A stretch of DNA of 36,346 bases, from NCBI GenBank assembly GCA_949529445.1, contig CATISA010000126.1, forward strand, positions 1-36,346, read 5' to 3'. This DNA is from Alphaproteobacteria bacterium UBA4588 (GTDB taxonomy: Bacteria > Pseudomonadota > Alphaproteobacteria > Puniceispirillales > Puniceispirillaceae). Each line of letters starts with the position of its first letter. Position 1 is the first letter of the stretch. The notes beneath the pieces were generated by a model. It was not told where the DNA came from. It saw only the letters and a program-made list of their open reading frames with translations, and did not search any database. This document shows, piece after piece, positions 1 to 36,346 of the stretch. A program made the translations under genes and the position numbers.

Positions 1-46
1 CCATTAAATCCACTACCCTTCGTTAACTTTTTGTAATAACAGACAG

Positions 47-868
47 TTACAGAAACTGGTTAACTTCAATCATATTGGCTGACGGGTCAAAGACATAGAT
101 CTGATGCATATCGGCCATGGCATACATGCCAGCATCAGTTACTATCACATCATCTTGTTGTAGCCGCTCTTTTACCGCTGACACATCCTTAACCCAGAAA
201 GCCGGATGTCCGCCAATAGACGGATTATGCGCAAAATGATTTCGATGAGCAAAGCCTGCATCCGGCCGAATGATATGAAGCCCACGATTCAGCGCGCCAA
301 GTGGCAAAATGGATAACGCTTCCGGATCGATACTAAAATCACCCTTCTGTGGTGGCGCCTGCCAGTGTCCCTCACGGCATCCGACAATCGTGCAGAAGAA
401 ATCAACAACCGTGCGGACATCCCCAGCTTGTAGGTTAATATGATGCAGCCCCCAGCCCCACTCCTGCTCCCATGGCTGAATATTATCTTCGCTAAGGGAG
501 GTGGCTGCCTGACAGAATGCAACCAGATTATGGGCCGGATCAAACGTGTAAAGAGCTGCTCCCTCAAAATCTCCCTGCGAGGCCTCACAATATGAATAAC
601 CATGCTTTGCAAGTCGGTGAGCGACAGCCGACAGATCCGGCACATCAAGAGCCAGATGATGGGCCTTAATATACCCATTAACTTGTCCTGCCTGACAGGT
701 AAGCGTGCTGCGTGGGCGCTCAACCCGAAGCCCCCTACTCCCGCGCCCGAAACAAATAGCGTTGTCATCTCGTGATGACGGAGTACCAAGCCCAATTTGG
801 GTTTCAAAAAAAGAACATGCTGCGTCAAGATCATGAGTTGAAAGGGATACTCTATGTAAAGCCCACAT
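47..868 (-). CDS. VOC (glyoxalase/extradiol dioxygenase fold) family protein, two-domain
   Basis: A 273-residue protein made of two vicinal-oxygen-chelate modules, roughly residues 1-125 and 138-273; the length and layout match extradiol-dioxygenase-like VOC proteins. Each half opens with the usual beta strand carrying a metal-ligand His (LHRVSL, H5; LHHINL, H142/H143). The second half keeps a full candidate triad: H142 or H143, H221 (GGHPAFWV) and E268 (NMIEVNQ). In the first half the equivalent positions are H5, H71 and A117 (NLVAFCQ), so the Glu ligand is missing. This is how two-domain extradiol dioxygenases behave, with only the C-terminal half binding metal. Substrate is unknown. It stands alone on the minus strand, divergent from the DUF1028 gene. 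Family assignment is firm; an actual ring-cleaving activity is only a possibility. Confidence 0.85.
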   Translation of the reverse strand: MWALHRVSLSTHDLDAACSFFETQIGLGTPSSRDDNAICFGRGSRGLRVERPRSTLTCQAGQVNGYIKAHHLALDVPDLSAVAHRLAKHGYSYCEASQGDFEGAALYTFDPAHNLVAFCQAATSLSEDNIQPWEQEWGWGLHHINLQAGDVRTVVDFFCTIVGCREGHWQAPPQKGDFSIDPEALSILPLGALNRGLHIIRPDAGFAHRNHFAHNPSIGGHPAFWVKDVSAVKERLQQDDVIVTDAGMYAMADMHQIYVFDPSANMIEVNQFL

Positions 869-1148
869 AATAACCTGTCTTTCTATAACTGCCTTACTGT
901 GATGAGCAGCTTTCAGCTGTCTTCGTCAACGCTACCACCCAGCTTATCCTGCCTCAACCCAACTATCATAGAGAAATGCACAAGATAGGCTTGCCTTGCA
1001 AATAAGACGAAATCACGTAAGCTCTTCATAGATAGGCACGATACATCTGTGAGGTTCAGGCATAAACCTGTGCTTATCCTGAGCGAATAGATAAACGAGC
1101 GACCCGCCCTTTTATATGATCTGACCGGAGGATTTTTTGCACTAACTC

Positions 1149-1898
1149 ATGACTTTTTCTATTATAGCACGTGATGAAATAACAGGTTTTTACGGTATTG
1201 CTGTTGCGAGTCGCTTTTTTGCGGTTGGCTCAGTCATACCTCATTTTGGCCGGAACTGTGCTGTAGCATCACAAGCCCTTGTGAACCCAATGTGGGGTAT
1301 TGCAGGAGTTCAACATCTATCGTCAGGCATGTCAGCTGCCGACGCGCTGAACACAACCAAATTACTAGATAATGGGCAGTCTCAACGCCAAGTTCACATG
1401 ATTGACCAGGCCGGGAAAACTGCCGCTCATACAGGGACTGATTGCATAGGCTGGGCAGGCCATCTTGCCGAAGATGGTGTATCTGTTGCTGGCAATATGC
1501 TGGAAAATGAACATGTCATTATGGCTATGTTACAGTATTATAACGACCATAAAAAAACTGATTTCGCTAGCCGTATGTTAGGTGCAATGCAGGCTGGTGA
1601 GAATGCCGGTGGTGATAAACGAGGACGGCAATCAGCAAGCCTAACCATTTACCGCGGTGAGCTATTTCCTTGGCTTGATTTACGATCAGATGACCATGAT
1701 GCTCCGCTGGATGAAATCGAAAGATTATTAGCTGTTGCACAGGAACGCTTCATTCATTTTACTGAATTAATGGGCCATACTAATCATTTCAGTGGAAAAG
1801 CTGATAGGACCGAAATTGATGCCGCGATAAAAAAAGGCAATGAAGAGCGCCACAAAAATGGTATAAAGTCAGCCTCGCGGGCAACAACAAAAACGTGA
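1149..1898 (+). CDS. DUF1028 family protein (Ntn-hydrolase-like fold)
   Basis: A 249-residue protein with the hallmark DUF1028 start (MTFSIIARD) followed by a glycine/alanine-rich core (GIAVASRFFAVGSVIPH, then QALVNPMWG) and a repeated GxxLAxDGVSVAGN-like stretch. Members of this family resemble N-terminal-nucleophile hydrolases in fold and are often found next to amino-acid or peptide catabolism genes; their reaction is not established, and older labels such as pilin-related are misleading. No signal peptide is seen, so it is probably cytoplasmic. A Shine-Dalgarno-like CGGAGGA lies at 1126-1132, 16 bases from the ATG, which is rather far. The gene is transcribed alone, divergent from the VOC gene and convergent with the SDR gene. 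Family confidence is high, function unknown. Confidence 0.85.
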   Translation: MTFSIIARDEITGFYGIAVASRFFAVGSVIPHFGRNCAVASQALVNPMWGIAGVQHLSSGMSAADALNTTKLLDNGQSQRQVHMIDQAGKTAAHTGTDCIGWAGHLAEDGVSVAGNMLENEHVIMAMLQYYNDHKKTDFASRMLGAMQAGENAGGDKRGRQSASLTIYRGELFPWLDLRSDDHDAPLDEIERLLAVAQERFIHFTELMGHTNHFSGKADRTEIDAAIKKGNEERHKNGIKSASRATTKT

Positions 1899-1936
1899 TT
1901 TAACAGGCCCTAATCTATTATCCCTTCTCTTTTACA

Positions 1937-2722
1937 TTAGAAATAACCTTTGGTTGCCCCACCATCAACACTGATACCCGTGCCATGAATGTGACGCGCT
2001 TCGGTGCGGCAGAGAAAAGCAACAATGCCAGAGATATCTTCTGGCTGGCCAAGCCGCCTAATACCCTCTGCCTCTATCCGTTCTTTCATCACATCTTCAA
2101 TCAATTTATTCTCGTCTTTAGCGCGGGTTGCAAGCAATCCTGTTAATCTGTCTGTCTCTGTCTGCCCCGGATGAATCCAGTTAACATTCACATCATCAAT
2201 AAGCCCCTGACCAGCAAGAGCTTTGGTATAATTTGCCAAAGCAGCATTCACAGAACCACCAACCATGAATTTAGGATCAGGGGTCCGCGCAGCGCTGCCA
2301 ATAATCATAATAACACTGCCTGATGTTACTTGCAGGGTCGGCCAGAAGAGGCGCGATAGTCGAACACCAGCATGAAATTTGAGCGCAAACCCGTCAAGAT
2401 AATCAGAATCTGGCTGGTTAGGAAATACGCCCCCTCTGGTTGCGCCTGCACTGTGAATCAAAATATTGCATTTCTGAAAGGCATCCTGATGTGCTGCAAA
2501 CGCTGCTTCACACCCCTCAAGGGTTGCAAGATCTCCTGCATATCCGCGAACAACACTGCTAGATTGTGCTTCAATTTCATCGATAGCCTTCTGAATTTGC
2601 TGACTATCTCTGCCAGAAATCATGACATCTGCACCGTCACTTGCAAGCTGTTTGGCAATGGCCAGCCCTATACCTCTGCTACCGCCGGAGATAAAAGCTG
2701 CCTGTGAAGAAAGTGGTTTCAT
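1937..2722 (-). CDS. SDR family protein lacking the catalytic Tyr-Lys pair
   Basis: A short-chain dehydrogenase/reductase of classical length (261 residues from the ATG at 2722). Numbered from the TTG one codon upstream, it shows the nucleotide-binding glycine motif GGSRGIG (14-20), an HSAGA variant of NNAG (91-95), the catalytic-serine strand ending in GSAA (S144) and a C-terminal GISVDGGAT. Where the family has YxxxK, this protein reads GGSVN, so Tyr becomes G156 and Lys becomes N160. It may therefore bind NAD(P) without normal dehydrogenase chemistry, or use other residues. The TTG could be used as start, but GAGG six bases before the ATG favours 2722. It follows kdgK after 13 bases, so it is co-transcribed with it and probably acts in the same sugar-acid route. 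Confidence 0.85.
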   Translation of the reverse strand: MKPLSSQAAFISGGSRGIGLAIAKQLASDGADVMISGRDSQQIQKAIDEIEAQSSSVVRGYAGDLATLEGCEAAFAAHQDAFQKCNILIHSAGATRGGVFPNQPDSDYLDGFALKFHAGVRLSRLFWPTLQVTSGSVIMIIGSAARTPDPKFMVGGSVNAALANYTKALAGQGLIDDVNVNWIHPGQTETDRLTGLLATRAKDENKLIEDVMKERIEAEGIRRLGQPEDISGIVAFLCRTEARHIHGTGISVDGGATKGYF

Positions 2723-2735
2723 CAAATACCTCGCT

Positions 2736-3659
2736 CTAAGAACATAATTTTTCTGGAAAATAGTCTTGTGGGATCAGCGCACCATTCTGCGTTACCACAA
2801 TTGCCGAACATATTTGCGCATTACGGATCGCTTCATTCATAGGTTTACCTGCCGCCAGACAAGCCATCAGCGCCCCATTAAAGGCATCACCAGCCGCCGT
2901 ACTATCAATGATATGCTCGACTGGCTCAGGAGACAACAAATGTTGTTGTGAGGCGTCAGCTGACAATGTAGGCGCCGCGCCATTTTTTACAATGACATGG
3001 CCAGCGCCCCATGAAAGATAACGAGCCACAACATCAGCTGCACTCTTATCACCAAAGGCTACTGTTTCATCATCAAGGCTCGGCAAGACAATATCGGCAA
3101 TACTACCAGCCTCGGCAATAGAAGCGCGCATAATATCAGCATTTTCCCATAATTTAGGGCGAATGTTAGAGTCAAAAAACACCGTCTTATCAGATGTTTT
3201 TGCAGCCGTTATCATCTGCAAAAGCGTCTTTCTCCCTTGTGGTGGCAAAATAGCCAGACTAATGCCAGACAGATAGATATACTCCGCTTTTGCCAGCTTC
3301 TCTGCGAGCATGTCTGGCGCATCCATCATTACACGGGCAGCAGATTGGTCGCGCCAGTAACTAAAACTACGCTCACCTTCACTTAACTGAATCATATAAA
3401 GGCCAACGGTACGATTTTTACTGCGGGGTATCGTCTCGCATGAGATATTATGGCGGCCTATAAAGGCAATAATCTCGTCAGATATTTGATCCAGACCAAG
3501 GCCTGTATGAAAGGATACCTTCCAGTCATCTGGTAAGAACAGCTGCGCATAATATAGGCTGTTAAACACATCACCAGCAAATCCGCGCTGCAGTATATCC
3601 GGCGTTTTTGTTGCCGCCAACTCTACCATTACTTCACCAATACCAAGGCACGTCTTCAT
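2736..3659 (-). CDS. kdgK: 2-keto-3-deoxygluconate kinase (PfkB family)
   Basis: This kinase phosphorylates 2-keto-3-deoxygluconate to KDPG in hexuronate, pectin, alginate or non-phosphorylative sugar breakdown. The 307-residue protein has the PfkB layout: GIGEVMVEL at the start, RGFAGDVFNS (KdgK-type substrate-binding loop, about 25-34), RTVGLYMIQL, a GERSFSYWRDQSAA segment very like E. coli KdgK, and the anion-hole/catalytic signature DSTAAGDAF (252-260) with D258 as catalytic base. An in-frame TTG nine bases upstream (3668) would add three residues, but AAGG spaced nine bases before the ATG favours 3659. It heads an operon with the SDR gene. No KDPG aldolase lies next to it, so KDPG is probably cleaved by an enzyme encoded elsewhere, or by the aldolase at 15.4 kb. 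Confidence 0.9.
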   Translation of the reverse strand: MKTCLGIGEVMVELAATKTPDILQRGFAGDVFNSLYYAQLFLPDDWKVSFHTGLGLDQISDEIIAFIGRHNISCETIPRSKNRTVGLYMIQLSEGERSFSYWRDQSAARVMMDAPDMLAEKLAKAEYIYLSGISLAILPPQGRKTLLQMITAAKTSDKTVFFDSNIRPKLWENADIMRASIAEAGSIADIVLPSLDDETVAFGDKSAADVVARYLSWGAGHVIVKNGAAPTLSADASQQHLLSPEPVEHIIDSTAAGDAFNGALMACLAAGKPMNEAIRNAQICSAIVVTQNGALIPQDYFPEKLCS

Positions 3660-3770
3660 TACTTCCAACCTTAATCATTCATCGATTAGCACCATGGACG
3701 CTATTCAGAATTATTATTATGTAAATTTTTAAAAAAGCTTTATAACATTATGATTTTAATATCTTAACTT

Positions 3771-4538
3771 TTACTCCCATGGACCAGATTTTCGTTTGAC
3801 CGAGGGAACCGAGCCGCGTCTTAATGAAACTTTCTGGGCCGTACGAAGACCGGATGCAGTAAGTTTTGGTGCGTTAAACCTGACATTCGGCTTTTTAAAA
3901 AACGGAATAAGAGCAGCGCCTGCAACAGCACCGCCAGCATGTGCCCAATAGGCAACCCCGTCCGGCGCACTCAACACGCCACTAATCTGGCCAAAGGCCC
4001 AGAGAGCAAAGATTGCGATAGCCGGAACATTTATTGTTCGGAAAAAGACAAAAAAGACAAAAAGGCACTTAAAATTAGCACGCGGAAACAACATAACATA
4101 CGCCAATATCATGCCGCTGACAGCTCCAGAAAAGCCAACTAGTGGCACTTCTGATGAGGTATTGGTAAAACCATGAGCCAAATTCCCTGCAATGCCAGAG
4201 AGAAAAACAAAAAACAAAAATTTTATCTTGCCCATTTTATCTTCAAGATTATCACCAAGAAGATATGCAACCCAAAGATTTCCAGCGATATGCATGAAGC
4301 TACCATGGCTTACCATTGCCGTAACAAGCGTTACTGACGGTGAGAATATATCCAGAGCGGCAGGCAGTTCCACTCCAAAGAAGAGACGCGCAGGAATAAA
4401 CCCAATGGCATAGATAAATTCTGGCGGATTACCAAGCTGATATCCAAAATACCAAACAATCATAAAACCGATAAGAAACCAATTTATCAGTGGCTTGGAG
4501 GTAGTAGGATTATCATCAAATAAAGGGAAGAAGAACAT
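3771..4538 (-). CDS. Rhomboid family intramembrane serine protease
   Basis: A 255-residue polytopic protein with six hydrophobic segments. The catalytic dyad is visible: S137 in GFSGAVSG and H200 in WAHAGGAVAG. The conserved loop and second-helix motif HGSFMHIAGNLW (78-89) supplies the His and Asn of the oxyanion region. It would cleave transmembrane segments of other membrane proteins within the inner membrane. The C-terminal tail after about residue 215 is basic and probably cytoplasmic. The ATG at 4538 opens directly into the first cytoplasmic segment. It is monocistronic, divergent from the DUF3833 lipoprotein gene; no substrate can be guessed from the neighbours. Confidence 0.92.
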   Translation of the reverse strand: MFFFPLFDDNPTTSKPLINWFLIGFMIVWYFGYQLGNPPEFIYAIGFIPARLFFGVELPAALDIFSPSVTLVTAMVSHGSFMHIAGNLWVAYLLGDNLEDKMGKIKFLFFVFLSGIAGNLAHGFTNTSSEVPLVGFSGAVSGMILAYVMLFPRANFKCLFVFFVFFRTINVPAIAIFALWAFGQISGVLSAPDGVAYWAHAGGAVAGAALIPFFKKPNVRFNAPKLTASGLRTAQKVSLRRGSVPSVKRKSGPWE

Positions 4539-4710
4539 ATATACCCTATTTCATTTCTTAATATCTGGCACCTCATAAAATCACGCAAAACCTGAAATGT
4601 CGACCCGTTACGTCATCTAGCAATCACGACAGTTGCGTATTCAGTCTGTAATAGCAGTCTGTTTGCCATTGACTTCATTTCCAACACTCTATGTCACAGT
4701 CAGATGCCCA

Positions 4711-4716
4711 AAGGAG
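4711..4716 (+). promoter_or_regulatory. Ribosome binding site deciding the DUF3833 start
   Basis: AAGGAG lies seven bases before the ATG at 4724. This favours 4724 over an upstream in-frame ATG at 4691, which has no such site and would put 11 extra residues before the signal sequence. Confidence 0.75.
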
Positions 4717-4723
4717 AATAAAC

Positions 4724-5386
4724 ATGATACATGTCATTTTGACGAGATTACCGCAGATAATACGCTCTCCTATAGGCCGGCTTCTTCCTTTGGTAGCCTG
4801 TTTTGGGCTTAGCTTGTTGTTTTTATCCGCCTGCGCGCAAAATGATGTCACAGCACTAGATGAGAGGCGGCCTCAACTATCATTAGAAGCGTTTTTTGCA
4901 GGTGATACGATAGCTTATGGTATTTTTGAAGATCGTTTTGGCAATCTGAAACGGCAATTTCGGGTAAACATAACTGGCACAGTAGAAGATGACGTCCTTA
5001 TTCTAGATGAACAGTTTCTCTATGATGATGGCGAGCGTGATAGCCGGACATGGCGCATCAAGCGTACCGGAATAGATGATAATGGCCATATCGCTTACGA
5101 AGGCATTGCAGTCGATATAACTGGGGTTGCAAGCGGTCTTGTCGCCGGCAATGCCCTGAACTGGCGATATGACGTCACCCTTGACATGGGCGGCACTCAG
5201 CTAGAAGTGCATTTTGATGACTGGATTTATCAGTTGGATGAACATATCGCACTAAACCGCGCTTATGTTAGCAAATATAATATTGATATCGGTTCGGTGA
5301 GTATTGTATTTGTGCGCGGTGATGCGGCAGCAGCTATTGGTCCTCTTAATCTTGAAAGCTGGTTACCTCTGGCCAGCGCCTCTTAG
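4724..5386 (+). CDS. DUF3833 family lipoprotein
   Basis: A 220-residue exported lipoprotein. The N-terminus has basic residues, a long hydrophobic stretch and a lipobox LSAC (34-37), so C37 would be lipidated; the residue after it is Ala, not Asp, which fits sorting to the outer membrane. The mature part (FFAGDTIAYGIFEDRFGN, then RTWRIKR and the late VHFDDWIYQLDE stretch) has the spacing and sequence of the DUF3833 family, a lipocalin-like beta-rich domain of unknown function. An earlier ATG at 4691 exists, but the strong ribosome site at 4711-4716 selects this start. The YciB-like gene follows 24 bases later and is probably co-transcribed, suggesting an envelope role. Confidence 0.88.
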   Translation: MIHVILTRLPQIIRSPIGRLLPLVACFGLSLLFLSACAQNDVTALDERRPQLSLEAFFAGDTIAYGIFEDRFGNLKRQFRVNITGTVEDDVLILDEQFLYDDGERDSRTWRIKRTGIDDNGHIAYEGIAVDITGVASGLVAGNALNWRYDVTLDMGGTQLEVHFDDWIYQLDEHIALNRAYVSKYNIDIGSVSIVFVRGDAAAAIGPLNLESWLPLASAS

Positions 5387-5410
5387 GGTTTTAACATAAG
5401 GCTGTTTCTC

Positions 5411-5959
5411 ATGAAATTAGGGCTGTTTTTTTTTGAAATATTACCACTAGCTGGGTTTTTCGTCGGATTTCACTATGCTGGGCTATATGCAGCGGCTATC
5501 ACCTCCGCCCTTTTAGGCGCCATCGTAATGGGTGTTGGCTGGTACCGCGATAATCGGATTGCACGATTTCCGCTGTTTTCTCTGCTTCTTTCGTCAGGAT
5601 TAACCATAGCAGCTCTTTTGCTTGACGCTGATATTTTCATCAAAATTCAACCAACCTTGTTCAATGGGCTATTTGCGATTGTATTGCTTGGCGGCATTAT
5701 GATGGGACGCGCAATGATGAAAGAATTTTTTGGTGCGCAATTCAACCTAACAGAAACAACATGGTATCAGTTAAGCTTTAGGTGGGGTCTATTTTTCTTG
5801 CTGCTTGCATTGTCGAATGAATATGTATGGCGGAATTACAGTGATACTGACTGGGTAACCTTTAAAACCTTGCTTGTGGCCCCCGCGAGCTGTCTGTTTA
5901 TGCTGGCACAATTGCCGTTGACCCTTCGCGGTAGGATTCCCCATCATACCGACGACTAA
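5411..5959 (+). CDS. yciB: YciB/IspZ-type inner-membrane protein (septation protein A family)
   Basis: A 182-residue, very hydrophobic protein with about five membrane segments. The most telling stretch is the C-terminal part, LALSNEYVWRNYSDTDW followed by VTFKTL, which corresponds to the conserved LANIYIAF...WVNFKVF block of YciB; the EFFGAQFNLTETTW segment matches the LGKELTLPQPVW block. YciB proteins sit in the inner membrane and affect envelope integrity and cell-division proteins; the exact role is unsettled. It lies 24 bases after the DUF3833 lipoprotein gene in the same direction, consistent with an envelope operon, and its stop overlaps the stop of the convergent ABM gene by three bases. 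Confidence 0.85.
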   Translation: MKLGLFFFEILPLAGFFVGFHYAGLYAAAITSALLGAIVMGVGWYRDNRIARFPLFSLLLSSGLTIAALLLDADIFIKIQPTLFNGLFAIVLLGGIMMGRAMMKEFFGAQFNLTETTWYQLSFRWGLFFLLLALSNEYVWRNYSDTDWVTFKTLLVAPASCLFMLAQLPLTLRGRIPHHTDD

Positions 5960-6273
5960 TCGGCATTATCTGCCGTAAAATCATAATCTCTAATCACAGA
6001 AGTAACCCGGATTCTATATTTTTGGAAAATTTTAGTTTTCCCTTTTTCCTGTGCCTCTAAATGTTCACTATTCCGGCGCCAGGCGAGCAAGGATGCTTCA
6101 TCTTCCCATGTAGAGATAGAGAGAAGTTTTTTGCTTTCTGTAAGACTTTGGTATCGTTCAACTGAGATAAAGCCAGGCTGTTCTAGCAAAAGGGGTTTTA
6201 GCTCAGCAGCCATATCAAAATAGGTGTCGACCTGACCGTCCTTGGGGTAAACTTCGAAAATGACAACAAACAT
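5956..6273 (-). CDS. ABM-domain (antibiotic biosynthesis monooxygenase-like) protein
   Basis: A small 105-residue protein with one dimeric alpha-beta barrel ABM domain: FVVIFEVYPKDG at the start, then LLLEQPGFISVERYQS and the STWEDEASLLAWRRNSEH helix, followed by a basic tail. Proteins like this are often small oxygenases or heme/quinol-modifying enzymes, and many are uncharacterised; no substrate can be assigned. The open frame extends 12 codons further upstream to 6309, but AAGGAG seven bases before the ATG at 6273 clearly marks the start. It is convergent with the YciB gene (stops overlap) and divergent from the acyl-CoA ligase. Confidence 0.85.
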   Translation of the reverse strand: MFVVIFEVYPKDGQVDTYFDMAAELKPLLLEQPGFISVERYQSLTESKKLLSISTWEDEASLLAWRRNSEHLEAQEKGKTKIFQKYRIRVTSVIRDYDFTADNAD

Positions 6274-6280
6274 AAAAAAA

Positions 6281-6286
6281 CTCCTT
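6281..6286 (-). promoter_or_regulatory. Ribosome binding site deciding the ABM-protein start
   Basis: On the minus strand this reads AAGGAG, seven bases before the ATG at 6273. It rules against the longer reading that would begin at 6309. Confidence 0.75.
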
Positions 6287-6421
6287 TTAAGAGCATAGCG
6301 GATACGCAAATAATAACTTCCACCTTAAAGCGCTTATGGCTATGGTCAAATGCTATGAAATTATTATAGCCTGACCACGCGTGTTAGCAGTATTCATGAA
6401 CGACAGTGAGTTAACATTTTT

Positions 6422-8062
6422 ATGACGAATCCATATGAAGAGCATTTGCCGAAATGTAATGCAAATTATCAGTCATTAACGCCGCTTAGTTTTCTGGAGC
6501 GTGCGGCAACGGTATTTGCAGACAGGCCTGCTATTATTCATGGTCAGACACAACTTACATATAACGAATTTTGGCAACGCAGCAAACGCCTTGCGAGCGC
6601 CCTTACCCAGTTTAACATTACCCCTGGTGACACTGTCTCTGCGATGATGTCAAACACGCCAGCAATGCTCATCTGTCATCACGGCATACCAATGTGTGGC
6701 GCTGTATTACATGCGATTAATACACGACTCGATGCAGAGGCAATCGCGCTCCAGCTTGACCATGCTGACACCAAAATCTTGGTTGTTGACCGCGAGTTTT
6801 CAGAGGTTGCCGAACAGGCCGTCAAAAGGGCATCTGTAACGCCTCTCATTATTGATTATGATGACCCTGACTATCCGGATGACGCTCCAAAACCGAAAGG
6901 CCCATTAATCGGATTATCAGAATGGGAAGATGTACTTGCAACGGGCGATCCGGATTTTATCTGGCGCCGTCCTCCTGATGAATGGGATGCCATCACATTG
7001 AATTATACATCTGGTACAACAGGCGTGCCAAAAGGTGTTGTCTATCATCACCGTGCTTGTGCGTTAATGGCCTATAATAATACGATACATGCCAATATGA
7101 GCCAGCATAGTGTCTATCTCTGGTCCTTGCCAATGTTTCACTGCAATGGCTGGTGTTATCCGTGGACATTAGCCTTAACAGGTTCAACCCATATCTGCCT
7201 AAGATGGGTTCGCGCCGCAGAAATGTATAGGCTAATTGCCAAACACAAGGTTACTCATCTCTGTGGGGCGCCGATTGTGATGTCGGTTCTGCTCAACGCA
7301 GATGATAGCGAAAAACAATCTTTTGAGCAGTCAGTTAATTTTAACGTTGCAGCTGCGCCGCCGCCAGAAAGTGTTCTTGCTGCAATGTATGATGCCGGCT
7401 TTATGGTCACTCATGTATATGGCCTGACAGAGGTCTATGGCCCGGCGGTTGTGAATGTCTGGCAAGAAGAATGGGACCATCTTGGCCGTTCTGAGAGAGC
7501 CATAAAACAGGCACGACAAGGTGTTTCTTATGCAGGGTTAGAGCGGCTAGATGTAATGGACCCTAATACAATGAAATCGGTTCCACGTGATGGCTCAACG
7601 CTAGGCGAAATCATGATGAGCGGCAATATTGTCATGAAAGGGTATCTCAAAAATAAGGCTGCAACAGACGCTGCCTTTCAAGGTGGGTATTTTCATACTG
7701 GCGATCTTGCTGTTATTCATCCTGATGGATATGTTCAAATCAAAGATAGGTCGAAAGATATTATTATCTCTGGTGGTGAAAATATCTCATCTATTGATGT
7801 TGAAAATATCCTATTTCAGCACCCTGATGTGGCCTCATGTGCGGTTGTTGGCAAACCAGATGACAAGTGGGGTGAAACGCCGATTGCCTTTGTTGAGTTA
7901 CATGCAGGTCGCACAGCAACCGCAGATGATCTGAACGCTCATTGTCGGGCAAATCTTGCAGGGTTCCAATGTCCACGTCAGATTATCATTGAAGACATCC
8001 CTAAGACATCAACTGGAAAAGTTGAAAAGTTTAAATTGCGTGACCTTGCAAAACAACTCTAG
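6422..8062 (+). CDS. AMP-binding acyl-CoA synthetase (ligase)
   Basis: A 546-residue acyl-CoA/aryl ligase of the ANL superfamily that activates a carboxylate with ATP and CoA. The phosphate-binding loop YTSGTTGVPKG is at 195-205; later come the VYGLTEVYG adenine-binding motif, YFHTGDLAVIHPDGY, the hinge DRSKDIIISGGENIS and the catalytic lysine K533 in TSTGKVEK. The N-terminus (NPYEEHLPKCNANYQSLTPL) is typical of the branch that contains medium/short-chain acyl-CoA ligases, plant AAE-type enzymes and the methylmercaptopropionate ligase DmdB. A DmdB role in DMSP breakdown is conceivable in a marine bacterium, but no other dmd gene is nearby and family resemblance alone cannot settle the substrate. 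The downstream MFS carrier may import the acid. Confidence 0.93.
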   Translation: MTNPYEEHLPKCNANYQSLTPLSFLERAATVFADRPAIIHGQTQLTYNEFWQRSKRLASALTQFNITPGDTVSAMMSNTPAMLICHHGIPMCGAVLHAINTRLDAEAIALQLDHADTKILVVDREFSEVAEQAVKRASVTPLIIDYDDPDYPDDAPKPKGPLIGLSEWEDVLATGDPDFIWRRPPDEWDAITLNYTSGTTGVPKGVVYHHRACALMAYNNTIHANMSQHSVYLWSLPMFHCNGWCYPWTLALTGSTHICLRWVRAAEMYRLIAKHKVTHLCGAPIVMSVLLNADDSEKQSFEQSVNFNVAAAPPPESVLAAMYDAGFMVTHVYGLTEVYGPAVVNVWQEEWDHLGRSERAIKQARQGVSYAGLERLDVMDPNTMKSVPRDGSTLGEIMMSGNIVMKGYLKNKAATDAAFQGGYFHTGDLAVIHPDGYVQIKDRSKDIIISGGENISSIDVENILFQHPDVASCAVVGKPDDKWGETPIAFVELHAGRTATADDLNAHCRANLAGFQCPRQIIIEDIPKTSTGKVEKFKLRDLAKQL

Positions 8063-8165
8063 AAAATGCTCTTACTCACCAGATTAAATACGGCACCTGG
8101 TTCTTGCCAAGGCCATCACCCAGAAGATTGTTCTTTTTGATAACACACCGTCACGTTAGGCTTTT

Positions 8166-9389
8166 ATGACTAGTCCCACAATTCATGACAGCACCTATTC
8201 TTGGTTCCGGCTGGCTATCACATTAACCATTGCTATCTTTACTAATACAGGCATGTGGGCGGTCATTACAATCATGCCCGCACTAGAAGCAGAGTTTGTT
8301 ACGAGCCGCGCCCTCACCTCCCTTCCTTTTACCTTAAATATGATTGGCTTTGCGTTTGGCAATCTAGTCATCGGGGCAATCATTGATCGGTTTGGGATTA
8401 CTATTTCAGTTATTTGTGCCGCTCTCCTGTCCAGCCTTGCCTATCTGTTATCCACACAGGCAGATTCGATTTATTTTTTGGCAATTATACATCTTATTCT
8501 TGGTTTTGGTTGTGCGGCTGGGTTTGGACCGCTTATTACTGATATTTCGCATTGGTTCTTGCGACGACGTGGGATTGCTGTTGCATTAACAGCCAGTGGA
8601 AATTACCTTGCAGGGGCTATCTGGCCAGCTTTGCTATCTGGTGTTCTCGCAACTCATGGCTGGCGAAATGTCTATGTTACACTCGCCATTATCACTGTTG
8701 TTGTAACCATTCCTCTGGCGTTTTTATTAAGGCGTTCAGTACCAGAAACGGCGCATAATATTGCAGCGAAAAAAGTTGCTGAAAATACGGCAAAAACAAA
8801 CCTTTCGCCGAGGCAGCTACAAATTTTACTCTCAATAGCAGGGGTGAGTTGCTGTGTTGCAATGTCGATGCCTCAGGTCCATATCGTGTCCTATTGTGTT
8901 GGACTCGGCTATGGCCCCGCTATTGGCGCTCAGATGTTGTCATTGATGTTATTTGGCGGTGTTTTCAGCCGCGTTATCTCCGGTCTGGCAGCAGATAAAA
9001 TCGGCGGCATTTATACACTTTTAATTGGCTCTTCATTACAATGTCTTGCGCTGGTGATGTACCTTCCGTTTGATGGCATGGCATCTTTATATGTTGTGAG
9101 CCTGATTTTTGGCCTAGCACAAGGCGGCATCGTACCAAGCTATGCTGTCATCGTCAGGGAATATCTTCCGCCCAAAGAAGCCGGCGCGCGGGTTGGATTT
9201 GTGATTATGATGACGATTATTGGCATGGCGCTGGGTGGCTGGATGTCAGGTTGGATTTATGAGCTGACCGGCTCTTATCAGATGGCATTTATCAATGGTA
9301 TAGTCTGGAACGGTCTGAATATGGCCATTATATTATGGATATTGCTTCGAGGCACCAAAAAGCGCCCCGGCATGCCACAATGTAATTGA
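8166..9389 (+). CDS. MFS transporter
   Basis: A 407-residue major facilitator with 12 predicted membrane helices. After the second helix it has GAIIDRFG, the MFS loop 2-3 motif (GxxxDRxG type), and a matching loop 8-9 motif SGLAADKIGG in the second half. The long-spaced half structure and the WFLRRRGIAVALTASGN segment after helix 4 resemble the monocarboxylate/oxalate-formate type of carriers. It lies 103 bases after the acyl-CoA ligase in the same direction and may supply its carboxylic-acid substrate; that link is inferred from position only. It is convergent with the HxlR gene. Confidence 0.9.
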   Translation: MTSPTIHDSTYSWFRLAITLTIAIFTNTGMWAVITIMPALEAEFVTSRALTSLPFTLNMIGFAFGNLVIGAIIDRFGITISVICAALLSSLAYLLSTQADSIYFLAIIHLILGFGCAAGFGPLITDISHWFLRRRGIAVALTASGNYLAGAIWPALLSGVLATHGWRNVYVTLAIITVVVTIPLAFLLRRSVPETAHNIAAKKVAENTAKTNLSPRQLQILLSIAGVSCCVAMSMPQVHIVSYCVGLGYGPAIGAQMLSLMLFGGVFSRVISGLAADKIGGIYTLLIGSSLQCLALVMYLPFDGMASLYVVSLIFGLAQGGIVPSYAVIVREYLPPKEAGARVGFVIMMTIIGMALGGWMSGWIYELTGSYQMAFINGIVWNGLNMAIILWILLRGTKKRPGMPQCN

Positions 9390-9512
9390 TTATAAACACT
9401 ATCAGGTAAGCCCTAAATCATTAAACCTTTCGGGTGAACGAGATTTTTAGCAGCTACACGACCATTTATTTTTGAAGAATTGGGCGTGATATACAGCAAA
9501 AAATACAAGCGG

Positions 9513-9833
9513 CTAAGAGAGTGAACTATGCTTTTCACCCCAGACGGCTAAGGCTTGTAAAATCGGGGCAAGGTCCTGCGCTTTCTGGGTAGGTTGGTAA
9601 ATTTTACGGCGTTTATTTTCTTCATCCATCATAGATTGAAGCAGGCCATCTGCTTCTAAACTTCTTAATCTATCTGTTAAAATATTAGATGAAATTTTTT
9701 CTGGTGACTCGCTGAATTCGTGAAAATGTTTTTTGTTGTGAAATAAAAGGTCACGCAAAATAATTAGAGACCACCTATCACCAAAAATAGCAAGTGCACC
9801 AGCAATTGGACAGTTACAGTCAAGGTTTGACAT
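9513..9833 (-). CDS. HxlR-type winged-helix transcriptional regulator
   Basis: A 106-residue HxlR/YodB-family regulator. The signature CPIAGALAIFGDRWSLIILR begins at C8, followed by the wing and recognition part (EKISSNILTDRLRSLEADGL) and the family's C-terminal LAVWGEKH. Such proteins bind palindromes as dimers, and several (YodB, HypR) sense thiol-reactive compounds through an N-terminal Cys; here C6 and C8 are both present. It faces away from the RND operon starting at 9996, with 162 bases between them, so it very probably controls that operon and itself. The inducing signal cannot be read from the sequence. Confidence 0.93.
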   Translation of the reverse strand: MSNLDCNCPIAGALAIFGDRWSLIILRDLLFHNKKHFHEFSESPEKISSNILTDRLRSLEADGLLQSMMDEENKRRKIYQPTQKAQDLAPILQALAVWGEKHSSLS

Positions 9834-9869
9834 TTAGCACTCTTAGAATTTTACCTGTTAAATTTTCGA

Positions 9870-9884
9870 CTTGCAAAATGCAAG
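9870..9884. promoter_or_regulatory. Candidate HxlR operator (perfect palindrome)
   Basis: The 15 bases CTTGCAAAATGCAAG form perfect 6-base arms (CTTGCA/TGCAAG) around a 3-base centre. The site is 37 bases upstream of the regulator's start codon and 112 bases upstream of the RND gene, inside the only shared control region. Symmetry and position suit a dimeric winged-helix repressor; binding itself is inferred. Confidence 0.5.
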
Positions 9885-9995
9885 CGTTTAAACTAGGCCT
9901 ATTTTTATTCATTAATATAGTTAATGGGCAATTGCAAATAACGACCAATATTCTCCTCAGCTCGTCAACCGTTCATGCTTTTTAAAAGGTAGAAA

Positions 9996-12356
9996 ATGTC
10001 TCAGCCAGTTTCGTCGTCGGATAACTCATATGGTGAATTTTTACTGCGGCATCGGTTTGTTGCATTATTCATTCTCTTACTTGCAACTTTTGGCCTTTCA
10101 TCTGGGGCACAATTTTTATATTTTGATAATGATTACAGAGTTTTCTTTGGCAAAGATAACCCACAACTTAAGGCTTTTGAAAAAGTCCAGCAAACCTATA
10201 CAAAAATCGATAATGTGAATTTTGCTATCGACCCCTTAACCGGATCTGCGAATGACCCTGCAGTACTCGCCGGCGTGGAAGCGCTCACAGAAATGGCGTG
10301 GCAACTCCCCTTCTCTATCCGTGTTGATAGCTTATCGAATTATCAGCACACTGAAGTAGATGGGGATGACCTCATTGTTCGAGATCTATTTATGAATGGT
10401 AGCGAACTTAGTGCTGATGAAATGCAGCTTGTTAATGAAATCAGTACAACAGAACCATCTCTTTCTGGTAAAATCCATGATAGTCAGCATCGTGCTACCT
10501 CTGTGAATGCAACAATACAGCTTCCGGGCAAAACGGCAGATGAAGTTGCAGTTGTTGCAAAGGCTGCGCGCGAGCTTGCGGCCACGATAGAAGCTGATTA
10601 TCCGATAAAAATACGGCTTAGCGGCGTTATTTTCTTGAATAATGCATTTATGGAATCGTCTATGCGGGATATGGGGACATTGATACCAGCAATGTATCTT
10701 GTCATTCTTATTGTTGCCTATGCGCTATTGCGCTCTTTTACAGCAACAATCCTTGTACTTATCGTCATTATTCCAAGTATTACAGTTGCGATGGGTTTTG
10801 GTGGCTGGATGGGCATTGGCTTGACGCCGCCATCAGCCAGTGCGCCCACCATTATAACCACACTTGCGGTTGCTGACTCCATTCATTTACTAGTAGTGAT
10901 GCTCAACCGTATGCGAGACGGGCACGATAAACGCGAAAGTCTGCTTTATAGTTTGCGGGTTAATGCTAAGCCAATCTTTTTAACCAGCGTGACAACAGCT
11001 CTAGGATTTTTGTCACTGAACTTCTCCGATTCCCCGCCCTTCCATGATCTGGGTAACATAACAGCGTTTGGTGTCATGGCTGCATGGGTATATGCTGTTG
11101 TCCTGCTACCTATTTTGATTAGCTTTATGCCCATAAAACCAAAGGGTAACTTACAGAAACTTGATACAAAGATGAGCGTTATCGGCACTTTCATTGCTGA
11201 TAAATACAAAGCTGTTTTGAGCGTTAGCGTTGTTATATCAGTTTGTCTTTTAGCGCTTATTCCATTGAACGAAATCAATGATGATTTTGTTAAATATTTT
11301 GATGAATCTGTTGAATACCGTCAGGATACTGACTGGGTCAGTGCAAATCTTACCGGCGCAAATCTCATTCAGTTTAATCTTCAGTCTGGCGAGCCCAATG
11401 GTGTAAGCGATCCAGCATTTATTCAGACAGTTGCCGATTTTACAGAATGGGCGTTGAATGAAGAGGTCGTCACCCATGTTCAGTCTATCTCCGATACTTT
11501 TAAGCGGCTTAATCGTGACTTAAATGAAGGCAATGAGACTTTCTATAGCATTCCTGAGACACGCGATCTTGCCGCTCAATATCTGTTGCTTTATGAGCTC
11601 TCCCTTCCTTTTGGGCTCGATATGAATAATCAGCTAGACATCAGTAAATCATCGACACAAGTAGTTGTCACGCTTGATGATATGACAACCAAAGAGCTTC
11701 GTTCCTGGGTTGCTCGGGCGGAAAACTATCTGGCTGAAACGCACAATACAAATCTGACGGCTGTTGGGCCAACTGTGATGTTTGCCTATATTTCCGAGCG
11801 CAATATTGAAAGCATGCTTATCGGTACGCTTATCGCTGTATTCTTAATTAGCGGGGTTATTCTGATTGCGTTACGTGATATTCAGCTAGGGCTTATCAGT
11901 TTGATACCTAACCTGCTACCTGCGGCACTCGCTTTTGGCGTATGGGGCGCATTGGTCGGTCAGGTTAATATGGCTGTTGCCGTGGTCGCAGGCATGGCCC
12001 TCGGAGTTGTCGTAGATGATAGTGTGCACTTCTTAACAAAATATCAGATTGCTCGGAGAGAGTTGAAACTAACCGCCCGTGATGCTGTTATTTCAGCATT
12101 TAATGGTGTTGGCACAGCTCTGGTCGTCACCACCCTTATTCTTGTGGCAGGATTTGCCATTCTGGCGCAGTCTTCCTTTGGTGTGAACAGCTATATGGCG
12201 ATGCTCACAGCAATTGCCCTTGTGATTGCCTTGATTGCTGACCTGACCTTATTGCCAGCATTGCTGATTGTTCTAGATAAAGACAAGCCTGCAAAGAAAC
12301 ACTTAGACTTGAACACTAATGTAGCAGCTTCTTCACAAGCTAAAACAGCGTCTTAA
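9996..12356 (+). CDS. RND/MMPL-family inner-membrane transporter
   Basis: A 786-residue RND superfamily protein of the single-chain MMPL/HpnN type. It has a helix at about 20-36, a large periplasmic loop (about 40-225), a first helical bundle (225-380), a second periplasmic loop (about 425-600) and a second bundle. The two proton-relay sites expected of the family are visible: D294 in LAVADSIHLL and the D674-D675 pair in VVVDDSVHFL. Members use proton flow to move hydrophobic molecules or lipids out of the inner membrane. AAAGG lies upstream of the ATG. The LolA-like gene follows after 14 bases and a beta-barrel gene overlaps that, forming a three-gene transport operon controlled by the divergent HxlR regulator. 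Cargo unknown. Confidence 0.92.
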   Translation: MSQPVSSSDNSYGEFLLRHRFVALFILLLATFGLSSGAQFLYFDNDYRVFFGKDNPQLKAFEKVQQTYTKIDNVNFAIDPLTGSANDPAVLAGVEALTEMAWQLPFSIRVDSLSNYQHTEVDGDDLIVRDLFMNGSELSADEMQLVNEISTTEPSLSGKIHDSQHRATSVNATIQLPGKTADEVAVVAKAARELAATIEADYPIKIRLSGVIFLNNAFMESSMRDMGTLIPAMYLVILIVAYALLRSFTATILVLIVIIPSITVAMGFGGWMGIGLTPPSASAPTIITTLAVADSIHLLVVMLNRMRDGHDKRESLLYSLRVNAKPIFLTSVTTALGFLSLNFSDSPPFHDLGNITAFGVMAAWVYAVVLLPILISFMPIKPKGNLQKLDTKMSVIGTFIADKYKAVLSVSVVISVCLLALIPLNEINDDFVKYFDESVEYRQDTDWVSANLTGANLIQFNLQSGEPNGVSDPAFIQTVADFTEWALNEEVVTHVQSISDTFKRLNRDLNEGNETFYSIPETRDLAAQYLLLYELSLPFGLDMNNQLDISKSSTQVVVTLDDMTTKELRSWVARAENYLAETHNTNLTAVGPTVMFAYISERNIESMLIGTLIAVFLISGVILIALRDIQLGLISLIPNLLPAALAFGVWGALVGQVNMAVAVVAGMALGVVVDDSVHFLTKYQIARRELKLTARDAVISAFNGVGTALVVTTLILVAGFAILAQSSFGVNSYMAMLTAIALVIALIADLTLLPALLIVLDKDKPAKKHLDLNTNVAASSQAKTAS

Positions 12357-12370
12357 AAGGAGATCTTACT

Positions 12371-13156
12371 ATGAAATTTTTGCCTGTATCGCTCATTGCG
12401 CTGTTTGCTATCTCTCATCTGCCTGCTCTGGCTGTAGCCTCTGCTGAAAAGGGGCTCGAAATTGCTATCGCTGCTGATAATCGAGATAAGGGGTTTGGTG
12501 ATACAACCGCTGACATGACAATGACCCTCACCGATAAATATGGACAGTCGACAAGCCGCGTTATTCGTAACCGAACATTAGAGGGTAGCGATGAAGGCGA
12601 TAAGTCGATTGTCATTTTTGACAGTCCGGGGGATGTACGTGGCACAGCTTTCTTGTCGCATACAAAAAAGACAGACACAGATGACCAATGGCTTTTTCTG
12701 CCTGCCTTAAAGCGGGTTAAGCGCATTGCCTCTTCAAACAAAGCAGGCCCTTTTATGGGAAGTGAATTTGCTTATGAAGATATCTCTAGTCAGGAAGTTG
12801 AGAAATATACCTATAACTATCTCAGAGATGAAACACTGAATGGTCTTGACTGTTTTGTGATTGAATATGATCCCATTGATCCCAAAAGTGGCTATAAGCG
12901 ACAGATTGTCTGGATGGATAAGGCTGAATACAGGCTCCAGAAAATCGATTTTTATGACCGCAAAGATAGCCTTCTTAAAACACTCATTTATAGTGATTAT
13001 AATCTGTATCTGGACAAGCATTGGCGCGCTCATACTATGGTAATGACCAATCATCAGACAGGAAAATCAACTGAACTTCTATTTTCAAACTGGACAATGC
13101 AGTCTGGGCTTACCGAAAATGACTTTCAGAAGAATACGCTCAAACGGATCAGATGA
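12371..13156 (+). CDS. LolA-like periplasmic protein (outer-membrane lipoprotein-sorting protein family)
   Basis: A 261-residue secreted protein with a signal peptide ending near residue 25 (ALAVASA). The mature part is an unclosed beta-barrel of the LolA/LolB type: EIAIAADNRDKGFGDTTADM, then IVIFDSPGDVRGTAFLSHT, QWLFLPALKRVKRI and AGPFMGSEFAYEDISSQEVE, all hallmarks of the PF17131-type family annotated as outer-membrane lipoprotein-sorting protein. No lipobox is seen, so it is probably soluble and carries a hydrophobic cargo between membranes. AAGGAG lies just upstream of the ATG. It sits between the RND gene and the barrel gene, and its TGA overlaps the next ATG by four bases, so the three are translated together. 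This is not the general LolA, which is much closer to E. coli LolA in other genomes. Confidence 0.88.
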   Translation: MKFLPVSLIALFAISHLPALAVASAEKGLEIAIAADNRDKGFGDTTADMTMTLTDKYGQSTSRVIRNRTLEGSDEGDKSIVIFDSPGDVRGTAFLSHTKKTDTDDQWLFLPALKRVKRIASSNKAGPFMGSEFAYEDISSQEVEKYTYNYLRDETLNGLDCFVIEYDPIDPKSGYKRQIVWMDKAEYRLQKIDFYDRKDSLLKTLIYSDYNLYLDKHWRAHTMVMTNHQTGKSTELLFSNWTMQSGLTENDFQKNTLKRIR

Positions 13157-14307
13157 TAAAACACGTTTTTATAGGTGCTATTGCTCTTTGCTGTCTGACA
13201 AACAGCCTGTTCGCAGGTGAAGTCAATACAACGTTATCATCACGCTATGATGTATTTCCTGAAAATAGCAGTAGAACGCAAGATAAAAGCCGTTCTGCTG
13301 AGCTCAAGCTCGAAGCATTTCATGATCTTGATGACAGCCGTTTTGTGGCCGAGCTTATCGGACGCGCAGATGCGGATGATGCAGGTAGACGCATCCTTGA
13401 AGCGCGGCAAGCTTATCTGAGGACCCCCATTGCCGGTATGGAGGCGTTTATCGGTCACCGGCAGGTGTTCTGGGGAAATGCTGAAAGTAAAAATGTTGTT
13501 GATATAATCAATCAGAGTGATGCTGCAGCTGCTCAGGGCTCATCAGCCAAACTAGGAGCCCCCTCCTTATCACTCGAACGCTATATGGATAGTGGTGATA
13601 TGCAATTATGGTATATCAACGCCTTCCGCCAGAGAACCTTTAATGATTCTGACGCCCATCCAAGCAGTGGCATTCCGGTAACATCTACTCGGTTTGAGAG
13701 AGCGAACGGTCAAGATGCAGATGATTTTGCCGGTCGTTTCTCTACCGTATCTGGTGACTGGGACCTTGCGGGAAGCTTATTCTATGGCACGGCACGTGAC
13801 CCAATTCTGATACCCATTTCAAGTGGCACAGCTCTTCAAGCCTATTATCCCGTGATGAAATCAGTAGGATTTGAAGCACAACATACCGGCGAAAATTTAC
13901 TGTTCAAATGGGAAAGCTTGCATGGCACACAAGCCAGCAGTGCCTTTGCGGCTGCTGTCATGGGCATCGAATATAGCTTTTATGGCGTTGTTGATGATTT
14001 ATGGGATATAGGAGTGATTGCCGAACTTCAGCATGATGATCGCCCGCAAGCTGCTGCTGACCAGTTTCTTGTTGGCGGGCTCCGTTTTATCTTGAATGAT
14101 GTTGATGATACGACCCTTTTATTCCTTGTCTCGGCTGACAAGGAAGCCGACCAGTCCCTTGTATCGCTCGAAGCATCAAAACGGTTGAATAGCTGGTCAA
14201 GTATTGAGCTATCTTCTACCTTTTTTTCGAGCCGAACGGCAACCAGTGCTTATGGCCTGCTCTCCGATGATGACAGCCTATCTGTGACCTATAACGTCTT
14301 TTTCTAG
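13153..14307 (+). CDS. Predicted outer-membrane beta-barrel protein (DUF1302-like)
   Basis: A 384-residue exported protein: signal peptide with cleavage after about residue 21 (NSLFA), then alternating polar/hydrophobic strands and a C-terminal phenylalanine (YNVFF), the usual outer-membrane insertion signal. The stretch RQAYLRTPIAGMEAFIG and HRQVFWGNAESKNVVDIINQ (about 85-121) resembles the conserved GRQxVWGxxD...DVxNP block of DUF1302 porin-like proteins. It overlaps the LolA-like gene by four bases (ATGA), so it is the last member of the RND operon and a plausible exit or acceptor in the outer membrane. I do not recognise a named protein; the barrel call is strong, the family call moderate. 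Confidence 0.75.
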   Translation: MIKHVFIGAIALCCLTNSLFAGEVNTTLSSRYDVFPENSSRTQDKSRSAELKLEAFHDLDDSRFVAELIGRADADDAGRRILEARQAYLRTPIAGMEAFIGHRQVFWGNAESKNVVDIINQSDAAAAQGSSAKLGAPSLSLERYMDSGDMQLWYINAFRQRTFNDSDAHPSSGIPVTSTRFERANGQDADDFAGRFSTVSGDWDLAGSLFYGTARDPILIPISSGTALQAYYPVMKSVGFEAQHTGENLLFKWESLHGTQASSAFAAAVMGIEYSFYGVVDDLWDIGVIAELQHDDRPQAAADQFLVGGLRFILNDVDDTTLLFLVSADKEADQSLVSLEASKRLNSWSSIELSSTFFSSRTATSAYGLLSDDDSLSVTYNVFF

Positions 14308-14315
14308 CCAATAGG

Positions 14316-15215
14316 CTAATGGACGGCGCGTTTGCGCTCGCGATAGAGCGTATAAAGCCCTGATAGAATGATGATAACTGCGCCAGCCCATGTCCAGTAA
14401 TCTGGAAAATCTCCAAACACAAAATAGCCGTATAAACTACCCCAAATCAGGATCGTGTAATGTACAGGCGAGACCACAACAGCCAAAGCAACTTCAAGCG
14501 CCTTGATAACCAGCAATTCACCCAGCCCCGCCAGAATTGCCATAACGGCCATCAGAAAAATATGAAACCCTGAAACTGGCGTTTGCCAAATGAACGGCAA
14601 AGGGATGAACAACACCGATATAGCGACAAGTGCGGTATAGGCAATGGTTGTTTCAGTTTTATCCGAACCACTCAAATAACGAGAGATAATCTGACGAAAC
14701 GCAAAAAGCACCGCCGCTAGAACAGCAAGTAGCAGCGCAGGCTCAAAACCATCAAACCCAGGGCGTAATATAATCAGCGTTCCTAAAAATCCAACAATAA
14801 CAGCACTCCAGCGATGAATACCGACTTTTTCTTTCAAAAGTAGTGCACTAAACATCGTCACAACAAACGGAGCAATAAAGGTAACAGCAATAGCATCAGC
14901 AAGCGGTACAAAGTTTATGGCTGTTATAAATAATGCTGCAGATAATGCTGCCATAAGGCCGCGGACAAGCTGTAATTTACGATGGTTGGTTTGAAAAAGT
15001 GAGACTCCGCGCACGGCGATCATGACAAAAATACCCACCACCAATCCTAGCTGGCGCGTCCAGACAATCTGAAGCGGATGAAAATCTGTTGTTAAGACTT
15101 TTGCAATTGTATCGACAGCCGAGAAGACAAACATACTTAACAGCATAAGCCCAACACCAAAAAGATTTTCACGCGCTGTAGGTTCGATAATCTTGGATAA
15201 TGCCGTAACTTTCAT
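14316..15215 (-). CDS. DMT-superfamily (EamA) transporter
   Basis: A 299-residue, ten-helix drug/metabolite transporter with two EamA halves; the first half carries the hallmark glycine/proline-rich helices (ALFITAINFVPLADAIAVTF) and the second ends in a GELLVIKALEVALA-type helix pair. Its substrate is unknown; this family exports amino acids and other metabolites. The open frame extends to a TTG at 15284, but the stretch before the ATG at 15215 is hydrophilic and AAGAGG lies 11 bases before it, so 15215 is preferred; an ATG at 15254 is a second option. The stop lies eight bases from the convergent barrel gene. Confidence 0.87.
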   Translation of the reverse strand: MKVTALSKIIEPTARENLFGVGLMLLSMFVFSAVDTIAKVLTTDFHPLQIVWTRQLGLVVGIFVMIAVRGVSLFQTNHRKLQLVRGLMAALSAALFITAINFVPLADAIAVTFIAPFVVTMFSALLLKEKVGIHRWSAVIVGFLGTLIILRPGFDGFEPALLLAVLAAVLFAFRQIISRYLSGSDKTETTIAYTALVAISVLFIPLPFIWQTPVSGFHIFLMAVMAILAGLGELLVIKALEVALAVVVSPVHYTILIWGSLYGYFVFGDFPDYWTWAGAVIIILSGLYTLYRERKRAVH

Positions 15216-15436
15216 AATAGACGGTACCTCTTTAGCGGTGGCCAAAGCGAACATGCCTCCATCTGTATCATAAACAAGATACAAATCTTTGGCGTACTTC
15301 TGGTTTGATAGGCATTCTGTGCAAGCTTTACGCCTGACAAGAATAAAATGAGGTCGTGGAAATATGCTTTAGGTTATTGTGATGGTTAGACAAAGCACAA
15401 GGTTTGTAAAGCGTTAAAACATCACGCTAGAAAAGA

Positions 15437-16045
15437 TCACTTTCTCTTCAGCCCATCATATTCCGCAACTAACTGGCGGGCGACCGCGCCAACTTCTCTT
15501 GCTAACATACCCGGTTTATAGAGGCTGGACCCTATTGCAAAAGCCGTAATACCTGCTTCAGCCCAGACAGATAACTTACCAAGGCCGACACCACCAACAG
15601 CCGCTAGTTTAACATCATCTGGAAATACAGCACGCAGTGCCTTCACACCAGAGGGCCCAACAATGTCGGCTGGGAAAAGCTTTAGCATGTCAGCCCCTGC
15701 TGCAAGTGCGGCAAAACCCTCACTCGGCGTTAAAATACCTGGACAGGACATCAGGCCATGGTGTTTCGTACGGGCAATCACCTCTCTGTCCATATTAGGA
15801 GAGATCACCATATCCGCGCCTATCTCTGCCAGGACGTCAACATCTGTAGATGTCAATACAGTCCCTGCCCCAATACGTGCTTCCGCGCCATATTGTTCTA
15901 CCATCATCTCAATTGTGCGCATTGGATGTGGCGAGTTCAAAGGGACTTCAATCTGGGTAATACCTGCAGATAATAACGCATCACATACAGCCGCAGCTTC
16001 ATCAGTTCTAATCCCGCGCAAAATAGCAATCAGCTGTCTATGCAT
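15437..16045 (-). CDS. dgoA: 2-dehydro-3-deoxy-6-phosphogalactonate aldolase
   Basis: A 202-residue class I KDPG/KDPGal aldolase that splits 2-keto-3-deoxy-6-phosphogalactonate into pyruvate and glyceraldehyde 3-phosphate. Motifs: MHRQLIAILRGIRTDEA at the start, the proton-transfer Glu in TQIEVPLNSP, RIGAGTVL, the Schiff-base Lys in GADMLKLFPA, and GGVGLGKLSVW. The RGI and EVPLNSP wording favours the DgoA branch over KDPG aldolase Eda. A longer frame to 16216 would overlap dgoK by 128 bases; GGAG nine bases before the ATG at 16045 and the match to family length argue for the short form. It follows dgoK after 43 bases as the last gene of yaiI-dgoK-dgoA. Confidence 0.9.
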   Translation of the reverse strand: MHRQLIAILRGIRTDEAAAVCDALLSAGITQIEVPLNSPHPMRTIEMMVEQYGAEARIGAGTVLTSTDVDVLAEIGADMVISPNMDREVIARTKHHGLMSCPGILTPSEGFAALAAGADMLKLFPADIVGPSGVKALRAVFPDDVKLAAVGGVGLGKLSVWAEAGITAFAIGSSLYKPGMLAREVGAVARQLVAEYDGLKRK

Positions 16046-16054
16046 CTCATATCT

Positions 16055-16058
16055 CTCC
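16055..16058 (-). promoter_or_regulatory. Ribosome binding site deciding the dgoA start
   Basis: GGAG on the minus strand, nine bases before the ATG at 16045. The longer frame from 16216 would have 57 residues not found in KDPGal aldolases. Confidence 0.6.
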
Positions 16059-16088
16059 GCAATGAGGAATAGCTGCCAAGAATAGCCT

Positions 16089-17024
16089 CTAAGAACGACT
16101 ATTGTGAAGGGCAAGCTGGCCAGCAATTGTCGCTGCCTCAGCATCAATTGTCTTATAGGGAACCTTAAAATAGGTAAAGGCCTGCTCATAGGCGACACGC
16201 ATGACGCCGCTGGCAATCAATGTCACAGGATGGCCGCTGGCTTCGATATAAGGACGCATAGAAGCTATCTCGCTGCCGATACATATGCCAGACAGCCTGT
16301 CTCTATTTGTTGATGTCTCAAAGCCTCCCGTTACCGTGCCAGCACGCAGTAAAAATGCATGATGCATTACTCCCATGGGCTGCAACGCCATATCAAGTCC
16401 TTCAAAAAAGGCCGGTGACAGGTGAGAATTGCTCTGTTCTTCAGCCAGAACCCCGCTTACAACCGAATAACGAGACAGCACAGAAAAGAGCTCGCCTGTC
16501 ATAAAAGTCGCAAAACTATCAATTGTGCCTTGCATCTCGACAATCCATTTTGCGTGGGTGCCCGGAATACAGATTAATGAAGCTACATCCCTGCTTGTTT
16601 CTGAAGATTGTCTAAGAATAAGGCTCCCAAAAAACTGCGTTTCTTCGCCGCGCATTACATCAATATGCTCTGGCAACCCCAAAGACGGTGCCGCGACGCC
16701 CGGCACAATGCGAATATCTAAATGCCTATCATTAAGAACAAACAGATTTTTCGCAAAATCATCAAGGCTCTGTTGGCCGGTCAAATAAGGGGCTTCACAC
16801 CATCCAAGCGTACTCCCAATCATCCCACTCATTAAAATAGGCGGCGGATTATGCGCAACATCTAGCGCCTCAAGAGTCTCGGTAAGGTACGCTAAAAAAT
16901 TACCTTTCGGGACATTCATGATACCAGCATCCGAGGCACTGCGAGCACCAATCTCTCCGGCTTCATTGATGATAACGGCGCGAAATGAGCTTGTTCCCCA
17001 GTCAATCAGTACAACATCATCCAT
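16089..17024 (-). CDS. dgoK: 2-dehydro-3-deoxygalactonokinase
   Basis: A 311-residue kinase of the DgoK family that phosphorylates 2-keto-3-deoxygalactonate, giving the substrate of the next gene's aldolase. It begins with the ASKHA-type phosphate motif LIDWGTSSFRAVI and contains the family's landmark blocks SGMIGSTLGWCEAPYL, VMRGEETQFFGSL, IPGTHAKWI and FMTGELFSVLS, which align block by block with E. coli DgoK (AGMVGSNVGW, VMRGEETQLLG, MPGTHCKWV, LTGELHHLL). AGAGGGGG precedes the ATG. It is 11 bases downstream of yaiI and 43 bases upstream of dgoA. No galactonate dehydratase or transporter is seen in the window, so the upstream steps lie elsewhere. Confidence 0.93.
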   Translation of the reverse strand: MDDVVLIDWGTSSFRAVIINEAGEIGARSASDAGIMNVPKGNFLAYLTETLEALDVAHNPPPILMSGMIGSTLGWCEAPYLTGQQSLDDFAKNLFVLNDRHLDIRIVPGVAAPSLGLPEHIDVMRGEETQFFGSLILRQSSETSRDVASLICIPGTHAKWIVEMQGTIDSFATFMTGELFSVLSRYSVVSGVLAEEQSNSHLSPAFFEGLDMALQPMGVMHHAFLLRAGTVTGGFETSTNRDRLSGICIGSEIASMRPYIEASGHPVTLIASGVMRVAYEQAFTYFKVPYKTIDAEAATIAGQLALHNSRS

Positions 17025-17035
17025 GTTTGCCCCCT

Positions 17036-17533
17036 CTAGCCTAAAATCTGCCGCAACAGTATTTCAAGCTGGTGTGAGAAAGCTGACCTTTGTTGCTTTC
17101 CAAAGGATGACCCGCTTGATTGATGAAACGGATTGGCACTAAGAATATCAGCCATCAGGTCACGCATTGCCAGAACCTGTCCAATATTATCTTTGGTCAG
17201 CGGGCGTCCATCAGGGCGCAATGCACAAGCTCCCCCCTCTATCACGCGTGCTGCAAGCGGAATGTCACTTGTGACCACGATATCCCCATCCGTTGCTTCT
17301 TCTGCTATCCATTTATCAGCTTCATCCGCACCCTGTGCGACAATTTTTAAACTGACCAAAGGGTCAGTCCCCGGCCGGATACCACCATTCGATACCATAA
17401 TAACAGGCACATTATGCCGGCGGGCACAGGCAACAATCTCATCACGCACCGGACAGGCATCAGCGTCAACAAACACTGTTGAGGCCCGTGGTGATAAAGC
17501 TATATCATCAGAATGTGGTTCTTTGATTGTCAT
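17036..17533 (-). CDS. yaiI: YaiI/YqxD family protein (DUF188)
   Basis: A 165-residue DUF188 protein. Conserved blocks are TVFVDADACPVRDEI at the N-terminus, a VSNGG segment, the ADKWIAEEATDGDIVVTSDI stretch, IPLAARVIEGGA and LRPDGRPLTKDNIGQ; all are typical of YaiI/YqxD, a PIN-like fold with a likely nuclease-type acidic cluster but no proven reaction. It is the first gene of a minus-strand operon with dgoK and dgoA, 11 bases upstream of dgoK; the link to sugar-acid breakdown is likely only co-transcription. The gene is divergent from the HIT gene. Confidence 0.9.
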   Translation of the reverse strand: MTIKEPHSDDIALSPRASTVFVDADACPVRDEIVACARRHNVPVIMVSNGGIRPGTDPLVSLKIVAQGADEADKWIAEEATDGDIVVTSDIPLAARVIEGGACALRPDGRPLTKDNIGQVLAMRDLMADILSANPFHQSSGSSFGKQQRSAFSHQLEILLRQILG

Positions 17534-17623
17534 ACCCTACAGATATGCCAGACTGACTTTCAGGAAACAACATGAGATATACATATCACCGGGTAATATC
17601 ACCCACATAGAGGGACAGATTTT

Positions 17624-18037
17624 ATGTCAGATTTTTCACTGGATCACCGACTTCAACGCGATACTCTTTTTATTGCACGGCAGAGTGGGTGTCAGGTAAG
17701 GCTGATGAATGATGCACGCTACCGCTGGCTCGTTCTGATCCCCGAAATCTCAGAAATACGTGACTGGCATGACCTACCTGATACAGCTGAACAGGATATG
17801 TTATCACTCACTAAAAGCATGAGCTATTTGTTAAAACAATCTGAAAATGCTGATAAAATTAATGTTGCATCTCTCGGAAACATGGTACCACAATTTCATC
17901 TTCACCTAATTGCAAGGCATGAAGATGATGCTGCCTGGCCTGGGCCTGTCTGGGGCGTTGGCACAGCAGAACCCTTTGCCGATGAGCAGTCAAAAGCCGT
18001 TATTCATATGATGCAGCAGCTATTAGCATCAGCATGA
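17624..18037 (+). CDS. HIT family protein
   Basis: A 137-residue histidine-triad hydrolase-like protein acting on nucleotides such as dinucleoside polyphosphates or AMP conjugates. The triad motif reads QFHLHLI: H92 is the expected catalytic His and H94 the third, while the first His of HxHxH is Q90. This Q-variant (MVPQFHLHLIAR) is common in a proteobacterial HIT subgroup and probably still functional. It also has a C-terminal WPGPVWG block seen in that subgroup. GAGGGA precedes the ATG. It is 109 bases upstream of the CPD photolyase and could be read into it, but a separate promoter is equally possible. Confidence 0.88.
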   Translation: MSDFSLDHRLQRDTLFIARQSGCQVRLMNDARYRWLVLIPEISEIRDWHDLPDTAEQDMLSLTKSMSYLLKQSENADKINVASLGNMVPQFHLHLIARHEDDAAWPGPVWGVGTAEPFADEQSKAVIHMMQQLLASA

Positions 18038-18146
18038 TAGAATGGGTTTAGCGTGTTTAGCAAAAAAGACTCATCCGAAACCAATCCGAAGTCTTCTCAA
18101 ATACGGATAAAGACTAGTTGTTATTGTTTTTCTCGGGTATTTTTGA

Positions 18147-19604
18147 ATGACTCCACGCTCACTCCATTGGTTTCGGCATGATCTGCGGCTTGCTGACAAC
18201 CCTGCCCTCACCAAAGCCGCCTCTGAGGGACTGGTAACGCCTGTCTTCATTCTGGATGATGATGCAGCAGGAGAAGATAGTCTTGGTCGCGCGAGCCGCG
18301 TCTGGCTTCATCACGCCCTAAATAGCTTAAACCGCTCTGTTGATAATAATCTTATCGTAATGAGCGGTGATGCAGAAGCTTGCTTACGCCATATCATAGA
18401 GCAGACCGGCGCAACAATACTGACCCTTACAACAAGCTACGCACCTTGGCAGGTCAAACAGGATGCCCAGATTACAAAAAGCTTATCTGAACGAGGTGTA
18501 ACGGTCATACAAGAAAGTGGCTCTGTCCTATGGGAGCCTGAAAAGGTCCAAAAACAGGACGGGACGCCTTATAAAGTATTTACACCATTTTATCGCCGGG
18601 GCTGCCTCAGCCTTGACCCACCACGCTTCCCGCTTGCACCGCCCGACATCACCTTTGCTGAGCCTGTTGAAGCATGCTCCTCTGGCGCACGAGCGATTGA
18701 TAGCTTAAAGCTGCTGCCAGACCGCTCCTGGGGCAATACTATATGTACAGGATGGGATATCTCAGAAGCAGGTGCTCATGAACGGCTGGCAGCGTTTATT
18801 GATGATGGCCTCAGCAGCTATAAAGAGGGCCGAAATTTTCCAGATAAGCCTCATGTATCACGCCTATCACCCTATATGCGGTTTGGACAGATTTCTGCGC
18901 ATCAAGCATGGTATGCCGCTGATGGCATCCTGCCAGAATATGACAGCCAACGTGAAACATTCAGGTCAGAACTTGGCTGGCGCGAATTTTCTCACAATCT
19001 TGTTATGCAAAACCCGGATATTAGAACAAAAAATATTCAGGCAAAATTTGACGCTTTCGGCTGGCGTGATGATAAAACTGCCCTCACAGCATGGCAAACA
19101 GGCATGACAGGATTTCCTATTGTTGATGCTGGTATGCGTGAGCTCTATCAGACCGGCTATATGCATAATCGTGTCCGCATGATTGTTGGATCGTTTCTGG
19201 TCAAAAACTTGCTCTTAGATTGGCGTCATGGTGAACGCTGGTTCTGGGATTGCTTGTTTGATGCTGACTTTGCCAATAATCGGGCAGGTTGGCAGTGGAT
19301 TGCAGGATGCGGTGCAGATGCCGCTCCCTATTTCAGGGTGTTTAACCCTATCACCCAAGGTCAGAAATTTGATGCAGATGGACATTATACACGCACATAT
19401 GTACCAGAGCTTAACAAGCTACCATCAAAATATCTATTTGCACCATGGGACGCACCCAACACAGTGCTTCAAGATGCAGGCGTCACATTAGGTCGCACCT
19501 ACCCACGGCCTTTTGTTGATTTAAAGGCATCACGCCAACGCGCTCTCGATGCGTTTGCCGCCCTTAAACTCACCGCTAACACCGCATTAGAAGAACAAAT
19601 ATGA
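18147..19604 (+). CDS. phrB: Deoxyribodipyrimidine photolyase (class I CPD type)
   Basis: A 485-residue blue-light DNA repair enzyme that splits cyclobutane pyrimidine dimers. The N-terminal antenna domain starts with LHWFRHDLRLADNPAL; the FAD/DNA domain has SRLSPYMRFGQIS (238-250), LGWREFSHNLV, FPIVDAGMRELYQTGYMHNR, RMIVGSFLVKNLLLDWR, then FANNRAGWQWIAG with N378 at the photolyase-type position near flavin N5, and GADAAPYFRVFNP. W382 and W384 lie in the electron-transfer region. The last four bases overlap the start of the iron-sulfur photolyase gene (ATGA), so both are made together. Length and motifs point to an active class I CPD photolyase rather than a cryptochrome. Confidence 0.95.
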   Translation: MTPRSLHWFRHDLRLADNPALTKAASEGLVTPVFILDDDAAGEDSLGRASRVWLHHALNSLNRSVDNNLIVMSGDAEACLRHIIEQTGATILTLTTSYAPWQVKQDAQITKSLSERGVTVIQESGSVLWEPEKVQKQDGTPYKVFTPFYRRGCLSLDPPRFPLAPPDITFAEPVEACSSGARAIDSLKLLPDRSWGNTICTGWDISEAGAHERLAAFIDDGLSSYKEGRNFPDKPHVSRLSPYMRFGQISAHQAWYAADGILPEYDSQRETFRSELGWREFSHNLVMQNPDIRTKNIQAKFDAFGWRDDKTALTAWQTGMTGFPIVDAGMRELYQTGYMHNRVRMIVGSFLVKNLLLDWRHGERWFWDCLFDADFANNRAGWQWIAGCGADAAPYFRVFNPITQGQKFDADGHYTRTYVPELNKLPSKYLFAPWDAPNTVLQDAGVTLGRTYPRPFVDLKASRQRALDAFAALKLTANTALEEQI

Positions 19605-21124
19605 GCACACTTCGCCTTATATTAGGAGACCAATTAACTCCTGATATTTCTTCTTTAAGAGATGCAGATAAATCTAATGATGTTATATTATTATGTGAAG
19701 TTTTTGATGAAGCAGTTTATGTAAAGCACCATCAGAAAAAGATTGCTTTTCTGTTTTCTGCAATGAGGCATTTTGCAGTTAAGCTGTCTGATTCTGGGTG
19801 GCATGTTGATTATGTCCGTCTCGATCAGAAGGAAAATAGCCATAACTTTTCAGGTGAAGTCGCTAGGGCTGTTGCGCGGCATGAGCCACAGGGCGTGATT
19901 GTAACATGCCCTTCTGAATGGCGCGTATTAGAAGAAATGCGTAACTGGGAAACGACCCTGCCTTGTGCTGTAGAGCTGCGCGATGATGACCGGTTTTATT
20001 GCACGCTTGATGAGTTTGCTAGTTGGGCAGAAGGCCGCAAACAGCTGCGTATGGAATATTTCTATCGTGAGCTTCGGCGCAAGACAGGCATTTTAATGTC
20101 AGAGAATGAGCCAATTGGCGGTCAGTGGAACTATGATGCAGAAAATCGTGGGCGTGCGCCTGACGAACTTGAGGTTCCCAAACATACGAGTTTTGCGCCT
20201 GATGATATTACAAATGAGGTCCTTCACCTTGTTGAAAACCGGTTTGGCGCACATTTTGGTTCGCTTCGCCCTTTTGAATTTGCGGTTACACATGAACAGG
20301 CCGCTCATGTTCTTGACCGGTTCATCGCGGAACGCCTACCGCTCTTTGGCATCTATCAAGATGCTATGGTTGAGGGTGAGGCTTTTATGTTTCATGCCCA
20401 TATAGGGCTCTATCTTAATTGTGGCCTGCTCAGCCCACAACAGGCCATCATCGCTGCAGAAAACGCCTATCATTCAGGCGCCGCACCGCTCAATGCAACT
20501 GAAGGATTTATCCGCCAGATTCTCGGCTGGAGAGAGTTTGTCCGTGGCCTTTACTGGTTAAAGATGCCTGACTACGCCGACCAGAATGTGCTTGAAGCTC
20601 ATCGTCCTCTGCCAGCTTTTTTCTGGACGGCCGATACCAAGATGAACTGCCTCAAGCAATGTGTGTCAGAAACCCGTGACCATGCATATGCCCATCATAT
20701 ACAAAGGCTGATGGTACTGGGTAACTTTGCCTTACTTGCAGGACTTTCTCCAAAAGACGTTAATGAATGGTTTATGATCGTATATGCCGACGCGTATGAA
20801 TGGGTAGAATTGCCCAATGTGTCAGGCATGGCGCTTTATGCTGATGGGGGCATTCTAGCAAGCAAGCCCTATGCATCAGGAGGCGCTTACATTGAACGAA
20901 TGTCGAATTACTGTCGGTCCTGTCACTATAATGTAAAACAAAAAACTGGTGAACAGGCCTGCCCATTTAACTATCTTTACTGGGATTTTCTTATCCGGCA
21001 TCAAGACCGGTTATCTAGCAATGCGCGTATGGGCATGATGTACCGGACGCTCTCCAAAATGACAGATGAAAAAAGGGCGACTATTCTAGCAGATTCACAG
21101 CGCTTTCTATCTGAATTATCCTAA
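19601..21124 (+). CDS. Iron-sulfur (6-4) photolyase (FeS-BCP/DPRP family)
   Basis: A 507-residue photolyase-related protein of the iron-sulfur bacterial cryptochrome/photolyase group. It starts with LRLILGDQLTPDISSL and ends its helical domain with the four-cysteine cluster C350 (MNCLKQ), C438 and C441 (YCRSCHYN) and C454 (QACPFN). These are the same positions as in the 507-residue Agrobacterium PhrB, a (6-4) photolyase with a [4Fe-4S] cluster, and the active-site histidine pair H365-H366 is also kept (HAYAHHIQRL). FAD-binding residues lie in GFIRQILGWREFVRG. It would repair (6-4) lesions with light, complementing the upstream CPD enzyme with which it overlaps by four bases. The first 120 bases are AT-rich compared with the rest. 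Confidence 0.95.
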   Translation: MSTLRLILGDQLTPDISSLRDADKSNDVILLCEVFDEAVYVKHHQKKIAFLFSAMRHFAVKLSDSGWHVDYVRLDQKENSHNFSGEVARAVARHEPQGVIVTCPSEWRVLEEMRNWETTLPCAVELRDDDRFYCTLDEFASWAEGRKQLRMEYFYRELRRKTGILMSENEPIGGQWNYDAENRGRAPDELEVPKHTSFAPDDITNEVLHLVENRFGAHFGSLRPFEFAVTHEQAAHVLDRFIAERLPLFGIYQDAMVEGEAFMFHAHIGLYLNCGLLSPQQAIIAAENAYHSGAAPLNATEGFIRQILGWREFVRGLYWLKMPDYADQNVLEAHRPLPAFFWTADTKMNCLKQCVSETRDHAYAHHIQRLMVLGNFALLAGLSPKDVNEWFMIVYADAYEWVELPNVSGMALYADGGILASKPYASGGAYIERMSNYCRSCHYNVKQKTGEQACPFNYLYWDFLIRHQDRLSSNARMGMMYRTLSKMTDEKRATILADSQRFLSELS

Positions 21125-21157
21125 AAATATTCTGCTAAAACGACTATTTTACTTGCT

Positions 21158-21190
21158 ATCAGCAGGTGAACGGCAGTAATCCTTGCTGAT
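21158..21190. repeat. Inverted repeat between photolyase and DMT genes
   Basis: The left arm ATCAGCAGG (21158-21166) pairs with CCTTGCTGAT (21181-21190) with one bulged base and a 14-base loop. It lies in the 96-base gap after the photolyase stop. No T-run follows, so it is not a classical terminator; it may shape mRNA or bind a protein. Confidence 0.35.
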
Positions 21191-21220
21191 GTTTACTCGA
21201 CCGGTGACAAGCGCTCTTTT

Positions 21221-22150
21221 ATGACATTTTTTACTCGTTTTTCATCGAAGCCTTTTTATGGCATTGCGGTGGCTTTTACCGGTGCACTTATTATTACGCC
21301 TGACACAGTCTTCATGCGCCTTTCAGGCATGGATGCCCTTCAAATGCTCGTCTGGCGCGGGCTTGCTATGTCAGGCGTGCTGTTCGGGGTATGGCTGATT
21401 GTTTCCAGAGGCACGTTGCGTCAAGAGACTGTAAATTTTTTTCGGCCCCGTGCTCTTATTGTAACGTTCTGTTTTATGCTCAGCGCCATTACTTTTACCT
21501 TAGGCATCGCTAGTGCGCCGGTTTCGATCATTCTTTTCGGAGTTGCCTGCGCACCTCTGTTTGCTGCGTTATTCTCATGGCTTCTCATGTCAGAATATAC
21601 CCCGCCCTTGACATATGTTTTTATGACAATTGCGATGACGGGTATTGCTGTTGCGGTTTATGAGCCCGCTGGTAGTGCACCTGTCATAGAAGGTATTGAA
21701 ACACTTGCAACAGGAGCCTTTTTTGGTTTGTCTGCGGGCGCATGTATTGGCTTATCCTTTAGCTTGTTGCGGAGTGATAATAGCATCCCTATCCTGCTAA
21801 TAAATGGCGGTGGGGCGCTTCTTGCTGCCATCTGCGCTTTGATATTTGCGCTTGTGACAGGATATCCGCTACAGACACTCACCTCTGGTGATATGCTCTC
21901 CATTCTGATTTCTGGCGGGATAATTCTGCCTATGTCATTTTTTTTGCTTGGCTATGCTACACGGTTTACCGCTGCTGCCAATGTCAGCCTTTTTATGCTT
22001 CTTGAAACAGTATTAGGGCCCTTATGGGTCTGGCTGGTGGTGGATGAACGCCCAACAAATCAGATGATAATGGGAGGTTTACTCGTTGTTGCCAGCCTTA
22101 TCGCCTATCTCCTCTGGTCAATGAAACGGCCCGTCATTCAGCATAGCTAG
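21221..22150 (+). CDS. DMT-superfamily (EamA) transporter
   Basis: A 309-residue ten-helix EamA transporter. The first half opens with GIAVAFTGALIITPDTVFMR and a helix-loop LQMLVWRGLAMSGVLFG; the second half has the FTAAANVSLFMLLETVLGPL helix typical of the family repeat and ends in a short basic tail. It probably exports a small metabolite; no substrate is indicated. It starts 96 bases after the photolyase gene with only a weak ribosome site, and may be read from the same transcript. Its stop overlaps the stop of the convergent GST gene by four bases. It is only distantly similar to the DMT protein at 14.3 kb. Confidence 0.9.
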   Translation: MTFFTRFSSKPFYGIAVAFTGALIITPDTVFMRLSGMDALQMLVWRGLAMSGVLFGVWLIVSRGTLRQETVNFFRPRALIVTFCFMLSAITFTLGIASAPVSIILFGVACAPLFAALFSWLLMSEYTPPLTYVFMTIAMTGIAVAVYEPAGSAPVIEGIETLATGAFFGLSAGACIGLSFSLLRSDNSIPILLINGGGALLAAICALIFALVTGYPLQTLTSGDMLSILISGGIILPMSFFLLGYATRFTAAANVSLFMLLETVLGPLWVWLVVDERPTNQMIMGGLLVVASLIAYLLWSMKRPVIQHS

Positions 22151-22830
22151 GCCGGCTCACTTCCGAAAAGGACTGGCGGGGCACCTTCCTGCCAAAGCTC
22201 GTATTTCACCATCACAGAACGAAACATATCACTTGCAAGAAAGTCTTGAAGCCACGCCTGCAAAAACGGCCATTCCTGCGCATCAAACCAGCTTTCATCT
22301 GCTATGCGGAACTGACGTATAAAGGGCAAACTGGCATAATCCATAAGCCCAATCACCTCGCCTGACAAAAAGGGGGTGCGCGCAAGAGATGTATTGATAT
22401 CAGACAAAAAAACGGCACCAGCGGCGCGGTGAGCCAGCCCGTCAACAGGGGCACCCTGTTCTGTACGGTAACGAGTAGCATATTTATATTTATCTAAATC
22501 TGTTTTAAACGGCCCTTCAAGCCGGTCAAGAAACGCGATGGCTGCCTGCTCATCTTGATGATAGCAGTTGAGCCAACCTGCTGGGTCTCCTGATGTTCCA
22601 AGCGCCCAGAACATGATGTCACGGCTTTCATCCAACACGATACCGTCACCTAATTCGAGAACAGGTACGGTTGCTTTTGGTGATGCAGCCCGAAAAGCTG
22701 CCGGCTTGTCACGTAACAGGATCTCACGCAATCCAACAGTAAGGCCACTCGCCATAACAGCCATACGCGCACGCATCGCATAAGGGCATCGCCTAAAGCT
22801 CCAAAATATAGGAAGTTCGGTTTGGTGCAT
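22147..22830 (-). CDS. Glutathione S-transferase family protein
   Basis: A 227-residue protein with a thioredoxin-fold N-terminal domain (LPIFWSFRRCPYAMRARMAV), where C15 in CPYA stands at the position of the catalytic Cys in omega/glutaredoxin-like GSTs. The strand VPVLELGDGIVLDESRDI gives the cis-Pro and the glutathione gamma-glutamyl binding Glu-Ser pair. The second half is all-helical (about 90-227). It probably conjugates or deglutathionylates thiol substrates in the cytoplasm. It follows the HugZ-like gene after 13 bases and is co-transcribed with it, suggesting a shared oxidative-stress task. Confidence 0.9.
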   Translation of the reverse strand: MHQTELPIFWSFRRCPYAMRARMAVMASGLTVGLREILLRDKPAAFRAASPKATVPVLELGDGIVLDESRDIMFWALGTSGDPAGWLNCYHQDEQAAIAFLDRLEGPFKTDLDKYKYATRYRTEQGAPVDGLAHRAAGAVFLSDINTSLARTPFLSGEVIGLMDYASLPFIRQFRIADESWFDAQEWPFLQAWLQDFLASDMFRSVMVKYELWQEGAPPVLFGSEPA

Positions 22831-22843
22831 TATATCATGCCGT

Positions 22844-23401
22844 TCATGAAGAAGTTAAATGGTCTTCCAATTCGAAACCAGGGCCTTTTACATCATAGGC
22901 AGATGCAAAACCGGTGACAAGAATACCGCTTATTGGCGTAATTTCAAAAAGGTGAAAATCTGTAAACGGTTTTATTACTGACATTACTGGACCGTGTCTC
23001 TTATCAATGGCGGCGCAGATCTCATCAAACTGGGAACTGTCTCGTGTAATCTCTTTTACATCGGCTAAAAAAGTCAGACGGATGCGCGCCCATATATTCT
23101 GCGCTGACTGTTCATCTTCAATAAGCTGAAACCGCACATCAGCCTGTGATAGCAACGCGCGCACATGGGCTGCTAATTCGCTAGCAAAACAATAAAAATG
23201 CCCATCCTGCCGAACAAAAGGAGACTGACCAGGTGCGATATTCATAGCGGGAACATTGTCCTCCGTCACATATGGTGTAGCTGTTATTATACCAAGGGTC
23301 TGGGCGGTTTCGAGGAGTAAATCGCGTGCACGCTCGGCTTTTCTGCGTGACTTAAGCGCTACTTTTGCCGCATTATGTTCCGGCTCTTGATTGGGTTGCA
23401 T
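22844..23401 (-). CDS. HugZ-like pyridoxamine 5'-phosphate oxidase-fold protein
   Basis: A 185-residue split-barrel protein of the HugZ/PNPOx-like group. An N-terminal helix (KSRRKAERARDLLLETAQTLG) leads into the flavin-fold barrel: GIITAT...VPAMNIAPGQSPFV, LSQADVRFQLIED, WARIRLTFLADVKEI, and a late FEITPISGILVTGFASAYD block matching the FxLxPxxGxLVxGFGxA pattern of the group. Known relatives bind FMN or break down heme. Which of these applies cannot be decided. It is the first gene of a two-gene operon with the GST and lies divergent from the DsbA-family gene. Confidence 0.8.
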   Translation of the reverse strand: MQPNQEPEHNAAKVALKSRRKAERARDLLLETAQTLGIITATPYVTEDNVPAMNIAPGQSPFVRQDGHFYCFASELAAHVRALLSQADVRFQLIEDEQSAQNIWARIRLTFLADVKEITRDSSQFDEICAAIDKRHGPVMSVIKPFTDFHLFEITPISGILVTGFASAYDVKGPGFELEDHLTSS

Positions 23402-23533
23402 GCTCTCACCTTATTTTGAACTTGCGCTTCTCTGGGGGAATTTTTATCGTATTTCCGATATGGTCTAATGCTAGCAGATGTGAAGCCTTATTGCCCCCTT
23501 TTATGCAGTGCCAATCCAAACAGCTAACCTTGT

Positions 23534-23537
23534 GGAG
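23534..23537 (+). promoter_or_regulatory. Ribosome binding site pointing to a GTG start
   Basis: GGAG ends six bases before the GTG at 23544. This site favours that start over the longer reading from a GTG at 23508 or the internal ATG at 23565, neither of which has a good upstream match. Confidence 0.55.
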
Positions 23538-23543
23538 TTTTTC

Positions 23544-24203
23544 GTGAGCAATTCCCCCTCTTTGATGCCAAAACATCTCATTGTAGATATATTTTCCGAT
23601 ATCATTTGTCCGTGGTGCTATATCGGAAAAACAAGGCTTGAAGAAGCGTTCGTTCAGCGTCCAGATATTGTGCCTGAATATCGGTGGCGCTGCTTCCTAT
23701 TGAACCCGACCATGCCTGCAGACGGCATGGATAGAAAAGCTTACCTAACGGCGAAGTTCGGTCATGCTGCTAATGCTGTTTATGGCCGCATTGCTCAGGC
23801 AGGAGATGAGGCAGGAATTGCCTTTCAATTTTCAGATATTCAGCGCACGCCTGATACGCGCCCTCTCCATAAAATGCTGATTGCTGCCGGTGATGCCGCG
23901 CCGATGCTATCAGATGCTTTTTATCAAGCCTATTTTCTGCGCGGAGAAGATATTTCAGATGATGCTGTTCAAAATAGACTTATTGATGAGGTATCGCAGA
24001 TAAATCCCCGCGCACTTGATGCCCGCTCACCTGAAAAATTAACACAAGCGCAAACAAGGTTAGATGCGGATTTAAGATATGGTCAAAGCATTGGAATAGA
24101 TGGCGTTCCATTAATGGTCTTTAATGATAATTTTTCGCTTGCTGGGGCTTATCCACCCGACATTCTTCTCAATGCCATAGATGCTGCGGTTCAAGAACAT
24201 TAG
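23544..24203 (+). CDS. DsbA-family oxidoreductase, FrnE-like
   Basis: A 219-residue thioredoxin-fold protein with an inserted helical domain. The redox motif CPWC (22-25 in VDIFSDIICPWCYIGK) is that of the FrnE/HCCA-isomerase-like branch, and the cis-proline loop is IDGVPLMVFND. There is no signal peptide, so it is cytoplasmic, where such proteins act as disulfide isomerases or thiol reductases in stress resistance. Usual family length is about 210-220, fitting this start. The start is a GTG with GGAG six bases upstream. It is divergent from the HugZ gene and convergent with mfd. Confidence 0.87.
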   Translation: MSNSPSLMPKHLIVDIFSDIICPWCYIGKTRLEEAFVQRPDIVPEYRWRCFLLNPTMPADGMDRKAYLTAKFGHAANAVYGRIAQAGDEAGIAFQFSDIQRTPDTRPLHKMLIAAGDAAPMLSDAFYQAYFLRGEDISDDAVQNRLIDEVSQINPRALDARSPEKLTQAQTRLDADLRYGQSIGIDGVPLMVFNDNFSLAGAYPPDILLNAIDAAVQEH

Positions 24204-24227
24204 ACTTTTGACCACAGCTGATCATGA

Positions 24228-27200
24228 TTACTCTGAGACGACAAGGCCTGCAATATCACTAACGATTTTATGAGCCTGCTTTGCCCGGTCAGCAACCTGA
24301 CCTAACTCGCCCTTCACAATAAGTTTATGATCACTGCGGAGCTGAACACGCCCACCTTGAGACGCAATCCAGCCAATCAATTTATCAGGCGCAAGGAACT
24401 GATTATCCTTGAATGAGAGCGCAAACCCTTTGGCGCCTGCATCGATTTTTAGAATATTAGCATTACGACAAAGGTATTTTAATTCAACGATTTCCAGCAA
24501 GTTCTTAACAGTGTCTGGCAGTGGACCAAATCGGTCAACCAGCTCGGCAGCCATCTGGTTAATATCATCATGCGAGGCTAATGAGCCAATCCGGCGATAC
24601 AGTGATAACCGTACTGACAAATCTGGCACGTATTTTTCTGGGATAAGCACGTTCGTGCCCAAACTTATGGTTGGTGACCAGTCTTGCTGACCTGCGTCTC
24701 CACTAGCATCACTGCCTGTTTTCGATTTCGTGCGGGCCAGATCGACAGCCTGACGAAGCATTTCCTGATATAGCTCAACACCTACCTCACGCACATGCCC
24801 CGACTGCTCATCACCAAGTAGGTTTCCTGCACCTCTGATATCCATATCATAAGAAGCCAGAGAAAACCCTGCACCAAGTTTATCAAGGGTCTGCATAACT
24901 TCTAATCGACGCTTTGCTTGCGGGGTTAAGACCATGCCAGGCTGGGTTGTTAGATAGGCATAGGCCCGCACTTTACTGCGACCTACCCTACCACGGAGTT
25001 GATAAAGCTGAGACAGGCCAAACATATCGGCCCTGTGAATGATCATTGTATTAGCAGTCGGGATATCAATGCCGGATTCAACAATATTTGTTGAGAGAAG
25101 AATATCAGCCTCGCCATCGCCAAACCGGTTCATTACATCATCAAGGTCAGTTGCACTCATCTTGCCATGCGCTGTCAGAATGCGAGTATCAGGTACCAAA
25201 GCTGTTACTCTGCCATAAAGGCGAGGTAAGTCTGCAACACGCGGACAGACAACAAATATTTGCCCACCTCGGAACCGCTCTCTAAGGATAGCTTCGCGCA
25301 AGACAACTGAATCCCACGCCCCAACAAAGGTTCGTACCGCCAATCGGTCAACAGGAGGCGTTGCAATGATAGACATTTGGCGTACCCCTGATAGCGCCAG
25401 TTGAAGGGTACGTGGAATAGGCGTTGCTGATAGTGTCAACACATGCACATCACCGCGCAACTCTTTGAGTCGTTCTTTCTGGCTAACCCCAAAGCGCTGT
25501 TCTTCATCGATAATTAGAAGGCCTAAATTATTGAAAGAGATAGATTTGGCAAGAACAGCATGTGTGCCAACAACTAACTGAACTGACCCATCACTGAGCC
25601 CATCACGAATTATCGATGCCTGTTTTGGGGTTGTCATCCGCGATAAGGTTGCCACTTCCACAGGAAAGTCTGCAAATCGTTCTGCGCATAATTTTCCATG
25701 TTGGCGTGCAAGTAAGGTTGTTGGCGTCACAAGGGCCACTTGATAACCAGCCATAGCGGCGACGAACGCTGCCCTCAGCGCTATTTCTGTTTTACCAAAG
25801 CCAACATCACCACAAATAAGCCTATCTGTTGCCGTACCAGAGGCAAAATCCGACAAAACATCTTCGAGCGCATCAAGCTGGTCATCTGTTTCTGAATGAC
25901 CAAAACGGGCACAAAATTCATCATAGACGCCCTGCGGCGGTGTTAACGGTTCTGCTGTTGCAATAGCGCGGCGGGCTGCAATGCGGATCAACTGTTCCGC
26001 CATTTCCTTAATCCGGCCCTTGATGCGGGCCTTGCGTGCCTGCCAGCCTGCCCCGCCGAGTTTATCAAGAACAACATCGCTTGCATCCTGTCCATATCGT
26101 GACAGCATATCAATATTTTCAACGGGCAGGTAAAGCCGGTCTCCACCAGAATAAGAAAGATGAAGGCAATCATGATCTGTACCATCTGAGCTTATTGTTT
26201 CAAGCCCTTCATAGCGCCCAATGCCATGCTCGACATGAACGACTAAATCGCCCTGCTCCAAAGATGAAACTTCTCTGAGAAAATCCTCTGCACGGCGGCG
26301 GCGGCCTTGTGGACGCCCAATGCGTGATCCAAAAATATCCTGCTCGGTAATTACCGTCATATGCGGTGTGTGAAATCCGTTCTCAAGCGACCAGACTGTG
26401 CCATAAACCCCCGTGGTCTTCATTTCAGATATCGAATCAATAAGGGCTGGCGGCTCTGGCAAGTGCGGCGCTATCAGCCCGCACACTCGCTCCAACGCGC
26501 CTTGAGAGGCCGCTGTCAACAGTACAGGTACCTTTTTAGCATCTGCTTCAATAGCATCAGCAGCAGCTGCCGACGGACTACCGCCTTCTGTGCGGGCAGC
26601 ATTAAATGTCAGGCCGGCACGCGCGCCTATATCAGGATCATCTCTCTGTGGGGCCGCAAAACTGGATAATGTTGCTGTTAATGTACTTTGCGCCAACGTA
26701 TCGAGGGCTACTTGTGTCTGATACATCATTTCAGGCGGAACAGGCCTATATGGAGCCTCTCCTTCAGGCACAGCGCCCGCGCGCGCTTGATAAAATTCCT
26801 CAATCTGGGAAAGCCGTGCCATACCTGCTGCATGGACATCACCATCACAAACGATATGCCAGCCTGTGAGCCAGTCAGACAAGCTGCCCATGCTTTCATG
26901 GAACAGACTTAGCCAATGCTCAATCCCGGCAAGGGTTTGACCAGCCGACACGGCCTCATAGAGGGAATCTTTCGATGCTTTTCCCCCAAATAGCGAGAGA
27001 TAGCCCTGCCGAAACCGGCTAATCGACGCATCATCAAGGATATATTCTGCGGCGGGTCGAATAATCAGTGTTTTGGTATTGTCATGACTGCGCTGGGACA
27101 GCGGCTCAAAATACCGCATCGAATCAATTTCATCGCCAAAGAAATCCAGCCGCACAGGATCCATATCAGTCGCAGCAAAGATATCCATAATGCCGCCACG

Positions 27201-27695
27201 AATAGCAAATTCACCATATTCACGCACAGATTGAGTACGCAAAAAACCATTTTGGGTTAGAAAATCAGCAATCTTGTCCTGAGCCATCTCCATACCCGGT
27301 ACAAGGGTCAGGCTGGATTCGGCAAAAAAATCTTCGGATGGCAAGCGCTGAAGCCAGCTATTTACGGTTGTCAGCACAATACAAGGCCGGCCCGTATCAG
27401 ATATCTGCTTCCGATGAGAAAGCGTTGATAGCGCATCAATTCGCCGGCTCACAATCGCTGAGTGGGGTGACATTCTATCATAAGGAAGACAATCCCATGC
27501 AGGCAGCATAATCAACTCTGCCTCTGGACAGGAAAACGCAAGACCTTGCGCCATCTGCTCAAGTCGCTTGTCATCGCGCGCGAGATAAACCAGCCTGGTA
27601 TGAGCTTTAACAAGCCCCCCAATAGCAAGAGAATCCGCTCCATCAAGACATCCATAAATGATGGATTTAAATTCTATTTTATTTATTATTTTCAT
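24228..27695 (-). CDS. mfd: Transcription-repair coupling factor Mfd
   Basis: A 1155-residue Mfd that removes RNA polymerase stalled at DNA lesions and recruits UvrA. The UvrB-like N-terminal region carries LPAWDCLPYDRMSPH (64-78) and an FAIRGGIMDIF loop; the RNA-polymerase interaction domain starts with GDLVVHVEHGIGRYEGLE (about 482-499). The translocase has Walker A GDVGFGKTE (629-637), DEEQ (730-733), SATPIPRTL (756-764), TNIVESGIDIP and LRGRVGRS. The C-terminal domain is present (LSVRLSLYRRIGSL and the FG-rich tail). It follows sdhE by 30 bases. The start region is AT-rich, with no clear ribosome site before the ATG at 27695, so it may rely on coupling. Confidence 0.97.
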   Translation of the reverse strand: MKIINKIEFKSIIYGCLDGADSLAIGGLVKAHTRLVYLARDDKRLEQMAQGLAFSCPEAELIMLPAWDCLPYDRMSPHSAIVSRRIDALSTLSHRKQISDTGRPCIVLTTVNSWLQRLPSEDFFAESSLTLVPGMEMAQDKIADFLTQNGFLRTQSVREYGEFAIRGGIMDIFAATDMDPVRLDFFGDEIDSMRYFEPLSQRSHDNTKTLIIRPAAEYILDDASISRFRQGYLSLFGGKASKDSLYEAVSAGQTLAGIEHWLSLFHESMGSLSDWLTGWHIVCDGDVHAAGMARLSQIEEFYQARAGAVPEGEAPYRPVPPEMMYQTQVALDTLAQSTLTATLSSFAAPQRDDPDIGARAGLTFNAARTEGGSPSAAAADAIEADAKKVPVLLTAASQGALERVCGLIAPHLPEPPALIDSISEMKTTGVYGTVWSLENGFHTPHMTVITEQDIFGSRIGRPQGRRRRAEDFLREVSSLEQGDLVVHVEHGIGRYEGLETISSDGTDHDCLHLSYSGGDRLYLPVENIDMLSRYGQDASDVVLDKLGGAGWQARKARIKGRIKEMAEQLIRIAARRAIATAEPLTPPQGVYDEFCARFGHSETDDQLDALEDVLSDFASGTATDRLICGDVGFGKTEIALRAAFVAAMAGYQVALVTPTTLLARQHGKLCAERFADFPVEVATLSRMTTPKQASIIRDGLSDGSVQLVVGTHAVLAKSISFNNLGLLIIDEEQRFGVSQKERLKELRGDVHVLTLSATPIPRTLQLALSGVRQMSIIATPPVDRLAVRTFVGAWDSVVLREAILRERFRGGQIFVVCPRVADLPRLYGRVTALVPDTRILTAHGKMSATDLDDVMNRFGDGEADILLSTNIVESGIDIPTANTMIIHRADMFGLSQLYQLRGRVGRSKVRAYAYLTTQPGMVLTPQAKRRLEVMQTLDKLGAGFSLASYDMDIRGAGNLLGDEQSGHVREVGVELYQEMLRQAVDLARTKSKTGSDASGDAGQQDWSPTISLGTNVLIPEKYVPDLSVRLSLYRRIGSLASHDDINQMAAELVDRFGPLPDTVKNLLEIVELKYLCRNANILKIDAGAKGFALSFKDNQFLAPDKLIGWIASQGGRVQLRSDHKLIVKGELGQVADRAKQAHKIVSDIAGLVVSE

Positions 27696-27725
27696 ATTTT
27701 TATTGATTTTAATTAAGGTAATTAA

Positions 27726-27992
27726 TTATGCCTGATTAATGTGAAAATCTTTGATCATATCAAACACTGGGCCATCAAATTCAGCTGGCACTTGTTCATC
27801 CCCCCGAACCCAAGCAAAGATAGATGGGTCTCCTGCCTCTAACAAAGCTTCAAACATATCAAGCTGTTTCTCAGTAAGATTTGGCAGATGCTTTTTCGCA
27901 AACTGACCAAGCAAAAGGTCGGTTTCTTTCATGCCAGTGTAGCTTGCTTGATAAGCAAGCCGACGGACGCGTATTTCTGTGGAATCAGACAT
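27726..27992 (-). CDS. sdhE: FAD assembly factor SdhE/CptB family (DUF339)
   Basis: An 88-residue protein of the SdhE family, which helps attach FAD to succinate dehydrogenase. The fold is clear: RRLAYQASYTGMKETDLLLG (10-29), then EKQLDMFEALLEAGDPSIFAW and a final MIKDFH helix. The family's RGxxE motif is altered: the stretch reads TGMKE, so the usual Arg is T19, whereas G20 and E23 remain. This may still work, since the Gly and Glu are the more conserved part in this clade, but the loss is worth noting. It lies 30 bases upstream of mfd and faces recG; recG, sdhE and mfd cluster in many alphaproteobacteria. Confidence 0.88.
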   Translation of the reverse strand: MSDSTEIRVRRLAYQASYTGMKETDLLLGQFAKKHLPNLTEKQLDMFEALLEAGDPSIFAWVRGDEQVPAEFDGPVFDMIKDFHINQA

Positions 27993-28180
27993 AGAGACTT
28001 AACTATCCTTCTCGCCGTTATGAGGCGTCTTGTCACAATGAGGCAGTCACTGGACCACGGCATGAGGCTACTTTTGTAAACGGACTATTACGTTATATAG
28101 AGCTAAGTCAACTGGCTGACAGCCCATATACGGGACAAAGCGATTCGTTTTTAATCTATTTTACCTGTTTTTGTCACCTG

Positions 28181-28209
28181 ATTTGAGACAGACAGGGTCG
28201 ACCTCAAAT
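28181..28209. repeat. Inverted repeat in the sdhE-recG gap
   Basis: Arms ATTTGAG (28181-28187) and CTCAAAT (28203-28209) are perfect 7-base complements with a 15-base loop. The 364-base gap 27993-28356 between the divergent sdhE and recG genes holds this hairpin, a weak terminator-like hairpin at 28241-28257 and no convincing open reading frame. The rest should include the promoters of both genes; I could not fix clear -35/-10 pairs. Confidence 0.35.
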
Positions 28210-28240
28210 AGTCTTTGTGTAACAGCACCGCTGCGCCGAC

Positions 28241-28257
28241 GCCTAGCGAGGCTTTTT
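28241..28257 (+). terminator. Weak intrinsic-terminator-like hairpin
   Basis: GCCT AGCG AGGC forms a short 4-base-pair stem directly followed by TTTTT. It lies about 100 bases upstream of recG on the same strand, with no gene before it, so it could end a small RNA starting in this gap. The stem is short, so support is limited. Confidence 0.25.
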
Positions 28258-28356
28258 ATTTGATAATTTAGATATGCAGCATCAGGATATTTGTCGCTTT
28301 AGCTTCGCTATGGCATGATATAGTTCACCCCCCTTCTAAGTGACAAGAGATACGGT

Positions 28357-30447
28357 ATGCATATTTCCCGTCCGGACATTCTGTTTTCCCTTTTTGCGCG
28401 GTTAACGAGCCTGCCGGGGATTGGGCCGAAAATGGCAGAACAGATGGAGAAACGAATTGGGGTTCATGTTATAGACCTGTTGCGTCACCTGCCTGTTGGC
28501 GTGAATGACAGACGCGCACGCCCCTCGGTAGCGGATGTCGTAGAAGGAAGCCTTGCTACCTTTGATGTTCTTGTTCTATCTGCTGATATACCGCCATCCC
28601 GGGTTAAGCGGCCAGCCCGCTTCCGGGTTGAAACAAATGGCGGTGAAATGGATATTTTGTTTTTTCATGCGCAGACTGATTATCTAAAAAATACTCTGCC
28701 TGTGGGAGAGCGACGACTAGTCAGTGGGCGCGTGGAGCGGTTTCAGAACCGTGTACAAATGGCGCATCCTGATTACATCCTTTCGCCAGCAAATGCTGAC
28801 GATATGCCCGCTTTTGAGCCGCTCTACCCTCTGACAGCCGGCTTGAAAGCAAAACCACTTCGCAAAGCGATTTCAGCTGGGTTGGAGCGCCTACGCGAGA
28901 TACCGGAATGGATCGATAAGCAGATTATGGCACATTATCAATGGCCAGACTTTAAAACTGCTATGATAGAGGTTCATGCCCCCCGCACTTTATCCGATAT
29001 TTCTGCGCACGCTCCAGCACGCATGCGACTTGCCTTTGATGAACTTTTTGCGAACCAACTTGCCCTCCAGCTATTGCGGCAACAAACCGATAAAGAGCTT
29101 GCCGGACATGCTTTGGTGCCGACAGGAGAGTTAACAGCGCATCTTCGGAGAATACTACCTTTTTCTCTGACCCAAGCCCAACAACAGGTGCTGAGCGAAA
29201 TTGATACAGACCAGCGGGCGCCAGTGCGCATGCTCCGCCTTCTCCAAGGTGATGTTGGGTCTGGCAAGACGATCGTAGCATTACTTGCAATGTTATCTGC
29301 TGTAGAAGCAGGTGGCCAGGCAGCTCTTCTTGTGCCAACTGAAGTGCTTGCCCGCCAGCATCTGGCGACGATTACCCGCTTTCTTGAGCCGCTCGGCATT
29401 AAACCGGAACTTCTTCTAGGGGGCCAAAAACACAGCGAGCGCGCTACCATTCTAGACGGGCTTGGAACAGGAGCTATCAGGATTGTAATTGGGACGCATG
29501 CCCTGCTCACTGATGATGTAACATTTTCAGCTCTTCGTCTTGCTGTTGTTGATGAACAGCACAGATTTGGGGTCCGTCAACGCCTTATTCTCGGACAGAA
29601 AGGCGATGGATGTGATGTTCTTGTCATGACGGCGACCCCGATTCCGAGGACATTAGAAATGACAGCATTTGGTGATTTAAGCGTGTCACGTCTCGACGAA
29701 AAACCTGCTGGACGTCAGAAAATCGCAACAGCCCTGGTCAATCATGACCGCATTGGTGATGTTGTAGAACGCCTTCGGGCTGCGCTTTCAGGCGGTATGC
29801 GCGCTTACTGGATTTGCCCTCTTGTCGAAGAAACTGAAAAACTGGATGCGACAGCAGCCGAGGACAGGCATCGCCATTTATGCACTCTTTTGCCTGAAGC
29901 TCACCCGGTGCTGGCACATGGTCAGATGAAATCAGCTGAACGGGACGCCGCTATGCAGGCCTTTACAACGGGCCAGAGTAGCCTGCTTGTCGCAACTACG
30001 ATTATCGAGGTTGGCGTTGATGTACCTGAAGCAGGAATTATAATTATTGAACATGCTGAACGCTTTGGTCTTGCTCAGCTCCATCAGCTAAGAGGCCGGG
30101 TCGGCCGCGGCGATATCGCCTCTTCATGCATTTTAATGTATCACGGACCACTCAGCGAGACGGCAGGCGAGCGGCTGAAAATCATGCGTAATACGAATGA
30201 TGGATTTGAGATCGCCGAAGAAGATTTACGGCTGCGGGGGCCTGGTGAGGTTCTTGGCAGCAGACAATCGGGAATGCCTGAATTTTCACTAGCAGATTTA
30301 AGTGAACATGCCCCCCTTCTCAGCCTTGCACGCGATGAAGCTCACAAGGCAATAGCAGCAGGCCGTTCGCTTGAAGATACCGATATTGTGACGCTTCTCA
30401 GCCTGTTTGAAAAGGATAGTGCAGTACGCTTTCTGGCGTCTGGCTAG
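28357..30447 (+). CDS. recG: ATP-dependent DNA helicase RecG
   Basis: A 696-residue RecG that remodels stalled forks and branched DNA. The N-terminal wedge/OB domain includes LTSLPGIGPKMAEQ (17-30), LLRHLPVGVNDRR and RLVSGRVERFQNRVQMAHPD (120-139). The helicase core has Walker A GDVGSGKT (298-305), DEQH (399-402), TATPIPRTLEM, TTIIEVGVDVPEA, LRGRVGRGD and GEVLGSRQSGMPEF. Length is normal. AAGAGA precedes the ATG at 28357. It is divergent from sdhE-mfd and convergent with the DUF502 gene. Together with mfd it makes this stretch a repair locus common in alphaproteobacteria. Confidence 0.97.
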   Translation: MHISRPDILFSLFARLTSLPGIGPKMAEQMEKRIGVHVIDLLRHLPVGVNDRRARPSVADVVEGSLATFDVLVLSADIPPSRVKRPARFRVETNGGEMDILFFHAQTDYLKNTLPVGERRLVSGRVERFQNRVQMAHPDYILSPANADDMPAFEPLYPLTAGLKAKPLRKAISAGLERLREIPEWIDKQIMAHYQWPDFKTAMIEVHAPRTLSDISAHAPARMRLAFDELFANQLALQLLRQQTDKELAGHALVPTGELTAHLRRILPFSLTQAQQQVLSEIDTDQRAPVRMLRLLQGDVGSGKTIVALLAMLSAVEAGGQAALLVPTEVLARQHLATITRFLEPLGIKPELLLGGQKHSERATILDGLGTGAIRIVIGTHALLTDDVTFSALRLAVVDEQHRFGVRQRLILGQKGDGCDVLVMTATPIPRTLEMTAFGDLSVSRLDEKPAGRQKIATALVNHDRIGDVVERLRAALSGGMRAYWICPLVEETEKLDATAAEDRHRHLCTLLPEAHPVLAHGQMKSAERDAAMQAFTTGQSSLLVATTIIEVGVDVPEAGIIIIEHAERFGLAQLHQLRGRVGRGDIASSCILMYHGPLSETAGERLKIMRNTNDGFEIAEEDLRLRGPGEVLGSRQSGMPEFSLADLSEHAPLLSLARDEAHKAIAAGRSLEDTDIVTLLSLFEKDSAVRFLASG

Positions 30448-30476
30448 CTAAGCATCCAGAGAGATCCTAGCATCCC

Positions 30477-31157
30477 CTACGCCTTTTTCGGCAGGGTCTC
30501 AGGGGTAACAATACCGCCAGATACAACGAGTTTTAACGCCTGTTCAACAGACATTTTCAGATAAACTAGTTCTTCTTTTGGGCAGAAAAGCAAAAATCCA
30601 GAGGTTGGGTTTGGCGTTGTGGGAATAAATACATTTACGGTTGTCTCTGGAATACTGTCCTGAACTTCACCTTTTGTCACTCCTGTAACAAAGCCAATAA
30701 CCCATAACCCTTCTCGAGGATATTGAACCAGAACAACATCACGAAATGCATCTGACTGAGAAGCAAGAACAGTTTCTAGAATTTGTTTAAAAGCACTGTA
30801 GATTGAGCGCACAACAGGCATTTTATTCAGTATTTTTTCACCCAGCTTGATAATCCAGCGCCCTAAAAATCCTGCAGCAATAGCACCTATCAGCGTGATG
30901 ATGGCCACTCCAATGAGAAGGCCAAAGCCTGGAATTTGACCAAACAAAGGAACGCTTAAAATAGAAAAATCACGCCATGATGACGGAAGCAGATTAATAA
31001 CCTGACTATCCAGCACATCAACGACAAGCCATGTGATATACACTGTGAGGAGAACAGGTGCGGTTACAAGCAACCCTGTAAGAAACCAACTCCGCAATTT
31101 TCCAAAAAAACTGACCTTCTGAACTGACGTTGTTGTATCAGGGGCTTCGTGTGTCAT
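30477..31157 (-). CDS. DUF502 family membrane protein
   Basis: A 226-residue inner-membrane protein of the DUF502 family. It opens with a short cytoplasmic region (SFFGKLRSWFLTGLLVTAPV), then two membrane segments (TGLLVTAPVLLTVYITWLVV, and GLLIGVAIITLIGAIAAGFLG) separated by a periplasmic loop of about 40 residues. The conserved later part reads VVRSIYSAFKQILETVLAS, VVLVQYPREGLWVIGFVTG and VFIPTTPNPTSGFLLFCPKE, which is diagnostic for the family. Function unknown. It is convergent with recG (29 bases apart) and divergent from mazG. Confidence 0.92.
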   Translation of the reverse strand: MTHEAPDTTTSVQKVSFFGKLRSWFLTGLLVTAPVLLTVYITWLVVDVLDSQVINLLPSSWRDFSILSVPLFGQIPGFGLLIGVAIITLIGAIAAGFLGRWIIKLGEKILNKMPVVRSIYSAFKQILETVLASQSDAFRDVVLVQYPREGLWVIGFVTGVTKGEVQDSIPETTVNVFIPTTPNPTSGFLLFCPKEELVYLKMSVEQALKLVVSGGIVTPETLPKKA

Positions 31158-31374
31158 TATGGCAACCTTTGTTATCGAGCATATTTATGTAAACAGACTA
31201 GAGCGAACAGCTAAGAGATGCACATTCATATTTCATGATACCTTTGTATACCTAATTTGCCGTTAAAACAAAGCAAACAATAGAAGAGTTATGGCAAGAA
31301 TATCCGACCTCATGCTAGACTAACCTGACGCATCAGTCCTCTTTTTTCAACAGTCCAGATGGTAGCCTCAGATT

Positions 31375-32211
31375 ATGACAGACCCTATTCATATAACCCA
31401 TTATTCTGCGCAGATTGACCGTCTTATTCACATAATGGCACGCCTTAGGGCACCTGAGACTGGCTGCCCGTGGGATCTAGCCCAGACATCTTCCAGCATT
31501 ATCCCCTACACAATTGAAGAAGCCTATGAAGTTGCAGATGCCATTGAAACAGGTGATAAGGACCAGCTCTGTGACGAGCTTGGCGATCTGTTGCTACAAG
31601 TCATATTCCATGCACGCATGGCAGAAGAAGATGGAAGCTTTTCTTTCGATGATGTTGCCAGAGCAATATCAGACAAAATGGTTCGGCGGCATCCTCATGT
31701 ATTTGGCGATAGAACCGCAGATGTTCCAGCAACTGTTCGGGCAAACTGGGAAGATATTAAAGCAGCAGAGCGCGCTGAAAAGGCAGCTAAGCAGGATGTA
31801 GCCACTACCCCCTCGCTGCTTGATGACATTTCACGAACACTTCCCGCGATGGTGCGTGCTGTAAAACTCCAGAAACGGGCGGCGCGCGCCGGATTCGACT
31901 GGTCCAACTTACATCAGGTAATCGATAAACTACATGAAGAAACAGAAGAACTCCGTGCCGAATGGGACGCCCCGACAAGAAACACCGCACGCATCAAAGA
32001 TGAAGTAGGTGATATTCTGTTTGTTGCCGCCAACCTCGCCCGTACGGTCGGTGTTGAACCCGAGACAGCTCTTATTGGATGTAATAATAAATTTGAGCGC
32101 CGGTTTCGCGCAGTAGAAGCTGGCATATCAGCAGATGGCTTATCGCTAGAAGAAGCAACATTAGAGGATATGTCGCGCCATTGGGATAATGCAAAGATAA
32201 AAGAACAATAG
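31375..32211 (+). CDS. mazG: Nucleoside triphosphate pyrophosphohydrolase MazG
   Basis: A 278-residue MazG with two all-alpha NTP-pyrophosphatase domains. In the first, the metal-binding helices read IEEAYEVADAIE (EExxE) and LCDELGDLLLQVIFHARM; the front block LRAPETGCPWDLAQT and the later MVRRHPHVFG are diagnostic. The second domain repeats the pattern with KLHEETEELRAEW and IKDEVGDILFVAANLAR. It hydrolyses NTPs or dNTPs to monophosphates, cleaning the pool and lowering (p)ppGpp stress. It has its own start region 217 bases from the divergent DUF502 gene and converges with the inositol-monophosphatase-family gene. Confidence 0.95.
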   Translation: MTDPIHITHYSAQIDRLIHIMARLRAPETGCPWDLAQTSSSIIPYTIEEAYEVADAIETGDKDQLCDELGDLLLQVIFHARMAEEDGSFSFDDVARAISDKMVRRHPHVFGDRTADVPATVRANWEDIKAAERAEKAAKQDVATTPSLLDDISRTLPAMVRAVKLQKRAARAGFDWSNLHQVIDKLHEETEELRAEWDAPTRNTARIKDEVGDILFVAANLARTVGVEPETALIGCNNKFERRFRAVEAGISADGLSLEEATLEDMSRHWDNAKIKEQ

Positions 32212-32246
32212 AAATAACAGGTAGTTGAATAATTAAGTTAAAGTGA

Positions 32247-33107
32247 TTATACATCCCATATATACGCACTAAGCGCATCCCATGACGCATCATCAGGCGC
32301 CACAAGCAGGATCCCTTTTGCCCCTAAACTAAACCGTGTTTTCATCGGCGTGAGATAGGCAACACTGCCAGCCTCTCGGCAGATAAGATCGACCGGCGTA
32401 TTATCCCATGGGGTCAGTTTGCTATGCATAATATAGTCAGCTGTTCCAAGCGCAACATGCGATGCCTCAACTCCGGCACAGCCAGTATATGTGCGCCCTG
32501 GAAGCTGTTTGATCTTTTCACGCACATCATCCCGCACAGATTTATCAAGCCCCATTGCATTCAGAGAGCCTGACATTTTTAAAATATCGCCTGATACGTA
32601 CCGGCGCGTCAGGGGCGTTGTGGTATTGTCATCCGACACCATGACCACCCCTGCCCCTGCTGTGGCTATTAGACAGTCCTTTTCTGTTGGCCGATAGATC
32701 CACGCCATCACCGGCACTCCATAATGCGCAAGCGACACCATGGAGCAAAACTGCTGGGTTCCCTTTACAAAGTTATTTGTGCCATCAACCGGATCAATTG
32801 CCCAAACCCACTTATCTTCCGCCCGGTTGAGAATATTCCCCTGCTCTGAACAGGCCTCTTCGCCAAGTGCAAAAGACCCGGTCAACAAGGCCTCAAGATG
32901 AGGTGATAAGAATAATTCTGCTTCTCTATCAGCAATCGTAACAAGATCGGTTTCAGATGTTTTTATCGCAATATCAGCATCATCAAGGGCGCGCCACCGC
33001 GGCATTATAAATGTTTCCGAGGCATATTTTAACAAGCCAGTAACCTCTGCCCTCATAATATTTACATCGAAGGGCAAGGTAAAAACAGTGCTGTCAGAAT
33101 TTGTCAT
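32247..33107 (-). CDS. Inositol monophosphatase family protein (histidinol-phosphatase-like possible)
   Basis: A 286-residue Mg-dependent phosphatase of the IMPase family. Metal-site motifs: E83/E84 in LGEEA, D105-D108 in WAIDPVDGTNNFVKG (102-116) and the late WDNTPVDLICREAG. It could act as inositol monophosphatase, as a HisN-type histidinol phosphatase, or as a SuhB/CysQ relative; sequence motifs alone do not separate these. The open frame reaches 33206, overlapping hfq by 23 bases, but the N-terminal residues before the ATG at 33107 are not like the family, so that ATG is preferred; no strong ribosome site is seen. It is downstream of hfq (76 bases) where many alphaproteobacteria have hflX. 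Confidence 0.87.
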   Translation of the reverse strand: MTNSDSTVFTLPFDVNIMRAEVTGLLKYASETFIMPRWRALDDADIAIKTSETDLVTIADREAELFLSPHLEALLTGSFALGEEACSEQGNILNRAEDKWVWAIDPVDGTNNFVKGTQQFCSMVSLAHYGVPVMAWIYRPTEKDCLIATAGAGVVMVSDDNTTTPLTRRYVSGDILKMSGSLNAMGLDKSVRDDVREKIKQLPGRTYTGCAGVEASHVALGTADYIMHSKLTPWDNTPVDLICREAGSVAYLTPMKTRFSLGAKGILLVAPDDASWDALSAYIWDV

Positions 33108-33183
33108 TATACATAAAACCCAGTCAGACGGCAGGGGACATACTATAGATGTCGTACGCACTACCACCATTAAGTACAAGCAG

Positions 33184-33432
33184 TTAGTCCGCGTCAGCGG
33201 CATCACCTGTTAAATTCTGCAAGCTAACAGGCGAAGCCGGCATAATGGTAGAGACAGCATGTTTATAAATAAGCTGAACATGACCATCGCGCTTCAGCAG
33301 AATGGAATAATTATCAAACCATGTAATAATGCCCTGAAGTTTCACGCCATTCACAAGAAAGATTGTGACAGAGATATGCTCTTTGCGAACTTGATTAAGA
33401 AAAATATCTTGTAAATTGTGGGCTTTATCCAT
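33184..33432 (-). CDS. hfq: RNA chaperone Hfq
   Basis: An 82-residue Hfq. The Sm1 motif includes [20 protein letters not shown] and [19 protein letters not shown], and the Sm2 motif is [10 protein letters not shown] with the KH pair of the proximal face. It forms a hexamer that pairs small RNAs with mRNAs. The C-terminal tail is short, as usual in alphaproteobacteria. AAAGAG precedes the ATG at 33432. The upstream gap (33433-33559) holds a Fur-box-like palindrome at 33521-33539, so hfq may be iron-responsive here. It lies downstream of dat in the ntrX-trkA-dat-hfq run. Confidence 0.97.
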
Positions 33433-33520
33433 GAATTACTCTTTTTTGTTGGGTGTCATTACACCAGTTTTTGGTTTTTATTTCATCGTTATTCTTATAG
33501 GACTTATTTTAATATTCAAT

Positions 33521-33539
33521 GACAATGATAATCGTTGTC
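33521..33539. promoter_or_regulatory. Fur-box-like palindrome upstream of hfq
   Basis: GACAATGATAATCGTTGTC agrees with the E. coli Fur-box consensus GATAATGATAATCATTATC at 16 of 19 positions. With flanking bases it becomes a 23-base inverted repeat (ATGACAA...TTGTCAT). It lies 89 bases upstream of the hfq start and 21 bases beyond the dat stop. On the plus strand a T-run follows, so a hairpin with terminator function is the alternative reading. Confidence 0.5.
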
Positions 33540-33559
33540 ATATCTTTTTTGACAGAACG

Positions 33560-34417
33560 CTATCTAGCCGAGACGCTGGGTGTTTTTTCCAAATAATCTG
33601 CTCTGAGAGCCTTAGACAAACTCCCCATCTTACCATTAGCAATAACGGTATCGTCAATTTTGGTAATGGGTGTGACCACAGATGTTGCACTCGTCACAAA
33701 CACCTCTTTTGCGTTTAGCATATCAGCTACAGTAAAATTCCGGTTGACGATTTTCATCTGGCGTTCGGACGCAACCTGAGCAACTGACCGGCGGGTAATA
33801 CCGTTTAAAATATCATGGCTTGCCTCACGGGTAACAAGTTCACCATCTGCTGACACTATCCAGACATTTGATGAGCTTCCCTCTGACACACTGCCGTCAG
33901 GCATAACTAAAATGGCTTCATAAGCTCCCTGCTCTGCGGCTTTCTGCTTTGCTCTGCAATTTGCCAAAAGCTGAATTGTCTTGATATCACGGCGCGCCCA
34001 TCTCTCATCAGCAACGGTAATAGCAGATACGCCATCCTCACTCATCACATCCTTGAAATGAAGGTGCTTTGCTGTCATCACAAGCGCTGGGACAGTATTT
34101 GCTGGGTATTTATGGTCCCGTTGTGCAACACCGCGCGTTATCTGAAGATATATAATACCTTTTTTAATATGATTGAGAGCCACCATCCGGCGCATAATCA
34201 TCAGGAGACAGGGCCGGCTAACTGGCATGGGCAAATCCATTTCAGCAAGCGACCGCTCTAGCCTGTCAAGATGGCCATCACAATCCATAATCTGAGCCCC
34301 ATGGATAAGCACCACCTCATAGACACCGTCACCAAACTGATAGCCCCTATCTTCGATATGAACCGACCCATCACGGTGAGGTACATACCGGCCATTTACA
34401 TAAGCGATACGTGACAT
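33560..34417 (-). CDS. dat: D-amino-acid transaminase (class IV aminotransferase)
   Basis: A 285-residue PLP enzyme that interconverts D-amino acids and 2-oxo acids, supplying D-Glu or D-Ala for peptidoglycan. Motifs: FGDGVYEV (28-35) near the start, YLQITRGVAQRDH (90-102), the Schiff-base Lys K146 in DIKTIQLLANC, E179 in VSEGSSSNVW which holds the pyridine nitrogen, and the late TSATSVVTPITKID. The pattern fits D-AAT rather than branched-chain transaminase. ATG at 34417 lies 20 bases after trkA's stop, so both belong to one minus-strand unit that continues to hfq. Its place between trkA and hfq is known from other alphaproteobacteria. Confidence 0.92.
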   Translation of the reverse strand: MSRIAYVNGRYVPHRDGSVHIEDRGYQFGDGVYEVVLIHGAQIMDCDGHLDRLERSLAEMDLPMPVSRPCLLMIMRRMVALNHIKKGIIYLQITRGVAQRDHKYPANTVPALVMTAKHLHFKDVMSEDGVSAITVADERWARRDIKTIQLLANCRAKQKAAEQGAYEAILVMPDGSVSEGSSSNVWIVSADGELVTREASHDILNGITRRSVAQVASERQMKIVNRNFTVADMLNAKEVFVTSATSVVTPITKIDDTVIANGKMGSLSKALRADYLEKTPSVSAR

Positions 34418-34436
34418 TTAAGCCTCTTTTTTACAA

Positions 34437-35816
34437 TTAGAAAATATCATCTTTATCGGATAGAATCGTTTCAGCTCTTCCCGCACTTCCTGTTTTTGCA
34501 AATAAGACAACCTTATCACCTGCCTCAACAATGGTATCTCCCCGTGCTGGCAATACAGCGTCGTTTCGCAGGATGGCGCCGATGGCAACGCCTTTTGGAA
34601 TACGTGCTTTTCTGAGCGGGACACCAACCAGTGGAGAGGTTGATAATGCTTCTGCTTCAAGCACCTCTCCCATACCTTCAATCACTGAATGCACATCATA
34701 GATGCGCCCGCGTCTTATATGCTCTAATATTGATGATACGGTTATTTGCGGCGGATTAATCACCGCATCTACACCCAATGTACTAATAAGCGGAATAAAG
34801 CCGGGCATATTGACTAGTGCTACCGTATGACGCGCGCCCATTCGTTTCGCAAGTAAGGCAGATAGAATATTTACTTCATCATCATTTGAGACAGCAACGA
34901 AAGTTTCAGTTGTTTCAACCCCTGCTTCTTTTAGAATATCGGCTTCCAGCGAATTCCCGCATGTCACATTTGTGTGTGATAACTGTTCTGCCAGAAAATG
35001 AGCCTGCGTTTTGCTCCGCTCGATGATATGGGCTGAGGTATTATCAAATCGGGCTTCAATATCCTGAGCCAGCAGCAGTCCAATATTACCACCGCCTGAA
35101 ATTACGACCGAATGGGCCTCTTCTTCATCATGCCCAAAACTAGCCATAGCACGCTCAGTATGTTCGGCATCACAGGCAAAATAAACACGGTCACCTGCCC
35201 GCATGACATCTGTCCCGTCACGCGGCACAATCACTTGAGAACCACGGATGATCGAGATAATTGTCATTGTCAGCCCAGGGAAAAGATTAGTCAGATGCCG
35301 CAAGGGCGTTTCAAGAATAGGGCAATTATTTTGACAAAGCACACCGATCACTCTGATTTTTCCGCTTGCCATATCCTTCACATCAAAGGCACCAGGTAGG
35401 CGTAATTGACGACCAACAGCTTCAGAAACTTCGAATTCAGGTGAGATTATATGATCAATCGGCATATTTTCAGGCGAATAAAGAGATTTTACCTCTGGAT
35501 CCAAATAGGAACGAGATCGGATACGCGCTATTTTGGTGGGCGTATCGAAAATAGTATGTGCTACCTGACAGGCAACCATATTAACTTCATCAGATTCTGT
35601 TACAGCAATAAGCAGGTCAGCATCAGCAAGGCCTGCACGGGCAAGCACGTTAGGGTATGAGGCAACCCCCTCAACAGCCCCAACATCGGCATGTTCAGTG
35701 AGCCACTGAATTTTTTCAGGGTCGCCGTCAACAACTGTGACATCGTTTTGTTCAGTAGCCAAATGACGCGCAATAGCGCTGCCAACAATACCGGCGCCGC
35801 AAATAACGATTTTCAT
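34437..35816 (-). CDS. trkA: Trk potassium uptake regulatory protein TrkA
   Basis: A 459-residue peripheral membrane protein with two tandem RCK units, each an NAD(H)-binding Rossmann domain plus a TrkA-C domain. The dinucleotide motifs are GAGIVG at the N-terminus (VICGAGIVGSAIA, acidic end in VVDGD) and GGGNIG in the second half (VVISGGGNIGLLL, acidic end HIIERS). It gates the TrkH/TrkG channel. An in-frame TTG one codon earlier exists, but GAGG with seven-base spacing selects the ATG at 35816. It follows ntrX after 157 bases and precedes dat by 20 bases. The trkH partner is not in the window. Confidence 0.95.
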   Translation of the reverse strand: MKIVICGAGIVGSAIARHLATEQNDVTVVDGDPEKIQWLTEHADVGAVEGVASYPNVLARAGLADADLLIAVTESDEVNMVACQVAHTIFDTPTKIARIRSRSYLDPEVKSLYSPENMPIDHIISPEFEVSEAVGRQLRLPGAFDVKDMASGKIRVIGVLCQNNCPILETPLRHLTNLFPGLTMTIISIIRGSQVIVPRDGTDVMRAGDRVYFACDAEHTERAMASFGHDEEEAHSVVISGGGNIGLLLAQDIEARFDNTSAHIIERSKTQAHFLAEQLSHTNVTCGNSLEADILKEAGVETTETFVAVSNDDEVNILSALLAKRMGARHTVALVNMPGFIPLISTLGVDAVINPPQITVSSILEHIRRGRIYDVHSVIEGMGEVLEAEALSTSPLVGVPLRKARIPKGVAIGAILRNDAVLPARGDTIVEAGDKVVLFAKTGSAGRAETILSDKDDIF

Positions 35817-35973
35817 CAAGAAACCTCTACAGAGTTACGACTAAGCACAGTATATGCGCATCTTTCGAAGGAATAAACTCGCGCTCGCAACAAACGACCA
35901 TTCATCCGCGAGTCTGGCCCCACCATATTGATTTTTACATGATACGCAAGCCCGAGCACTATATGAGAGCTTG

Positions 35974-36346
35974 TTAGGATGTTGCAAGACCAAGCGATTT
36001 TAATTTTCTATGGAGAGCGGACCGCTCCATGCCAATAAATTTGGCCATATGCGAAATGTTGCCGTCAAACCGTTCAAGCTGGGCGCGCATATATTCAATT
36101 TCAAAGGATTCTCGTGCTTCACGCAGAGGTAATGATAAATTTCGGTGCAGTAAATTGGTATCAATATCACTCTCATCTGCGGTTATTTCACGGGGTAGCG
36201 CATCAACACCAAGTGGCTCATTTTCTGTCTTGTCTGACATAATCATTATGGTCTCGATCACGTTCCTCAGCTGGCGAACCGATCCAGGCCAGCCATATGA
36301 ACGCATGGCATTTAACAGGTCATCTCCTAATTTCACAGGAGGGCGC
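35974..36346 (-). CDS. ntrX: Nitrogen regulatory response regulator NtrX (3' part, cut by window edge)
   Basis: The C-terminal 123 residues of a sigma54-type response regulator; the frame is open to the edge, so the receiver domain and most of the AAA+ domain lie outside. Visible parts: the end of the AAA+ domain with SYGWPGSVRQLRNVIETI, a linker rich in acidic residues, and the Fis-type helix-turn-helix NISHMAKFIGMERSALHRKL, whose MERSALHRKLKSLG wording is typical of NtrX rather than NtrC. NtrX pairs with the membrane sensor NtrY and controls nitrogen and redox/envelope genes in alphaproteobacteria. trkA follows downstream. Confidence 0.93.
   Translation of the reverse strand, partial: RPPVKLGDDLLNAMRSYGWPGSVRQLRNVIETIMIMSDKTENEPLGVDALPREITADESDIDTNLLHRNLSLPLREARESFEIEYMRAQLERFDGNISHMAKFIGMERSALHRKLKSLGLATS

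Follow-up and report, generated by a model that had tools for sequence, protein, structure and literature searches.

A conserved RND/LolA-like/β-barrel gene cassette in a marine SAR116 bacterium as a candidate export route for hydrophobic compounds

Gene sets that combine an MMPL-type RND transporter with a LolA-like periplasmic protein have been described from several bacteria. In Castellaniella defragrans, the AmeABCD system comprises an MMPL-type RND, a LolA-superfamily, a DUF1302, and a COG4447 protein. Cells from which it has been deleted tolerate monoterpenes less well and, when energy-depleted, accumulate more Nile Red, the latter effect being small (PMC6394551). In Thalassolituus oleivorans, TOL_3187—which bears MMPL and LolA-like domains—and the porin TOL_3188 rise on n-C28 alkane (PMC6304351), and high expression is also described for a DUF1329/MMPL/porin/YCF48 cluster of a benzene-degrading bacterium (PMC13101534). 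For ApeL, ApeM, and ApeN, a role in the transport of aryl polyene lipids has been proposed (PMC8253772). A P. gingivalis operon coding for TetR, MMPL, LolA-like, and hypothetical proteins is strongly induced under iron or hemin limitation (PMC10434189, PMC10470040), and the hopanoid transporter HpnN reportedly functions with no periplasmic or outer-membrane partner dedicated to it (PMC6394551). Closely similar sets (AmeABCD, TOL_3187/3188, and ApeLMN) are hence already in the literature, and the kind of system described below is not new. In the literature searched, no paper treats the RND/LolA-like/barrel trio as a single named system or establishes what it carries. The first-pass annotation of the present locus had spoken of similar sets without a settled cargo; the cargo is indeed unsettled, but such sets had already been published.

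The window—the whole stretch of 36,346 nucleotides that was analyzed—is a contig of the 1.93-Mb draft genome of a marine SAR116 bacterium, and among the relatives found, the closest are mainly SAR116 (Puniceispirillales) alphaproteobacteria. The cassette, flanked by MFS and EamA transporter genes (Pfam), comprises the following features:

9513 to 9833, minus strand: HxlR-family winged-helix regulator (106 aa; PF01638, 65 bits)
9869 to 9885, no strand assigned: candidate HxlR operator, palindrome ACTTGCAAAATGCAAGC, within the 162-bp divergent intergenic region
9996 to 12356, plus strand: MMPL/HAE3-like RND inner-membrane transporter (786 aa; PF03176, 122 bits)
12371 to 13156, plus strand: LolA-like periplasmic protein with type I signal peptide (261 aa; PF17131, 218 bits)
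13153 to 14307, plus strand: predicted outer-membrane 18-stranded β-barrel with signal peptide (384 aa; structure model)

The gene order, the 14-base gap between the RND and LolA-like genes, the 4-base overlap between the LolA-like gene and the third gene of the trio, and the divergent HxlR gene lie exactly where the first-pass annotation had placed them. Its assignments of an inner-membrane RND/MMPL protein and of a LolA-like carrier were likewise confirmed by the family scores, for the former also by a model of the RND fold.

The transporter is a member of PF03176 (122.2 bits against a cut-off of 20.5), and its model (pLDDT 78.6, pTM 0.76) displays two periplasmic loops. A Foldseek search with this model gives MmpL4 and MmpL5 as best matches, followed by NPC1-type proteins, MmpL3, and HpnN. 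Aspartates in the central helices are expected of proton-coupled RNDs, and D294 and D674/D675—located in both central helices—are invariant in an alignment of 12 relatives. The best NCBIfam match is the HAE3 model TIGR00921, whose score of 149.1 bits lies under the curated cut-off of 351.9; hence, the protein is called HAE3-like only. With HpnN, it has the MMPL-type RND fold in common, and its scores against the HpnN models are far under the cut-offs (105 of 752 bits and 54 of 1100 bits). It is the sole MMPL-type transporter seen in the draft genome; PF03176 has two other matches there, one of them SecD and the other a fragment resembling AcrB.

The LolA-like protein covers PF17131 over its full length (model positions 3–184 of 184). 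Two known structures match it: a Vibrio parahaemolyticus homologue solved by crystallography (3bk5, E 1e-94) and P. gingivalis LolA3 (9tp6, E 1e-32); a hydrophobic groove is present in both homologues and has been described for LolA3 (PMC13103446). The carrier belongs to PF17131 and not to the canonical LolA family PF03548, which places it outside the canonical Lol pathway. The database name "outer membrane lipoprotein-sorting protein" would suggest a role in the sorting of lipoproteins or outer-membrane proteins, and the LolA fold fits this name, as does the fact that canonical LolA is undetected in both genomes of the genus (G000 and G001). Such a role is nevertheless highly improbable: canonical LolA scores over the PF03548 cut-off in 57 of 61 relatives, including 20 of the 24 that carry the cassette, most relatives live without the cassette, and Pfam reveals no ABC genes within it. 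That the cassette replaces a lost LolA in its own genus was considered and rejected. In the relative L140, LolA is the neighbor of FtsK, which G000 lacks and which in G001 breaks off where the contig ends; since the ftsK–lolA region is missing from both assemblies, the absence of canonical LolA is best explained by an assembly gap.

Neither Pfam nor NCBIfam yields a match for the third protein. Its structure prediction (pLDDT 75.6, pTM 0.72) yields an 18-stranded β-barrel, and its translated open reading frame ends in NVFF, in agreement with the outer-membrane barrel with C-terminal Phe that had been claimed from the letters. The model aligns with the 18-stranded barrels of OccAB3, OprD, and AlgE over about 300 residues (Z about 23–24); a likeness between a predicted fold and OprD or AlgE does not show what the protein does. 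The DUF1302 (PF06980) cut-off is passed by neither the window barrel nor 16 relatives, and long DUF1302 proteins, when compared directly by profile, match it weakly, so that a direct assignment to this family was rejected as not significant. In other genomes, barrels of about 430 residues that do pass the cut-off adjoin RND and LolA-like genes, and the profile of the window barrel matches these over its whole length with 99.3% probability. Because of these intermediates, the barrel is probably a distant DUF1302 relative, by a link that is transitive only.

Compared with the described systems, the cassette resembles AmeABCD in bringing together an MMPL/HAE3 RND (787 aa in Ame), a LolA-superfamily periplasmic protein, and an outer-membrane protein. 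AmeABCD, however, bears DUF1329 and full DUF1302 proteins, a fourth protein of COG4447, and the order barrel–LolA–COG4447–RND, whereas the window shows a PF17131 protein, a shorter barrel without Pfam match, no fourth gene, and the order RND–LolA–barrel. A COG4447 (YCF48-like) gene is absent beside the trio, and no fourth family recurs throughout in this position, which sets it apart from an AmeABCD-type system. By analogy, the cassette may well work like the Ame system, yet we do not count it as a member, since it lacks the fourth gene and its barrel stays under the DUF1302 cut-off; against the analogy itself stands that the Ame barrel and periplasmic protein are of related but different families. 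In TOL_3187/3188, as described, a porin-like gene comes after the MMPL and LolA-like domains—the layout also of a fused form found in SAR116—but TOL_3187 is one fused, long-chain-alkane-induced protein, whereas the window has separate genes. ApeLMN shares the LolA-like chaperone, the RND transporter, and a proposed lipid route to the outer membrane; its own traits are a LolB-like protein instead of a barrel and its position within a biosynthetic cluster. The P. gingivalis operon likewise combines MMPL, LolA-like (named "lipoprotein-sorting" there), and third proteins with an adjacent one-component regulator, and differs by ABC genes within the operon and its iron/hemin response.

In a search that started from the LolA-like protein, the RND gene lies upstream in 23 of 23 loci and a barrel gene downstream in 22, the loci coming from SAR116, gammaproteobacteria, Photobacterium, and a Nitrospinaceae MAG; among 40 further loci picked from PF17131 matches of distinct genomes, RND adjoins the LolA-like gene in 38 and the barrel is present in 37—two sets that overlap partly and whose choice favors close matches, so that these numbers are not unbiased rates. 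In two others of these 40, a different protein of 440–485 residues occupies the place expected for the barrel. The trio is also present on three plasmid records: Halioglobus has the same order, Pseudoalteromonas has the barrel divergent, and in Sulfitobacter galE separates the LolA and barrel genes, with a type I PKS lying upstream. The co-occurrence that the first-pass annotation proposed to search for is thus found in alpha- and gammaproteobacteria, the Nitrospinaceae MAG, and plasmids, and its view that the genes form one set is upheld by these loci together with natural RND–LolA fusions. The trio is a real, conserved three-component envelope unit and not a chance arrangement.

The kit is widespread in marine bacteria. 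Within SAR116, 24 of 61 relatives carry the cassette, which makes it accessory, and this patchy presence, the adjacent HxlR or TetR genes, and the carriage on plasmids fit an accessory inducible function. SAR116 carriers hold one copy per genome—fused or separate, never both. The separate form groups with gammaproteobacterial relatives in a tree of RND proteins, hinting at a possible horizontal transfer of this form. On plasmid p1 of Pseudoalteromonas rhizosphaerae (L143; NZ_CP118497.1, 4282–15180), MMPL and LolA-like genes lie directly before gmtY/integrase/gmtX, i.e., the gamma-mobile-trio, with the barrel divergent; this cassette appears to travel with the mobile element. In ten SAR116 entries (among them L006, L007, L015, L016, L018, and L019) but not in the window, the barrel is followed by a conserved hydrophobic protein of about 131 residues, for which the one member scanned shows no Pfam match.

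RND and LolA are encoded in one open frame in 13 of 40 genomes, and the barrel follows in each of the 13. In a tree of 47 RND proteins, the distribution of fused and separate forms requires two or more changes, so that the fusion most likely arose repeatedly, although L131 sits on a long branch. All 13 junctions bear a basic, hydrophobic segment with an A-x-A-type site that resembles the signal peptide of the free LolA-like protein, which would fit release of the fused LolA part by signal peptidase, or at least its periplasmic placement. The fusions, and the presence of one component per compartment, might also be read as a continuous three-part tunnel of the AcrAB-TolC kind in place of a soluble carrier, and membrane-fusion-protein roles were suggested for the periplasmic parts by the Ame authors (PMC6394551). 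Such a tunnel is very unlikely: the RND model best matches MmpL, NPC1, and HpnN rather than AcrB, the LolA fold is not an adaptor fold, and the complete signal-peptide-like segment kept at the junctions is compatible with release.

The regulator is less constant than the trio. HxlR adjoins the cassette only in its own genus and in the entries L020 and L021, and TetR genes stand beside it in several other lineages; as HxlR occurs in a minority of loci, it was rejected as a general cassette partner. The RrpB model of NCBIfam matches the window HxlR only under its cut-off. In characterised HxlR-type regulators, an N-terminal Cys senses oxidants or electrophiles, and a Cys-Pro motif is found near the N terminus in four of four HxlR proteins—those of the window (C8-P9), L005, L020, and L021. 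When 300 bases upstream of the RND gene were scanned in 58 loci, the palindrome ACTTGCA-N3-TGCAAGT was present with 0–2 mismatches only in the five HxlR-carrying entries (one locus counted twice), and the remaining 53 loci have at least 4 mismatches. In the window, the palindrome lies at 9869–9885 as the single match to its core in 36 kb, where 0.10 is expected, and it overlaps the predicted −35 element of the hxlR promoter. The proposed switch by the divergent HxlR hence gains a candidate operator confined to HxlR loci, but it is not general, with TetR in this position elsewhere.

Taken as a whole, we give about even chances to reading the cassette as an inducible route by which hydrophobic small molecules are exported, with the proton motive force as its driver. 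The RND would take a hydrophobic compound from the inner membrane, coupling to protons through the aspartates in the two central helices. The LolA-like protein, exported by its own signal peptide, would receive this compound and shield it across the periplasm, and the barrel would pass it into or through the outer membrane. In its own genus, HxlR may repress the divergent promoters from the palindrome and may be released by substrate or by thiol-reactive stress, given a Cys-Pro motif like that of HxlR proteins that sense redox state. The transported molecule is most likely hydrophobic and either toxic or in surplus, and less likely a constitutive lipid of the membrane. This export reading is favored by the conserved trio in many lineages and on plasmids, by a modeled RND fold closest to lipid and hydrophobe transporters, and by LolA homologues with a hydrophobic groove, the barrel fold, the RND–LolA fusions, and the phenotype of the deletion of the similar AmeABCD.

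Against it stands that some relatives lie beside biosynthetic genes, which would suit the export of a self-made product. On the two Sulfitobacter plasmids L144 and L150, a 7.7-kb type I PKS gene stops 57 bases short of the MMPL gene, and galE and a barrel gene lie downstream; this PKS is a concrete candidate for the cargo pathway of a relative. On the Leisingera plasmid L148 (459–14328), an aminotransferase gene lies between the LolA-like and MMPL genes. The cluster also holds pabB and genes for an adenylating enzyme and a 4-hydroxybenzoate monooxygenase, which suggests that this relative carries an aromatic metabolite. These two settings, the MmpL/HpnN-like RND fold, and the ApeLMN precedent (PMC8253772) speak for a trio that brings a lipid or lipid-like metabolite made by the cell itself to the outer membrane, the role proposed for ApeL/M/N. 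We regard such delivery as possible but rather unlikely for this locus: neither SAR116 nor most gammaproteobacteria have a recurrent biosynthetic gene next to the cassette, and its distribution is patchy. For the same lack of a conserved biosynthetic neighbor in SAR116, inferring the cargo from neighboring genes was dropped. Hopanoids, considered from the comparison with HpnN, are disfavored as cargo because squalene-hopene cyclase (PF13243) is found in 0 of 61 SAR116 genomes, with control matches elsewhere; this also counts against the lipid-delivery reading.

The opposite direction is conceivable as well: the barrel might admit a hydrocarbon or the like, LolA carry it inward, and the RND deliver it to the inner membrane. 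We consider uptake of this kind improbable, as expression on hydrocarbon equally fits tolerance. Characterised MMPL relatives export, which also counts against it. The strong rise of TOL_3187/3188 on n-C28 alkane (PMC6304351) and the high expression of the MMPL/DUF1329/porin cluster in benzene degraders (PMC13101534) have led to a reading of these hydrocarbon-expressed sets, the latter termed "nanopod" clusters, as possible uptake systems and in this respect weigh against export; the deletion of Ame, by contrast, behaves as a loss of efflux (PMC6394551).

How hydrophobes cross the periplasm outside Lpt, Lol, and Mla is an open question, and similar sets are known under various names from bacteria that degrade hydrocarbons or make pigments, from an oral anaerobe, and from marine plankton, without agreement on what they carry or in which direction. 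Tentatively, and with somewhat less confidence than in export itself, the trio might represent a widespread, unrecognized general route for hydrophobes from the inner to the outer membrane of Gram-negative bacteria—consisting of a proton-driven RND, a diffusible LolA-fold carrier, and a dedicated 18-stranded barrel, with neither adaptor tunnel nor ATP, and with the regulator swapped between lineages. The conserved unit, its natural fusions, and the candidate operator make the questions of cargo and carrier testable in culturable Vibrio, Photobacterium, and Pseudoalteromonas.
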